The notes under the pieces were generated by a model. The model did no database searches. It was not told where the DNA came from and saw nothing but the letters and a program-made list of their open reading frames with translations. DNA of 55,320 bases from Syntrophales bacterium. GTDB lineage: Bacteria; Desulfobacterota; Syntrophia; Syntrophales; UBA2210. Within the stretch, counting starts at the first letter, position 1; each line of letters opens with the position of its first letter. Shown piece after piece: positions 1 through 55,320 of the stretch. A program made the position numbers and the translations under genes. The DNA lies in contig JAQULO010000007.1 in assembly GCA_028718565.1 (NCBI GenBank), positions 1-55,320 on the forward strand. The letters run 5' to 3'.

Positions 1-157
1 AAAGGAATGACTCGATTATTCCCGGCGAGAGAGGGCTGAAATAGGGCGTACGTTCTGACATTGCCGGAGTGATACATAAGGTCCAGGGGAAATGGGGTGA
101 GCGGGGAGCCATAGCCGCCCTGACTACAAAAGTATCTTTTAACAAGGAGGTGTTGAC

Positions 158-553
158 ATGGGTATGATGCAAGAATTCAAGACGTTTGCAATGAGGGGAA
201 ATGTTGTGGACATGGCCGTGGGCATCATTATCGGGAGCGCTTTCGGGAAAATCATATCTTCGTTGGTTGCTGATGTTATTATGCCGCCGATAGGGGCTTT
301 ACTTGGCGGGGTCGATTTTTCGAATCTGGCAATCACTGTCAAAGCGGCCGTAGGAGATGCCGCCGCGGTTACACTCAATTACGGTAAATTTATTCAGACG
401 GTTGTGGATTTTCTTATTATTGCATTTGCAATATTTATGGTAATTAAGGCTATAAATTCCTTTAAGAAGAAGGAAGAGAAGGCCCCGCCGCCCCCTCCGC
501 CAAAGGAGGAAGTTCTCCTTATGGAAATTAGGGATTTACTGAAACAGAAGTAA
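158..553 (+). CDS. mscL: Large-conductance mechanosensitive channel MscL
   Basis: MscL is an inner-membrane channel that opens at high membrane tension and protects the cell from bursting on hypo-osmotic shock. The 131-residue product has the usual family length. The N-terminal amphipathic helix is followed by TM1 with the conserved [15 protein letters not shown] segment (about residues 12-26), a periplasmic loop, and TM2 (about 77-97). It ends in a charged cytoplasmic helix preceded by a proline run (PPPPPP) after about residue 108. The ATG at 158 is well set by AAGGAGG at 144-150. No operon partner is visible. The gene downstream is only a remnant. Confidence 0.97.
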
Positions 554-577
554 GGATATGGTGCTAACGGGGAGTTT

Positions 578-721
578 ATAACCATACGTGCGTCGATACG
601 CGTGAAGACGGGTAGGCTTTCCTATTTTCTCGAAATTTTTAAGGCCAATGTCCCCCATGTGAGGAAAGAAAAAGGGTGTGTCGAATATTTCCCGACTGTG
701 GATATCGACGCCAAACCGCCG
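578..721 (+). pseudogene. Remnant of an antibiotic-biosynthesis-monooxygenase (ABM/YgiN-like) gene
   Basis: The plus frame from about 572 onward reads like the N-terminal half of a small ABM-fold quinol monooxygenase: ITIRASIRVKTGRL, then FLEIFKANVPHV and GCVEYFPTVDID. A Shine-Dalgarno-like GGGGAG (569-574) sits 3 nt before an ATA at 578 where an ATG start is expected, so the start appears to have mutated. After about 721 the reading stays open to a TGA at 797-799, but the sequence no longer looks like the family and the second half of the domain is missing. I infer a decayed, truncated gene. The family call rests on recalled sequence patterns, not on a search. Confidence 0.55.
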
Positions 722-818
722 GGGCGGAGAGGGGTTGAGCATGCCGACCCCTTTCACGCCTCTCCTTCTCATTGCTCAGAAGGGAGGGCACCAAGCTGAT
801 TGAGTAAGGAAAATCCCT

Positions 819-2150
819 ATGGAGCGATTTAAGAATGAATCATCCGTGTATCAGCGTCCGGTGGAGTTGCTTCAGCGCCTGATCCGGTTCGACACCACCA
901 ATCCGCCCGGAGCCGAGGCGCAGTGTATCTCTTTTATCAAGGGGGTGCTGGACGACGCCGGTGTTGAGACTGCCATTTTCGCGCATACGCCGGAGCGCCC
1001 GAATCTGGTGGCCCGGTTGCATGGTCAGGGGAGCGCACCCCCCCTTCTGCTCTACGGGCACGTGGATGTCGTGACAACCGAGAATCAGAAGTGGCAGCAT
1101 CCCCCTTTCGCGGGTGTCATTGAGGATGGCTTCGTGTGGGGTCGCGGGACACTTGACATGAAGGGCGGGGTAGTAATGATGCTGGTCGCCTTTCTGCGCG
1201 CGAAGGCTGAGAGGATAGCCCTGCCGGGAGATATCATCCTCACCATTGTAAGTGACGAAGAACTGTTCGGCGACTTCGGCGCCCGGTTTCTCGTTGAGAA
1301 CCATGCGGATCTGTTTGAGGGTGTTCGTTATGCGGTAGGTGAGTGTGGCGGGTTCTCGTTTCATGTCGGCAATCGGCGATTCTATCCGATCATGGTTGCC
1401 GAGAAGCAGCGCTGTTCGGTGAGGGCGACCGTCCGTGGTCAGGGCGGACATGGTTCAATGCCTGTCCATGGGGGCGCCATGGCGCGGCTGTCACAGGTAC
1501 TCCGACGCCTTGACAGACATCGCCTGCCGGTCCATGTGACGCCGACCGCCCGGGTTATGATTGATACGATAGCCCGGGCCCTCGGCGGCATGACCGGACC
1601 GATTCTCGGTTATTTGAAGAATCCCGGACTGACGGATGTCATCCTCAACCTCCTCGGTGAACGCGGGCACATTTTTGATCCGATGCTGCATAATACGGTA
1701 AGCCCGACAATCCTGCATGGGAGCACCTCAATCAATGTGATACCCAGTGAGGTGTCCGTCGACCTGGATGGCCGGATACTCCCCGGCTTTAGCCCCGATG
1801 ATCTGATTGCGGAGCTCAACAAGATCGTCGGTAGTGATGTGGAACTTGAAGTTATAAGGCATAATCCGGGACCGCCCGAACCGGACATGGGGTTGTTCAG
1901 TACACTCTCCGGCGTTCTTCGGGAGATCGATCCTGAGGGTGTCCCTGTCCCCTTCTTACTGTCGGCCAGCACGGATGGACACCATTTTTCCCGGCTGGGG
2001 ATACAGACCTATGGATTCCTGCCGATGCAGCTACCGGAAGACTTCAGCTTTATAAGGACGATCCACGCGGCGGACGAACGCGTGCCGGTCGAGGCACTCA
2101 GTTTCGGAACAGACGCGATATATAAACTCCTTCAGCGTTTTGGAGGATAG
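819..2150 (+). CDS. M20-family metallopeptidase/deacylase (ArgE/DapE/carboxypeptidase-like)
   Basis: A zinc-dependent amidohydrolase of the M20 family, probably cytoplasmic, cleaving an amide bond in a small peptide or N-acyl amino acid. The 443 residues carry the expected metal-binding motifs: YGHVDV (His81), GRGTLDMKGG (Asp113, bridging ligand) and SDEE (about 146-148, with the general-base and metal-ligand glutamates). The dimerisation lid follows (GQGGHGSMP, about residue 209). The C-terminal metal histidine is probably in TIHAADERV. The ATG at 819 follows TAAGGA at 8 nt. The substrate cannot be read from sequence, and ArgE, DapE and dipeptidase functions all remain possible. The EFR1 gene starts about 40 nt downstream on the same strand, so the two may be co-transcribed. 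Confidence 0.9.
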   Translation: MERFKNESSVYQRPVELLQRLIRFDTTNPPGAEAQCISFIKGVLDDAGVETAIFAHTPERPNLVARLHGQGSAPPLLLYGHVDVVTTENQKWQHPPFAGVIEDGFVWGRGTLDMKGGVVMMLVAFLRAKAERIALPGDIILTIVSDEELFGDFGARFLVENHADLFEGVRYAVGECGGFSFHVGNRRFYPIMVAEKQRCSVRATVRGQGGHGSMPVHGGAMARLSQVLRRLDRHRLPVHVTPTARVMIDTIARALGGMTGPILGYLKNPGLTDVILNLLGERGHIFDPMLHNTVSPTILHGSTSINVIPSEVSVDLDGRILPGFSPDDLIAELNKIVGSDVELEVIRHNPGPPEPDMGLFSTLSGVLREIDPEGVPVPFLLSASTDGHHFSRLGIQTYGFLPMQLPEDFSFIRTIHAADERVPVEALSFGTDAIYKLLQRFGG

Positions 2151-2190
2151 GTACGACGGCTCTCATGGCATAGGATCAGAGAGGGTGAAA

Positions 2191-3012
2191 ATGGGCACAA
2201 GGATCTTTTACTGGACCGGAACGGGGAATTCGCTATGGGTGGCACGCAGGATCGGCGACGAACTTGGTGGGGCCAGCCTGTTTCCTGTAGCGAAAAGTAA
2301 GGGCAAAAACCAGTCAGTCGATTCGGAAGTCGTTGGACTGGTCTTTCCAGTGTATATCTGGGGTGTGCCAGCTCCGGTCATAAGATTTGTCAATACATTG
2401 AATGGATTACAACCAGAGTATATCTTTGCGATTGCGGTGAACGGAGGCCAGGTCTCAAACACGCTGATCCAGCTTAAGAAAGTTATGGCCAGCAGTGGCC
2501 TGAGCCTTTCAGCGGGATTTGAGATACGGATGCCGTCGAATTATATACCGTGGGGAGGGCCCGGGCCGCGGGAGAAACAGCGCGAGCTCTTCACGCTCGC
2601 CGGGGAAAAAATCTCCCGCATCGCTGCCGGGATAAGAGAGAAGGTTCCAATGGCGGTTGAAAAGGGACCGCTCTGGCAGAGAATTATATTTACCGCGCTC
2701 TACAACCTTAGTTTTTCTCGTGTTCCCGCAATGGATAAAAAATTCTGGGTCGATGACAGGTGCAATGCCTGTAAAATCTGCCTCAGGGTTTGTCCCGCCT
2801 CGAATATCACCCTGCGCGAGGGGAAGCCCCTCTGGAACCACCAGTGCGAGCAGTGTTTTGCCTGCCTGCAGTGGTGCCCACGGCAGGCGATTCAGTATGG
2901 GAAACGGACCCCAAAATATGAGCGGTATCACCATCCAGAGGTCATTCTGAAGGACATGTTAAAATCGGGAGACCTGTTGAGAAAAGATGTCGAGCCCATG
3001 AGACGCCCTTAA
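2191..3012 (+). CDS. EFR1-family flavodoxin-ferredoxin fusion protein
   Basis: A 273-residue redox protein joining an N-terminal flavodoxin-like domain (FYWTGTGNSLWVAR, the FMN phosphate loop, about residues 5-18) to a C-terminal bacterial-type ferredoxin with two [4Fe-4S] motifs. These are CNACKICLRVCPA (first Cys about 191) and CEQCFACLQWCPRQA (about 216-230). EFR1 proteins are common in strict anaerobes and are thought to move electrons between FMN and iron-sulfur centres; the partner is unknown. An in-frame ATG at 2140 overlaps the peptidase gene. I prefer the ATG at 2191, which follows GAGAGGGTGAAA and leaves the flavodoxin strand at the normal distance from the N-terminus. The gene converges on larB with only 18 nt between them. 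Confidence 0.9.
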   Translation: MGTRIFYWTGTGNSLWVARRIGDELGGASLFPVAKSKGKNQSVDSEVVGLVFPVYIWGVPAPVIRFVNTLNGLQPEYIFAIAVNGGQVSNTLIQLKKVMASSGLSLSAGFEIRMPSNYIPWGGPGPREKQRELFTLAGEKISRIAAGIREKVPMAVEKGPLWQRIIFTALYNLSFSRVPAMDKKFWVDDRCNACKICLRVCPASNITLREGKPLWNHQCEQCFACLQWCPRQAIQYGKRTPKYERYHHPEVILKDMLKSGDLLRKDVEPMRRP

Positions 3013-3030
3013 CACGGGGCCAGAATTGGA

Positions 3031-3780
3031 TCAATTGCCTTTGTTTATCATACTGGCCAAATATCCCGCTCCAAAACCATTATCTATATTAACCACAGCG
3101 GTTCCACTGGCACAACTGTTTAGCATGGACAAAAGAGCGGACAATCCTCCGAAACTTGCTCCGTAGCCTACACTTGTCGGAACAGCTATTACAGGCTTGT
3201 CAACTAAACCACCCACCACGCTCGCTAAAGCTCCTTCCATCCCTGCTACGGCTATAACTACATTCGCTCCCGTGATGATATCAAGGCTGGCAAATAGTCT
3301 GTGAATTCCTGCAACTCCTACATCAAATACTCGTTCCACCCTGTTCCCCAGCATTTGCGCTGTTATGGCTGCTTCCTCTGCCACCGGAATATCTGAGGTT
3401 CCCGCTGTCACCACTACGATATAGCTATCTGTAAGCTCAACTTCTTTCTTCCTAATCGTAATTATGTTTGCTACGTCATGATACTCTGCCTCCGGGCACA
3501 TAGCCTTTACTGCTTCATAAACTTTCTTATCAGCTCTGGTTCCCAATATGCTGCTGCCCATTTTCAGCATTTCTCTTACTATTATCACCACCTGTTCTTC
3601 TGTCTTCCCCGCACAGTATATTATCTCAGGGTAACCGGTTCTGATCTCTCTATGATTATCTATTTTTGCAAAGCCCAGATCCTTGAAGGGCAGATCTTTT
3701 AACATTCTTGCTGCGGAGTCTATTGACATCTTGTTTTCTTTTACAGCTTCCAGCAATTTCTTTATTTTTTCTTTATTCAT
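3031..3780 (-). CDS. larB: Nickel pincer cofactor synthase LarB (pyridinium-3,5-biscarboxylate mononucleotide synthase)
   Basis: LarB carboxylates the pyridine ring of nicotinic acid adenine dinucleotide and hydrolyses it, the first step of nickel-pincer-nucleotide (NPN) cofactor synthesis. The 249-residue product matches the family: a variable N-terminal domain (1-110), then a PurE/AIR-carboxylase-like domain with VVTAGTSDIPVAEEA, VAVAGMEGALASVVGGL and PTSVGYGASFGG. It is the last gene of larC-larE-larB. Its ATG overlaps the larE stop codon by one base (TAATG), which implies translational coupling. The whole operon is visibly more AT-rich than its flanks. Confidence 0.95.
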   Translation of the reverse strand: MNKEKIKKLLEAVKENKMSIDSAARMLKDLPFKDLGFAKIDNHREIRTGYPEIIYCAGKTEEQVVIIVREMLKMGSSILGTRADKKVYEAVKAMCPEAEYHDVANIITIRKKEVELTDSYIVVVTAGTSDIPVAEEAAITAQMLGNRVERVFDVGVAGIHRLFASLDIITGANVVIAVAGMEGALASVVGGLVDKPVIAVPTSVGYGASFGGLSALLSMLNSCASGTAVVNIDNGFGAGYLASMINKGN

Positions 3781-4580
3781 TATAGCCCTTCATTTAGACT
3801 TCCCATTCTATAACCCTGTAGATCCAAGGTCGCATATTGAAAACCAAAGTTTCTCATATTTTCTGCCATCTTATCTAAAAGCTCCGAGTTAAGAAGTTTT
3901 TCCCTTTCTTCAGCTGAAACCTCTATCCTTGCCATGCCCCCATGCAACCTTACCCTTACGGTCTTAAAGCCCAGGCTCAATATGTATAGCTCGGCTTTTT
4001 CTATTTTTCTTAGATCTGATATTCTTATTTCCTGCCCGTAAGGAATTCTAGATAAAAGACAGGCATAGGCTGGTTTGCTCCAGGTAGATAAGCCTATCTC
4101 CCTTGAAATTGTTCGTATATCTTCCTTTGTAAAGCCTGTTTCCAATAAGGGGCTTTTTATGTTGAGTTCTTTTAATGCCTTCATTCCCGGCCTGTAATCC
4201 TCTGTATCGTCAGCATTCGTCCCATCCGCCACACACTTAAAGCCCTGTTCTCCCGCAAACTTCAATATTTCCGTGAATAACGACTTTTTACACAAATAGC
4301 ATCTGTCCGGCGGATTGTTTCTTATCTCCGGTAGAATTATTCCCTCTTTCTTTATTACCTGCCTCACCCCTATTTTTTCCGCCAGTTCTACCGCCTCCTG
4401 TATTTCCCATTGGAGATGGTATGGAGATGCCATAGTAAAAGCCACCATCCTTTCCCCCAGGGCATCCTTTGCCGCTTTAAGCAAAAAGCTGCTATCCACT
4501 CCGCCTGAAAAGGCAACTACCAGGCTGTCCATGGATTTCAGATAATCTATAAGGTTATTGTATTTATCTTTTATATTCAG
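3780..4580 (-). CDS. larE: ATP-dependent sacrificial sulfur transferase LarE, probable CTG start
   Basis: LarE adenylylates the carboxylates of the LarB product and inserts sulfur, giving the dithio nucleotide that LarC loads with nickel. The PP-loop AFSGGVDSS marks the ATP site. Counting from the proposed start, cysteines lie at 94 and 97 (RCYLCKK) and 174 (AYACLLSR). In Lactiplantibacillus LarE a single Cys176 donates its sulfur, whereas Thermotoga-type LarE uses three cysteines to hold a [4Fe-4S] cluster. The three here suggest the cluster type (inference). Start choice: the upstream ATG at 4649 overlaps larC by 50 nt and adds 23 unrelated residues. A CTG at 4580-4578 follows AAGGTGAT and gives the normal N-terminus (NIKDKYNNL). 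Confidence 0.9.
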   Translation of the reverse strand: MNIKDKYNNLIDYLKSMDSLVVAFSGGVDSSFLLKAAKDALGERMVAFTMASPYHLQWEIQEAVELAEKIGVRQVIKKEGIILPEIRNNPPDRCYLCKKSLFTEILKFAGEQGFKCVADGTNADDTEDYRPGMKALKELNIKSPLLETGFTKEDIRTISREIGLSTWSKPAYACLLSRIPYGQEIRISDLRKIEKAELYILSLGFKTVRVRLHGGMARIEVSAEEREKLLNSELLDKMAENMRNFGFQYATLDLQGYRMGSLNEGL

Positions 4581-4599
4581 ATTATCACCTTTTTTACAT

Positions 4600-5823
4600 C
4601 TATAAAACTGTCCTGGAAATGCGTTTATATGCTTCCGTTGCAATTTCATACACCTTGCTTAAAGACAAATCATTTTCTTTTGCCAACTTTTTACATTGAT
4701 CGTATTCAGGCTTAAATTTAAGAATCTTACCTTTGTATACGCCTAACTTTATGTCCACTTGTCCATAAGGAGTTTCTACGGTCACCACTTTTCTGTCCAT
4801 CATTTTCTTTTCAACTCTGTATTGCCTTATACCCAGTGTGGTTGTTTCTTCAAAGATGATGTCTATCACCGTATCGACATCTTCTTCCCTGCATAGTACG
4901 CTCATTTGAACAGCTGGCCTGTTTTTTTTCATGATAATTGGAACCAGATACGCATCCATTGCGCCATTTCTCAAAAGTTTGCTTATTACATGGTCATATA
5001 CTTCCGGATTCATGTCATCTATATTGGTTTCTACGATTACAGCCTTCCGGGATTCGTCCCGGTAGCAATTCTCGTCTATTTCTCCCATAAATACCCTGAG
5101 TACATTGGGGATTTCATTGTCCCTGTTACCTATTCCATAAGCCGTCTTTAATATCTTGAAATTTTTTTTAACCGCGAATTCTTCAGCGAAGGTTACGGCT
5201 ATAGCCGCACCAGTAGGTGTAGTAAGTTCACAGGGAACACCCTCTGACTTTATAGGTACATTTTCTAAAATTTCTACTGTAGCTGGTGCAGGCACCGGTA
5301 ATCTACCATGAGCACAGTCGACAAACCCGCTTCCTACTTCTATCGGTGAGAATATTATCTTATCCACGGCCAGCTTATCTCTGCATATAGCTGCGCCTAC
5401 AATGTCTACTATGGCATCGACAGCTCCTACTTCATGAAAATGTATGTCACTAATGCTCTTTCCATGAACCTTTGCTTCTGCTTTTGCCACCCTCATAAAT
5501 ATCTCCATGCTCCACTCTTTTATTCTGTCATTTAACCCACTCCCCTCTATCATCTGTTTTATATCAGACAGATTTCTGTGGTCATGGTGGTGGAGATGGT
5601 TGTCGTTGTCGTGGTGCCCATCTAATAATACATCCACCTTGGTGCCGGTTATACTTTTTCTGCTGGTTTTATATATTTTTAGTCGATAGCCACGCAGGTT
5701 AATTTTTTTTAATTCTTCTCTTAGATATTCAGCATCTACTCCTAAATCTATCATCGCCCCAAGGTTCATGTCACCACTTATCCCAGAAAAGCAATCATAG
5801 TAAAGTATCGTTTTCGTATCCAT
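4600..5823 (-). CDS. larC: Nickel insertion protein LarC (pyridinium-3,5-bisthiocarboxylate nucleotide nickel chelatase)
   Basis: LarC inserts Ni(II) into the dithio-pyridinium nucleotide in a CTP-dependent step, completing the NPN cofactor. The 407-residue protein is encoded in one frame. In Lactiplantibacillus it is made by programmed frameshifting of larC1/larC2, which is not needed here. It has the N-terminal YYDCFSGISGDMNLGAMIDLG segment, a histidine-rich stretch (DGHHDNDNHLHHHDHRN, about residues 69-85) likely to bind nickel, and the FHEVGAVDAIVDIVGA and ETNIDDMNPE motifs. The ATG at 5823 follows GGAG at 4 nt. A longer frame reaching 5946 has no good site and adds unrelated residues. 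First gene of the operon. Confidence 0.95.
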   Translation of the reverse strand: MDTKTILYYDCFSGISGDMNLGAMIDLGVDAEYLREELKKINLRGYRLKIYKTSRKSITGTKVDVLLDGHHDNDNHLHHHDHRNLSDIKQMIEGSGLNDRIKEWSMEIFMRVAKAEAKVHGKSISDIHFHEVGAVDAIVDIVGAAICRDKLAVDKIIFSPIEVGSGFVDCAHGRLPVPAPATVEILENVPIKSEGVPCELTTPTGAAIAVTFAEEFAVKKNFKILKTAYGIGNRDNEIPNVLRVFMGEIDENCYRDESRKAVIVETNIDDMNPEVYDHVISKLLRNGAMDAYLVPIIMKKNRPAVQMSVLCREEDVDTVIDIIFEETTTLGIRQYRVEKKMMDRKVVTVETPYGQVDIKLGVYKGKILKFKPEYDQCKKLAKENDLSLSKVYEIATEAYKRISRTVL

Positions 5824-5854
5824 TTCTCCAAAACTCCTCTCAGAAAATAAAAGA

Positions 5855-6025
5855 TTACGAAGATTCAACCACATCTGAAACGAACGCCAAAGGTGCTCCG
5901 GGGGTGTGGTCATTGTTGATAACAATGTCCTGCTCATCAGAGACAAGCTTGTAATTTTCTACAATTCGGAGTTGGTGGTGGGTGGTTTTATGACTATAAA
6001 TACAACGGCGAAAACTCCTTGTAAA
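5855..6025 (-). pseudogene. C-terminal coding fragment of an unidentified gene
   Basis: Just upstream of larC on the same strand, a frame with no start codon reads like a genuine protein tail (RIVENYKLVSDEQ, DIVINNDHTPG, APLAFVSDVVESS) and ends at a TAA at 5857-5855. It is closed upstream by a TAA at 6028-6026. The composition is ordinary soluble-protein sequence, unlike the other frames here. I do not recognise the family. It could be the cut-off 3' end of a gene lost when the AT-rich lar segment arrived or was rearranged. It could also be chance. Confidence 0.3.
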
Positions 6026-6086
6026 TTACAAAGTATATTTAAAATGACTCCAGAGTTGATTTGGACCCCTCTTGAACCTCCAGGGG

Positions 6087-7694
6087 TCAATACTGGTAGC
6101 AGACTTTTCCCATCAGCAGGTCGTTGTCCTTGAAATAATAGAAGATCGAGTCACTATCCCAGGTCGCCCCTCTGTCCCCCAAGATAGCGGCATACCCTAC
6201 CTCGATGAGGAACCCGTTCTGAAAATCATATGCTATCCCCGGCCACAAGACCTTTCCCCCGTGTTTCGTATCGAAGATGCCCTTTATCGTCGTCTTGACG
6301 CGGCCGTCGAAATAGCTGTCTTCGAATTTGCAACTGACGATATCGGTGATGGGGGGCGCATAGAGACCGCCTTTCAGATACTTCGACTGGAACCACTCGA
6401 AGGTGAAGACCGTATCGCCCGTATGCCCCTCTATCAGCCTGCTCAGGGGTATGAAGTAGTTGAATCCGGTTGCGTAGGATAGATAGTGAGACCTGTCGAC
6501 CTCGAACGGTAGGATCAGACCCGGGAGACTGGTGCCCCTCTGCTCGACGATCCCCCCCTTGTCGGGTGAATAGGCAGCCTCGAACTGTAGGACGAAGTCA
6601 CCCAGCACCGCGGAGAGGTCAAAGCCGAACATGGTGACGATGGAGGATTGTGGCCTGATCTCAACCGCAACGGGGGTTGCGCCCTGAAAGATGATTTTGT
6701 ACGGGAGGAAAAGCGGGTTTTTGTCTGGCCCGCGGTATCCACTGACAGATATGTCGATCCCCCCTGCACTGGTCGACAACCGGGCGCCGTACCCGACGTT
6801 GTCGATATCGGCGCCGAGTTCCTCCGGCTCATCGAAGATGATCGGCAGGGGAAGGCTGTCATCAATCGAGAGCGCCCAGAAGTTCCCCTCCGGGGCCATA
6901 ATCGTAGGGATATGCATCGGTACGAAGACGGCCTCCAGCGTATAGTCACCCAAGAAAAACATTCCGGACAGGGACGGAACCCCGGCCTTGTTTTCGTCGT
7001 CATCCCTGAAAAGGATCTCTCGCATGTCCGACGGATTAAAGTATGACGTGGGATTGAAGGCATCTGCCGTACCCCAGCCATATATCTGATTCCCCGCGCG
7101 CAACCTGAAATTTCCTCTGCCGTAGTTCAGGTACAGTTCGTCAAAGGACAGCTCAGCCTCCTGTGAGGAAATCCTCAGGTTTCTCGACACTCGGTGATCT
7201 TTGGAGTAGGCGTAGTGATCATCCGCCCTTTCGTTCAGGTATGTCTGGAAGAGGTACAAGTTCGAGACGGAAAAGAGGTAGAGCTTCTCCGTTCCATACC
7301 TGAGCTGAAGGCGGTTCCTGATCTCGTTCTTCTCGTTCTTGTCTTTGAAGTTCTCGCCCGTCCCGGTATTGACAAAGGTCTCGAATTCTATGAACCCGCT
7401 GTAGGTAAACTCTGGGCCGATCGCCTCATCTTCCGCTATCTCCGGCTTTTCATCACGGACGACCCGCCCCCCCCCTGGCACGTTCTTTTCCTCACCGGGG
7501 ACGGCATATACCGGTACTATCTCATTCGAAGAATCGGGGTTTGTGAGTGTTTCCCCCGGAGGGGCGATTTCCGATGCGTGGGAGCAGCCGCCAGAAGCTA
7601 CAGGCAGAAGTCCCGGATTGATGAGAGAGAGGGCGACAAAAAGCGTCAGCCATGCTGTTTGGAAATATGTGTTCATCACTGTCACCAACGCCAT
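6087..7694 (-). CDS. DUF1302-like outer-membrane beta-barrel protein
   Basis: A 535-residue exported protein. The hydrophobic segment (TAWLTLFVALSLINPGLLPVASG) forms a signal peptide, followed by a charged linker, then alternating amphipathic strands typical of a porin-like barrel (for example GFIEFETFVNTGTG, LRLRAGNQIYGWG, ADAFNPTSYFNPSDMRE) ending in an aromatic residue (VCYQY). The NPTSYFNPSDMRE region resembles DUF1302 proteins, which usually pair with a DUF1329 gene; no such partner lies here. Translation may start at 7694 or at the ATG at 7676 (MNTYFQ), which gives a cleaner signal peptide. Substrate unknown. The family call is from recalled pattern only. Confidence 0.7.
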   Translation of the reverse strand: MALVTVMNTYFQTAWLTLFVALSLINPGLLPVASGGCSHASEIAPPGETLTNPDSSNEIVPVYAVPGEEKNVPGGGRVVRDEKPEIAEDEAIGPEFTYSGFIEFETFVNTGTGENFKDKNEKNEIRNRLQLRYGTEKLYLFSVSNLYLFQTYLNERADDHYAYSKDHRVSRNLRISSQEAELSFDELYLNYGRGNFRLRAGNQIYGWGTADAFNPTSYFNPSDMREILFRDDDENKAGVPSLSGMFFLGDYTLEAVFVPMHIPTIMAPEGNFWALSIDDSLPLPIIFDEPEELGADIDNVGYGARLSTSAGGIDISVSGYRGPDKNPLFLPYKIIFQGATPVAVEIRPQSSIVTMFGFDLSAVLGDFVLQFEAAYSPDKGGIVEQRGTSLPGLILPFEVDRSHYLSYATGFNYFIPLSRLIEGHTGDTVFTFEWFQSKYLKGGLYAPPITDIVSCKFEDSYFDGRVKTTIKGIFDTKHGGKVLWPGIAYDFQNGFLIEVGYAAILGDRGATWDSDSIFYYFKDNDLLMGKVCYQY

Positions 7695-7761
7695 TGTAAC
7701 CGTTTAGAACCTCGGAGGGATGCCCCTCCCTATCTGTCCCGACAAATACGACTCGCCAATA

Positions 7762-8829
7762 TTATACACTGAAGCGAATGGCGAGTATATCGCCATCCTT
7801 GACGATATAGTCCTTTCCCTCCAGACGAAAGCGTCCCTTGTCGTGAACACCCTTTTCGGAGCCGCAGGCTATCAGGTCGTCGTATGAGAAGCATTCCGCG
7901 CGGATGAACCCCCGGGCAAGGTCCGAGTGAATGACCCCCGCAGCCTCCACCGCGGGCTGCCCTTCACGGATATTCCAGGCCCGCACCTCATCCGTCCCCA
8001 CGGTAAAGAAACTGATGGAGCTGGAAATCTCGTACGCCGAGCGTGTCAGGCGATCCCTGGCCGATCCCTTTATCCCCATATCCTCCATGAAGAGTTGCTT
8101 TTCCTCATCAGACAGGCGGTACAGTTCCATCTCAAAGGTACCGGCGAATTCTACCACGGTATGTTTCTTTCCGATCTCTTCCAGTAGTCCTCTATTCTTG
8201 CCGAAGGTATCCTCGCTCGAATTCAGTATGATCAGGAGGGGCTTCCCGGTCAGGAACTGAAATCCGCTCACGATCTTCTTTTCGTCCCTGTCAAGCCCGA
8301 TATCAGTGATGCGACCGCCCTCGTTCAGGCAGTCCTGTATTTTCCGCAGGACATTCTCTTCCATCTGGGTTGTCGGCGTTTTCTGGCCCCGTTTGTTGCC
8401 CAAGGCGATCTTCTCCAGCCGGCGTTCACAGACTATCAGGTCGGAGATCAGAAGTTCCGTCTCCATCTGTTCGATATCTTGCAGGGGCGCGGGGGCCTCT
8501 CCCAGAACATTCGGAAAGTTTCCCACCACCAGCGCCAGCGTGTCCAGGCTCCTCATCATCCCAATTGAGGCATCCGGAAAGGATGCCTTCCCATCTGAAT
8601 CACGGGCAAGCCCCGCGAAATCTACAAACTGGACCGTCGCATAGATGGTCTTCGGGGGTTTGTAGATCTCGGACAGGCGGGTTATCCGCTCGTCGATGAC
8701 ATCGACAACGGCGATATTCGGCTTTGACATCGCGTCCGTATATGTCGTAACCTCCGCCGTGCGTCCCGTCAGCGCGTTGAAAATCGTCGTCTTGCCTGAA
8801 TTGGGCAGACCTATCAGACCTATCTCCAT
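7762..8829 (-). CDS. ychF: YchF/OLA1-type ribosome-associated P-loop ATPase (DUF933)
   Basis: A 355-residue TRAFAC-class nucleotidase. The G1 loop is GLPNSGKTT rather than the usual GLPNVGKST. The QFVDFAGLARDS switch segment and the NSSE motif (the NxxE that gives YchF its ATP preference) follow. The C-terminal TGS-like DUF933 domain ends with EGKDYIVKDGDILAIRF. YchF proteins bind the ribosome and affect stress responses. The protein is slightly shorter than typical YchF (about 363) and may be a divergent paralogue. The ATG at 8829 follows AGGAGGA. It is the second gene after the DUF554 gene, 11 nt away on the same strand. Confidence 0.88.
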   Translation of the reverse strand: MEIGLIGLPNSGKTTIFNALTGRTAEVTTYTDAMSKPNIAVVDVIDERITRLSEIYKPPKTIYATVQFVDFAGLARDSDGKASFPDASIGMMRSLDTLALVVGNFPNVLGEAPAPLQDIEQMETELLISDLIVCERRLEKIALGNKRGQKTPTTQMEENVLRKIQDCLNEGGRITDIGLDRDEKKIVSGFQFLTGKPLLIILNSSEDTFGKNRGLLEEIGKKHTVVEFAGTFEMELYRLSDEEKQLFMEDMGIKGSARDRLTRSAYEISSSISFFTVGTDEVRAWNIREGQPAVEAAGVIHSDLARGFIRAECFSYDDLIACGSEKGVHDKGRFRLEGKDYIVKDGDILAIRFSV

Positions 8830-8840
8830 TCCTCCTCCCC

Positions 8841-9515
8841 TTACATGAATACGGCCCACACGATCGCATACAGGATCGCGGGCAGAAAATTTCCTATCGG
8901 TATCATTGTTACCTTCAGAAGGTTCATACCGATCCCGACAATAAGCAACCCTCCGGTGGCGGTGACGGCGCTCAGAACGGCCGGGTCCTGCACAAAGAGC
9001 AGGTGCGACGCGAGGAGTGTAACACTCCCTTGGACGACAAACACCGAAAGCGCGGAGAATGCAACCCCAATCCCGAAGCTCGACGCGAGGGGTATCGCTA
9101 TCACACCGTCAAGGAGAGACTTTACGTAGAGCGTGGTCGGATTGCCGACGGTGCCGTCCTGTATGGAACCCACGATCATCATCGCACCCGTGAGGTAGAG
9201 GACGGAGGCGGACATGAATCCTTCCGCAAAAGTCGAAGAGTTCGAGCTGGTACGTTCTCTGAGCCACTCTCCAAGGCGCCCAATCCAAGATTCAATCCTG
9301 ATCAGTTCGCCGGTTACAGCACCGACCAACATACAGCCGATGGTCACGATAAGATCGGTGACGGCAAGGGCCATCTGAATACCGACAAGAATCACGGAAA
9401 GCCCAAGCGCCTGGACCATGATTGTTTTGATTCTTTCGGGGAGGCGTTTCCCTGCGGATATTCCTATCAGCCCACCCGTAGCAATAGCCACCGTATTGAC
9501 CAGTGTTCCCGTCAA
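8841..9515 (-). CDS. DUF554 family integral membrane protein, probable TTG start
   Basis: A 224-residue inner-membrane protein of the DUF554 (YdfK-like) family, function unknown. It begins TGTLVNTVAIATGGLIG, a typical first glycine-rich membrane helix, and has about six to seven hydrophobic segments ending in LPAILYAIVWAVFM. The upstream ORF extension to 9587 is polar and unlike the family. A TTG at 9515-9513, 8 nt after GAGAGG, puts the protein at normal length. It is followed by ychF in the same direction. Confidence 0.8.
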   Translation of the reverse strand: MTGTLVNTVAIATGGLIGISAGKRLPERIKTIMVQALGLSVILVGIQMALAVTDLIVTIGCMLVGAVTGELIRIESWIGRLGEWLRERTSSNSSTFAEGFMSASVLYLTGAMMIVGSIQDGTVGNPTTLYVKSLLDGVIAIPLASSFGIGVAFSALSVFVVQGSVTLLASHLLFVQDPAVLSAVTATGGLLIVGIGMNLLKVTMIPIGNFLPAILYAIVWAVFM

Positions 9516-9625
9516 AGATATGACCTCTCGCCGACGTTCGATGATATTCGGTGCTTTCAACGCAATAAGAAGCGCCAATCGAACCAATCCCGAGAGCCGC
9601 GCGTGTCAGGATCAGTCAGACGCTC

Positions 9626-9654
9626 TTTCTATTGCAGGATATGGTTCTTGTCAA
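9626..9654 (-). promoter_or_regulatory. Candidate sigma-70 promoter for the DUF554-ychF operon
   Basis: On the minus strand TTGACA (9654-9649) is separated by 17 nt from TAGAAA (9631-9626). The -35 is perfect and the -10 is moderate. It lies about 110 nt upstream of the TTG start of the DUF554 gene. Confidence 0.45.
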
Positions 9655-9732
9655 TGCTTATTAAGATTATCGGTAGGATATTAGGGACAAGCCCCTTGAG
9701 GGTGGTTTGCAAAGGTTAAACGGTAACGGTAA

Positions 9733-10059
9733 CTACGCCGTCGCGTAGTACCGGCCCCTTTCCAGTCCGGTCACATTCAGAACATCTTCAACGCTGAGCC
9801 ACAGGTCCACTGAATAGGTCAGATCGGCCATGTCCTTGTAAATCATCATTCTATCATTGATAAAATCACGGGCCTCGTCAAGCCGGGATTCATCAAATTC
9901 AAACATCTGGATAGTCTGTATTCCCCTTTTGAATTTGATGTTCTTTATGTATGGTCCCATCATATTGATGTAAGAGGGCACGGGAGGAAATGCCTCTATG
10001 TGTCTTTCCGTCCCGTACATTTTTGATTTGTTAAACGATATTGTTGTCACAATAACCAT
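9733..10059 (-). CDS. Small unrecognised protein, possibly dimeric alpha/beta-barrel fold
   Basis: A 108-residue soluble protein with no signal peptide. It starts with a beta-strand-like MVIVTTISF followed by a helix, then alternating strands and helices (GIQTIQMFEF, LDEARDFINDRMMIY). The arrangement recalls ferredoxin-like dimeric barrels but I cannot name the family. The ATG at 10059 is preceded by GAGGA at about 10 nt, supporting a real gene. It stands alone, divergent from the selenoprotein unit. Confidence 0.6.
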   Translation of the reverse strand: MVIVTTISFNKSKMYGTERHIEAFPPVPSYINMMGPYIKNIKFKRGIQTIQMFEFDESRLDEARDFINDRMMIYKDMADLTYSVDLWLSVEDVLNVTGLERGRYYATA

Positions 10060-10286
10060 TTTCTATGTCCTCTTTTACGGTGAAGACCACGTCAGCGCGA
10101 CTAAACCCGCACATAGCAGCCGTTATTTGTGCCTAAGATGACAGGCTTTTCCACCGCGGTCAATACACCTTTCTGAGTATTTTGAGAGGGGGTTCTGCAA
10201 AATTTCTCATCAGGGTGGTACACACATCTTCAGAACTGCCCTTACCTCAGCACAAAAGGGGGCCGGCCTCGTTTTCCTGAAATTTC

Positions 10287-10314
10287 TTGACAATTGTCGT
10301 AGCATGCGTAGTAT
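10287..10314 (+). promoter_or_regulatory. Sigma-70-type promoter of the frnE-CDF unit
   Basis: TTGACA (10287-10292), a 16-nt spacer and TAGTAT (10309-10314). The predicted transcript would begin close to the left arm of the leader hairpin. Confidence 0.6.
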
Positions 10315-10315
10315 C

Positions 10316-10385
10316 GGGGCGTCATGGTTACGTACGGATGAGGACCCGGTTTCCCCATCGCATGGGGACCATAACGCCCCACCGG
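10316..10385 (+). promoter_or_regulatory. Structured 5' leader RNA with possible pseudoknot
   Basis: A long stem pairs 10316-10328 (GGGGCGTCATGGT) with 10368-10380 (ACCATAACGCCCC), 12 of 13 positions paired. Inside it lies a second hairpin CCCCAT-CGC-ATGGGG (10353-10367). The enclosed CCGGT (10346-10350) is complementary to ACCGG just downstream (10381-10385), allowing a pseudoknot. It occupies the 5' UTR between promoter and start codon. I do not recognise a known riboswitch class. Confidence 0.45.
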
Positions 10386-10418
10386 CTCTCACAAGAAGGC
10401 GGCGTTTAAGGAGAGAAT

Positions 10419-11042
10419 ATGTCCGAATTTGCAACCCTTGAGTTGTTCTCAGATTACGTCTGACCCTGGTGCTACTTCATTACCGGGCGTATTGAGCAAC
10501 TCACAAGGGAATATCTGATCGACGTTCGATGGCGGGCGTTTCCCCTCCACCCGGACACACCGGAGGAGGGGCTTTCGGTCGAACAGCTTTTTGCCGGTCA
10601 TACCGTAAACTTGGAGAAGATAAGGGCTCGCCTGAGGGAGACTGCGGCTGATCTGGGACTCTCCTTCGAGGAGCGGGACAAGACCTATAACAGCCGCCTG
10701 GCCCAGGAATTAGGTTATTGGGCCGCTTCGAAGGATAAAGGGGAGGCTTTTCACAGGGAGGTATTCAGGGCCTACTTCGCAGAGGGAAAGAATATCGCAC
10801 AGGTTTCGGTGTTGGTGGACCTGGCCGACGCCATCGGGCTTCCCCGCGAAGAGGCACAGACAGTTCTCACAACAAGGGCGTTCAGGGCATCGGTGGATGC
10901 GGATTGGGCTCTCTCGCGCACAAAGGGAATCACAGCCGTTCCGACTTTTGTAATGAATCATGACACACTGGTTGGCGCCCAGTCCTACGGGGAATTAAAA
11001 AGGCTCGTAGAGGCAAACGGGGTCAAAGAGAGGACGATATAG
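10419..11042 (+). CDS. FrnE/DsbA-like thiol oxidoreductase, probable selenoprotein (UGA = Sec15)
   Basis: From an ATG at 10419 (AAGGAGAG just upstream) the frame runs 207 codons to 11042 with a single in-frame TGA at 10461-10463. The TGA lies exactly where FrnE/DsbA-like proteins have the first cysteine of the active-site CPWC: FSDYV-(TGA)-PWCYF. The sequence continues in family style through RWRAFPLHP, the helical insert with TYNSRLAQELG, and the cis-proline strand GITAVPTFV. The family contains disulfide-handling thioredoxin-fold enzymes of the cytoplasm. A SECIS-like hairpin follows the TGA. A conventional call would start at 10611 (TTG) and lose the catalytic domain. The CDF gene begins one base after the stop, so they are co-expressed. 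A sequencing error or nonsense mutation is the alternative, but nothing else is broken. Confidence 0.88.
10476..10496 (+). promoter_or_regulatory. Candidate bacterial SECIS element
   Basis: Downstream of the TGA, 10476-10483 (TTCATTAC) pairs with 10489-10496 (GTATTGAG), with one U-U mismatch and one U-G wobble. The five-base apical loop is CGGGC (10484-10488). The loop begins 20 nt after the TGA and has a G at its second position, as expected for bacterial SECIS hairpins. An alternative fold CCC-U-GGU/ACC-GGG (10464-10487) is possible. Confidence 0.6.
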
Positions 11043-11043
11043 G

Positions 11044-11931
11044 ATGAAACAGGAAATAACCGCCGATCATATTGGCCAGATCAAGAGAGTCACCTGGACC
11101 GGGCTCTTTGTTAATGTCGCCTTGGCGGCTTTAAAATTTATCGTCGGTTTTGTTGGCGCCAGCCAGGCGGTTATCGCCGATGCTGTCCACACCCTGTCCG
11201 ATATCGCCACCGACTTCTCGGTGATCGTGGGCGTACGATACTGGTCTGCTCCGCCTGATGAAGATCATCCTTACGGACATCGGAAGATTGAGACCATTAT
11301 CACCGTATTAATCGGTGCGGCCCTCGTTATCGTCGCACTCGGGCTAGGCTATAAGGCCCTATCGACCATCCGGCACCCCCACATCCGTCAAACCGCCTGG
11401 ATAGCCATTACCGGGCCGATCCTTTCCATTATATTGAAGGAAATCCTGTATCGTTGGACGGTTATTGTCGGTACACGGGTAAAATCAACGGCGGTTATCG
11501 CAAATGCGTGGCACCACCGGTCGGATGCCTTTAGTTCGGTACCGGCCGTCATGGCCGTCGCGGCATCTGCAATGAATCCCGATTGGGCCTTTGTAGACCA
11601 CGTTGGCGCTTTAATAATCTCCGTCTTCATCTTAAAGGTCTCCTGGGACATCATGAGTCCATCACTGGCAGAGCTTGCCGACCGCGGGGCTTCATTAAAA
11701 GATTGCGCCAAGATAGAGAGGATAGCGATGGATGTGAATGGGGTCAGAGGCGTCCATGCCATACGCACCCGTAAATGTGGCGAAAGTCTCTTTGTCGATC
11801 TTCATGTCGTCGTCGATCCGGAGATCTCTGTCCGTCTAGGGCATAACATCTCAGAAGAAGTCAAGGGAGCCCTCCTGAAGGGCGGTCCACGAATATTAGA
11901 TGTCGTTGCGCACCTGGAACCGGATGAATAA
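11044..11931 (+). CDS. CDF-family cation efflux protein
   Basis: A 295-residue cation diffusion facilitator that exchanges divalent metal (Zn, Fe, Mn or Co) for protons at the inner membrane. Metal-site motifs are visible in TM2 (ADAVHTLSDIATD, about residues 47-59) and TM5 (HHRSDAFSS, about 157-165). The HPYGHRKIET loop and a C-terminal cytoplasmic domain (GVRGVHAIRTRKCGESLFVDLHV) complete the family pattern. The ATG lies one base after the frnE stop, which links metal export to the redox protein. Specificity cannot be assigned. Confidence 0.92.
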   Translation: MKQEITADHIGQIKRVTWTGLFVNVALAALKFIVGFVGASQAVIADAVHTLSDIATDFSVIVGVRYWSAPPDEDHPYGHRKIETIITVLIGAALVIVALGLGYKALSTIRHPHIRQTAWIAITGPILSIILKEILYRWTVIVGTRVKSTAVIANAWHHRSDAFSSVPAVMAVAASAMNPDWAFVDHVGALIISVFILKVSWDIMSPSLAELADRGASLKDCAKIERIAMDVNGVRGVHAIRTRKCGESLFVDLHVVVDPEISVRLGHNISEEVKGALLKGGPRILDVVAHLEPDE

Positions 11932-11959
11932 AGAAAAATCGTTTGGAACAACTTAGCCC

Positions 11960-11989
11960 TTGACATTAGGGGGAAAACCCTATAGGGTT
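11960..11989 (+). promoter_or_regulatory. Cold-shock gene promoter overlapped by a perfect palindrome
   Basis: TTGACA at 11960-11965 is followed by either TATAGG (11981, 15-nt spacer) or TAGGGT (11983, 17-nt spacer). The 14-base perfect palindrome AACCCTATAGGGTT (11976-11989) covers the -10 and would suit a repressor operator. The predicted 5' UTR is about 130 nt, a length common for csp genes. Confidence 0.5.
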
Positions 11990-12105
11990 ACACGGCAAGT
12001 TGGAGAAAAGCATTTTGAAGTGCAAAGATCGGTCGACCATGTCCATTAGAATTTGGAGGCCTTTTTTATTCAGTCATAATGGTAATCCGACTTTGAAAAA
12101 CTTAA

Positions 12106-12324
<219 letters not shown>

Positions 12325-12347
12325 ACAGTAGTGGTATTGAAAAGAAT

Positions 12348-12387
12348 GCACTCTGCGGTTTTTGTAAGCTGCAGAGTGCTTTTTTTT
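12348..12387 (+). terminator. Intrinsic terminator of the cold-shock gene
   Basis: A perfect 9-bp stem GCACTCTGC/GCAGAGTGC (12348-12356 and 12371-12379) with a 14-nt loop is followed directly by eight T (12380-12387). Confidence 0.92.
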
Positions 12388-12436
12388 GGCGCAGTGTCTT
12401 TTGCGTCCAACACGAAGCATCAATAAGGACAGGGTC

Positions 12437-12580
12437 TTGGGCAAACCAAACTATTCATTTCAAAAACGCCAGAAAGAATTGGCAAAGAAACAGAAAAAAG
12501 AGGAAAAGAAGCAGCGCAAGTCAGAGAAACAGAACGATCCTGTCGGGGCGGAGGAAAGCCTTTCTCTTCAAGAAGATTAG
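12437..12580 (+). CDS. Small lysine-rich protein downstream of the cold-shock gene
   Basis: A 47-residue very basic peptide starting at a TTG (12437) 7 nt after AAGGA. It reads GKPNYSFQKRQKELAKKQ then a KKEEKKQRK helix and an acidic tail (GAEESLSLQED). Short Lys/Glu-rich proteins of this look occur in many proteobacteria without assigned function; nucleic-acid binding is a guess. The frame is open further upstream to 12386, inside the csp terminator. I take the TTG because the conserved-looking part begins there. Its stop overlaps the left arm of a 24-bp inverted repeat. Confidence 0.6.
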   Translation: MGKPNYSFQKRQKELAKKQKKEEKKQRKSEKQNDPVGAEESLSLQED

Positions 12581-12633
12581 TGCCTTAGAAATTATTCCCT
12601 TGTTTTTTGCAAGGAAACAATTACTAAGGCACT
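12579..12633. repeat. 24-bp imperfect inverted repeat (long hairpin)
   Basis: Arms 12579-12602 and 12610-12633 match at 21 of 24 positions (AGTGCCTTAG.. against ..CTAAGGCACT) around a 7-base TTTTTTG loop. There is no T-tract after it, so it is not a typical terminator. It could be a REP/MITE-like element or part of the ABC-F leader. Confidence 0.75.
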
Positions 12634-12642
12634 TATCCCCTT

Positions 12643-12678
12643 ATGGGGGACAACAGCTTTAAGCCCTGCTTTTCCTAA
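12643..12678 (+). CDS. Possible 11-codon leader peptide of the ABC-F gene
   Basis: ATG at 12643 opens MGDNSFKPCFS and stops at TAA 12676-12678, just before the antiterminator/terminator pair. The ATG lies partly in the loop of a small hairpin TCCCC-TTAT-GGGGA. There is no strong ribosome site, so this is tentative. Confidence 0.25.
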   Translation: MGDNSFKPCFS

Positions 12679-12686
12679 CCGAAAAT

Positions 12687-12728
12687 ACTCTACCCTACGC
12701 CACAGGGAGTTTCCTTGTGGCTTTTGTT
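12687..12728 (+). terminator. Attenuator: intrinsic terminator with competing antiterminator before the ABC-F gene
   Basis: Ten base pairs GCCACAGGGA/TCCTTGTGGC (12699-12721, loop GTT, one G-U) followed by TTTTGTT form an intrinsic terminator that ends 14 nt before the ABC-F ATG. A competing stem pairs ACT (12687-12689) and CCCT (12693-12696) with AGGGAGT (12704-12710), which would disrupt it. Confidence 0.6.
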
Positions 12729-12742
12729 ATAAGGACACGACC

Positions 12743-14380
12743 ATGATAACCGCATCGAATATTGCCCTCTCCTACGGCAAGAGAGTCATCTTCAAGGACG
12801 TCAATATTAAGTTCACCCCTGGCAACTGCTACGGACTGATCGGCGCGAACGGCGCCGGAAAATCCACCTTTCTGAAGATACTGGCAGGTCAGCTTGAGCC
12901 TGATCGGGGCGAGATTACCAAGGGGCGGGGAGAACGCATCGCGGTGCTCAGCCAAGACCAGTTTGCCTTTGACACGCATACCGTTTTCAATACCGTGATC
13001 ATGGGGCATAAGAAGCTCTACAGGGTGATGGCCGAGCGTGATGCCCTCTATTCCAAAGCTGATTTTACCGAGGAAGACGGCATCCGTTCCGGAGAGCTGG
13101 AAGCCCAGTTTGGTGAAATGAACGGCTATGAGGCAGAGGCAGAGGCCGCGGTGCTGTTAAACGGCCTCGGCATCCCGGAAGAAATGCGTCAGAAAAAGAT
13201 GAAAGAGCTTGACGGCAGCGATAAGGTGCGGGTGCTGCTGGCCCAGGCCCTGTTCGGCAACCCCGATATCCTGCTTCTGGACGAGCCTTCCAACCAGCTG
13301 GACCTGAAAACGATCACCTGGCTGGAGGAATTTCTCTCCCGCTTCCAGAACACGGTAATCATCGTCTCTCATGACCGCCATTTCCTCAACCAGGTCTGCA
13401 CTCATGTCGCGGATATCGATTATGGCAAAATCCAGGTCTATACCGGCAACTATGACTTCTGGTATCAGGCCAGCCAGCTCCATTTCCACCAGAAAGAGAC
13501 CGAGGGCAAGAAGACCCAAGCCAAGGCGGAGGAACTCAAGGAATTCATCCGGCGCTTCAGCTCAAACGCTTCCAAGGCCAAGCAGGCCACCTCACGAAAG
13601 AAGCTGCTTGAGAAGCTCACCATTGAGAATATGCCGATTTCCTCCCGAAAATATCCCTACATCGTCTTCAAGCCGGAACGGCCCTGTGGAGACATCGTTC
13701 TGGAGATCAAGGGTCTTTCCAAAGAGATCGACGGGGTTCCCATGTTTAAGGATCTCACCCTCACTGTCAACAAGGGCGACAAGATCGCTTTTGTCGGAGC
13801 CAACAGCCTCATAAAAACTACTCTCTTCCAGATTCTGGCCGGGGAACTTGAGCCGGACAAAGGAAGCTTCCGCTGGGGGGTGACCATTCGCAACGCCTAT
13901 TTTCCGAAGGAGAATAGTGCGTATTTCAATAATGAGGAGCTTGATCTTGTCGGCTGGCTGCGCCAGTACGCACCTCCTGATGAGAATGAGAGTTTTGTCC
14001 GTGGGTTCCTGGGCAAAATGCTTTTTTCAGGAGAGGAAGCGACGAAAAAAACCTATGTCCTCTCCGGTGGCGAACGGGTGCGCTGCATGCTCTCCAAGAT
14101 GATGCTCTCCGACGCCAATGTTCTCATTCTTGATGAGCCCACCAATCATCTTGACCTTGAGTCAATCACCGCTTTGAATAACGCTCTGACGGCCTTTCCG
14201 GAGGTGGTGCTCTTTACTTCCTACGACCATCAGCTTGTATCCACAGTGGCAAACAGAATTGTCGAAATCACTCCGGACGGCATCATCGACGTAATGACGG
14301 ACTTTGACGAGTACCTGGCAATGAAGGAAGAAACCCTGTCCGGTGAAAACGATTATATAGCCAGACAGGCAGCTATGTGA
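12743..14380 (+). CDS. ABC-F family ATPase, YbiT-like
   Basis: A 545-residue twin-ATPase protein without membrane segments, of the ABC-F group that binds the ribosomal E site to rescue stalled ribosomes or protect from antibiotics. Domain 1 has Walker A GANGAGKST (about residues 34-42), Walker B LLLDEPSNQLD and an intact SHDRHFLN switch; its signature is altered to LDGSDKVRV. The linker helices lie at about 240-300. Domain 2 has a degenerate Walker A (GANSLIKTT), an intact LSGGERVRC signature and LILDEPTNHLD, but SYDHQLV in place of SHDR. The AAGGA before the ATG at 12743 is good. A terminator and antiterminator lie just upstream, suggesting inducible expression. Confidence 0.9.
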   Translation: MITASNIALSYGKRVIFKDVNIKFTPGNCYGLIGANGAGKSTFLKILAGQLEPDRGEITKGRGERIAVLSQDQFAFDTHTVFNTVIMGHKKLYRVMAERDALYSKADFTEEDGIRSGELEAQFGEMNGYEAEAEAAVLLNGLGIPEEMRQKKMKELDGSDKVRVLLAQALFGNPDILLLDEPSNQLDLKTITWLEEFLSRFQNTVIIVSHDRHFLNQVCTHVADIDYGKIQVYTGNYDFWYQASQLHFHQKETEGKKTQAKAEELKEFIRRFSSNASKAKQATSRKKLLEKLTIENMPISSRKYPYIVFKPERPCGDIVLEIKGLSKEIDGVPMFKDLTLTVNKGDKIAFVGANSLIKTTLFQILAGELEPDKGSFRWGVTIRNAYFPKENSAYFNNEELDLVGWLRQYAPPDENESFVRGFLGKMLFSGEEATKKTYVLSGGERVRCMLSKMMLSDANVLILDEPTNHLDLESITALNNALTAFPEVVLFTSYDHQLVSTVANRIVEITPDGIIDVMTDFDEYLAMKEETLSGENDYIARQAAM

Positions 14381-14642
14381 GACAGAATTCTAAGTGCCGT
14401 AATTTACAATCAGATGAGTTTAAAAATTGATTTTGGAGATTTGATTTACTGCTTCCTGAAACAAAACTTGAATCGGCCTGTTCTTCGAGAGTTATGCCCT
14501 CCCCCGTTGTCTCTAAATTTTCAGTGCATCCATCATTTTGAGGGAAACTGCGATTTTTGGCTGTCCCTGTTCAGTGGTCTATTTGATTGCTGGCGCCGCA
14601 AGCCCATGACTATTTTTCATGAAAAGACGGCATAATTCTTAT

Positions 14643-14658
14643 TGTGACATCTATCACA
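14643..14658. promoter_or_regulatory. CRP/FNR-superfamily binding site
   Basis: TGTGA-CATCTA-TCACA is a perfect match to the CRP consensus TGTGA-N6-TCACA. It lies about 110 nt upstream of the likely transcription start that feeds the riboswitch. Confidence 0.65.
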
Positions 14659-14727
14659 TCCAACACGTGAGGCGCTTCATTGTGTTTTCCCGTGATATGG
14701 AGTATGGGTATCTCAAGGTTTGTGTCT

Positions 14728-14755
14728 ACTTGTGGTAGAATTTTAGATTTATAAT
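14728..14755 (+). promoter_or_regulatory. Candidate promoter of the riboswitch-HTH-exeA transcript
   Basis: A perfect -10 TATAAT at 14750-14755. The -35 is weak: TACTTG lies 17 nt upstream, consistent with an activator-dependent promoter. Transcription would start about 30 nt before the riboswitch. Confidence 0.45.
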
Positions 14756-14794
14756 ATCTCATCAGCATTTTCCCGGGCTTAGTTCTTTAAGAAA

Positions 14795-14873
14795 CTGATA
14801 AAGGCAAACTGCTCGTGAGGGTAGGACGCAAAGCCATGGGTCATCCATTTGATATGATTGCCAGGCTACCTAG
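14795..14873 (+). promoter_or_regulatory. Cyclic di-GMP-I (GEMM) riboswitch
   Basis: The conserved GEMM-I elements are in order: AAGGCAAA, a stem CTGCTC/GGGTAG closed by the GNRA tetraloop GTGA (14817-14820), GGACGCAAAGCC (14823-14834), a second variable stem-loop, and the 3' GCCAGGCTACC. This class binds c-di-GMP and controls genes for motility, adhesion, surface structures and secretion. The downstream operon encodes an HTH protein, an ExeA-like ATPase and a TPR protein. I cannot see a clear terminator or ribosome-site switch, so on/off polarity is open. Confidence 0.85.
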
Positions 14874-15221
14874 GTTTTTCCCTTCATAATTTGTTTTATA
14901 TCTCCGGCACATCGATTCAGCTATAACCTGATTCTCATTTCGCATTGTAATTCTTAAGATTCCAAATAACTGAAAAAGCATAAGTGCTTGGTTAATCATC
15001 ATATGTGACTTAAAATGCATGGCGATGGTACATGTTAAAATTGTTATTTTAAAGTTTCTTAGTCATTCCTGGTCGGACCGTGAAGAGATTGAGCAGAAAA
15101 GCCATCGGGGAGAATCTGTGTTGTGCAAAAAATCAAGCGACGAGGAAAACTCACGGCATATTATTAAGAAAGCACTTCTGCTGAATCAAAGTTCGTCATT
15201 GGGTTAGCAATGAGGAGTATT

Positions 15222-15773
15222 ATGGAAAAGATCTGCATTGTTCGAAGAAGAAAAAGAAACATTCAAGGAGTTGGACCGGGGGTAAACTATATCTCTGATA
15301 AAGAAATGATGCCGAATCAAGGTTTGGGCTTGGTTTTATCTCAAGCGGTGAAAAGTGATATCTGTGCAGATGAAAGGGGAAAGGCTCCTGTTGATGAAGT
15401 GGCTGTGGATAAAAATGAAATGATTTCCTTTAATTTGACTCCTGAGCAGTGCGAATTGATTCGGTCCGGCAATTTCGCTGAGTATTTGTCGAGTGGGTTA
15501 TCAATAGGTACGGCTCTCAATGTGCAGAAGGAGAAAGACGGGCAAATCAGCTTAAACTTTCATTTTGCTCGGGCAAATGCACTGAGGATGCTTCAAATAA
15601 AGCATGTATGCGAGATGCTGCAAATCAGCAGAAGTTTTTTGGGAAAGCTCGTCAAGACAAAAAGGCTGAAGAGCTATAAAATAGGCGGACTCAGGCGTTT
15701 TGCCTTAGAAGATATACTTGAGTTTCTTACCAGAAACGAATGTCTTGAAACGCCAGAGTATAAGGTGTTGTGA
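15222..15773 (+). CDS. DNA-binding protein with C-terminal excisionase-type helix-turn-helix
   Basis: A 183-residue soluble protein. The N-terminal 110 residues are unrecognised and contain a basic start (ICIVRRRKRN). The C-terminal part (about 120-170) has a MerR/excisionase-type HTH: HVCEMLQISRSFLGKLVK then a wing-like KSYKIGGLRRFALEDILEFL. I chose the ATG at 15222, 4 nt after GAGGAG, over the ATG at 15210. It is the first gene downstream of the c-di-GMP riboswitch and is followed by the ExeA-like ATPase 58 nt later. I infer it regulates or recruits for that unit; nothing else of a prophage is nearby. Confidence 0.75.
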   Translation: MEKICIVRRRKRNIQGVGPGVNYISDKEMMPNQGLGLVLSQAVKSDICADERGKAPVDEVAVDKNEMISFNLTPEQCELIRSGNFAEYLSSGLSIGTALNVQKEKDGQISLNFHFARANALRMLQIKHVCEMLQISRSFLGKLVKTKRLKSYKIGGLRRFALEDILEFLTRNECLETPEYKVL

Positions 15774-15831
15774 TGTTGATGGTAATTGTTGCTGAACCAT
15801 TTAACAAGATATATAAAAATGGAGAAATAAC

Positions 15832-17202
15832 ATGTATTACGAATACTGGGGTCTGAGAAAACCGCCGTTTGACAATGTCCCCGATCCATCCATGTATGTG
15901 GACAGTCACGTGTCGATGGAGAACGCTATAGCAGAAACCATATTTGCTATAGAGGAGGGGGGGGAAAGTGTCGCAGTCATTGTAGGTGATGTGGGCTTGG
16001 GCAAAACCTTATCTCTGCGTATGATTATCGATTCTTTAGACCAGGAAAAATATAAAATAACTCTTATCACCAATCCGAGCATCACCTTTTCCCAACTGGT
16101 AAAAGAGATCATCGGTCAACTTACGGGGAAACCATGCGATAAAGCGAGAAAAGTGGACCTGCTGGAAATCTTCAACAAAATCTTGTTTGAGACCATAGAT
16201 GAAGGTAAAAAAGTTCTAATATTTATCGATGAAGCAAATGCCATATCTCCTGCAAACCTTGAAAACTTAAGATTACTTACCAACATGCAAGATGATCAAA
16301 GGAATTTATTTACCATGGTCCTTGCCGGGCAAAGCGAATTTGCCCGGCGACTGGAGCATCCCCGGCGAGCCAATCTGTTTCAGAGAGTAGGAACTTATAA
16401 CAAAATAGAAAAAATACAATCTGAGGCCTTATTGAAAGCCTATGCCGAAACCCGGGTCAAACTTGCGGGGGGAACGAGGAAGATTTTTACTGACGATGTC
16501 TTTAATCCATTATGGAAACACTCTGAGCATGGAGTCCCCCGTCTTATTAATAAAATCTGCAAATTATCGTTGAAGGCAGGTGAAACAAACGGGCTGGAAC
16601 TCGTTACTGGTGAGATGATTGACCAGATAGGTCAACGTTTTCAGAGGTCGTCTGGTTCCGTTTCACAAAAGAGAAGGCCCAGAAAAAGATTCGGGGAGGA
16701 AGTTATAGAGAAGGAAGCCCTGATGAGAGAGCTTGAAGCAGAAGAAGTCTTGGGGGATCACGAAAAACATATAACTGTACCGTTTATGGAGGACTCAGAT
16801 TCAAGGAGAGAGCCAGCTCCCGTTGAAAAACCCGCTTCGGTTGAAAATGTAACTATTGAAGAAAAAGGGCAACCCCATTTCGTTTTTGAAAAAGTCGAAT
16901 CAAATAAATTGCCACCGTGCCCCGGGGAAACCACCGCAGCTGAGCACAGAAAATCGGCAATAGTAGAGATTGGGGATATGAGGGCAACGGTAAGCCTTCC
17001 TCCCGAGATCCTTAAACAAGCTGGGTCCTGCTCTAGCAGGGAGCATCGCGTTAAGTTGGCGGGGGTTATGGCAGCACGGTTTCTTCAGCAACATCCAAAC
17101 TTTACGTCTTCACCCCTTTCTGATCCAGTTGACATATGGGGCAAAATTAGGGAATCCGTTCTGAATATGCTTGAGGAGGAAAAGAAACTTGGTGTGATGT
17201 AG
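15832..17202 (+). CDS. ExeA/GspA-like AAA+ ATPase
   Basis: A 456-residue protein opening with the family hallmark MYYEYWGLRKPPFDNVPDP. Walker A GDVGLGKT (52-59), Walker B FIDEAN (131-136) and the AAA lid segment ending GVPRLINKICKLSL follow. In type II secretion ExeA helps assemble the outer-membrane secretin through a peptidoglycan-binding C-terminus. Here the C-terminal 185 residues are a charged, unrecognised tail with no membrane segment, so the partner may differ; transposon TniB/IstB-like ATPases share this fold. GGAG precedes the ATG. The gene lies between the HTH and TPR genes in a riboswitch-led operon. Confidence 0.85.
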   Translation: MYYEYWGLRKPPFDNVPDPSMYVDSHVSMENAIAETIFAIEEGGESVAVIVGDVGLGKTLSLRMIIDSLDQEKYKITLITNPSITFSQLVKEIIGQLTGKPCDKARKVDLLEIFNKILFETIDEGKKVLIFIDEANAISPANLENLRLLTNMQDDQRNLFTMVLAGQSEFARRLEHPRRANLFQRVGTYNKIEKIQSEALLKAYAETRVKLAGGTRKIFTDDVFNPLWKHSEHGVPRLINKICKLSLKAGETNGLELVTGEMIDQIGQRFQRSSGSVSQKRRPRKRFGEEVIEKEALMRELEAEEVLGDHEKHITVPFMEDSDSRREPAPVEKPASVENVTIEEKGQPHFVFEKVESNKLPPCPGETTAAEHRKSAIVEIGDMRATVSLPPEILKQAGSCSSREHRVKLAGVMAARFLQQHPNFTSSPLSDPVDIWGKIRESVLNMLEEEKKLGVM

Positions 17203-17223
17203 ACTCCTTGTTCCTGTTCTGTC

Positions 17224-18174
17224 ATGAAAGTTTCTTCCATATCAAAACAGCAAGTCCCTGTGGACAAAAAAACGATTGCGAGAGAATGGTTTGTTCAGGG
17301 ATGTCGATATGACAATCTTGAACCCGACTCGGACCGAGCCATAGAAGCTTATAGAAAAAGTATAAAATTTGATAATAAATCTACTGATGCCTATGTAAAT
17401 TTGGGATTTATATATCTCAAGAGGGGGAGGCATCATGACGCACTGAAATGTTTTGAAAAAGTAGTTGGGCTGGAACCGAACAACCCGGAAAATTACAATA
17501 ATTTGGGTTATGTATATGAAAGAATGGAACTGATCGGTAGTGCAAAACAGATGTATGACCAAGTATTGGAGATAGACCCTGATAATATTGAAGCAATGCT
17601 CAATATCGCCCAAGTCATGGAGTCTGAAGGAAACTATCACGGTGCTATACAACAATATAGAAAAACTATAGAAGCAGATCCTCATGCAGCAGCCTCCCAC
17701 TTCTGCCTAGCTGTCTTATATGACCGGCACGATATGTTTGACGAAGCGATACAGGAATACCAAAACGCCCTGATCGAAAATCCCGATTATCTTAAGGCCC
17801 TCTTTAATCTTGGGACTATTTATGTACAACTTGGCGACTATCCAAGGGCCGTTATTTTTTTTGAACGTGTATTAAAATTGGAGCCCGATAACGCAGAGGC
17901 ATGGAATACTCTGGGCTCTATTTACGAGGAAATAAAAGTTTACGACAAATCCGTTGCTGCCTTTGAACGGTCAGTTTCAATAAATCCTCTTCGGGAGGAG
18001 ACCCATCTTAATCTGGCGCGTATAGAATACCTTGAGTATTATTCAGCCCCGGATAGTTCAAAGAAAGAAAAGCTTTCTCGAAGGCTCAATTTTATCCTGT
18101 CCGTAAATCCGCATAATAAGAAAGCACAAAAGCTCATAGAGGAGCTAACCGGGACATATTTGAAACAAGCCTAG
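17224..18174 (+). CDS. Tetratricopeptide repeat (TPR) protein
   Basis: A 316-residue protein of about seven TPR units (for example AYVNLGFIYLKRGRHHDAL, then NYNNLGYVYERM, then AWNTLGSIYEEI), with 34-residue spacing from about residue 20 to 270. There is no clear signal peptide, so it is probably a cytoplasmic protein-protein scaffold. It starts 21 nt after the ExeA-like gene and ends the riboswitch-led operon. A short inverted repeat ACAAC/GTTGT (18183-18197) follows but lacks a T-tract. A scaffold for the ATPase is a reasonable inference. Confidence 0.9.
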   Translation: MKVSSISKQQVPVDKKTIAREWFVQGCRYDNLEPDSDRAIEAYRKSIKFDNKSTDAYVNLGFIYLKRGRHHDALKCFEKVVGLEPNNPENYNNLGYVYERMELIGSAKQMYDQVLEIDPDNIEAMLNIAQVMESEGNYHGAIQQYRKTIEADPHAAASHFCLAVLYDRHDMFDEAIQEYQNALIENPDYLKALFNLGTIYVQLGDYPRAVIFFERVLKLEPDNAEAWNTLGSIYEEIKVYDKSVAAFERSVSINPLREETHLNLARIEYLEYYSAPDSSKKEKLSRRLNFILSVNPHNKKAQKLIEELTGTYLKQA

Positions 18175-18391
18175 TGATGTCGACAACTTGTAGTTGTTCA
18201 TGTAACGCCTGCAATGAGAGCGATACTTGCCGCAGACCATAGGGCGATGTGGTTCCTTGCGGAAATATCAAAATCAGATACTCTTTTACTGACTCTTGAT
18301 TTAACCAACTTAAGGAAGAGAACCCTTTTTGACAGGTACGCTCAAATCGGATGAACCGGAGCTGTGAGAAGGGGCCAGTTCTTGATGGAGG

Positions 18392-20689
18392 CTACTTTGT
18401 TTTCCATCCTTTCAGGGCATCAGCGAACGGGTTGCCCGATGGGTTTCCTTTTCCACCCGCCTCACGCCGCGCGGGTTTGCCGGCGAGTTTCTTCTGCTCG
18501 GGAGAAATGTCTTTACTATTCTCCGCGTGCCGTTCCATCGGATTTGAACGCATTGAAAGCGAGATGCGGTTTCGTTTTATATCAACATCCATCACCGTCA
18601 CCGAGACTTTCTGATTGACCTTTACAACATCATGGGGATTACGGACAAACTTATCGGCAAGCGCACTGATATGCACGAGCCCGTCCTGGTGAACCCCGAT
18701 ATCCACAAAGGCGCCGAACTCGGTCACGTTTGTTACAATGCCGGGCAGTTTCATTCCCTTCTCCAGATCCGAAATTTGGCTAATTCCCTCGGTAAAGGCA
18801 AACAGTTCGAACTGCTCACGCGGGTCTCGGCCGGGTTTGGCGAGTTCACTCATTATATCAGTGAGGGTCGGTATGCCTATGGTGTCGCTGACATAGTTCT
18901 TTAGTATAATCTTTTCACGTAGCTCGGCGCTGGTCATCAGGTCTGAAACCGTGCATCCAAGATCACGTGCCATCGCTTCAACAACAGGGTAGCTTTCGGG
19001 ATGGACTGCCGAGGCATCGAGGAAGCTTTCCGCGCCCCTTATTCTCAAAAACCCGGCCGCCTGTTCAAAGGTCTTCGCACCCATACCCGGAACCTTCATC
19101 AGCTGGGCGCGCGAGGAGAATGCCCCATTCTCGTCGCGGTAGGAGATTATATTGCCGGCCAGTTTCTCTGAGAGGCCTGACACATAGCGAAGGAGTTGTT
19201 TACTTGCCGTATTCACCTCTACGCCAACCGCGTTCACGCAACTCGCCACAACATCATCCAGAGCCTTTTTCAGGGCTTTCTGGTCCACGTCATGCTGATA
19301 CTGCCCAACACCTATGGCCTTGGGGTCGATCTTTACCAGTTCCGACAGGGGGTCCATAAGGCGTCTCCCGATTGAGACCCCACCACGAACAGTCAAGTCA
19401 TAATCGGGAAATTCCTCGCGGGCAACTTCGGAGGCAGAATATACCGACGCGCCGCTTTCACTGACCATAACCACGGCGACCGTTCTGCCGAAGTCTATAC
19501 CCCTACAGAACGCCTCCGTCTCGCGCCCGCCTGTGCCGTTGCCGATGGCGATGGCTTCGATGTTGAACCCCTCCACCAGTTTCCTTAATGTCTCTTCCGA
19601 TTCTTTTGTGCGGTTGCGCGGCTGGAGCGGAAAGATCGTATCGTTGTGCAGGAGCTTTCCCTGTGGGTCGAGGCAGACAACCTTGCACCCCGTACGCAGG
19701 CCGGGATCGATGGCAAGGACCCTCTTCTGGCCAAGCGGAGAGGTAAGGAGCAGATTTCTGACGTTCTGCGCGAACACGCGGATTGCCTCTCCGTCCGCCC
19801 TGTTTTTGCTTTCAAGGCGAGTCTCCGTTTCCATGGAGGTCGAAAGAAGACGCTTGTAGCTGTCTTTCACTGCGAGGCGCACCTCCTGCGCGGCGGGATT
19901 ATCACCCTTTATAAAATGCCGTTCCAGGATATCGATAGTTTTTTCCTCATCCGGAAACACGCGAAAGATAAGACACCCCTCGGCAGCACCCCGGCGGATA
20001 GCCAGAACACGGTGCGATGGCGCTTTGGCGACGGGCTCTTCCCAGTCGAAATAATCCCTGTATTTTGCCCCCTCATCTTCTTTGTTCTTGGCAACCTTTG
20101 AATGGATGACGGCCTTCTTGGCGAACAGTTCCCGCAGGGCGTCTCTGATCGCCGCGTCTTCGTTGATCCACTCCGCAATGATATCGCGGGCACCGGCAAG
20201 TGCGTCTTCAATTGTTTCCACTCCTTTGTCGGAATCGACGAAGGCAGCAGCCTCCGCTTGCGGGTCGATATCACCCTGTTCGAAGATCTTCGCAGCCAGC
20301 GGCTCGAGCCCGCGCTCCCTCGCCATCATGCCACGGGTACGGCGTTTCGGTTTATAGGGTAGATAGATATCTTCCAGAATGGCCAAGGTATCGGCAGACA
20401 ATACCTTTTTCTTCAACTCGTCGGTAAGGTTACCCTGTTCCTCCAGCGATTTGAGGACAGTCGCTCTGCGCTTGTCAAGCGTGTCGAGTTGCTCGAGCCG
20501 GTCGCGGATGGAGATGATGTTGACCTCGTCAAGTCCTCCGGTTGCCTCCTTGCGGTATCGGGCGATGAAGGGGACAGTCGCTCCCTCTTCCAAAAGGAGG
20601 TAGGCTGCCTGTACCTGTTTCTCGGTCAGCTGCAGTTCCCGTGCGATCTTTGCGACATGTATTTCCGTTATCTGTATTTTTGGCTCCAT
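18392..20689 (-). CDS. tex: Tex-family RNA-binding transcription accessory protein
   Basis: A 765-residue protein matching Tex throughout: N-terminal helical domain (TVPFIARYRKEATGGLDE, about 54-71), a YqgF/RNase H-like domain (VLAIDPGLRTGCKVV, about 319-333), helix-hairpin-helix segments (GLSEKLAGNIISYRDENG; VPGMGAKTFEQAAGFLRI) and a C-terminal S1 RNA-binding domain (GIVTNVTEFGAFVDIGVHQDGLVH, about 650-675). Tex binds nucleic acid and affects transcription and toxin expression in pathogens; the precise role is unclear. It lies 101 nt downstream of the hemolysin-III-like gene on the same strand. Confidence 0.97.
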   Translation of the reverse strand: MEPKIQITEIHVAKIARELQLTEKQVQAAYLLLEEGATVPFIARYRKEATGGLDEVNIISIRDRLEQLDTLDKRRATVLKSLEEQGNLTDELKKKVLSADTLAILEDIYLPYKPKRRTRGMMARERGLEPLAAKIFEQGDIDPQAEAAAFVDSDKGVETIEDALAGARDIIAEWINEDAAIRDALRELFAKKAVIHSKVAKNKEDEGAKYRDYFDWEEPVAKAPSHRVLAIRRGAAEGCLIFRVFPDEEKTIDILERHFIKGDNPAAQEVRLAVKDSYKRLLSTSMETETRLESKNRADGEAIRVFAQNVRNLLLTSPLGQKRVLAIDPGLRTGCKVVCLDPQGKLLHNDTIFPLQPRNRTKESEETLRKLVEGFNIEAIAIGNGTGGRETEAFCRGIDFGRTVAVVMVSESGASVYSASEVAREEFPDYDLTVRGGVSIGRRLMDPLSELVKIDPKAIGVGQYQHDVDQKALKKALDDVVASCVNAVGVEVNTASKQLLRYVSGLSEKLAGNIISYRDENGAFSSRAQLMKVPGMGAKTFEQAAGFLRIRGAESFLDASAVHPESYPVVEAMARDLGCTVSDLMTSAELREKIILKNYVSDTIGIPTLTDIMSELAKPGRDPREQFELFAFTEGISQISDLEKGMKLPGIVTNVTEFGAFVDIGVHQDGLVHISALADKFVRNPHDVVKVNQKVSVTVMDVDIKRNRISLSMRSNPMERHAENSKDISPEQKKLAGKPARREAGGKGNPSGNPFADALKGWKTK

Positions 20690-20790
20690 ATTGTTTCTAT
20701 TCTCCAGGGAACTGGCAGGTCACAGAATGCAGATGGTTAGGATGCATCCGAACCCGCCGCGGTATTAAAAAGTTTTTTCCGGGAATATCC

Positions 20791-21441
20791 TTAACTGAAG
20801 GGCATGACATATCGGTACATCATCCAGAAATGTGAGGCTGTTCCCATTATGACGAAGAGATGAAAGATTTCATGAAATCCTACGATCCGGGGCCAGGGGT
20901 CGGGTTTCTTAACCGCGTAGATCACGGCGCCAGCAGTATAGAACAGACCGCCGATGAATAGCCACACCACCCCCCCGAGATGAAGTGTCTGTATCAACGG
21001 CCATACGGCCACAAGGGCCAGCCACCCGGTGGCGATATAAATAAGGGTGTAGAGCCAACGAGGGGCCTGCATCCAGAAGACCTTCATGAGTATACCGCTT
21101 ACGGTCAGGCCCCATATTACGCCAAACATGCTCCACCCCCAGGCTCCTCTCAGGGGGATAAGGCACACGGGGGTATAGGTTGCGGCGATCAGTACGAAGA
21201 TCATCATGTGATCGATCTTCCGGAGAGACTGGGTGATCTTTTCTGAAACAGGCAGCCAGTGATACAGGGTGCTTGCCGTATACAACAGGATCATTCCCGC
21301 TCCGAAGATGGAGAAGGCCACTATGTGGACAGGCTTAGTGGGGTGAACAGAACCCCATATCAGGAATACCAGCCCGGTCACGGCAAGGACAAGACCTATG
21401 AAATGGGTAAGTCCGCTCACGGGATCCTTCAGCTTTATCAT
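20791..21441 (-). CDS. Hemolysin III / TrhA (PAQR-like) membrane protein
   Basis: A 216-residue seven-helix membrane protein of the TrhA/YqfA/hemolysin III family, related to eukaryotic adipoQ receptors and thought to affect membrane-lipid homeostasis. The metal-site motifs are visible: STLYHWLP near the start of TM3, the central KIDHMMIFVLIAATYTP, and the terminal GFHEIFHLFVIMG. The ATG at 21441 follows AGGAG and gives normal family length; a frame open to 21570 adds an unrelated polar stretch. The start of the arsenic cluster lies divergently about 240 nt away. Confidence 0.93.
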   Translation of the reverse strand: MIKLKDPVSGLTHFIGLVLAVTGLVFLIWGSVHPTKPVHIVAFSIFGAGMILLYTASTLYHWLPVSEKITQSLRKIDHMMIFVLIAATYTPVCLIPLRGAWGWSMFGVIWGLTVSGILMKVFWMQAPRWLYTLIYIATGWLALVAVWPLIQTLHLGGVVWLFIGGLFYTAGAVIYAVKKPDPWPRIVGFHEIFHLFVIMGTASHFWMMYRYVMPFS

Positions 21442-21679
21442 GGCAGCATTTCTCCTGTCGGGTACAGAGGTTTCCTCCTCGCGGGGGGAATAGCGCACCC
21501 CCCCATGTCCTGGGTTGTGCAGTGTCTCAAGTCGGGGGTCAATACTAATAATTCCCGGATATGTTGTCAATTAATAACTTAACTTGGAGAGATTTGTATA
21601 GTTGAAGCTTCGATTTGGTAATTGATATTTTCCACTACCACATAATCCCGAAGACTCACAGGTAAAACCCATTTTTTTG

Positions 21680-21708
21680 TTGACAATAGTATCCCGAGTC
21701 ACTATATT
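21680..21708 (+). promoter_or_regulatory. Consensus sigma-70 promoter of the ars cluster
   Basis: TTGACA (21680-21685), exactly 17 nt, then TATATT (21703-21708), 29 nt before the arsR ATG. An ArsR-type repressor normally binds across such a promoter; I see no clear operator palindrome. Confidence 0.75.
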
Positions 21709-21736
21709 CCAAAAACACGATATGGAGGTAGCGGGT

Positions 21737-22081
21737 ATGAAGACATTTATCAAAGTAATGAAGGCCCTGTCGGATCCGAGTCGTGTCAAGATTATAAAGA
21801 TGCTTCAGAAGCGGGTTATGTGCGTCTGCGAAATCAAGGAGGCCCTCGGTGTGGCCCAGTCCACCGCCAGCAAGCACCTGAAGATCATGGAAGACGCCGG
21901 CCTGATTGCCTTTCATAAAGAGGGGCTGTGGGTCAATTACACACTTGCCGACGGTAGCTCAAGCCCCTACGCGGCGAGCCTGATCGGCAACCTGAAACAC
22001 TGGTTGGAGGATGATCCGGAGGTTGCCGGGCTGGCACTGCAACTGCCACACATCCACCGGGAGGACATTTGCGGAAGATAG
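21737..22081 (+). CDS. arsR: ArsR/SmtB-family metalloregulator
   Basis: A 114-residue winged-helix repressor that releases DNA on binding As(III) or a related metal. The winged-helix core is clear: FIKVMKALSDPSRVKIIKML, then the metal-box cysteine segment RVMCVCEIKEALG (the ArsR CxC), then the recognition helix QSTASKHLKIMEDAGL. The ATG at 21737 follows GGAGG; an upstream in-frame start at 21677 precedes the promoter. It heads the cluster of permease, thioredoxins, CcdA-like protein, ACR3 and others, so it is the likely autoregulated switch. Confidence 0.93.
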   Translation: MKTFIKVMKALSDPSRVKIIKMLQKRVMCVCEIKEALGVAQSTASKHLKIMEDAGLIAFHKEGLWVNYTLADGSSSPYAASLIGNLKHWLEDDPEVAGLALQLPHIHREDICGR

Positions 22082-22196
22082 GGCATTTTTTGTCCACACT
22101 GAATCGTAATATCGCGAAACATGAAATCCATGGACAGGGAATACGATCCTGATGATTTTCGGCAAATCGAAGGAGAGACAAGAGGAGTTTGTATCA

Positions 22197-23369
22197 ATGA
22201 AAGAACGAACCAAGTTGCTGCTGATCGTCGCTGTCTTTCTGGCGGCCTATTACATTCCGTGGGACCACCCGCTGATACGACAGTCCGGGCTCGAGGCATT
22301 CATGATGCTCCAGGAGTATGCACGACTGCACGTCCTGACCTGCCTGGTCCCCGCCTTTTTCATTGCGGGGGCTATTGCGGTCTTTGTCTCTCAGGGAGCG
22401 ATCCTGAAATATTTCGGCGCCCAGGCCAACAAGTTTCTGTCCTATTCGGTGGCCTCGGTCTCCGGCTCCATCCTGGCAGTCTGTTCGTGTACGGTCCTTC
22501 CGCTCTTTGCCGGGATATACACGCGGGGGGCGGGTATCGGTCCGGCGACGGCCTTTCTCTATTCGGGACCCGCGATCAACATACTGGCCATTACGCTCAC
22601 GGCAAAGGTTCTGGGCTGGCAGATGGGGTTGGCCCGCGCCGTCGGTGCGATTGTCTTCGCCCTTGTCACCGGCCTGCTGATGGCGCTGATCTTCAGAAAG
22701 GACGACGCGGCTCGGACCGCCGGACAGATCTATGTTCCGGATGCCGATAATAGAAAGCGCACCCTGCTGCAGGACGGCCTGTATCTTCTGACTATGGTGC
22801 TGATCTTGGTCTTCGCCTCCTTTGCCCGGCCGAGCTCCGACGCGACCGGTTTCTGGCCGGCGATCTTTGCCTATAAATGGTACATCACCGCCGCCTTTCT
22901 GCTTATCCTCGTTTTCATGGTTAATGCCTGGTTTACCAGGGATGAACGCGTCGCCTGGGTGGAATCGACCTGGGGGTTCATGAAACAGATATTTCCCCTT
23001 CTGATCGGCGGTGTCCTGGTCGCCGGGTTCATGCTGGGGAGGCCGGGTCATCCGGCCCTGATTCCGGAGCACTATGTCCAGTCGCTTCTGGGAGGAAATT
23101 CGCTGTGGGCCAACCTGTTTGCCTCGGTCGCGGGCGCGCTCATGTACTTCGCGACCCTGACGGAAATACCCATCCTGCAGGGGCTCTTGGGCTCCGGAAT
23201 GGGAAAAGGTCCCGCCCTGGCGCTGCTTTTGGCCGGGCCGGCCTTGTCACTGCCGAGCATGCTGGTGATCGGGAGTGTAATGGGTGTCAAAAAAACGGTC
23301 ACCTTCTGTGGTATCATCATAGTTATGTCCACGGTCGCGGGGCTGCTGTACGGCAGCCTTGCGGGATGA
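22197..23369 (+). CDS. ArsP-like permease (COG0701/DUF318)
   Basis: A 390-residue inner-membrane permease with about ten helices. The hallmark CSCTVLPLFAGIYTRGAG (about residues 98-115) followed by FLYSGPAINILAI is typical of COG0701 permeases, and the motif recurs in degenerate form in the second half (ATLTEIPILQGL; LLAGPALSLPSML). Members include ArsP, which exports trivalent organoarsenicals; others are uncharacterised. The ATG at 22197 (after GAGGAG) begins a normal membrane protein. It sits between arsR and a small thioredoxin-like gene, the usual partner for this family. Confidence 0.88.
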   Translation: MKERTKLLLIVAVFLAAYYIPWDHPLIRQSGLEAFMMLQEYARLHVLTCLVPAFFIAGAIAVFVSQGAILKYFGAQANKFLSYSVASVSGSILAVCSCTVLPLFAGIYTRGAGIGPATAFLYSGPAINILAITLTAKVLGWQMGLARAVGAIVFALVTGLLMALIFRKDDAARTAGQIYVPDADNRKRTLLQDGLYLLTMVLILVFASFARPSSDATGFWPAIFAYKWYITAAFLLILVFMVNAWFTRDERVAWVESTWGFMKQIFPLLIGGVLVAGFMLGRPGHPALIPEHYVQSLLGGNSLWANLFASVAGALMYFATLTEIPILQGLLGSGMGKGPALALLLAGPALSLPSMLVIGSVMGVKKTVTFCGIIIVMSTVAGLLYGSLAG

Positions 23370-23395
23370 GAGTTTCTGGAAAAAGGAGACGAAAA

Positions 23396-23629
23396 ATGGA
23401 AATCAAGGTATTGGGACCGGGTTGTTCACGGTGCCAGCAAACAGAAAAAGTAGTCAAGGAAGCGGTGGCGGAGGCCGGCGTGGAGGCACAGATCGAGAAG
23501 GTCAGCGATGTCATGAAGATCGCCGGTTACGGCGTCTTCGGAACGCCGGCGGTGGTGATCGACGGCGTGGTGAAGAGTGTGGGGAAGATCCCCGACAAGG
23601 AAGAGGTCAAGAGGTGGCTCAACCCTTGA
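23396..23629 (+). CDS. Small thioredoxin-fold redox-active disulfide protein
   Basis: A 77-residue protein, MEIKVLGPGCSRCQQTEK, with a CxxC at 10-13 and the cis-proline strand YGVFGTPAVVIDG (about 46-58). It belongs to the glutaredoxin-like group often encoded beside COG0701 permeases and arsenic genes. It probably reduces or carries a thiol-bound metalloid in the cytoplasm, or keeps the permease cysteines reduced (inference). Strong AAAAGGAG before the ATG; 26 nt after the permease. Confidence 0.9.
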   Translation: MEIKVLGPGCSRCQQTEKVVKEAVAEAGVEAQIEKVSDVMKIAGYGVFGTPAVVIDGVVKSVGKIPDKEEVKRWLNP

Positions 23630-23733
23630 TGCCCATTGCTTGAATAAAAAAGATTGACAAACCCGTAAAAGGTCCGAAACATCTTCTCCTTTGATGAGGG
23701 AGGGAAAAACTCTCTTTTTACGAGACCATCAAG

Positions 23734-23751
23734 ATTGATTCAATTGATTCA
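23734..23751 (+). repeat. Tandem 9-mer upstream of the exported thioredoxin gene
   Basis: ATTGATTCA occurs twice head to tail (23734-23742 and 23743-23751), overlapping the ribosome-site region of the next gene. A TTGACA lies about 80 nt upstream without a good -10. It might be a regulator site. Confidence 0.35.
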
Positions 23752-23766
23752 AAGGAGAATATTAGC

Positions 23767-24159
23767 ATGAAATCTCGTTTAATATTGGTTCTGGCCGTGA
23801 GTGCCCTGTTTCTGGCCATGACGGCGGGTGTCCTGCCGGCTGCCGAGCAGACTACGGACTTTGACAGCGTGCCCGTCAAGGGAATGGTCACCATGATCGA
23901 CCTGGGGGCAAAGACGTGCATCCCCTGTAAGATGATGGTTCCCATCATGGTAAAGATGGACAAACTGTACGAAGGCAAAGCCGCCATTGTGTTTATAGAT
24001 GTATGGCAAAACCGGGAGCAGGCCGGGCGGTTCGGCATCCGGGCCATCCCCACGCAGATCTTCTTCGATTCGGAGGGGAAAGAGGTCTACCGACACGTCG
24101 GATTCATGGCGGAAGAGGATATCATCGCACAACTACAGAAGATGGGCGTATCAGGATGA
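23767..24159 (+). CDS. Exported thioredoxin-family protein
   Basis: A 130-residue protein with a signal peptide (hydrophobic core LILVLAVSALFLAMTAGVL, cleavage near PAAEQ) followed by a thioredoxin domain. The active site is CIPCKMM (about residues 52-58), and the cis-proline is in GIRAIPTQIFFDSEG. It probably works in the periplasm, re-reduced across the membrane by the CcdA-like protein encoded 31 nt downstream. Good AAAGGAG before the ATG. In this setting it could keep an exported or surface arsenic-binding protein reduced, but this is inference. Confidence 0.92.
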   Translation: MKSRLILVLAVSALFLAMTAGVLPAAEQTTDFDSVPVKGMVTMIDLGAKTCIPCKMMVPIMVKMDKLYEGKAAIVFIDVWQNREQAGRFGIRAIPTQIFFDSEGKEVYRHVGFMAEEDIIAQLQKMGVSG

Positions 24160-24190
24160 GAAACCGTGGAATCGAAGGGAGCAGGCATAG

Positions 24191-24916
24191 ATGTTTGATA
24201 CTTTCTTATTAACGATTAACCAGTGGATCACCGGTGATGTGGCCCTTTCCGCAGTAGGGTGTTTCCTGTGGGGGGTGGTGAGCGCCCTGCTCAGCCCCTG
24301 CCACATCGCTTCGATCCCTCTGATTGTCGCATATGTCGGCGGCCAGGAACGGGCCGTCAATCCGAAACAGGCTGCCATCTATTCGGTGCTCTTTACTACC
24401 GGCCTGTTTATTACCATTGCCTTGATCGGAATCATCTGTGCCCTGCTGGGCCGCATGCTGGGAGACGTGGGTAACTACTGGCAGGTCCTGATCGGAGCCA
24501 TACTAATCTGGGTGGCCCTCGGCATGCTCGGCGTGGAGAAATGCTCCATGTCCGGCAACCTGCTGTATCGCCTGAATGTCAGGGGGATAACGGGGGCCTT
24601 TCTTCTGGGTCTGGCCTACGGCGTCCTCTCCGGGTCCTGCACCTTCGGTTTCATCGCGCCGATTTTGGCCATCATTACCATCCAGCAGAAGGTCGCTACC
24701 GGTATCTTCCTGATCGTTCTGTTCGGCATCGGTCACTGCCTGCCGATCGCAATTGCCGGAAGCTCGGCGGCCGCCGTCCGGAAGCTGATGGAGAACAGCA
24801 CCTGGCAGGGGGCGGGCACCTGGTTCCGCAAGGGTGCGGGGGTACTGATAGGTCTGCTGGGAATCTACTTTGTCATCAATCCGTTTGCGGGCGTAATCAA
24901 TACGATCATATCGTAA
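24191..24916 (+). CDS. CcdA/DsbD-like transmembrane thiol-disulfide transporter
   Basis: A 241-residue membrane protein with six predicted helices. The paired functional cysteines lie in LLSPCHIASIPLIVAYVGG (first helix, about residue 37) and GVLSGSCTFGFIAPILAI (fourth helix, about 149), the CcdA pattern. It moves reducing equivalents from cytoplasmic thioredoxin to the periplasm. Its immediate neighbour is the exported thioredoxin. In the classical case this feeds cytochrome c maturation; no cytochrome genes are present here, so supply to the thioredoxin and arsenic cluster is more likely. Confidence 0.9.
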   Translation: MFDTFLLTINQWITGDVALSAVGCFLWGVVSALLSPCHIASIPLIVAYVGGQERAVNPKQAAIYSVLFTTGLFITIALIGIICALLGRMLGDVGNYWQVLIGAILIWVALGMLGVEKCSMSGNLLYRLNVRGITGAFLLGLAYGVLSGSCTFGFIAPILAIITIQQKVATGIFLIVLFGIGHCLPIAIAGSSAAAVRKLMENSTWQGAGTWFRKGAGVLIGLLGIYFVINPFAGVINTIIS

Positions 24917-24925
24917 GAGGTGGTG

Positions 24926-26011
24926 ATGTCTCAGACGAAACAGCTTTCATTTCTGGACCGTTTTCTGACCCTGTGGATCTTCCTGGCCATGTTTATCGGC
25001 GTCGGAGGTGGGTATCTCTACCCTGACATCCGCAGCGTGATTAATGAGTTTCAGGTCGGCACTACCAATATCCCCATTGCCATCGGTCTAATACTGATGA
25101 TGTATCCACCCCTGGCCAAGGTGAAATACGAACACCTTGATCAGGTGTTTAAAAATTTTAGAGTGCTTGCGCTCTCCCTGGTCCAGAACTGGATCATCGG
25201 TCCCATCCTGATGTTTCTTCTGGCGATTACCTTTCTTTCGGGTCGGCATGAATACATGGTGGGCCTGATTCTTATCGGTCTGGCCCGCTGCATCGCCATG
25301 GTGATCGTCTGGAACGACCTGGCTGCCGGCGATACGGAATACTGCGCGGGGCTGGTGGCGTTCAACTCCATCTTCCAGGTTCTGTTTTTCTCCGTTTATG
25401 CCTATATCTTCATTACGGTGATCCCGCAGTGGCTGGGCCTCAAAGGGGTCGTGGTGGATATTTCCATCGGGCAGATCGCGGAGAGTGTCTTTATCTACCT
25501 GGGCATCCCCTTCATCGCCGGCGTCATCTCCCGGGTGATCGGCCGGAAGACAAAGGGCAAAGAATGGTATGAAAAAAAGTTTATTCCCAGAATCAGCCCG
25601 ATTACATTGATTGCACTGTTGTTTACCATCCTGGTGATGTTTTCACTGAAAGGCGAATACATTGTCCAGTTGCCGCTGGACGTCATTCGGGTGGCGCTCC
25701 CGCTTTGTGTCTATTTTGTGGTCATGTTCTTTGTGTCATTCTTTCTGTCAATGAAAACCGGCGCCACTTACGAGCAGTCTGCGACCTTAAGTTTTACGGC
25801 GGCATCCAACAATTTCGAGTTGGCCATTGCCGTGGCCGTGGCGGTTTTCGGCATTGATTCTGGGGTGGCGTTTGCCGCGGTAATCGGTCCTCTGGTAGAG
25901 GTCCCTTTATTGATCGGCCTAGTCAACGTGGCCCTCCGGCTTAAGAAGAAATATTTTCCCTACGCCGTGGGAACCCCCACCGGTGTGTGCCATCTGTCCT
26001 GCCAACCCTGA
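24926..26011 (+). CDS. acr3: ACR3-type arsenite efflux transporter
   Basis: A 361-residue, ten-helix member of the ACR3 (bile acid/arsenite/riboflavin) family that extrudes As(III) by proton antiport. The conserved cysteine of helix 4 is present in [13 protein letters not shown], and the helix-9 [20 protein letters not shown] segment matches ACR3. The ATG at 24926 follows AGAGG; the first frame start at 24920 is a GTG inside the ribosome site. It starts about 10 nt after the CcdA-like gene, a clear operon link. Main arsenite exporter of the cluster. Confidence 0.94.
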
Positions 26012-26070
26012 AAGATAATGGAATGTTTCAGATATTATTTGATATATACACCGTGAAATAGGATAAGAAC

Positions 26071-26583
26071 ATGTCAACCCGAGACCGATCAAACTGGCGA
26101 CAGGCCCTCTGGCAAATACCTGCAATTATTCTAATGGCCGGGCTTGTTGGAATATCTGTCAACTCCTTTCGCCCCGACTCTATCCCGGTAGTCGGCGACT
26201 GGTCTGTTAAAACCAGAATGGCTGCGGCAACTCAAGATACTATCGTTATACCACTTTCAGAAGCCGCAAAGCTGTTTTCAGCACAGCTCGCGGTGTTTAT
26301 TGATGCCCGAGACAAGCAGGATTATGAAAGCTGCCATATCAGAGGAGCACTGAGCCTGCCATGGTACGATGTAAGCAAGCGCTTTCCGGAAATTGCCGGG
26401 GATATCCCATCGGATAAGGCGATTATCACGTATTGTGATGGAGAAGGGTGTCACCTGAGCCATGACCTGGCGGTCTTCCTGCGGGATAAGGGGTTCAAGA
26501 ATGTCTGGGAACTGGTGAATGGTCTGACAGTCTGGGAGGACGCCAATTTGCCTGTTGAAGAGGGGAATGCAGGTTCATCCTGA
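26071..26583 (+). CDS. Membrane-anchored rhodanese-like protein
   Basis: A 170-residue protein with an N-terminal hydrophobic helix (IPAIILMAGLVGISVNSF, about 16-33) serving as anchor or uncleaved signal, then one rhodanese domain. FIDARDKQDYESCHIRGAL is the typical second segment, and the active-site cysteine loop is CDGEGCHLSHDLA (about 119-131). It probably carries persulfide sulfur, likely facing the periplasm (inference). The next gene starts 14 nt after its stop. Its presence in an arsenic cluster may reflect sulfur-assisted arsenic chemistry. Confidence 0.85.
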   Translation: MSTRDRSNWRQALWQIPAIILMAGLVGISVNSFRPDSIPVVGDWSVKTRMAAATQDTIVIPLSEAAKLFSAQLAVFIDARDKQDYESCHIRGALSLPWYDVSKRFPEIAGDIPSDKAIITYCDGEGCHLSHDLAVFLRDKGFKNVWELVNGLTVWEDANLPVEEGNAGSS

Positions 26584-26596
26584 GGAGACAAAAAAC

Positions 26597-27109
26597 ATGG
26601 AACAAAAAAACCGTTCTTACAACAAATGTGCGAGAAGGCATCCCCACACAATTATTACAGACATTGTATACCATGCCGCACGATGGATACTCGGCATCGT
26701 ATTCATTTGCGCCAGCTTCCATAAAATTCGCTACCCGGCGGCTTTTGCAGAGGCTGTGTATCTTTATCAGATCCTGCCGGACTGGCTGATAAACCTGTCT
26801 GCCCTTGTGTTACCCTGGCTGGAGCTTTTGCTGGGCGTCTTTCTCATCATCGGACTCTGGATGCCGGGCGCAGTTGTAATAACCAACCTCCTCTTTATAA
26901 CATTTATGGGTGCCCTGTCGTATAATATGGCGCGGGGACTGGACATAAGTTGCGGGTGTTTTTCCACTTCACCCACAGCAGGTGCGGCAGACATCTGGAC
27001 TGTTTTACGGGATGGAATGTTTCTGGCCGTTTCTCTTTACCTTCTTCTCGCTACTTTCAGATCGGTGCCAACTGAGGGCAGACGACTGCCGTCTTCTTTA
27101 CCGGAGTGA
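26597..27109 (+). CDS. MauE/DoxX-like membrane protein
   Basis: A 170-residue four-helix membrane protein of the DoxX/MauE group: HAARWILGIVFICASFHKIR, then ALVLPWLELLLGVFLIIGLW, then a loop with SCGCFST, a cysteine pair typical of MauE-like proteins that move thiol reductants. It probably partners with the rhodanese and thioredoxin products. The ATG at 26597 follows GAGGAG at 9 nt; an alternative frame start at 26555 lies inside the rhodanese gene. Confidence 0.82.
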   Translation: MEQKNRSYNKCARRHPHTIITDIVYHAARWILGIVFICASFHKIRYPAAFAEAVYLYQILPDWLINLSALVLPWLELLLGVFLIIGLWMPGAVVITNLLFITFMGALSYNMARGLDISCGCFSTSPTAGAADIWTVLRDGMFLAVSLYLLLATFRSVPTEGRRLPSSLPE

Positions 27110-27193
27110 GCAACGATTTCGATATGGCGATAACGGTGGCGAACTTCGCAGCCGCTAAACAGGGAAACATGGGTTCGCTGTGGGAATTGAGGC

Positions 27194-28231
27194 ATGAATA
27201 ACAAAGATAGCGACGATATACACGCAGGCCTGGACCGGTCGCGTACTGGCCATCCCGGCAAGGAGACCGGCCATTTTCACGGACATATTCGGGCGGGTGG
27301 GAACGGTGCCAGGGGCAGGAGGCTCTTGATCACCCTTGCGTTGAATTTCATCATCCCCGTAGTCCAGATTGTGGGTGGCCTTGTTGCGAACAGCATGGCG
27401 CTCATCTCCGACGCCATCCATAATCTCAGCGACTTTACCGCTATCCTGATCTCCTACATAGCCTTCCGGATCGGGAGAAGGGGAGCTTCCGTCACCAGCA
27501 CCTTCGGGTACCGCCGGGCAGAGATCATGGCGGCGCTTCTCAACGTGGTTGTACTGACGTGCGCCTCGGCCTTCATCGTGTACGGGGCCGCCCAGCGTCT
27601 CTTCCACCAGGAGGCGATCTCCGGTTTGATTGTCGTCCTGGCTGCGGGGGTCGGGATTCTGGGAAATGGTGTGTCCGCCTGGCTTCTGCACCGCGATGCA
27701 GATCACGACCTGAACATCAGGAGCGCCTTCCTGCACATGCTGGGGGACTTTCTTTTTTCCGTAGCCGTTCTGATCACCGGGGTGATCATTCTCTTCAGGC
27801 CGTGGTACTGGCTGGACCCGCTCCTGTCGGTGCTGATCGTCCTCTTCATCCTGAAAAACTGCTGGTCCATTCTCAGGGAATCGACGACGGTTCTCATGAA
27901 TGCGACGCCCAAAGGGTTTGATCTCCAGGAGATCAAGGCATGCCTGGAGGGCATCCCCGGAGTCACCAGCACCCACTATTTCCACCTGTGGAACGTGAGT
28001 TCTTCCAGTGTCGCGTTTTCCTGTCATGTCGTGGTTCCGGACCAGGCGCTCAGTCGTACGGAAGGGCTGTCAAAGACCATACACCGCAGACTACTTGATG
28101 ACTTCGGCATCGATCACCCGGTTCTCCAGTTTGAGACCGAGGCGTGCGGAAATGGTTCCCTGCTGTGTGAAGCATCATGCGGGGGGGATCAGGACCCTTC
28201 TCGCGAAGACAATCACCACTATCAATATTAA
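27194..28231 (+). CDS. CDF-family zinc/cobalt/cadmium efflux protein (CzcD/ZitB-like)
   Basis: A 345-residue cation diffusion facilitator. The motifs are ALISDAIHNLSDF (TM2, about 75-87) and SAFLHMLGDFLFS (TM5, about 177-189), the HxxxD pairs of the Zn-type members. The RRAEIMAALLN segment and a C-terminal domain (HYFHLWNVSSSSVAFSCHVVV) follow. The end is rich in His, Cys and acidic residues (CGNGSLLCEASCGG), a possible metal-binding tail. ATG at 27194 has only a close GAGG. It is the last gene of the arsenic/metal cluster, with a possible terminator at 28298-28326. Confidence 0.92.
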   Translation: MNNKDSDDIHAGLDRSRTGHPGKETGHFHGHIRAGGNGARGRRLLITLALNFIIPVVQIVGGLVANSMALISDAIHNLSDFTAILISYIAFRIGRRGASVTSTFGYRRAEIMAALLNVVVLTCASAFIVYGAAQRLFHQEAISGLIVVLAAGVGILGNGVSAWLLHRDADHDLNIRSAFLHMLGDFLFSVAVLITGVIILFRPWYWLDPLLSVLIVLFILKNCWSILRESTTVLMNATPKGFDLQEIKACLEGIPGVTSTHYFHLWNVSSSSVAFSCHVVVPDQALSRTEGLSKTIHRRLLDDFGIDHPVLQFETEACGNGSLLCEASCGGDQDPSREDNHHYQY

Positions 28232-28297
28232 AGACCTATGGTGCCTTATCGGTAAAATGGGGGGGCGTGCTGATCACAACCTCCCGCCCTTCTTGTG

Positions 28298-28326
28298 GCC
28301 ATAAAGACAGGTCGTCTGTGGCTTTT
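28298..28326 (+). terminator. Possible terminator after the CDF gene
   Basis: GCCA-TAA-AGAC-AGGTC-GTCT-G-TGGC (28298-28322) followed by TTTT. The stem has a bulge and a short T-run, so the call is weak. A second small hairpin AGCTG..CAGCT lies at 28412-28440. Confidence 0.3.
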
Positions 28327-28498
28327 CAAAATAGGAGTTCAGACATTCCTGGGGCGGTTCAAATTTTTTTTAAAATCCCTCTTGCGCATATCGAATCATG
28401 TATTATTTTATAGCTGACCTCCTCTATGGAGACGACAGCTACAGGCTGCAATCCAAATAGATATGTTGGCATATTGTTGAAACTGGACATTTCGGGCA

Positions 28499-29356
28499 AT
28501 GGAACGGGATACTCTGGAATTGGCTAATGGCAGCCTATTTATTGAAAAAATAGACCACGCATTCGTAGCGAAGAATGTGACGCTACTGTCCGGGGCAGAC
28601 TCTTTTCGGGCTGAGGATGGCAGATCTCTCCAGATTCTTTTGGCCAGCGTCCAAGGGTTGTTGGACAAGAACGGCATCGAAGGCCGCGTCCAAGGCAGAA
28701 ATAAAGGTCTGTTTGCGATTCGCTCCAAGATGATCCGTACCGGCAAATCCCTGGAAGAGATCATGGACCGGGTTGGTCTGCGCGTTATCGTTGCTTCGGT
28801 TCCCGAATGCTATGCGGCCCTGGATTTGCTTCACGACCATTTCGAGTCCATTCCCGGTACATTAGATGACTATATTGCCCTTCCCAAAGCGAACGGCTAT
28901 CAGTCTCTGCACACCTGCGTATATCCATCACGCAAGATTTCCCATAAGCCTATCGAGTTCCAGATACGCACAGAGTTGATGCACATAGAAGCAGAATACG
29001 GCGCGGCGGCCCACTGGCGATACAAGATCGATACAGTATCTGCGATGTCGGAAAAAATACGGATGTCGGACGATGGCGTCTTTAAAATGGTATCACCGAC
29101 CCTGACGAGGGTTAATTACCCCAAGACCCGGGATTTGGTAGACATCCATCATGCCCGCCTGCCACAATTTGGTGTCGACGGAGAGGTAGAGCATCTCCGG
29201 AAAGGACTGGCCGACGTACTGCTGATTCAGTGCCGGGAGAATACAGGCAACGACCGGCCACCGATCGAGAAATATATTTTAGAATCCATGTATGTACGGT
29301 CGGAGGAATCGCATTGTGCGGGAAGCAGAAGTCCGCCTGACTGGAATGGTGCATAA
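28499..29356 (+). CDS. RelA/SpoT-domain (p)ppGpp synthetase-like protein
   Basis: A 285-residue protein with a RelA/SpoT synthetase domain at about residues 60-185 and no HD hydrolase, TGS or ACT domain. Catalytic-site features are present: the GRxK donor loop (GRNKGLFAIRSK), the aspartate in IMDRVGLRVIV, the stacking tyrosine in LPKANGYQSLHTC, and the glutamate in EFQIRTELMHIEAEYGAAAHW. It may therefore make (p)ppGpp. The N-terminal 55 residues and the C-terminal 100 are unrecognised. The start is uncertain because no strong ribosome site precedes 28499. It lies 116 nt before groES on the same strand. Confidence 0.8.
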   Translation: MERDTLELANGSLFIEKIDHAFVAKNVTLLSGADSFRAEDGRSLQILLASVQGLLDKNGIEGRVQGRNKGLFAIRSKMIRTGKSLEEIMDRVGLRVIVASVPECYAALDLLHDHFESIPGTLDDYIALPKANGYQSLHTCVYPSRKISHKPIEFQIRTELMHIEAEYGAAAHWRYKIDTVSAMSEKIRMSDDGVFKMVSPTLTRVNYPKTRDLVDIHHARLPQFGVDGEVEHLRKGLADVLLIQCRENTGNDRPPIEKYILESMYVRSEESHCAGSRSPPDWNGA

Positions 29357-29370
29357 TATTGGTTCCAGGA

Positions 29371-29435
29371 TCGAATATGAATCGGAGTAATAAAGCAGAA
29401 GATAAAGGCCTTGCTTGGACATTGATTCGTATCGA
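29371..29435 (+). promoter_or_regulatory. Imperfect inverted repeat upstream of groES
   Basis: 29371-29384 (TCGAATATGAATCG) pairs with 29423-29435 (TGATTCGTATCGA), about 13 pairs with one bulge, 38 nt apart. It is not a CIRCE element, and no sigma-32 promoter is evident. Confidence 0.35.
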
Positions 29436-29472
29436 AAAGAAAATTTAAAAGGGAGAGACAGGAGAAACAAAA

Positions 29473-29760
29473 ATGAAAATTAGACCATTACATGACAGGG
29501 TGATCGTAAAACGGGTGGAAGAGGAGCAAAAAACCGCCGGGGGTATCATTATCCCGGATTCAGCGAAGGAAAAGCCCCAGGAGGGCGAAGTGGTGGCCGT
29601 GGGCCCCGGTAAGTGGGACGACAACGGAAAGCGAATTGGGCTGGACGTCAAGGAAGGGAACCGCGTCCTGTTCGGCAGGTATGCCGGGACCGAGATCAAG
29701 ATCGACGGTGAAGAACACATATTCATGCGTGAAGACGATATTCTGGGAATCTTAAGTTAA
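29473..29760 (+). CDS. groES: Co-chaperonin GroES
   Basis: A 95-residue lid subunit of the GroEL chaperonin. [18 protein letters not shown] opens the protein, the mobile loop [20 protein letters not shown] (about 18-37) is intact, and the C-terminus [11 protein letters not shown] is canonical. GGGAGAGACAGGAG lies before the ATG. groEL follows after 15 nt. Confidence 0.98.
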
Positions 29761-31404
<1,644 letters not shown>

Positions 31405-31427
31405 TCAAAAACCCGGGTAAAGTAAGC

Positions 31428-31456
31428 ATTGGGGTGAGTTACATACTCGCCCCAAT
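31428..31456 (+). terminator. Hairpin after groEL
   Basis: ATTGGGGTGAG (31428-31438) pairs with CTCGCCCCAAT (31446-31456), 11 bp with one G-U, loop TTACATA. There is no T-tract after it. It may act as a terminator or an mRNA 3' stabiliser. Confidence 0.6.
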
Positions 31457-32207
31457 CATTTAAAAACGGTCCCGCCAAGGGCATGATGGAGAGTGGAAGG
31501 AGTTAGGTTGCCAAGATGCCTGCAAGTCGTACGATCAACCATGATCTTGGCCAGCTGACGGAATCTGAATATCTTCAAAGGTTCTGCTCACGGGTCAACG
31601 ATACTGTATCCATGAACTTGACAACATTATTTGTCTGGTGTAGAGAGAGGTGCGCAGCTTGTTTCAAGCTCACCGCAAGGGTTGCTGTGGTAGGGGGTCT
31701 CGACTTGAAACGCATATTTTCTATCCAGCTATATCTGTTTGCCAGCTTCTTACTGCTGATCAATCTCTTTCTGTTCCCAACCGTTTTGGTGGGGCGACAC
31801 CTCAATACACGGATTGCCATGACGGGGGTGTCCCTTCTGCCTGAGGATGGCTTGGACGGATTGCCGGATCTTGAGGATTACACCGATCTGCTTCCAATGG
31901 TGTGGTCGGGTTTTGCATCCGTCGTGCCCCATCTCTTAAGACAAATTCGATCCTCAAACATCCCCCCGGGGGTGGTCTGCCGGATCTATCCTCTTCATTT
32001 TTCACGTCCTCCACCCTTTTCGATTTTTTCCTGAGTAAATCCAGTCTTTCTGCAACAATTATTCCGTGATTGCGAATCTCCGGCAACTCGAGCACATACC
32101 CGGATGTGCGGCCGGGACCGGAGATGGGAGTGTCGGCTGTTTGTCCCGGCTAGGACTTACATTCATTGAACGTCATAAGAAATTGAAACAATGAGAGGGG
32201 AAAGAGA
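31457..32207. other. Unexplained 750-nt region between groEL and the Gld/Bat operon
   Basis: A plus-strand frame of 172 codons (31516-32034) includes one membrane-like stretch (YLFASFLLLINLFLFPTVLVG) but has no ribosome site and an odd proline/arginine tail. A minus-strand frame of 97 codons (31802-32095) begins with protein-like LELPEIRNHGIIVAERLD. Neither is recognised. Near its right end GCCGGGAC/GTCCCGGC (32111-32150) could form a leader hairpin. I would not call a gene here without a search. Confidence 0.4.
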
Positions 32208-33152
32208 ATGATCGCTGTCAGTCAGATCAGTCGCAGCTATGGTGATTTTCAGGCTGTCGACAAGGTTTCCTTTACAATCGGTCATGGCGAAATCGTAGGC
32301 CTGCTCGGCCATAACGGCGCCGGGAAGACCACGATCATGAAGATGCTTACCGGTTTCTTAGAACCCTCCAATGGCAGCATCACCATTGACGGGCTGAACA
32401 TGGAAACCAATCGTAGCGCCATACAGGAACGGATCGGTTACTTGCCGGAAAATTGCCCGCTTTACACGGAAATGACCGTTATCGACTATTTGGAATACGC
32501 GGCTTCTCTTCATAACATACCGGAAAGCGAACGGGACCCGAAGGTTCGTGAGACGATAGAGCAAACGGACCTTAAGCCCAAAGCCATGGAAAAAATCAGT
32601 ACACTGTCCCGGGGCTACCGTCAGCGGGTTGGCGTGGCGCAGTCCATTTTGCACTCTCCGAAAATTGTCATTTTGGACGAACCGACAAATGGATTGGACC
32701 CAAATCAGATATTTCAGATGCGCGCCCTCATAAAAAAACTTGCCCGCAGTGCGACGGTCATCGTTTCGACGCATATCCTCCAGGAGGTCCAGGCGATCTG
32801 CGACCGCGTCATCATCCTTTACAACGGGAAAACATATCTGGATGCCCGACTGGAGGACCTGCAAAAGGCTGATCGTTTGACGGTTGAGACGGATGCCAAA
32901 CCGGATCGGGCAAAGGTGATATTCGACTCAATTAACGGCATCAAGGCCTTCGAACTGCTCACAGATGAAAACGGGTACTTTCGTTATTCATTGGCCGCCG
33001 GCGAGGGCGGCCAAACAAAGGATATCGCATCCATCGTGGCAAAAACCGTGGTTGAACGCGGCTACAGTCTCTTTCTACTGTCTCAGGAAATCCGTGATCT
33101 TGAGACGATCTTCAGCGAAATGTCAAAACAGGATGGGAGGTCGGTACAATGA
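32208..33152 (+). CDS. GldA-type ABC transporter ATP-binding protein
   Basis: A 314-residue ABC ATPase. Walker A GHNGAGKTT (about 35-43), signature LSRGYRQRVG, Walker B VILDEPTNGLDP and the switch histidine in VSTHIL are intact. Sequence and context match the ATPase of Gld-type ABC-2 exporters (gldA in Bacteroidetes gliding, but widespread in non-gliding bacteria). It is the first gene of a ten-gene, tightly packed operon and overlaps the permease gene by 4 nt. GAGGGGAAAGAG before the ATG. Confidence 0.93.
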   Translation: MIAVSQISRSYGDFQAVDKVSFTIGHGEIVGLLGHNGAGKTTIMKMLTGFLEPSNGSITIDGLNMETNRSAIQERIGYLPENCPLYTEMTVIDYLEYAASLHNIPESERDPKVRETIEQTDLKPKAMEKISTLSRGYRQRVGVAQSILHSPKIVILDEPTNGLDPNQIFQMRALIKKLARSATVIVSTHILQEVQAICDRVIILYNGKTYLDARLEDLQKADRLTVETDAKPDRAKVIFDSINGIKAFELLTDENGYFRYSLAAGEGGQTKDIASIVAKTVVERGYSLFLLSQEIRDLETIFSEMSKQDGRSVQ

Positions 33153-36034
33153 AGCATTGCATTGACATTGCCTGTAAGGAGATGGCCGCATTCTTTTCCT
33201 CGGCCGTCGCCTTTATTTTTCCGGGCGTTTTTCTGGCGGTAACCTTCTTTACCTTTTTCTGGGTTGAAACCTTTTTCGGCCGCAACATTGCCGATGTCCG
33301 CCCCCTTTTCGAATGGATGCCGGTTCTGATGATATTTCTTTCAGCGGCGATCACCATGCGTATGTGGTCGGAGGAGAGACGCTCCGGCACCCTGGAATTT
33401 CTGCTTACGTCCCCTGCTTCGCCCTCTCATTTCGTGCTCGGCAAATTTCTCGCCTGCCTCTGCCTTGTGACGGTGGCTCTGGCTCTGACCCTACCGCTAC
33501 CGGTCACGGTGTCCTTTATGGGTCCTTTGGACTGGGGACCGGTCTGGGGCGGCTACCTGGCCGCCCTTTTCCTGGCGGCGGCGTATATCGCCATCGGCCT
33601 GTTCGTAAGTGCCCGCTCGGAAAACCAGATTGTCAGCCTGATGATCACAACCCTTATCTGCGGGCTTTTTTATGCGTTAGGCTCCGATACGCTGACCGGC
33701 CTGTTCGGCAACGAAGCCTCGGAGACACTCAAACTCGTTGGATCGGGATCACGCTTCGAATCCATCACCCGCGGGGTCATCGACATCAGGGACCTGTATT
33801 TTTATGTCTGTCTTGTCGGCGTATTCCTGTCATTGAATATCTTCGAACTGGAGCGGCTAAGGTGGGCCGGCAATGTCACCAACGGCCGTCACAGACAATG
33901 GGTGATGCTGATCGCACTCCTGGTAGCCAATTTCCTGGCGGCCAACCTGTGGATGGCGCCGGTGGGCCAAGCCAGGGTCGACATTACCAAAGGCAACATC
34001 TATTCTATATCCGATACCACCCGAAGTTATCTGGCACAGCTTCATGAACCTCTGCTTATCCGCGGGTATTTCAGCGCCAAGACTCATCCTTTGCTGGCGC
34101 CACTTGTACCGCAATTACGCGATGTACTGAAAGAGTACGCCATGGCAGGGAAAGGTCGTGTACGTGTCGAGTTTATCGACCCCATCGAGGAACCGGAACT
34201 GGAAGAGGAAGCCGGTCAAAAATACGGCATCAAACCCGTTTCTTTTCAATTTGCCAGTAAATATCAGTCATCGGTGGTCAATTCCTACTTTGATATCCTG
34301 ATCAAATACGGAGATGAATTCGAAACGCTCGGGTTTCGGGATCTCATAGAGGTAAAATCACGTAGTGAATCCGATCTGAGCGTTGATTTGCGCAATCCAG
34401 AGTACGACATTACCCGGGCCGTCAAAAAGGTCCTCTACGCCTACCAGGGAGCGGGTAACCTTTTTGACAATATTTCGAATCCGATAACCTTCAAGGGGTA
34501 TATCTCAGCCGATGAGCGGCTGCCGAAACAACTCGTCACGTTTAAAAATGAACTAAACGGTCTGCTTGAGGGGCTGAACAAAAAGTCAGACGGCAAGTTA
34601 CGAACTGAAATCAAAGATCCGGACGAGGGAGGCGGTTTCCTGGCCAAAAAGATCGAATCGGAATATGGTTTCAGACCAATGGCGGTGAGCCTTTTTTCCC
34701 AAAACACCTTCTGGTTCTATATGGTGCTTGAGGGTGACGGCCGCATCGTCCAGGTCTCCCTGCCTGAAAATCTTGACAAAGAGAGTCTGGAACGCGGTAT
34801 TCAAGCCGCACTCAAACGCTTTTCCAAGGGCTTTCTAAAGACCATTGCCATGCACGCGCCACCTCCTCCCGGATACGGGATGCCCGGGGACGGCAGGAGT
34901 TTTTCCTGGTTGAAAGACGGACTCGGCAGTGAGCATACTGTCATCCCGACCGATTTGAAAAACGGCAGGGTACCCGAAGAAACCGATCTGCTGCTGTTGG
35001 CCGCCCCTGAACAGCTTGATAAGAAACAACTCTTTGCCGTGGACCAGTTCCTGATGCGTGGCGGAACGGTTGTAATGGCGACGTCACCATATTCGGCAAA
35101 CCTTCTGGGCGGTCTTACCGCCGCCAAAAAAGATTCCGGCCTCAAGGAGTGGTTGACGTATAACGGTATCAACATTGATGAAAAACTTGTTTTGGACCCA
35201 CGAAACACCTCATTCCCTGTCCCTGTAGAGCGCCGGGTAGCGGGTTTCATAGTCAAGGAAACCCGCATGGTCGAATACCCTTACTTTGTTGATATCCGTA
35301 ACGATGGCATGGACCGGGAAAGCGGTCTCACGGCCGGAATCGACCAGGTAACACTCAGCTGGGCTTCTCCGATCATTATTGACCCCGATAAAAACAGGGA
35401 ACGGCGAGTGATTCGCCTTCTGAACAGTTCTGAAGGGGCCTGGACATCCAATTCCATCAATATACAACCCGATTTCAGGACCCATGGCAGGCTGGGTTTT
35501 CCTGTCGGCGACCAGACTGGAAGGAAGCTCCTTGCGGTGATGCTCGAAGGGCGTTTCACGTCCTACTTTGAGGACAAACCCTTTCCCCTTATGGAAGAGG
35601 AACAACCCGAAAAGGATAAAGAATCTCGCGGTACCAAGAAAGCGGAAAAGGAAAAAATACCCGTGATCGACAGGCTGATCGATCGCTCCCCGGAATCGGC
35701 GCGCATTGTCCTGTTCGCCTCCAATAACTTTCTCTCGGATTCCGTTTTAGAGATCGTATCGGGTGTGATGGGCACGCTATATCTCAACCCTGTAAATCTG
35801 GTGAAGAATTCCATCGATTGGTCCTTGGAGGATCGCGGCCTTCTTAGTATACGGGGGCGGACCCATTTTTCAAGAACCCTGTACCCCATGAATTATTCCG
35901 CTCAGGTGTTCTGGGAATATCTGAATTACGGCCTGGCCACATTGGGGCTCCTCATCGTCTGGGTGATTCGGCGTTGGATGACCAAGAGGACAAAACGGCA
36001 TTATGGTGCAATATTGAACACAAAAGGAGTCTGA
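33149..36034 (+). CDS. GldF-GldG fusion: ABC-2 permease with large extracytoplasmic domain
   Basis: A 961-residue membrane protein. Residues 1-245 form an ABC-2 permease of about six helices (SEERRSGTLEFLLTSP is the typical coupling segment). A further helix (about 250-268) is followed by a GldG-like extracytoplasmic region with VDITKGNIYSISDTTRSYL (about 276-294) and the GYFSAKTHP and DLRNPEYDITRAVKKV segments. It includes a DUF4350-like fold (LLLLAAPEQLDKKQL; GGTVVMATSPYSANLLGG) and ends in one helix (ALATLGLLIVWVIRRWM region). GldF and GldG are usually separate proteins, so this is a fusion. The cargo is unknown. Confidence 0.88.
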   Translation: MKHCIDIACKEMAAFFSSAVAFIFPGVFLAVTFFTFFWVETFFGRNIADVRPLFEWMPVLMIFLSAAITMRMWSEERRSGTLEFLLTSPASPSHFVLGKFLACLCLVTVALALTLPLPVTVSFMGPLDWGPVWGGYLAALFLAAAYIAIGLFVSARSENQIVSLMITTLICGLFYALGSDTLTGLFGNEASETLKLVGSGSRFESITRGVIDIRDLYFYVCLVGVFLSLNIFELERLRWAGNVTNGRHRQWVMLIALLVANFLAANLWMAPVGQARVDITKGNIYSISDTTRSYLAQLHEPLLIRGYFSAKTHPLLAPLVPQLRDVLKEYAMAGKGRVRVEFIDPIEEPELEEEAGQKYGIKPVSFQFASKYQSSVVNSYFDILIKYGDEFETLGFRDLIEVKSRSESDLSVDLRNPEYDITRAVKKVLYAYQGAGNLFDNISNPITFKGYISADERLPKQLVTFKNELNGLLEGLNKKSDGKLRTEIKDPDEGGGFLAKKIESEYGFRPMAVSLFSQNTFWFYMVLEGDGRIVQVSLPENLDKESLERGIQAALKRFSKGFLKTIAMHAPPPPGYGMPGDGRSFSWLKDGLGSEHTVIPTDLKNGRVPEETDLLLLAAPEQLDKKQLFAVDQFLMRGGTVVMATSPYSANLLGGLTAAKKDSGLKEWLTYNGINIDEKLVLDPRNTSFPVPVERRVAGFIVKETRMVEYPYFVDIRNDGMDRESGLTAGIDQVTLSWASPIIIDPDKNRERRVIRLLNSSEGAWTSNSINIQPDFRTHGRLGFPVGDQTGRKLLAVMLEGRFTSYFEDKPFPLMEEEQPEKDKESRGTKKAEKEKIPVIDRLIDRSPESARIVLFASNNFLSDSVLEIVSGVMGTLYLNPVNLVKNSIDWSLEDRGLLSIRGRTHFSRTLYPMNYSAQVFWEYLNYGLATLGLLIVWVIRRWMTKRTKRHYGAILNTKGV

Positions 36035-36036
36035 AT

Positions 36037-36960
36037 ATGAAACGATGGAGTATATACCTAGGCATATGTCTGTTTGTCCAGGTGGCAATGGCGGTGGGGG
36101 CGCACCTTGCACGAACCGATTACGGAGCGTTCAGGCCGATGGAAACACTTCTTTCCTTTGATCCCAAGACAGTGGATGGTATCGTTATAGAACAAAACGA
36201 CAAACAACAGGTTACGCTAAAAAAGCAAGAGGGTAACTGGTGCGTATCCCAGATGAACAATTTTCAGGCCAACCAGGATAAAGTCAATGATTTCCTTGAA
36301 AAACTATCCACCCTTACAAAGGGATGGCCGGTGGCGACCACGGCTGCAGCGGCCAGGAGGTTTAAGGTTGCGGGAGATGATTTCGAACGAAAGATCACCC
36401 TTTCGAAGAATGGTGAAAGCATCGCCTCGCTTTTTGTCGGTGCCTCACCGGGCTTTCGAAAAGTTCATGCACGCCATAAGGGTGAGGATTCGATCTTTGC
36501 CGTCGATTTCAGCGATTATCAGGCCAGCGCTAAACCTGAAGACTGGATCGATAAGGGGGTGCTCAAACACTCTGTCTCAGAGATCTCACGTGTACAGTTA
36601 CCTGATCTTTCCCTGTCTCATCAGGGTAATAATATTACGGTGAACGATCTCGCCGATGACGAAGAAACGGTTGCGGAGGAGGCCGAACGACTGCTTCGAA
36701 AACTCGCCGATCTTCGCACCCGTGCCGTACGGGGTTCCGAAGAAAAAGCCGCATATAATCCGGACAAATCCGTTTTCAGATATACGCTGACAGTCTCCTC
36801 CGGGGAGTTGGAAGAATACGTGTTTTTCAAACCGAAGGACTCGGACTGCTATATCCTGAAACCTTCACATCGAAAAGAATATTTTGAAGTGGACAATTGG
36901 GTAGTTGACAACATAAAAGGGACGGATAGATCAAAGCTGGTTCGAAAAATGGTAAAATAG
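36037..36960 (+). CDS. DUF4340-containing envelope protein
   Basis: A 307-residue protein with an N-terminal hydrophobic anchor (IYLGICLFVQVAMAVGAHLA) and DUF4340-like repeats: VDGIVIEQNDKQQVTLKKQEGNWCV (about 48-72), then AARRFKVAGDDFERKITLSKNGESIASLFVG. DUF4340 proteins commonly follow Gld-type ABC genes and face the periplasm. The ATG at 36037 follows AAAGGAG and lies 2 nt after the permease stop; the frame start at 35974 would overlap it. Function unknown, presumably a partner of the exporter. Confidence 0.85.
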   Translation: MKRWSIYLGICLFVQVAMAVGAHLARTDYGAFRPMETLLSFDPKTVDGIVIEQNDKQQVTLKKQEGNWCVSQMNNFQANQDKVNDFLEKLSTLTKGWPVATTAAAARRFKVAGDDFERKITLSKNGESIASLFVGASPGFRKVHARHKGEDSIFAVDFSDYQASAKPEDWIDKGVLKHSVSEISRVQLPDLSLSHQGNNITVNDLADDEETVAEEAERLLRKLADLRTRAVRGSEEKAAYNPDKSVFRYTLTVSSGELEEYVFFKPKDSDCYILKPSHRKEYFEVDNWVVDNIKGTDRSKLVRKMVK

Positions 36961-37008
36961 TTGTAATGTGTCCCGATATTTCAAAGATATAGAGGAGAAA
37001 TCGATCGT

Positions 37009-37989
37009 ATGGATATTAAAGAGATTACACATCTAATTGAAAAGGAAAGTCTTACGTTCCGGCAAATCACGGCTGAAATCGAGAAGGTGATCGTAGGGCA
37101 GATTGAACTGTTGAACCGGATGCTGATCGGTCTCCTTTGCGAAGGGCATTTGCTGTTGGAGGGGTTGCCCGGCCTTGCCAAGACAACCGCGGTAAAGGCG
37201 CTGGCGGCCGCCGTCAACACCTCTTTTAAAAGAATCCAGTTTACACCGGATCTGCTGCCGGCTGATATCATCGGAACCCAGATTTACAGACCGGATAATG
37301 GATCGTTTGAAGTAAACAAGGGCCCGATTTTTAATAATATCATTTTAGCGGACGAGATCAACCGAGCGCCGGCCAAGGTTCAAAGCGCCCTGCTGGAAGC
37401 CATGCAGGAACGCCAGGTCACGATCCGGGACACCACCTTTTTCCTCGATGACCCGTTTCTGGTGCTTGCCACCCAGAACCCCATCGAACAGGAGGGAACG
37501 TATCCCCTCCCCGAAGCCCAGATAGACCGCTTCATGATGAAGATTAAGGTGGATTACCCGTCGGCAGAAGACGAGAAGAAGATCGTGAAGCGAGTCCGCA
37601 GCGGCTTTAATCAGGATAATCCGCAAGTAGTGGACATCTCCGCCCTCCGATCGGCACGCGAAGCGCTACAGGAGATTCACATGGAAGACAGACTGGTTGA
37701 TTATATCGTCAGGTTGGTCAGGGCTACCAGAGACCCGGGCGAATACAAACCGGATCTGGGACACATGATTGCTTACGGTGCCTCCCCCAGGGGGTCAATC
37801 TGGCTTGAAGAGGCATCCAGGGCGCATGCATTTTTAAATGGGAGGGGCTATGTCACGCCGCAAGATGTCAAATCGATGGCCCCTGATGTGCTCAGGCACC
37901 GCATTATCTTAAGTTATGAGGCGGAGGCGGAAGGCAAAACAACTGACGATATCATCGGTGTATTGCTGGAACGTGTCGAGGTTCCGTAG
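37009..37989 (+). CDS. MoxR-family AAA+ ATPase
   Basis: A 326-residue AAA+ chaperone-type ATPase. Walker A EGLPGLAKT (51-59), Walker B IILADEINRAP (110-120), the QMQERQVTI-like sensor segment (EAMQERQVTI), LATQNPIEQEGTYPLPEAQ and the lid with GASPRGSIWL are all present. MoxR proteins are encoded with DUF58 and VWA (Bat) proteins and remodel or activate partner complexes. The gene joins the Gld part of the operon (48-nt gap) to the Bat part (1-nt gap to DUF58). Confidence 0.95.
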   Translation: MDIKEITHLIEKESLTFRQITAEIEKVIVGQIELLNRMLIGLLCEGHLLLEGLPGLAKTTAVKALAAAVNTSFKRIQFTPDLLPADIIGTQIYRPDNGSFEVNKGPIFNNIILADEINRAPAKVQSALLEAMQERQVTIRDTTFFLDDPFLVLATQNPIEQEGTYPLPEAQIDRFMMKIKVDYPSAEDEKKIVKRVRSGFNQDNPQVVDISALRSAREALQEIHMEDRLVDYIVRLVRATRDPGEYKPDLGHMIAYGASPRGSIWLEEASRAHAFLNGRGYVTPQDVKSMAPDVLRHRIILSYEAEAEGKTTDDIIGVLLERVEVP

Positions 37990-37990
37990 A

Positions 37991-38866
37991 ATGCTTTCCG
38001 ACGAACAACTCAAAAAAATTAAGAAGTTCCACTTTAGGACCAGGAAGCTGGCCAGCGATCTCTTTGCCGGGCAATACGAAAGCGCCTTTGCGGGGCAAGG
38101 GCTTGAGTTTGCCGAAGTCCGGGAATATCAAGCGGGAGACGATGTGCGTTCCATCGACTGGAACGTCTCGGCCCGGTTCGGGCATCCATATGTCAAGGTG
38201 TTTCATGAAGAGCGGGAACTTACCGTCATGCTCCTGCTCGATCTGTCCGGTTCCCAATTGTTCGGAACGAGGCAGAAGTTCAAACGGGAAATACTGGCCG
38301 AAGTAGCTGGAATGCTGGCATTTCTTGCTATCAGAACCAACGATAAGGTAGGCGCCATTCTCTTCAGTTCAAAAGTGGAAGAGTATATCCCGCCCAAAAG
38401 GGGCGCCTCTCATGTCTGGAAACTGATAAGGGAGATTTTTACCTGTGTGGCTTCAGAGACGGGCACCGATATCAAGGCGGTCCTTGACTATCTCAACCGG
38501 GTCGTGAAGCGCCATGCCGTTGTCTTTCTCATATCCGATTGCATGGACGACGGATTTGCTGCTTCTCTTGGGATCGCGGCGCAAAAGCATGACCTGACCG
38601 TTATCCGCATATCCGACCCCTCGGAGGAAGAACTTCCCGATGTGGGGATGGTCTATCTGCGTGATCCGGAAACAGATCAGTTGGTACTGCTGAACACCCG
38701 GAGCAAGGCATTGAAAGAACGATGGTCACATTTTCGAAAGGAGCAACAGGCCAGCCTCACCAATCTTCTGAGCCGGTCAGGGGTTGATCTGGTGGAAGTA
38801 AGGACGGATGGCTCGGTATCCGAGCCTCTGATTCGACTGTTTCAGAGAAGGAGAAGACGCCGGTGA
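37991..38866 (+). CDS. DUF58 domain protein
   Basis: A 291-residue cytoplasmic protein typical of MoxR-Bat loci. The DUF58 core VREYQAGDDVRSIDWNVSAR (about 43-62) is followed by a von Willebrand A-like fold with LLLDLSGSQ (about 81-89, a degenerate MIDAS) and VFLISDCMDDG. It probably bridges MoxR and the membrane VWA proteins. ATG at 37991 begins one base after the MoxR stop; the stop overlaps the next start (GTGA). Confidence 0.93.
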   Translation: MLSDEQLKKIKKFHFRTRKLASDLFAGQYESAFAGQGLEFAEVREYQAGDDVRSIDWNVSARFGHPYVKVFHEERELTVMLLLDLSGSQLFGTRQKFKREILAEVAGMLAFLAIRTNDKVGAILFSSKVEEYIPPKRGASHVWKLIREIFTCVASETGTDIKAVLDYLNRVVKRHAVVFLISDCMDDGFAASLGIAAQKHDLTVIRISDPSEEELPDVGMVYLRDPETDQLVLLNTRSKALKERWSHFRKEQQASLTNLLSRSGVDLVEVRTDGSVSEPLIRLFQRRRRRR

Positions 38867-39834
38867 AGGTGTTTCCGGTACATACTATCTGCTTCCAAAA
38901 GTGGCTGCTCTTCCTGGGGGTAGTGGCCAGCGTCTGTCTTGCGGCAGTAACGGCCGGGTCTGAGACGGGGGTAACGAAGTCAGTATCGAAGCTCTCGGCA
39001 TCCATCGAGAAGACCACCGCCAGGGTCGGCGACCGGCTTTGGCTGGACTTGACGTACGAACTCCCCGAGGGGACGAGGTTGTCCGGGGACGCCACTGTTA
39101 AGGGTCTTGAAACATTGACGGTCATCGAACAGATACCACAGCCCGGCAAAATTAAAATCCTATTTCTGGTTGATCAGCTAGAGTCATTCAAGCTCGGTCC
39201 CTTCAGTCTCACCTGCATCGACGACAAAGGGGACGAACATAAGATCGAAACGGACCCGATTGCCATCACCATTCTATCCAACCTGGGCAAGAAACCGGAG
39301 GAAGCCATACTAAGACCGATTCAGGACATTATGCCTGTCAAATCGAGATGGATATTCTATCTGTCAGCCGCCTTTGCGGTAATTGCTCTGTTTGGCGTCG
39401 TATCGGGCCTCATATGGTGGAGGAGGAAACAGCATATCGGTAATGCCAAGGCGATAATGGAGGACCCGCCGCATGTAAGGGCCGAGAAGGAAATCGCCAC
39501 ATTGCTTGCCAGCGGTTTGTTTGAAAAAGGGGATGTAAAGGCCTTTTATTTTTCTTTTTCAGAAACCATACGCCGATATATGGAGGCCATCCGTCATTTC
39601 CCGGCCGCGGAAATGACGACCGAAGAGATCCTACGGCACATTGGCGCCAATTCACATGACCAGGAGGTTATACCACTGCTCAGACAGACTGACCTTGTAA
39701 AATTCGCAGATGCGACTCCAACGACGAACCATAAAGAAAGGGATGTCCGGACAGCCCGAGACTATATTCGGCAGACCTCTCCGGTGCCTGACAAAGCCCC
39801 TGGCGTCCCGCCGGGCATGGAGGTTGGGGGATGA
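38863..39834 (+). CDS. Membrane protein with DUF4381-like cytoplasmic domain
   Basis: A 323-residue protein starting with GTG (GTGA overlap with the DUF58 stop). A signal peptide (about 12-30) leads to an extracytoplasmic beta domain (KLSASIEKTTARVGDRLWLDL, BatD-like). A single helix follows (WIFYLSAAFAVIALFGVVSGLIWW, about 163-186), then a cytoplasmic helical domain (FYFSFSETIRRYMEAIRHFPAAEMTTEEIL) as in DUF4381 and BatD tails. It probably links envelope and cytoplasmic parts of the Bat complex. Family naming is tentative. Confidence 0.75.
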   Translation: MKVFPVHTICFQKWLLFLGVVASVCLAAVTAGSETGVTKSVSKLSASIEKTTARVGDRLWLDLTYELPEGTRLSGDATVKGLETLTVIEQIPQPGKIKILFLVDQLESFKLGPFSLTCIDDKGDEHKIETDPIAITILSNLGKKPEEAILRPIQDIMPVKSRWIFYLSAAFAVIALFGVVSGLIWWRRKQHIGNAKAIMEDPPHVRAEKEIATLLASGLFEKGDVKAFYFSFSETIRRYMEAIRHFPAAEMTTEEILRHIGANSHDQEVIPLLRQTDLVKFADATPTTNHKERDVRTARDYIRQTSPVPDKAPGVPPGMEVGG

Positions 39835-40826
39835 TGTTCCGTCTGGCTTATCCCGAATTGTTGTTTCCTCTGTGTTTTGTGGCCGTTTGGTTTATCTGGG
39901 GTCTAAAGCGCAGACCGGCCGGCATCACCTATTCCATGACCGCTATGGTGTCCCGGTTGGCAGGCGGCACCGACCGCTTGACAGGCAAAATCTCCCTTGT
40001 GGTCAGGACAGGATGCCTGGTGTTGCTCGTACTTGCCGCCGCCCGCCCTCAACTTTACAACGTCTCACGGGAGATCAAATCGCCCGGGGTGGACATCATG
40101 CTTTGTCTGGACACTTCAGGGTCTATGCAAGCGCTGGATTTTACGCTGGACGGCGAACCCGTTTCGCGGCTGGCGGCCGTTAAAAAAGTGGTCGGAGATT
40201 TTGTTAAAAAAAGGGAGATGGACCGAATCGGTCTGGTGGTCTTTGGAACGGAGGCATTTACCCAGTCTCCATTAACACTGGACAAGGGACTATTGATGGA
40301 TCTGGTGAAGCGGATGAAGATCGGGATGGCCGGCGATAAGACGGCCATCGGATCGGCAATCGCCGTGGGGGGCAAACGACTGAAGGACCTGAAGGCCAAG
40401 TCGAAGATTCTTATTCTCCTTACGGATGGCAGGCAAACCGCCGGATCTCTCACCCCGGCCGAGGCCGCCGAAGCGGCTCGGGCGCTGGGGATCAAGGTCT
40501 ACGCCATAGGTGTGGGGGGGACGGAGCCCGCGCCGTTTCCGGTACAGACACCATTCGGCACAAGAATCATACGCCAGTTGGTTGATATGGATGAAGAGAC
40601 ACTGATGAAGGTTGCCGAGATCGGACACGGACAATACTTCAGGGCGGCCGATTCCAATCGATTGCAGGAGATATACGATATCATCGACCACCAGGAAAAA
40701 ACCGAGGTCAGGGTAAAGGAGTTTTTCCACTTTAAAGAATTATATCTCCATTTCCTTTTGCCGGCGTTCCTTCTGCTGGTGGCGGAGATCATACTCCGTA
40801 CGACTATATTGAGGACAATTCCATGA
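39831..40826 (+). CDS. batA: BatA-like von Willebrand A membrane protein
   Basis: A 331-residue membrane protein with helices near residues 8-24 and 57-72, a VWA domain facing the periplasm or cytoplasm with intact MIDAS DTSGS (94-98), and a C-terminal helix (LYLHFLLPAFLLLVAEIIL). It matches BatA of Bacteroides and Leptospira Bat operons, linked to aerotolerance or stress tolerance. Starts in an ATGA overlap with the previous gene and ends in an ATGA overlap with the next. Confidence 0.9.
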   Translation: MMFRLAYPELLFPLCFVAVWFIWGLKRRPAGITYSMTAMVSRLAGGTDRLTGKISLVVRTGCLVLLVLAAARPQLYNVSREIKSPGVDIMLCLDTSGSMQALDFTLDGEPVSRLAAVKKVVGDFVKKREMDRIGLVVFGTEAFTQSPLTLDKGLLMDLVKRMKIGMAGDKTAIGSAIAVGGKRLKDLKAKSKILILLTDGRQTAGSLTPAEAAEAARALGIKVYAIGVGGTEPAPFPVQTPFGTRIIRQLVDMDEETLMKVAEIGHGQYFRAADSNRLQEIYDIIDHQEKTEVRVKEFFHFKELYLHFLLPAFLLLVAEIILRTTILRTIP

Positions 40827-42667
40827 CACTTGTACGCGCATGGGTCCTACATTTTCTCTGGATACTCCCAATCATGGGCTGCCTGCTGATCGCGCAAGGC
40901 CGGCGGCGTCAAAAGGCCATGGAACGATTTGCCGAAAAAAACCTGCTGGCGCGATTGACGCCCGACGACCACAATGGCAAACGTCTTGTCAAAGGGTTTC
41001 TGCTCCTTTGCACCCTGGGTTTACTGATCCTGGCCCTTGCCGGCCCTCGCTGGGGGACCCACTATCAGGAGGTGAGCCGCAGAGGGGTAGATATCATGAT
41101 TCTGGTGGATGTGTCGAAGAGCATGAAGGTGGAGGATGTCAAGCCCAATCGCCTGGAACGTGCCAGAAGGGAGATTATTGACTTTCTCAAGGTTGTCGAA
41201 GGGGATAGGGTCGGTCTGACGGCCTTCGCCGGTGCCTCGTTTGTTCAGTGTCCGATGACCCTGGACTACGCAGCCCTGGAAATGTTCTTAACCGCCCTGC
41301 AACCGGGGATAATACCGGTGCCGGGGACCGACATGGGCGCGGCTATCGAAACAGGCCTTTCCGCTTTCGACTTCAAGGCGGAGACGGACAAGGTAATGCT
41401 GCTGATCACCGACGGCGAAGATAACGAAAACCGGGGACTGGAAGCTGCCCGAAAAGCCGTAGGGCGGGGTGCCAAGATTTTTGTTTTCGGTATCGGCGAA
41501 CCGTCCGGAGGACCGATACCCGCGGGAGAAAACCGGGGCGGCTTTAAAAAAGATACTGACGGCAAGCTGATTTTATCCAAGCTTGATGAAAAAACATTAC
41601 AAGAGATATCATCCGTAACCGGCGGAGGCTATGTCCGCTCGGTGGCCGGAGATCTTGACCTTGACAGACTTTATTTTGACGGCATCAAACAAAAAACGGA
41701 GGCCCATGTCCTCAAGAGCGGTAAAATCAAGGTGCATGATGAACGCTTTTACGTTTTTGTTTTACTCGCTTTCCTATTCCTCCTTTTGGAGGGGTTCCTC
41801 GACGACAAGCGACGGCCGGTATCGAAGAAACGGTCCGGATTCCTGATCTGCCTGGCGATCTGCTCCCTTTGTGTCTTGTTCGCACCAAGGCCTGCCCTCG
41901 CTGCCGAATTATCACCGGATGAACTCTACCGCCAGGGCCGGTATGAAGAAGCTGAAAAAGAATATATGCAACGCGATATGGATCATCCCAAGGAAATTCG
42001 CTACCGTTACAACCGCGGGTGCGCGGCCTTTCAGAATGGAAAATACGAAGAAGCCTCGGCCGCTTTTTCCAGCGTTCTGAGAAGGACAAAGGACCCCAAG
42101 TCGTACTTCAGAGCCGCGTATAATCTGGGCAATACGGCCTTCAACCAGGGCGACTTTGAATCAGCGGCAGGATTTTTCAAGCAGGCGCTCACCCATGATC
42201 CGACAAGCAATGATGCACGGTACAACCTTGAGCTGTCATTAAGATCTCTGAAAAAAATGAAACAAAAAAAGTCTGAATCGCAAGAGGGCCCCTCAACAGG
42301 AAATAGCGACAAGCAAAAGGGAGACCAAAAAGAAGAAAATGGCGGGGTGGGCAAAAAGGGAGAACGTCCAAATCATTCTGAACCTGACAAAAAACAGCCA
42401 TCTGGTGCAAATCAGGATCAGGGGTCGGCCCGAAACGAAAAATCCGAAACAGATGCGGACGAAAACCTGTCCGGGGAACTGAAACCACAACAGGCATTAT
42501 CGGAGCTGAAAAAAACGAAAGATGCTCCGGGCAATGACAAGTCCGCCACAGACAAAAAAAGGGCAGAGGCCCTGTTTGATAATGTTCAAGAGAATCCGTC
42601 GGAGATTCTACGTTTTATGATTCCCGAGGAGAACCAACAAGGAACTGCTTCGGGAAAGGACTGGTAG
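40823..42667 (+). CDS. batB: BatB-BatC fusion: VWA domain plus TPR protein
   Basis: A 614-residue protein combining two normally separate Bat products. Residues 1-325 are BatB-like: N-terminal helices, a VWA domain with MIDAS DVSKS (96-100) and a helix near 305-322. After a second hydrophobic segment (FLICLAICSLCVLFAPRPALA, about 342-362) comes a BatC-like TPR region (ELYRQGRYEEAEKEYMQ; NLGNTAFNQGDFESAAGFFK). A long, charged, low-complexity tail (about 475-614, rich in K, E, Q, S) is probably disordered. Fusion suggests a fixed 1:1 stoichiometry. Confidence 0.9.
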   Translation: MTLVRAWVLHFLWILPIMGCLLIAQGRRRQKAMERFAEKNLLARLTPDDHNGKRLVKGFLLLCTLGLLILALAGPRWGTHYQEVSRRGVDIMILVDVSKSMKVEDVKPNRLERARREIIDFLKVVEGDRVGLTAFAGASFVQCPMTLDYAALEMFLTALQPGIIPVPGTDMGAAIETGLSAFDFKAETDKVMLLITDGEDNENRGLEAARKAVGRGAKIFVFGIGEPSGGPIPAGENRGGFKKDTDGKLILSKLDEKTLQEISSVTGGGYVRSVAGDLDLDRLYFDGIKQKTEAHVLKSGKIKVHDERFYVFVLLAFLFLLLEGFLDDKRRPVSKKRSGFLICLAICSLCVLFAPRPALAAELSPDELYRQGRYEEAEKEYMQRDMDHPKEIRYRYNRGCAAFQNGKYEEASAAFSSVLRRTKDPKSYFRAAYNLGNTAFNQGDFESAAGFFKQALTHDPTSNDARYNLELSLRSLKKMKQKKSESQEGPSTGNSDKQKGDQKEENGGVGKKGERPNHSEPDKKQPSGANQDQGSARNEKSETDADENLSGELKPQQALSELKKTKDAPGNDKSATDKKRAEALFDNVQENPSEILRFMIPEENQQGTASGKDW

Positions 42668-42668
42668 C

Positions 42669-44423
42669 ATGAGAAGGATTGCTGCGACAATTGCACTCAT
42701 ATTTTGCTTTCTGTTGTCTCCCTTTCCGACTGAGGCACAGGTCAGTGTCACGCTCAATCTAGACCGTGCCGAGGCGACCCTGGTGGATACCGTTGAAATG
42801 AATGTCAGTGTTTCCGGCAGCCGCAGCACAGCGAGAAACCCCGTCCTCCAGGGATTGGAATCGTTCCAGATAACGCAGGGCGGAACTTCCAGCCGTGTTA
42901 AGATAATCAACGGCAAGGCCAGCTCGGGGGTCGAATACACCTATTTTATCCAACCGCAGAAGACGGGAATCTTCAAGGTAGGGCCGGCTGAAATAGAAGT
43001 GGATGGACAAATGGTAAAAAGCAACACGGTGACACTTGAGGTGAAAGAGGACTCAAGGCAGCCCGGATCTGACCGCGGCCCTGTTTTTATCGAGGCATCG
43101 CTCTCATCTCATGATGTCTATATTGAGGAACAGGCAATCTACACTCTCAAGCTTTACCACCGGGTCGGTGTTGCCAACCTCTCCTTGAATCTGCCGGAAA
43201 ATGAACATATTACATTCAAGCAACTTGGTCGGCCGAGCGAATATCAGACCACATACGCCGGGGTGGCGTACAGTGTACTGGAGATTCGGTATGCACTTTT
43301 GGCCTCAAAGGCAGGAGATTACGCCATTGGTTCCAGCAAGATGAACATGAACACCGTACAACCGGGGGCACGATCTTCGTTTGACGACTTTTTCAGGGAT
43401 TCATTTCCCTCGTTCTCTTCAGGCCGACCACTGAGCCTGGCAACACGCCCCATGGAAATTACGGCACATGATCTCCCTCAGGAAGGAAAACCCGCCGATT
43501 TCAGCGGACTTGTGGGAGACTTCACAATGGAATCAGATTTGGAACCAGACAGCCTTAAGGCTGGAGAGTCCGCCACGCTGACAATCCGTGTCAGTGGCAG
43601 GGGAAACGTGCACAGGATACCCGACATTGATCTCCCTGAAATGCCGTTTGCGCGGACCTACAACGACCGACCGGCCCTGGAAACAGAACAGGACGCCCAC
43701 GGGATCGGAGGGACAAAAACAATGAAATGGGCACTGGTCCCCGAAAAGACCGGCCAATATAACCTCCCCATACTCACCTTGAGTTTTTTCAATCCTGATA
43801 CGAAAAAGTACAATGTACTGCGGACACCCCACCATACCCTGTCCGTTTTGCCCGGTGAAACGCAAAAAGCGGTGGCGTCCCCCTTGTCTCCGGATAGTGA
43901 AAAGACGGCTGAGATCCCGGTAAAGAGAGAAATCCGACAGGTCGGAAAAGACATACTTCCGATACATACGGTCGTCAACAACCTCTCCGTACCCTGCAGG
44001 GCCTTGTCCACGGGCTGGCGCCTCTGGCTCGCTCTATTAGGCCCCTTGTGTATGTATCTGGTACTGTTGGGTGGTCTGAAGGTATATATTCGGTCCCCTG
44101 AACACTTCGCCCGGTTAAGATCCAGGAATGCGTACAGAACATTTAAGAAGCGGTGTCAACATGCTCAACCCGGCGGTGAGGTCATTGACGCCTTCAGAAA
44201 TTACATGAACGACAGGTTCAGTCTATCCATCGCTGCGCTGACGGCGGATGATACCGCCAGGCTGTTGCAGGAGCAGGGCATCGCCAGCGATACCGTAAGA
44301 AAAATCCGTTTTGTTGTACATACACTCGAAACTGCGGTCTATGCCGGGAAAAGTCTGAAAGATTCGGATGTGGTAAAAGAGTTGCTGGGACTTGTCAAGG
44401 CGTTGGAAAAGGGGATCCGATGA
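42669..44423 (+). CDS. batD: BatD-like oxygen-tolerance protein
   Basis: A 584-residue envelope protein with a signal peptide (AATIALIFCFLLSPFPTEA) and BatD-type beta domains (VSVTLNLDRAEATLVDTVEM; AIYTLKLYHRVGVANLSL; SATLTIRVSGRGNVHRIPDI). There is one helix (LWLALLGPLCMYLVLLGGLKVYI, about 456-478) and a cytoplasmic helical tail with YRTFKKRCQH and DAFRNYMNDRFSLSIAALTADD. It starts one base after the BatB-C stop and overlaps batE by ATGA. Confidence 0.9.
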   Translation: MRRIAATIALIFCFLLSPFPTEAQVSVTLNLDRAEATLVDTVEMNVSVSGSRSTARNPVLQGLESFQITQGGTSSRVKIINGKASSGVEYTYFIQPQKTGIFKVGPAEIEVDGQMVKSNTVTLEVKEDSRQPGSDRGPVFIEASLSSHDVYIEEQAIYTLKLYHRVGVANLSLNLPENEHITFKQLGRPSEYQTTYAGVAYSVLEIRYALLASKAGDYAIGSSKMNMNTVQPGARSSFDDFFRDSFPSFSSGRPLSLATRPMEITAHDLPQEGKPADFSGLVGDFTMESDLEPDSLKAGESATLTIRVSGRGNVHRIPDIDLPEMPFARTYNDRPALETEQDAHGIGGTKTMKWALVPEKTGQYNLPILTLSFFNPDTKKYNVLRTPHHTLSVLPGETQKAVASPLSPDSEKTAEIPVKREIRQVGKDILPIHTVVNNLSVPCRALSTGWRLWLALLGPLCMYLVLLGGLKVYIRSPEHFARLRSRNAYRTFKKRCQHAQPGGEVIDAFRNYMNDRFSLSIAALTADDTARLLQEQGIASDTVRKIRFVVHTLETAVYAGKSLKDSDVVKELLGLVKALEKGIR

Positions 44424-45196
44424 ACACGATTACCCGGTTTGTGACAATTCTGTTGCTCATTTGCCTGTTGATACCCGTCACGGCGAAAGCGGAAACCGGT
44501 AAATCGGCGGAAGAAGACTTCTTTGAAGCCAACCGGGCATATAAGAACGAAGCATTTCAGGAAGCTATAGACGGCTACCTCAGAATAATTGAACACGGGT
44601 CTGAAAATGGCCACATCTACTATAATCTTGGAAACGCATACTTTCGCCTTGGCTATCTTGGCAAGGCGATATTGTCTTACGAAAAGGCACGCCTCTTTAT
44701 CCCCAGGGACAGCGATCTTAACTTCAATCTTTCACAGGCAAAGAATCAAACTCGTGATGACGTAAGTGACTCCCAAAATTTTTCCTTGTGCAATGTCCTG
44801 GGACTTGATGGTGTGAACCTTTGTGAAACCTTCTTGGTTTTTACCCTGCTGAATGTCCTCTTTTTCGGCATTCTCTGCGTGAGGATCTTCAAAAAGGCGG
44901 AATGGGGCTATTATCTTTCAATCTTCCTGGCTATCTTTATCGGTATTGGCGCACTCGTGTTTGTGTCGAAGTGGCATGAATTGATTAATGATGATCGCGC
45001 GGTCATTATATCCAAGGAAGTTGAGGTGCTGGCAGGCCCTGACCCGGAGGACACCGTGCTTTTTAAAATTCACGAAGGTGTCGTGGTTCATCATGAACGA
45101 GCAGAAGACGGATGGGTATTGTTGCGCCTGTCAAAAGATAAAAGGGGCTGGGTAAAATCAGACCAACTGGAGCGAATAGTGAAACTATCCGGATAA
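44420..45196 (+). CDS. batE: BatE-like TPR/SH3 membrane protein
   Basis: A 258-residue protein: signal peptide (FVTILLLICLLIPVTAKA), two TPR units (FEANRAYKNEAFQEAIDGYLRI; HIYYNLGNAYFRLGYLGKAI), two helices (about 135-152 and 162-182), and a C-terminal bacterial SH3-like domain (AVIISKEVEVLAGPDPEDTVLFKIHEGV..GWVLLRLSKDKRGWV). It closes the Gld-Bat operon. SH3 domains of this type often bind cell-wall peptides. Confidence 0.88.
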   Translation: MNTITRFVTILLLICLLIPVTAKAETGKSAEEDFFEANRAYKNEAFQEAIDGYLRIIEHGSENGHIYYNLGNAYFRLGYLGKAILSYEKARLFIPRDSDLNFNLSQAKNQTRDDVSDSQNFSLCNVLGLDGVNLCETFLVFTLLNVLFFGILCVRIFKKAEWGYYLSIFLAIFIGIGALVFVSKWHELINDDRAVIISKEVEVLAGPDPEDTVLFKIHEGVVVHHERAEDGWVLLRLSKDKRGWVKSDQLERIVKLSG

Positions 45197-45530
45197 ATGA
45201 AATGCCGATCATATAGAAGTATACAACTCAAGACCTTGTGGTGAATGGCGGCCGGAACGAAATCCTCGGCTCGGGAGCATGTACTGAAGAAAAGAAAAAC
45301 CAAAAAAGCACCTTGAAGACAAAGCCAACCAGTAAAAAACAGAAGTTCCAATATCCCACCAACGTGCTATGCCAACCGATATGATCAGGGATGTACGGTA
45401 CGCCATGCAGTGCTGTCCCTGTCGGAAAGTTAGATACATGCCTCTGACATCTTGCTTTTATTTAAAAGGTATGCGAAACATTCCGCGTTTCTGATAGTGG
45501 CATGGACGACACACAAAAAGGGGTCTCAAC
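45197..45530. other. Intergenic region between batE and glnS
   Basis: 334 nt. A minus-strand frame of 76 codons (45209-45439) is hydrophobic but unrecognised and without a ribosome site. I see no clear terminator and no convincing promoter; GGGG upstream of the glnS ATG is its only ribosome-site signal. Confidence 0.5.
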
Positions 45531-47225
45531 ATGATGCGAGCATATACCGTCCCTCCAACCGATTTCATCCGTGAAATCATAGACGACGATCTCAAGGACG
45601 GCAAGAATGACGGGCGTGTGGCAACGCGCTTCCCGCCGGAGCCAAACGGCTATATCCATATCGGCCACGCCAAGTCGATCTGTCTCAATTTCGGTATCGC
45701 AGCTCAGTACGGCGGCACGTGCAACCTGAGATTTGACGACACGGACCCGAGCGGCGAATCTCTCGAGTATGTGGAATCGATTATCGACAATATCAACTGG
45801 CTGGGGTTTGACTGGAAGGGCCGTCAGTACTTCGCCTCAGACTATTTCGAGCGGCTGTATCAGTTCGCCGTTCAGCTCATAGAGGCCGGCAAGGCTTACG
45901 TCTGTAGCCTCAGCGCCGACGAGACACGGGAGTACCGCGGAACATTTACCGAACCGGGAACGAAAAGCCCCTACCGCGACCGGACCATCGACGAGAACCT
46001 GGATCTCTTTGCACGGATGCGCGCCGGAGAATTTCCGGACGGCGCCCATGTCCTGCGTGCAAAGATCGACATGGCCTCCCCCAACATTGTGATGCGTGAT
46101 CCCGTGCTCTACCGTATCAAGCGGGGTCCCCACTACAGAACAGGGGATACGTGGGTCATCTATCCCATGTATGATTTCGCCCACTGTCTTTCCGATGCCC
46201 TCGAGGGGATTACCCATTCGATCTGCACACTCGAGTTTGAGAATAACCGTCCCCTGTATGACTGGATACTGGATCAACTGCTGGAGAGCGAGCGTCCCCG
46301 GCAGATCGAGTTCGCCCGTCTCAACATCAGCTATACCGTGCTTAGCAAGCGGGTCCTCATCGAACTCGTCGAAAAGGGCCACGTGAAAGGCTGGGATGAT
46401 CCCCGCATGCCCACCGTCGCGGGTATGAGGCGGCGGGGCTACCCGCCCGAGGCGATCAGGGAGTTCTGCGCACAGATAGGCATCGCCAAGAACGATAACC
46501 TGATCGACGTCGCCCTCCTCGAGCACTGCGTCCGTGAGGAACTGAATGAAAAGGCCCCGCGCGCGGTGGCGGTACTGAGGCCGCTTAGGGTCATCATCGA
46601 CAACTATCCCGACGGGCAGGTGGAAGAGTTCGAATGTCCCTATCATCCACAGAACCCCACCATGGGGACGCGCATGCTCCCCTTCTCCCGAATACTCTGC
46701 ATCGAGCGTGACGATTTCAACGAAGATCCGCCCGGTAAATACAAACGGCTCGCCCCAGGGCGTGAGGTTCGCCTGAGAAATGCGTATGTCATAAAGTATG
46801 AGAGCATGGTGAAGGATGAGAAGACCGGCGAGGTGGTGGAGGTCCACTGCACCTATGATCCAGAGACGCGAAACGCGCCGCCGGCCGACGGACACAAGGT
46901 GAAGGGGGTTATCCACTGGTTGTCGGCCAAGCACTCTGTGCCCGCCGAGGTGCGTCTGTACGATCGCCTGTTCCAGGTCCCCAATCCGGCCGGCGAGGAT
47001 GAAGCCTTCACCCGGTACCTGAACCCGGAATCGCTGGAGGCCCTCACCTCCTGCTGCGTAGAGTCAAACCTGAAAGACGCGGTACCGGGGGACCGGTATC
47101 AGTTCGAGCGGCTCGGCTATTTCTGTGTCGATTCGAGGGATTCGGCGCCCGGCAGACCCGTGTTCAATCGCGTCGTAGCACTTCGGGATACGTGGGAAAA
47201 GATTGCAGGCCAGGGTAAGAAATAA
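45531..47225 (+). CDS. glnS: Glutaminyl-tRNA synthetase
   Basis: A 564-residue class I synthetase that charges tRNA-Gln directly. [15 protein letters not shown] holds the HIGH signature (43-46), TVLSKRVL replaces KMSKS in the GlnRS manner, and the [13 protein letters not shown] and [13 protein letters not shown] segments are family-specific. The two beta-barrel anticodon-binding domains follow ([40 protein letters not shown]). No YqeY tail. Its stop lies 4 nt from the 3' end of a convergent tRNA-Gln gene, its own substrate. Confidence 0.97.
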
Positions 47226-47229
47226 AAAA

Positions 47230-47303
47230 TGGCTGGGGGACAAGGATTCGAACCTTGATTGGCGGAGTCAGAGTCCGGTGTCCTACCATTGAACGATCCC
47301 CCA
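47230..47303 (-). tRNA. tRNA-Gln (anticodon CUG), CCA encoded
   Basis: The reverse strand reads as a full 74-nt tRNA. Acceptor TGGGGGA/TCCCCCA has discriminator G and an encoded CCA. The D arm carries TCAATGGTAGGA. The anticodon loop is ACTCTGACT with anticodon CTG, and the T loop is TTCGAAT in GGTTCGAATCC. The U1-A72 pair and the anticodon are those of tRNA-Gln. Confidence 0.95.
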
Positions 47304-47375
47304 GCATAATAGAATGATCAGATTATATGGACGCCCCGCGCGCCCCGTATGAGGGATAAGGCAGGGTTGACGAGA

Positions 47376-47404
47376 TATATAGTGGCACGGTTCTTTTTTG
47401 TCAA
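47376..47404 (-). promoter_or_regulatory. Strong sigma-70 promoter of tRNA-Gln
   Basis: On the minus strand TTGACA (47404-47399), exactly 17 nt, then TATATA (47381-47376). Both boxes are near-perfect and lie about 75 nt before the tRNA 5' end. The rest of the 47304-47460 gap holds nothing else I can see. Confidence 0.8.
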
Positions 47405-47460
47405 CATTTTTTCGCTGCATATTTTTGCACAGGGTCCAGCGTCACCTGAAAAAAACATCT

Positions 47461-48279
47461 CTATAAGGAAGCGCCCAAGGTGGCCGGCGTCGCGTGTATG
47501 GGGCCTCCGTAGAATAGGCCGGCGAGCCGGTCAAATGTTTCCAGGGACCCGGTCGAAAAAAACGCCCTAGCGCCCTCTCTGAAAAGTCTCCTCTCCAATT
47601 CCGGGTGCCGCGTCAGGTAGTCTTCCAGTTTGTCTGCAATGATCGGCGCTTGACTGAGGATTTCCACTTGAGGGGGCGTATGTCTCCTGAAGATTTCATA
47701 CAGTATCGGATAATGGGTGCATGAAAGAAGTATCGTATCTATCGCGCCTTCCTGGGCGAAGAGGCCGGACAGATATCCGGACACAAACTCATCACACCGG
47801 TACTCATCCTGCCTTCCGGCCTCTATAATCGGCACCAGGAGGGGACAGGACTGATAGAAGATTTCGATCGGGGGATCAATATCTTCAAGCTCCTCCGTAT
47901 AGATCTTCGAATCGACAACCCCCTTCGTGGCAAGGATACCCACCTTTCGGCATCCTCTCTCCACCAGTTCCTCAGCCGACGGCCTGATCACACCGAGCAC
48001 CTTCCTGTCGGGATATCGGCCCGGCAGAAATTCCTGTTGTATCCTCCTCAGTGCCCGTGAAGAGACGGTATTACAGGCGATAATAACCAGCAAGCACCCC
48101 TTTTTGAAGAGGAAGTCAACAGCTTGGATGGTATACTCGTACACCGTTTCCTGAGAGCGCTCCCCGTAGGGGACCCTCGCACTGTCACCAAGATACAGAT
48201 AGTTATACTCCGGCATTTTCTGAACAACACTTTTCAAGACTGTCAATCCGCCGAACCCAGAATCAAAAACACCGATCAT
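47461..48279 (-). CDS. murI: Glutamate racemase
   Basis: A 272-residue racemase that supplies D-glutamate for peptidoglycan. The N-terminal FDSGFGGLTV, first catalytic cysteine in ACNTVSS (Cys69) and second in LLSCTHYP (Cys187) are in their normal places; GDSARVPYGERS is also conserved. The ATG at 48279 gives family length. It is divergent from yifB. The tRNA-Gln gene lies downstream on the same strand but has its own promoter. Confidence 0.96.
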   Translation of the reverse strand: MIGVFDSGFGGLTVLKSVVQKMPEYNYLYLGDSARVPYGERSQETVYEYTIQAVDFLFKKGCLLVIIACNTVSSRALRRIQQEFLPGRYPDRKVLGVIRPSAEELVERGCRKVGILATKGVVDSKIYTEELEDIDPPIEIFYQSCPLLVPIIEAGRQDEYRCDEFVSGYLSGLFAQEGAIDTILLSCTHYPILYEIFRRHTPPQVEILSQAPIIADKLEDYLTRHPELERRLFREGARAFFSTGSLETFDRLAGLFYGGPIHATPATLGASL

Positions 48280-48420
48280 CGCCGCTCTCCTTTGCGGGCG
48301 GATTCTAACAGCATCCCCCTTCCAAAGACAATAAAAATCCTTGCCATAATGTCATCCATCCACTAGCATGCAGGAGGTGTGTCAGCGGTATGGAAGGAAA
48401 ATGTCTGCGAGGCATCTGAA

Positions 48421-49947
48421 TTGATCGTCAAGATAACGAGCAGCGCCACACTGGGTATAGACTCCTATCCGGTCGATGTGGAAGTGGATATCTCCCGCGG
48501 CCTCCCGCAGTTCTTCACGGTCGGCCTTCCCGATATATCTGTCAAGGAGAGCAAGGACCGGATAAAATCCGCCATAAAGAATTCCGGCTACACCTTTCCC
48601 GGAACCAGGGTGACCATCAACCTGGCCCCAGCGGACATCAAAAAGGAGGGGACGGGATTTGATCTCCCAATAGCCATAGGAATCCTGGCAGCACAGGGAC
48701 TGATAAAAAAAGACCGGCTCTCCGAATACCTCTTTACGGGGGAACTGTCGCTGGACGGGAGCGTAAAGGCCGTCCACGGTGCCCTGCCGTCCGCAATCCA
48801 GGCGGCAGAGAGGGGGCTCAAGGGGATCGTGCTTCCGCGGGACAACGCCGCCGAAGCCGCTATGGTTGAAGCAATAGAAGTCATCGCTGTCGATTATCTG
48901 CACGACGCGGTTGAGTTTCTGAACGGCACCAGAGAGATCCCTCCCCTGGAGACGGATATCGCCCTTTTGTTTTCCCGGAGCATCCTCTACCCATTCGATT
49001 TCAGCGAGGTAAACGGCCAGAATCAGGCGAAGAGGGCGCTGGAGGTGGCGGCGGCCGGGGGGCACAACATCATCATGATCGGTCCCCCCGGGTCCGGCAA
49101 GACCATGCTGGCACAGCGCATCCTGACAATTCTCCCCGATCCTTCCTTTGAAGAGACCATCGAAACAACGAAGGTCCACTCAGTCGCCGGCCTACTCGGC
49201 AGAAAGAACCCAATCCTGGCCGAGCGGCCGTTTCGCGCGCCACATCACTCCATATCCGACGCGGGCCTGGTAGGAGGGGGACGCATCCCCAGGCCCGGGG
49301 AGATCAGCCTCGCACATAACGGCGTCCTGTTTCTGGATGAGCTGCCGGAATTCAAGAGGAATGTCCTGGAGGTGCTGCGGCAGCCCCTGGAGAGTGGTTC
49401 CATAACCGTCTCTCGCTCTCTTGCCTCAGCAACCTACCCGGCGAGATTCATGCTTGTGGCCGCCATGAACCCATGCCCCTGCGGTTATTTTACCGACAGC
49501 AGGAGGCAGTGCCGATGCACCCCCCATCAGATACGTCAGTACCGAGCCAAGATATCGGAACCTCTGCTCGACAGGATAGATATCCACATAGAGGTCCCCT
49601 CCATACGGTACAAAGAGTTGGCGCAAAGGGATGGAGGAGAGACATCGGAGACCATCAAGAGCCGCGTGAACGGGGCGAGAGATATCCAGAAGGAAAGATT
49701 CAAGGGCACCGCACTGTGTAACGCGGGAATGTCCAACAGGCAGATCAAGAAGTTCTGTATCCTTGACGTTGAGTCCAAAAGACTGATCGAAATGGCGGTC
49801 GACCGGCTCGGCCTGAGTGCGCGGGCCTACACCAGGATACTGAAGGTGGCCAGGACCATCGCAGATCTTGAAGGTGAAAAAGAGATCGGTCACCCCCACA
49901 TATCTGAGGCCATTCAGTACAGGACCTTGGACAGAGATGCGATATAG
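48421..49947 (+). CDS. YifB/ComM family Mg-chelatase-like AAA+ ATPase, probable TTG start
   Basis: A 508-residue AAA+ protein. The N-terminal Lon-protease-like domain ([23 protein letters not shown]) leads to Walker A GPPGSGKT, Walker [10 protein letters not shown] and a cysteine cluster [15 protein letters not shown] (possible Zn site). ComM members are hexameric branch-migration helicases in natural transformation. The TTG at 48421 (8 nt after GAGG) gives the family-typical start ([13 protein letters not shown]). A GTG at 48379 touches its own AGGAGG and is less likely. Confidence 0.93.
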
Positions 49948-49982
49948 ACACGGCCGGTCCTCTTTTTGCCCTCTTTTTGCCC

Positions 49983-50011
49983 TTGACAGGTACACCCTTT
50001 GCGGGTATTCC
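49983..50011 (+). promoter_or_regulatory. Candidate ilvE promoter and repeated leader motifs
   Basis: TTGACA (49983-49988), 17 nt, TATTCC (50006-50011). The leader also repeats GGTACA..CACCCTTT-type and GGGTATTC-type words about 100 nt apart (near 49988-50010 and 50070-50110). No branched-chain leader peptide is evident. Confidence 0.4.
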
Positions 50012-50126
50012 CTACGCGTTGTTCCATAGTCACAATTTCCGGGGGAAACGATAATCGGATATCGCACCCATCCGGGTATTCGTGCCTGTTCAGGTACATA
50101 CACCCTTTTTTGAGAGGAAGACCACG

Positions 50127-51200
50127 ATGGAAATCAAAACTACACAAGTCGATCCGCAATACATGAAGGCAAAACCGCAGGATGAATCGCAGCTCGGGTT
50201 CGGACACATATTCACCGATCATTTCTTCATTGTGGAATACGACGCCGAAGAGGGATGGCACAATGCCTCTATAGAACCCGTCAGGCCTCTGTCTCTCGAT
50301 CCGGCCTCCATGTGTCTCCACTATGGGCAGGAGATATTTGAAGGGATGAAGGCATATCGGGGAGGGGATGACTCTATCTATCTGTTCAGACCGGAGGAGA
50401 ACATAAAACGGATGAGGCGTTCTGCGGAGAGACTGTGCATGATGCCTATGGACGGCGACCTGTTCATGGAGGCTCTGAAGAAACTGGTCCTCCTCGAAAA
50501 GGACTGGATACCACGCGGTGCGGGGACATCCCTGTATATCAGGCCGACAATGATCGCGACGGAAGTTGCTCTCGGTGTACATTCTTCAAGCAGGTATCTA
50601 TTTTTCATCATTGTTGGCCCTGTTGGCGCCTACTATCCGGAAGGCTTCGGCCCGACCAAGATATATGTGAGCGAGGAATATACCCGGTCGGCCCCCGGAG
50701 GGGTGGGAGATTGCAAGGCGGCCGGCAACTACGCGGCCAGCCTCTATGCAAGCCGTGAAGCGTCGAAAATGGGCTACACCCAGGTGCTGTGGCTCGACGC
50801 GAAGGAGCGTAAATATATTGAAGAGGTGGGGACGAGCAACATCTTTTTTGTTGTCGGAGATGACCTGATAACGCCCCCTCTCTCGGGGAGCATACTACCC
50901 GGCGTTACGCGCGATTCCGTCATCCGGCTCGCAGGATCATGGGGGGTCAACGTTCTGGAGAAACAGCTGTCGATAGATGAAGTATTGAGTGCCAATGAGA
51001 ATGGGACACTCCGTGAGGTCTTCGCGTCGGGGACGGCCGCCATCGTATCACCGGTGGGACAGATCTACTACCGGGGGAAAGAATACATGATAGGGAATGG
51101 CAGGACGGGTTCTCTTACCGAGAGGCTATACAGCGAAATACTGCAGATCCAGTATGGGGAAAAGGAAGATCCCTTCGGATGGAGGGTGAAGATCTCCTAG
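50127..51200 (+). CDS. ilvE: Branched-chain amino acid aminotransferase
   Basis: A 357-residue fold-type IV PLP enzyme for the last step of Val, Leu and Ile synthesis. The PLP lysine is Lys197 in GDCKAAGNYAASL. LHYGQEIFEGMKAYRG (about 65-80), YIRPTMIATE and EEVGTSNIFFV plus SGSILPGVTRDS near the C-terminus match the longer BCAT type (IlvE-II). ATG at 50127 follows GAGAGGAAG. It stands alone between yifB and lolA. Confidence 0.95.
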   Translation: MEIKTTQVDPQYMKAKPQDESQLGFGHIFTDHFFIVEYDAEEGWHNASIEPVRPLSLDPASMCLHYGQEIFEGMKAYRGGDDSIYLFRPEENIKRMRRSAERLCMMPMDGDLFMEALKKLVLLEKDWIPRGAGTSLYIRPTMIATEVALGVHSSSRYLFFIIVGPVGAYYPEGFGPTKIYVSEEYTRSAPGGVGDCKAAGNYAASLYASREASKMGYTQVLWLDAKERKYIEEVGTSNIFFVVGDDLITPPLSGSILPGVTRDSVIRLAGSWGVNVLEKQLSIDEVLSANENGTLREVFASGTAAIVSPVGQIYYRGKEYMIGNGRTGSLTERLYSEILQIQYGEKEDPFGWRVKIS

Positions 51201-51238
51201 GCATCATCTTCGTAAAGAGGTGAACTCTCCCTCCCCGG

Positions 51239-51385
51239 CAATCCACAGAACTGTTGATGTGCCTGTGGATAAAGCTGTTGATAAAACATGTAACTACCCT
51301 GTTGCTGATAGCTTATACCGGATTGCCCGCAATGTAGGCAGTCAAATAATGTTAAATAATAATATATAATTACAGCTATATCCCT
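51239..51385. other. DnaA-box array with 12-nt period beside an AT-rich stretch
   Basis: TGTGGATAA (51264-51272) is a perfect DnaA box (TTATCCACA on the other strand). Copies TGTTGATGT (51252), TGTTGATAA (51276) and TGTTGCTGA (51300) fall on the same 12-nt register, and AATCCACAG lies at 51240. Within 60 nt comes a 39-nt stretch that is almost all A/T (51342-51380), with a TATAAT (51365-51370) that may be the lolA promoter. It could be oriC-like DNA or a DnaA-controlled promoter. Confidence 0.55.
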
Positions 51386-51393
51386 GTTATTGC

Positions 51394-52113
51394 ATGGTTA
51401 CCTTAAAGTCTATGATTAAGTCTTTTTCTAATCGTCATAACTGGAAAGAAATCTTTCTGGTTCTGTCTGTAATCGCGGCCCTGATCCTCCCAGGAGCACC
51501 GGCCCTCTCGCAGGTTCCTTCTCTCGATGAACTCGCCGGGAAGATACAGGGGGCATATGACAACACTCGGGACTTCAAGGCAAACTTCATACAGGAAGCA
51601 ACCATCAAGTCCATGGGGAGGGCAACAAGTGAGGAGGGCACGGTCTACCTGAAGAAACCTGAAAGGATGCTGTGGAACTATACGAAGCCTTCGATGAAAA
51701 AGATGGTCATCAATCCCCAAAAGGCGTGGCTGTATATGCCGGACGAGGAGATCGTGTACGTTCAGGACGCAAAAGAAGTTCTGTCATCGAAGATGACAAT
51801 ACGCTTTCTGACCGGTATCGGACGACTCAAAGACGATTTTGACATGGGCATTCCAGCAGGCGGGGCCACGGATACAGAGGGGAATTATGCCGTAGTGCTT
51901 ACCCCACGCGGATACGAAGCCGGCATCAAGACCCTTCTGATCACGGTAGATAAAGATACATTCCACATCAGAGGATGCCTCTTCACCGACCTGTATGACA
52001 ATGAAACCCGGCTGACCTTCAGCAACATCGAGTTCAACACCGATCCCCCGGATGAACTGTTCGACTTCGCCCCTCCGCCGGGTGTTAAGGTGTATACCGT
52101 CGGAGGCCGGTAA
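51394..52113 (+). CDS. lolA: Outer-membrane lipoprotein carrier LolA
   Basis: A 239-residue periplasmic chaperone that carries lipoproteins to the outer membrane. A signal peptide (FLVLSVIAALILPGAPALSQ, about 21-40) is followed by the LolA fold: IQGAYDNTRDFKANFIQEA, then GTVYLKKPERMLWNYTKP, KMVINPQKAWLYMPDEE, and the C-terminal TRLTFSNIEFN. No ribosome site before the first ATG (51394); an ATG at 51412 is possible. It shows that the organism has an outer membrane. Confidence 0.93.
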   Translation: MVTLKSMIKSFSNRHNWKEIFLVLSVIAALILPGAPALSQVPSLDELAGKIQGAYDNTRDFKANFIQEATIKSMGRATSEEGTVYLKKPERMLWNYTKPSMKKMVINPQKAWLYMPDEEIVYVQDAKEVLSSKMTIRFLTGIGRLKDDFDMGIPAGGATDTEGNYAVVLTPRGYEAGIKTLLITVDKDTFHIRGCLFTDLYDNETRLTFSNIEFNTDPPDELFDFAPPPGVKVYTVGGR

Positions 52114-52158
52114 GACTGCATCTGTTTTCACACATCCAACGTCCTTGACTCCTGACCG

Positions 52159-53127
52159 CTATTCCTCCCACCCGAAGGGGGTGTCCCGGTCAAAATCCGG
52201 GGCCAGGTGCCCTTCGCTCACATCCTGCACAAAAATATTGTCAAAGCCCATGTCCAGGGCCATATTGACTACGGTCTCATATTCCCCCTTTGTCACTCTT
52301 CTTCCGAGGACGGGGTGGTTCGCGACGGTCTGAACAGGTGTGTACTGCGACATGATGCTGAGAGAAACGGATGTCGATATATCCCTCCTGATTATCTCGA
52401 GGACTTCCAGACTGTTTTCGACCCTTCCGGGAAGCACCAGGTGGCGGATGATCAAGCCCCTCTTCGCGACACCGTCTTCGACCTCCAGGCAGTCCCCCAC
52501 CTGATGCACCATCTCTCGCATCGCGGATGCGGCATGGAAGACGTAATCACCCACACCCGAGAACTCATGGGCGTCCCGGTCATTCCCATATTTGAAGTCG
52601 GGCAGATATATGTCGACGATCCCATTGAGTAGTTCGATGATTTCCAGGCTTTCATACCCTCCGCAGTTATAGACAAGGGGAATGGAAAGTCCTTTTTGAG
52701 AGGCATCGACCAAGGCTCCGATAAGTCCCGGGAGATGAGGGGTCGGCGTCACCGCATCAATGTTATGGCACCCTTTGTCCTGGAGGTCTATCATGATACG
52801 TGACAGATCCGCAGGCCCGAGCACCTCGCCGCCCGCCCGATGACTGATCTGGTAGTTCTGGCAGTAGATGCACCTCATGTTGCAGGACGAGAAAAAGATG
52901 GTCCCCGCGCCGCCGGGCCCCGAAAGGACGGGCTCTTCCCCGTGGTGCGCCAAGGCACTGTCGATCATGGGCCGGTCGCCAAGGCGGCAGAACCCCTTCT
53001 CCCCTGCCGTTCTGTCAATACGGCACCGGTGGGGGCAAAGGACGCAGCTTTCCATAATGTCGGCGAGGATATCCGCCCTCTTCTGTACTATCCCCTCCCT
53101 GCAAAGATTTTGATATCCGGGGTCCAC
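52159..53127 (-). CDS. PflX-like radical SAM protein (COG1313)
   Basis: A 322-residue radical SAM enzyme. N-terminal cysteine motif CVLCPHRCRIDR (about 28-39) and FCRLG precede the SAM-cluster motif CNMRCIYC (Cys82, 86, 89). It resembles PflX-type proteins of anaerobes whose substrate is unknown; activating-enzyme-like chemistry is assumed. It starts with GTG at 53127, 3 nt after the patatin-like stop codon, so the two are translationally linked. Confidence 0.88.
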   Translation of the reverse strand: MDPGYQNLCREGIVQKRADILADIMESCVLCPHRCRIDRTAGEKGFCRLGDRPMIDSALAHHGEEPVLSGPGGAGTIFFSSCNMRCIYCQNYQISHRAGGEVLGPADLSRIMIDLQDKGCHNIDAVTPTPHLPGLIGALVDASQKGLSIPLVYNCGGYESLEIIELLNGIVDIYLPDFKYGNDRDAHEFSGVGDYVFHAASAMREMVHQVGDCLEVEDGVAKRGLIIRHLVLPGRVENSLEVLEIIRRDISTSVSLSIMSQYTPVQTVANHPVLGRRVTKGEYETVVNMALDMGFDNIFVQDVSEGHLAPDFDRDTPFGWEE

Positions 53128-53130
53128 GCC

Positions 53131-54198
53131 CTACATCCTCTCTGCAACCTCACGAAGTTTGCCGCTCTCCACCAGTTCCAGAAATTGCTCCCCGAGGTGC
53201 TCTGAGATCTCGACCACCCGGTTCCAGTCTCTTATTCTCTTTGAGGGACTGTCGGCATACCTTCTGAAATCCTCACGGTTAGGCACTCGCCCGTAGGGCA
53301 ATTGACGCAAGAATTCACTCGAAGGATACACCATCAGCACATCTTCCAGATATTCCCCGGGAGGCTGCCGGGAAGAAAGGCTTTTGTCCAGCCATGTGGG
53401 TATGAGATGCCGCTGATGGTTGAACAGGAGGGTTATGGCACCCTTTCCATCGGAGTATTTCTGATTGAGATAATAGTCCATTAGACCTCCGTCCCGATAC
53501 ATACCGCTCGGCGCGCCATATATGTCTCTGACGCCGGAGGCGGCAAGAGGCCTCGCTAACGAGGCCAGGAGCGCGTGTTTGAAGTTTGCCTCATTCAAAG
53601 GGATCGCCTGTCCCCTAAAATCGTGGTTGAGACAAAAACAGGGGAGGATCGGACTGTTGTGAAACACCACCCTCTGAAAAAAACTGTGGATCATGCGTCG
53701 GTTGAGGGCGTTGCATACAAATCCTGTCCCAAGAGCCAGCCTCTGAAGCCACCGCACATTCGAAGCGGCAAGGTGTTTCGAACGGACCGTCATGATTGCC
53801 AGCCGGTATTTTTTGTTGGTCAGTGCAAACAGGAGGGCGTCATCATCAATATAGGAATCGATAAGCTTGCGGATGGACCGCAGAATCATCTCAGGTGTAT
53901 CATGCCTGGTAAAATTCATGGTGACATACGCCTCGATGAGCTTATCATAACTCTTTTCAGGCTCCGGTTGCATCCATGCGGCGAAGCGCATCGCGCCGAC
54001 CGATGAACCGGCGAGGACTGCGGGGCGCTTATTGCCGAGCACCCCGCTCTTCAAGAGCGAGAGGTCGAAACCACTGGCCACAAGCCACCGCGGCCCCGTA
54101 GCAGCTCCGACATATGTGGTGACGTTATCAAAATCAAACTCACCAGCCTGTATACTATCATATACATTCTTCCCGGCTCCGATACATATTTCATTCAT
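53131..54198 (-). CDS. Patatin-like phospholipase/acylhydrolase
   Basis: A 355-residue protein with the patatin Ser-Asp dyad: nucleophile in GSSVG (64-68) and DGG (Asp236). An oxyanion-type glycine stretch is not obvious, so activity is uncertain. There is no signal peptide. The ATG at 54198 (MNEICIGAGKN) is more likely than the TTG at 54234. It is immediately followed by the PflX-like gene. Confidence 0.75.
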   Translation of the reverse strand: MNEICIGAGKNVYDSIQAGEFDFDNVTTYVGAATGPRWLVASGFDLSLLKSGVLGNKRPAVLAGSSVGAMRFAAWMQPEPEKSYDKLIEAYVTMNFTRHDTPEMILRSIRKLIDSYIDDDALLFALTNKKYRLAIMTVRSKHLAASNVRWLQRLALGTGFVCNALNRRMIHSFFQRVVFHNSPILPCFCLNHDFRGQAIPLNEANFKHALLASLARPLAASGVRDIYGAPSGMYRDGGLMDYYLNQKYSDGKGAITLLFNHQRHLIPTWLDKSLSSRQPPGEYLEDVLMVYPSSEFLRQLPYGRVPNREDFRRYADSPSKRIRDWNRVVEISEHLGEQFLELVESGKLREVAERM

Positions 54199-54333
54199 AA
54201 ATGGTTCTATGTCCTCACAAGGTTCCCATTTCAAACAACAAGGAATCCTTCAGCAATCTTGACAACGGCCTTCATATACTATAGATTGGCTCTTCTCAAT
54301 AATAAAATAGTACGGGACTGGAAGACGAGGCTA

Positions 54334-55320
54334 ATGGATATACAAAAAGAGGTTGCAAAGATAGGATATCAGGCCAGAAAGGCCGCCGGTATCCTCGCTA
54401 ACATTTCGTCCACGGTAAAGAACAGGGCGCTCCTTAAAATGGCGGACGACTTGGTGGAAGAGGCGAAAAATATCATTAAAGAAAACGCCAGGGATCTTCA
54501 ATACGCACGGGAGCGGGGGTTGTCCGATGTCATGATAGATCGGCTGACGCTCAGTGAGGCTACGATCAAGGGAATGGCGGAGGGTCTTGTGCAGATTGCC
54601 GCCCTGCCCGATCCGGTCGGAGAAGTTACCGGGATGAGGAGGCGGCCGAACGGTCTGCTCGTCGGGAAGAGACGGATTCCGCTTGGCGTCATAGGGATCA
54701 TCTACGAGTCTCGTCCGAATGTGACGGCAGATGCCGCGGCCCTCTGTCTAAAATCGGGGAACGCCGTCATACTGAGGGGTGGATCGGAGGCTATCCATTC
54801 AAACCTCGCCATTGCCCGGATACTTCAGGGGGTTCTGAAGGAAACGGGCATACCGGAGGCCGCCATACAGATCATCTCCACCATCGACAGAGAAGCTATA
54901 AGTGAGATGCTGAAGCTCGAGGAGTACATAGACCTGATCATCCCCCGGGGAGGTGAAGGCCTTATCAGGGCGGTTGTCGGCATGTCCAGGATACCCGTCC
55001 TCAAACACTACAAGGGAGTTTGCCACATCTTTGTGGACAAGAGCGCCGATATCGAAATGGCCGCGTCCATCTGCCTCAACGCCAAGGCACAGAGGCCCGG
55101 CGTGTGCAATGCCATGGAAACCCTGCTGGTTCACAGCGGTATTGCCGGGGAGTTTCTACCCGTAGTTGCCGGGAGGTTGCGTGAGGCCGGCGTTGTTCTG
55201 AAGGGGTGCGACAAGACCAGGGCCATCCTTGCCGATATCGAAGAGGCAACCGAGGCTGACTGGTACGAGGAATATCTCGATCTTATTCTTGCAGTCCGGG
55301 TGGTAGATAGCATTGACGAG
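54334..55320 (+). CDS. proA: Gamma-glutamyl phosphate reductase (partial, runs off the window)
   Basis: The open frame from the ATG at 54334 continues 329 codons to the window end without a stop. It reads as ProA: IPLGVIGIIYESRPNVTADA (NAD(P)-binding/substrate segment), KSGNAVILRGGSEA, LIIPRGGEGLI, KHYKGVCHIFVD and the catalytic cysteine region AQRPGVCNAMETLLV. ProA reduces gamma-glutamyl phosphate in proline synthesis. About 90 residues are missing at the C-terminus. Confidence 0.96.
   Translation, partial: MDIQKEVAKIGYQARKAAGILANISSTVKNRALLKMADDLVEEAKNIIKENARDLQYARERGLSDVMIDRLTLSEATIKGMAEGLVQIAALPDPVGEVTGMRRRPNGLLVGKRRIPLGVIGIIYESRPNVTADAAALCLKSGNAVILRGGSEAIHSNLAIARILQGVLKETGIPEAAIQIISTIDREAISEMLKLEEYIDLIIPRGGEGLIRAVVGMSRIPVLKHYKGVCHIFVDKSADIEMAASICLNAKAQRPGVCNAMETLLVHSGIAGEFLPVVAGRLREAGVVLKGCDKTRAILADIEEATEADWYEEYLDLILAVRVVDSIDE

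Follow-up and report, generated by a model that had tools for sequence, protein, structure and literature searches.

A Syntrophales bacterium very probably encodes a selenoprotein of the FrnE/DsbA type, a thiol-disulphide oxidoreductase in which a UGA at position 10461 would be decoded as the nucleophilic selenocysteine (Sec) with the help of a SECIS element. The gene lies in a 55,320-nt stretch of contig JAQULO010000007.1 (assembly GCA_028718565.1), hereafter the window (Table 1). The reading frame, the predicted fold, the Sec machinery of the genome, and the joint conservation of the codon and a downstream hairpin can all be seen in the sequence. Sec insertion itself is predicted, and is as well supported as this kind of evidence permits.

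Table 1. Features of the predicted selenoprotein locus and its downstream neighbour (positions in the window)
Feature	Position	Strand	Remarks
Ribosome binding site AAGGAG	10408..10413	+	5 nt upstream of ATG 10419; read from the sequence
FrnE/DsbA-type gene, predicted selenoprotein	10419..11042	+	207 residues, UPWC active site; PF01323 match
In-frame TGA, predicted selenocysteine codon (U15)	10461..10463	+	Same codon is TGA in 34/80 homologous loci
Putative resolving cysteine C18	10470..10472	+	Sole Cys of the protein; invariant in the 45-sequence alignment
Putative SECIS hairpin	10476..10496	+	4+3 bp stem around one mismatch; loop CGGGC at 10484-10488
CDF cation-efflux transporter gene	11044..11931	+	TIGR01297 219.1 bits, PF01545 137.3 bits

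The frame is open from the ATG to a TAG stop at 11040-11042, and the TGA is its sole interruption. An earlier, sequence-only reading of the locus had described a TGA in place of the first Cys of a CPWC motif, in a frame otherwise intact from a good ribosome binding site to its stop, and this description is borne out; of the span that it gave (10419-10640) the start is correct, but 10640 falls inside the gene. GGAG-type sites are likewise found upstream of the start in many Sec homologues. The same reading foresaw that an ordinary gene caller would report the C-terminal part only, and the list of open reading frames made with translation table 11 indeed holds 10611-11042 (TTG start), which leaves out the active site. 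This open frame is what speaks for the TGA being a true stop, either in a pseudogene or ahead of a functional shorter protein that starts at 10611. Such a product would be without the active site and would begin only halfway through the thioredoxin fold, however, and purifying selection acts on the sequence before as well as after the TGA: comparison with the closest homologue (L026) gives a dN/dS of ~0.12 over codons 1-64 and of ~0.18 over codons 65-207, so that the codons before the table-11 start are constrained too. Moreover, distant lineages have TGA as the fixed codon at this site, and P16, W17, and C18, which follow it, are invariant. We consider a true stop next to inconceivable. When the window was scanned for further genes with read-through, no second candidate emerged; by eye, the stops in the frames that came up look like ordinary ones, lying upstream of a gene or at its end.

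The homologue alignment that the earlier reading had proposed was built from 80 homologous loci, kept from a search of 84,980 species genomes. The aligned codon is TGA in 34 loci, TGC or TGT in 45, and TGG in one (L028), and Pro-Trp-Cys follows it in all 80. Records of the TGA loci come from Thermodesulfobacteriota, Myxococcota, Planctomycetota, Gemmatimonadota, Pseudomonadota, and SAR324; the closest homologue, from a Syntrophales MAG (L026, 87% identity), is among them. In the family to which the window belongs, the gene is present in 2/19 genomes, both of the window's genus and both with TGA. In the order, it is present in 49/149 genomes; nearly all matches that span residue 15 contain TGA, and in each of the 21 order-level TGA loci that were read out, the TGA belongs to a UPWC or UPFC motif. 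A plasmid search gave, among the matches listed, only Cys-type relatives of <60% identity. The genome is a draft (2.53 Mb in 153 contigs, 98.4% complete), and the TGA could in principle be a sequencing or assembly error for TGC or TGT in an ordinary Cys enzyme. The same TGA is nevertheless found in L026/L107 and in 33 further loci from independent assemblies, and conservation of the hairpin is confined to loci that have it, which reduces the chance of such an error to almost nothing.

The hairpin that follows the predicted Sec codon is located 20 nt past the UGA and has a 5-nt loop whose second base is G; its coordinates, loop sequence, and spacing had been given exactly in the sequence-only reading. 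A published model of bacterial SECIS elements specifies a loop of 3-9 nt, an upper stem of 4-16 bp, a G in the first two loop positions, a distance of 16-37 nt from the UGA, and a minimum free energy of <= -7.5 kcal/mol (PMC13188914), and the hairpin was found by hand to agree with these constraints. It is part of the minimum-energy fold of 10461-10511 (-12.0 kcal/mol). The folding energy is unexceptional compared to shuffled sequence (z = -0.33), and some homologues have a lowest-energy fold of the 51 nt that differs from the SECIS hairpin. Because folding energy alone is not significant, the case for a SECIS element rests on comparative evidence. Within the window, 978 TGA triplets occur on the + strand, and only the one at 10461 has, at that spacing, a stem of 4+3 bp and a loop in which G is the second base. 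Among homologues, the hairpin (at least 6/7 pairs and the loop G) is kept in 34/34 TGA loci vs 0/45 Cys loci; these counts share ancestry, so the hairpin and codon tests are not independent, and the Cys set serves as a matched control. In the alignment of TGA loci, 96.4% of cells are paired compared to 16-55% with a slid stem, compensatory changes have altered 8 cells on both sides vs 1.4 in shuffles, and the covariation score is 0.138 vs 0.077 in shuffles (reached by 0/500). The control alignment of Cys loci has no hairpin signal (49.6% paired). Synonymous codon identity points in the same direction. In TGA loci, it averages 0.80 over the 11 codons after the UGA vs 0.41 downstream, with 0.52 in the best other 11-codon stretch, whereas the corresponding values in Cys loci are 0.43 vs 0.48. 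As judged from these alignments, synonymous constraint under the hairpin is limited to the TGA group.

A search for selA, selB, selD, and selC, suggested by the earlier reading, located all four in the genome: selA (600.9 bits), selB (369.9 bits), selD (385.3 bits), and the tRNA-Sec (77.2 bits with a gathering score of 47; anticodon TCA according to ARAGORN). As the catalytic motif of selD (L023 1399-2451, - strand), GAGUACKIG, is itself encoded with an in-frame TGA, the genome holds a second, independent textbook UGA-Sec gene. Across the homologues, selA is above the cut-off in 31/34 genomes of TGA loci vs 9/16 genomes of Cys or Trp loci (Fisher p = 0.007); it was not found in 3/34 TGA-locus genomes, two of which have selB, a combination that fits incomplete MAGs. 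It could be argued that the UGA is read as another amino acid, e.g., Trp, through near-cognate suppression or a variant code, and the TGG of L028, a close homologue, might be taken as a sign of this. Against this stand the full Sec machinery, the use of TGG for the Trp two codons on, and the occurrence of Cys as the alternative in 45 loci. Besides, read-through of this type would by itself need no conserved SECIS hairpin, and we find it very improbable. Assembly error, a pseudogene, and alternative decoding were rejected on the TGA shared across loci, the purifying selection, the TGA-linked hairpin, and the Sec machinery, and Sec remains our reading of the codon. Next to selD, L023 40-1236 (- strand) encodes a multi-pass membrane protein that by eye resembles a YedE-type selenium-metabolism transporter.

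With the UGA read as a residue, PF01323 (DSBA) matches residues 6-195 (115.5 bits, cut-off 25.6), and the 207-residue product is the sole match to this family in the genome. The active site, U15-P16-W17-C18, is a UxxC motif within the domain. An AlphaFold2 model of the protein has a mean pLDDT of 94.8. FrnE of Deinococcus radiodurans is the top match in the PDB both by fold (5coh, TM 0.85 by query, 28% identity) and by sequence (2.7e-20), and Streptomyces SCO1869 is also among the best matches by either measure; a search of NCBIfam gave no family above its cut-off. Judging from the PDB matches, the protein has a FrnE-type DsbA fold and belongs to the FrnE subfamily (cd03024), with Sec where other members have the first Cys. 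An alignment of 45 sequences shows no variation at residues 15-18 (U/C, P, W, C) or at Pro175, which by homology is the cis-Pro. The fold is also matched by 2-hydroxychromene-2-carboxylate isomerase and kappa-class glutathione transferase (TM ~0.7-0.75 by query), at a low identity of 13-22%. These two enzymes are not known to have a redox CxxC pair, unlike the family described here, in which UPWC/CPWC is invariant.

The resemblance to D. radiodurans FrnE (DR0659; 5cnw, 5coh, 5xwh) extends from fold and sequence to the prediction of a cytoplasmic DsbA-like reductase. The two differ in that the D. radiodurans enzyme has Cys in its CPWC and a C-terminal CXXXXC that regenerates it, whereas the window protein has Sec and one Cys in all. 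The C-terminal CXXXXC of the subfamily was not found in the window protein. The motif is present in many, but not all, FrnE members, and its lack is not decisive for membership, since the FrnE proteins of S. roseofulvus and D. maricopensis are also without it (PMC8945050).

In the mechanism that we envisage, SelB with Sec-tRNA(Sec) would decode the UGA after recruitment by the SECIS hairpin within the coding sequence. U15 would then attack disulphides or other modified thiols with its selenol, and C18 would resolve the mixed selenide-sulphide. With C18 as the only cysteine, the enzyme probably depends on an external reductant for its regeneration, in which it differs from D. radiodurans FrnE. 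No N-terminal export signal was seen by eye, and the enzyme is probably located in the cytoplasm. We infer that it acts in the reductive direction, using a selenol as nucleophile to reduce or isomerise disulphides in the cytoplasm, and that it may have a role in oxidative or metal stress.

The gene for the CDF transporter starts one base past the selenoprotein stop, an arrangement shared with L026, and is a probable operon partner. One possibility, if a rather doubtful one, is that the two genes make up an operon for metal stress: the selenol enzyme would repair metal- or disulphide-blocked cytoplasmic thiols, and the transporter would export the metal. This fits with D. radiodurans FrnE being induced by cadmium (PMC8945050). 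No gene neighbourhood that could inform on function is conserved outside the genus, and because this applies to the pairing with the transporter, a role in metal stress is only a reasonable guess. If true, it would provide a functional setting for a selenoprotein family so far without one.

That DsbA-like proteins can contain Sec had been stated in the sequence-only reading, which left it undecided whether FrnE-type ones were described. They have been since 2005, when a survey of the Sargasso Sea listed a "DsbA-like protein" of COG2761 with UXXC, for which it had nine Sec sequences, complete with SECIS elements (PMC1088965); D. radiodurans FrnE is assigned to this same COG (PMC1978522). A list from 2006 includes DsbA-like proteins with Sec from Deltaproteobacteria (PMC1794560), the GOS data contributed 63 "DsbA 1" Sec sequences (PMC2398784), and a review and inventory from 2026 has a "DsbA-like protein form 1" with UxxC (PMC13188914). 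A literature search for FrnE and selenoproteins by name gave no relevant paper, the link running through COG2761. The window gene shares with this family the PF01323 domain, the COG of FrnE, Sec as the first residue of UxxC, a SECIS element directly downstream, and widespread Cys homologues; no separating feature was found in a comparison that, for the published representatives NIP15863.1 and AACY01178397, was by description. Given these earlier listings, we regard the gene as a further member of a family that is already known from computational prediction but apparently uncharacterised, and for which the literature searched contained no biochemistry. Our additions are small and consist of the organism, the CDF gene one base downstream, a UPFC subfamily in the order, and apparent Sec-to-Cys reversals that break the hairpin. 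The gene is a well-supported case of a selenoprotein that a caller using the standard code would truncate and deprive of its active site. Its homologues, 34 with Sec and 45 with Cys, are a clean set in which to study how a SECIS element constrains coding sequence and how the constraint is released upon replacement of Sec by Cys.

On a quick maximum-likelihood tree with the root not fixed, the Sec, Cys, and Trp states require 6 changes. Within a mainly Sec clade, the Desulfofustis-type homologues with Cys (L054, L058, L062, L064) group together with support. Their genomes retain selA, and the loci have retained much of the protein sequence but 3-5 of the 7 hairpin pairs. To the extent that an unrooted tree allows, this looks like reversal from Sec to Cys with release of the RNA constraint. 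The single TGG locus (L028 2431-3048) has an intact SECIS hairpin, and a search of its genome for selB gave no match over the cut-off; the TGG may be a sequencing error or a recent mutation or loss. The UPFC proteins (L111-L124) make up a second DsbA/FrnE-type subfamily in the window's order, ~31% identical and with TGA as the first codon of the motif. Their hairpin has the same geometry and distance and a different sequence, with mostly 5-7 of 7 pairs.

Elsewhere on the + strand of the window, a c-di-GMP-I riboswitch (RF03167, 65.3 bits) at 14794-14874 precedes two genes, one for an HTH_17 protein (15210-15773) and one for an AAA ATPase (15832-17202). A match to the cspA thermoregulator family at 12028-12380 (+) scores 79.7 bits, just above the gathering score of 78.

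Follow-up and report, generated by a model that had tools for sequence, protein, structure and literature searches.

A c-di-GMP-I riboswitch aptamer heads an operon carrying a recurrent HTH, soluble AAA+ ATPase and TPR module of Desulfobacterota

What does a c-di-GMP riboswitch control when the genes behind it encode a DNA-binding protein, an ExeA-like ATPase and a TPR protein? The question is raised by a stretch of 55,320 nucleotides from a Syntrophales bacterium (contig JAQULO010000007.1; hereafter the window), in which a c-di-GMP-I aptamer stands before three genes of one operon, encoding a MerR/Xis-type HTH protein, a soluble ATPase of the GspA/MshM type and a TPR protein. The analysis brings to notice a compact three-gene module, present in several Desulfobacterota families, for which our searches returned neither a curated family nor a paper, and shows that the GspA/MshM-TPR partnership can be soluble and joined by a DNA-binding protein.

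The aptamer and its leader

The aptamer (14794–14874, plus strand) scores 65.3 bits with RF03167 (c-di-GMP-I-GGC; gathering score 59; E = 3.1e-13 in a cmscan of the whole window) and, at 14793–14873, 66.0 bits with RF01051 (cut-off 35). An earlier sequence-only reading had called a GEMM-I riboswitch here and proposed the RF01051 search as a check, which the call survives. The RNA has the P1-P2-P3 layout of the class with a P1 helix closing the three-way junction, and the core elements named in that reading are present, namely a GUGA (GNRA) loop closing P2 and GGACGCAAAGCC. It is thus a c-di-GMP-I riboswitch aptamer, which shares with the RF01051/RF03167 families scores above both cut-offs, the helix layout, the GNRA-closed P2 and the selecting G, but differs in its compact P3, in an A after GGACGC and in having no recognisable intrinsic terminator. 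The GGC variant model is the best clan member, yet the G that its consensus places after GGACGC is not found in the window RNA, which reads GGACGC-A-AAGCC, with the same A in nearly all of the 23 listed aptamers. The ligand-selecting residue is a G (AAAGGCAAAC in the window), which we take to correspond to G20, and cGAMP specificity was rejected on this mapping because the position holds G and not A. One study links a G20A change to cGAMP selectivity (PMC6274999). The ligand is presumably c-di-GMP, and the aptamer would control the genes behind it.

P1 extends six base pairs past the Rfam model, with AGAAAC (14790–14795, plus strand) pairing with GUUUUU (14874–14879, plus strand). Of the 72 cells that this extension has in 12 aptamers sharing its compact sub-type, 67 are paired, a level matched in 13 of 2000 shuffles, both strands having been chosen by eye. 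The GUUUUU stretch is no recognisable terminator tail, and a competing 5' hairpin was dropped, as it is complete in only 3 of the 12 aptamers. The leader between the aptamer and the first gene (14880–15221, plus strand) is about 340 nt long; an intrinsic terminator as expression platform was rejected after a scan of the leader returned none and folding z-scores ranged from 0.90 to -1.05. An alternative hairpin of the window leader was not evident by eye in the leader of a second riboswitch-bearing genome (G048). The aptamer is the only one of its class found in the source genome, which has 18 GGDEF matches.

Recurrence of the trio and distribution of the riboswitch

The sequence-only reading had regarded the gene set as unusual and proposed a survey of whether it recurs with GEMM riboswitches. 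The set itself does recur. At 38 loci found by the ATPase alone, the HTH gene adjoins the ATPase gene in 35, directly upstream in 35 of the 38, and a TPR gene lies within 1.2 kb in 29; one clade has the TPR gene in inverted orientation, still only 14–48 nt distant at the same-order loci. The trio is spread over several families of Desulfobacterota, and its flanking genes are unrelated between the loci where they were typed (the window and two relatives). The three-gene operon is a recurrent and conserved module. Exceptions occur on both sides: three ATPase-TPR loci (G060, G097 and G053) have no HTH gene, and the TPR gene is missing in family f38 (five genomes, in one of which the contig is too short to judge) and in G059 and G005, so the module may be able to do without DNA tethering or without the scaffold.

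The riboswitch follows a different distribution. It heads 3 of 52 loci and is absent from the other 49, among them the locus of a relative from the same genus (G002), so the function does not require c-di-GMP control; the earlier idea that such control defines the module is not borne out. In G048 the riboswitch lies upstream of a copy without an adjacent TPR gene. The riboswitch does not belong to the module itself, yet the association is far above chance: among the 24 trio loci of 100 genomes, 3 carry it where 0.009 would be expected (P = 1.4e-7, assuming independence). These numbers bear on the suggestion that the riboswitch is incidental and exerts little control, the operon being transcribed mostly from a promoter inside the 340-nt leader. 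The length of that leader, its lack of a terminator and the 49 riboswitch-free loci would fit such an arrangement, but the excess over expectation, together with leaders of 188–350 nt and one aptamer sub-type at the riboswitch-bearing loci, makes it a poor prospect. The riboswitch lineages offer a handle on the function of the module: c-di-GMP should switch it there, which would allow expression and interaction tests to reveal the client.

Three soluble proteins and their relatives

The HTH protein (15222–15773, plus strand) consists of a conserved N-terminal MEKICIV-RRRK peptide, a variable linker, a beta-containing middle part and a C-terminal HTH_17 domain (E = 3.8e-11). The open reading frame as listed begins at 15210, but the start at 15222 is likelier because MEKICIV is conserved and a GAGGAG motif is present. 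Foldseek matches the C-terminal fold to Xis and BldC, small MerR-type DNA-binding proteins from which the window protein differs by its long N-terminal extension with the MEKICIV-RRRK peptide and by the tie of its gene to an ATPase gene. Confidence is modest for the structure models of both the ATPase (mean pLDDT 65.8) and the HTH protein (62.9).

The ATPase (15832–17202, plus strand) comprises an AAA+ domain (residues 1–273) with an AAA_22 match (PF13401, E = 1.4e-19) and the Walker motifs GDVGLGKT and FIDEAN, an acidic linker of species-dependent length that is predicted to be disordered (residues 275–371; 16654–16944, plus strand), and a C-terminal domain of about 80 residues modelled as beta-beta-alpha-alpha-alpha (residues 372–454; 16945–17193, plus strand). 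It is GspA/ExeA-type solely in the AAA+ domain. The C-terminus, described earlier as unfamiliar, is indeed unlike that of ExeA and has no Pfam match. Among 395 genomes this domain is nearly confined to trio-type ATPases. It also occurs as a separate 132-residue gene in G075, which looks like a remnant and, as in G067, has TsaB-like and M50 peptidase-like genes for neighbours. Family f59 gave five further matches and G471 one (E 1e-4 to 1e-3); the open reading frames that were read among them (L230, L231, L233 and L235) are PlsX-like or acyltransferase-like and were judged by eye to be chance, a reading that did not extend to G205 and G233. The third gene (17224–18174, plus strand) encodes a TPR protein (profile match E = 3.9e-45).

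No transmembrane segment was detected in any trio protein by 19-residue hydropathy, the best means being 0.61 for the HTH protein, 1.40 for the ATPase and 0.67 for the TPR protein, and 19 further ATPase relatives without an internal-stop flag give 1.26–1.55. The trio is predicted to be cytoplasmic. On another contig of the same genome, a separate GspA-type ATPase, membrane-anchored (best mean 3.31) and 29% identical to the trio ATPase over 270 residues, shares a type II secretion operon with a TPR protein, in the order ATPase-TPR-secretin-T2SSE with additional T2SSC, T2SSM, PilM/GspL-like and T2SSK genes.

Could the trio ATPase do the work of ExeA in secretin assembly, serving a type II secretion or type IV pilus system whose genes lie elsewhere? 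Its AAA+ domain is of the GspA/ExeA type, the genome has four secretin matches, and the order ATPase then TPR is that of the secretion operon. However, an ATPase without a membrane segment has no room for a periplasmic, peptidoglycan-binding domain, the secretion operon has its own anchored ATPase, and an HTH partner is not a feature of ExeA. Furthermore, typing of flanking genes in the window and in two relatives revealed no secretin, nor was a gspB neighbour recognised, in agreement with the earlier remark that no secretion gene lies near the trio in the window. Secretin assembly, implied by the sequence-only reading, was hence rejected as the main explanation and is improbable, though somewhat less so than an incidental riboswitch. 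The broader idea of that reading, an assembly module, may still hold. With GspA/ExeA (PMC6532946) the common element is the AAA_22 ATPase domain, whereas the trio ATPase lacks the membrane segment, the periplasmic peptidoglycan-binding part and a recognisable GspB or secretin neighbour. A further parallel is MshM-MshN of Vibrio cholerae, an ExeA-like ATPase and a TPR protein encoded in the MSHA pilus operon (PMC4624765). In both cases an ExeA-type ATPase adjoins a TPR protein in a c-di-GMP-related setting, but the trio is soluble, has an upstream HTH gene and an ATPase with a C-terminal domain of its own, new kind, and has no recognised pilus genes next to it, the flanks typed in the window and two relatives being of other kinds.

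The nearest curated models point to the XrtA/PEP-CTERM exopolysaccharide system, of which the trio might be a part. The best NCBIfam match of the ATPase is TIGR03015 (residues 1–266, E = 2.7e-44), that of the TPR protein is an XrtA-associated TPR model, and exosortase (PF09721) is more frequent where the HTH gene occurs (14 of 35 genomes, including the source genome, vs 23 of 120; Fisher p 0.02). Both scores nevertheless fall far under their cut-offs (151.6 vs 324.5, under half, and 128.3 vs 312.2), and no exosortase is needed, since 21 of the 35 genomes have no match. With G003 and G048, which carry the trio and have no exosortase match, membership is largely refuted and barely credible.

Foldseek places MuB (8xvb, E = 3.1e-5) first among solved structures for the AAA+ model, with Orc1/Cdc6, TnsC and RuvB within the top 21. 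Together with the HTH gene directly before the ATPase gene and the Xis/BldC-like fold, this could speak for a regulator cassette, in which the HTH protein would regulate surface genes by binding DNA and would itself be controlled by the ATPase as an ATP-dependent co-regulator. Three ATPase-TPR loci without an HTH gene stand against it, and the top matches are generic for AAA+ folds (TM 0.21–0.27 of the query); we consider it unlikely, yet the most serious of the alternatives. A phage or plasmid module was rejected, as the HTH protein had no match among 50,697 phage records, the plasmid search gave AAA+ matches only, at under 60% identity with none reaching 80% query cover, and PADLOC matches were weak. 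Transposition adaptors of the MuB/TnsC/IstB kind combine such an AAA+ fold with a transposase partner; among the subset of neighbours that was typed here, no transposase was recognised.

A possible DNA-tethered switch

The explanation we prefer, which falls a little short of an even chance as a whole, is that the trio is a diverged relative of the ATPase-TPR pair found in type II secretion and MSHA-type pilus operons, one that has no membrane anchor, serves in the cytoplasm as a switch or assembly factor tethered to DNA, and is here controlled by c-di-GMP. Rising c-di-GMP would fold the aptamer and alter transcription or translation of the operon, in either direction. The HTH protein would bind DNA and dock on the ATPase via its conserved N-terminal peptide, the ATPase would cycle through different states or oligomeric forms, with the TPR protein connecting it to a client. 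Such a soluble trio is probably DNA-tethered, and possibly co-controlled with type IV pilus genes. A bolder extension, which we regard as doubtful, is that these proteins represent an undescribed class of cytoplasmic AAA+ machine, i.e., the secretin/pilus ATPase-TPR pair minus its anchors, plus a DNA-binding partner and a client-binding C-terminal domain, which in some lineages would form a riboswitch-controlled link between DNA and surface assembly.

In the few riboswitch lineages, the module may be co-expressed with surface structures under c-di-GMP regulation, type IV pili for instance. Co-distribution with PilM is uninformative here, with a match in 153 of 155 genomes. In other genomes, within a sample partly chosen by hand, aptamers of the same compact sub-type stand upstream of pilM or prepilin peptidase genes.

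The aptamer and the start of its operon

The RNA at 14794-14874 (+) matches RF03167 with 65.3 bits, the best family in a clan comparison, yet it has an A where the consensus has a G after GGACGC. The sequence-only reading had called it a c-di-GMP-I riboswitch, and the RF01051 search that it proposed bears this out with 66.0 bits (cut-off 35), leaving very little doubt about the identity. It is the sole such match found in its genome (2.53 Mb, 98.4% complete). The aptamer contains AAAGGCAAAC and GGACGCAAAGCC, which we take to hold G20 and A47 in Vc2 numbering. Since G20 is present here and the change associated with 3',3'-cGAMP is G20A (PMC6274999), c-di-GMP would be the expected ligand judging from the sequence. 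An extension of P1 by 6 bp was paired in 67 of 72 cells across 12 aptamers of one compact sub-type, all drawn from loci already fetched, and was equalled by 13 of 2000 shuffles in a test that was not blind because the strands had been picked by eye. The U-run 3' of the aptamer is therefore assigned to P1 and not to a terminator tail.

A scan from 14380 to 15300 detected no intrinsic terminator, and the distance from the aptamer to the first gene is about 350 nt. The Geobacter pilM riboswitch, described in PMC9262584 as a transcriptional ON-switch, offers a lead for the switching mode rather than evidence. For the HTH gene the most probable start is 15222, because MEKIC-IV-RRRK is conserved as the protein's beginning in relatives and because GAGGAG lies upstream of this position. 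A reading frame of ~62 codons in the leader (15019-15207, +) stops just before the HTH gene; no counterpart was seen by eye in the leader of genome G048, and the frame is probably due to chance.

Recurrence of the trio and of its riboswitch

The three genes downstream of the aptamer encode an HTH_17 protein (15222-15773), an AAA_22 ATPase (15832-17202) and a TPR protein (17224-18174), all on the + strand. Searching 100 relatives with the ATPase gave 24 loci with E of at most 1e-114, separated by a clear gap from the next match (1e-43), and a profile search across 395 phylum genomes yielded 19 matches with E of at most 1e-60, four of them already among the 24 and one (genome G137, 2.8e-63) set aside because it is apparently a different paralogue. 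In the resulting 38 loci, found by the ATPase only, an adjacent gene of the window's HTH family is present in 35 and the TPR gene within 1.2 kb in 29, under BLAST thresholds of 250, 60 and 90 bits; for family f38 the HTH query was that family's protein. With 14 loci fetched through their HTH match, the counts become 49/52 and 40/52, excluding G495, whose contig stops inside the HTH gene, and including G489, G492 and G217, whose contigs are too short on the TPR side to judge that gene. That the trio forms a module appears close to certain. The HTH gene occurs in 35 of 155 genomes of the order and in 14 of the 395 phylum genomes, one of which, G333, matches in the HTH part only (6.5e-9) and has no match to the trio's ATPase family.

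The module varies in composition. The HTH gene is missing beside the ATPase and TPR genes of three genomes (G060, G097, G053), one clade has the TPR gene inverted and still adjacent, and in family f38 the HTH and ATPase genes overlap without a TPR gene and lie between what, by eye, look like parA/parB and recO (loci L131, L128, L137). Typed flanking genes comprise ABC-F, Tex and HlyIII in the window, and in G033 and G067 RodZ-like, inositol monophosphatase, radical SAM, BrkB, solute-binding, ABC transporter, TsaD-family and M50 peptidase genes. No secretion gene was recognised among the typed flanking genes of these three genomes, in line with the earlier remark that no other secretion gene is near.

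Rfam scans covered all 52 loci and, genome-wide, the first 100 genomes; in G188 and G497 the contig offers no more than some 300-350 nt ahead of the HTH gene. Three of the 52 loci have a riboswitch in front of the module, namely the window, G003 from its family and, in another family, one of the two G048 copies. In G194 an RF01051 match lies ~3 kb from the trio on its other side. There are 106 riboswitches in 45 of the 100 relatives, and random placement before any gene would be expected to hit 0.009 of 24 loci, giving P(3 or more) of 1.4e-7, or P(2 or more) of 4.5e-5 when the window's genome and G003 count once, both values ignoring shared ancestry. In the ATPase tree these two genomes share a small clade with G068 and with G002 of the window's own genus, both lacking a riboswitch at the module, and the riboswitch-bearing G048 copy is placed outside it. 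The two G048 copies lie side by side (locus L038), the riboswitch standing before the one that has no TPR gene next to it; the layout in G068 resembles this arrangement, with a frameshifted HTH gene.

The trio proteins and their secretion-system relatives

In the ATPase, GDVGLGKT and FIDEAN are intact, and GVPR stands close to where the AAA+ domain ends; beyond it come a predicted disordered stretch (residues 275-371) and a new C-terminal domain (372-454). The C-terminus, already flagged as unfamiliar, is predicted as beta-beta-alpha-alpha-alpha (mean pLDDT 65.8) and has matches in 26 of 395 genomes, 18 of which are module ATPases from the phylum profile search. In G102 it belongs to a truncated gene adjoining the TPR gene at a contig end, and in G075 to a separate gene of 132 residues with no other ATPase part (L219:1498-1893, -), which is either a remnant or a stripped-down form. 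This small gene adjoins TsaB-like and M50 peptidase-like genes, a setting it shares with G067. Among the six weak matches, the four whose ORFs were read were judged by eye to be chance. The ATPase profile had no match to PDB sequences at E 0.01; in Foldseek, MuB came first among 21 matches with E of at most 0.001, which include Orc1/Cdc6, RuvBL, TnsC, clamp loaders and RuvB, a usual outcome for AAA+ folds. The model of the HTH protein matched Xis and BldC with its C-terminal domain alone, and none at E 0.001. Outside the HTH, the most conserved part of this protein is MEKICIV-RRRK (15222-15254, +), and this conservation, together with the disordered linker that follows, suggests a docking motif. 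No membrane segment is predicted in any trio protein.

Contig C27 of the same genome encodes, in order, T2SSK, PilM/GspL-like, T2SSM, T2SSC, a GspA-type ATPase that carries a strong membrane segment, a TPR protein, a secretin and a T2SSE that includes an MshEN domain; a single gene without a match separates T2SSM from T2SSC. Over 270 residues the window ATPase and the GspA-type ATPase share 29% identity, and the TPR proteins are similar at repeat level only. Since this operon carries its own GspA-type ATPase, an enzyme for the familiar task is already at hand, and the trio appears to be a soluble derivative of this type of ATPase-TPR pair. The best described counterpart of the pair is MshM-MshN of Vibrio, where pilus production was near wild type upon deletion of mshM or mshN (PMC4624765).

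Pilus genes, a possible mechanism and other features

Pfam typing of the genes downstream of 19 other riboswitches revealed type IV pilus-type genes in 8, although 3/14 is the fair figure because L083, L085, L070, L080 and L073 had been picked for their pilus look. The eight comprise pilM or pilN (G003:C35, G059:C67), prepilin peptidase (G059:C11, G096, G045) and pilin-like N_methyl proteins (G072, G022, G083). One set of 20 loci held 11 outside the first typing, among them G016:C125, later typed as L066. Behind compact aptamers outside the trio, pilus genes were found in 3 of 9 cases (7 of 9 typed). At G003:C35 (L190) and G059:C67 (L201) pilM genes follow an aptamer of the compact sub-type, the arrangement also seen in Geobacter, with no evident terminator at either. 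A tandem pair of directly adjoining riboswitch matches lies at G017:C181:9270-9450.

The aptamer, the operon order, its conservation, the predicted solubility and the new C-terminal domain are firm starting points for a mechanism in which c-di-GMP would control the operon, the conserved N-terminal peptide of the HTH protein would dock on the ATPase, the module would be tethered to DNA, the TPR protein may mediate client binding and the module might act with pili. Taken together, from the aptamer-headed module through c-di-GMP control, docking, tethering and client binding to the pilus role, this explanation is tentative and falls a little short of an even chance. No paper on the trio or on c-di-GMP-I riboswitches in Syntrophales was found by title or abstract, with subscription journals mostly outside the scope.

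Elsewhere in the window, a cspA thermoregulator RNA match (RF01766, 12028-12380, +) reaches 79.7 bits, barely above the cut-off of 78, and overlaps an apparent cold-shock protein gene. The row of an ArsR-type regulator, an ArsP-type permease, thioredoxin-like ORFs and an SBF-family transporter at 21677-26011 (+) is an arsenic-type resistance cluster.
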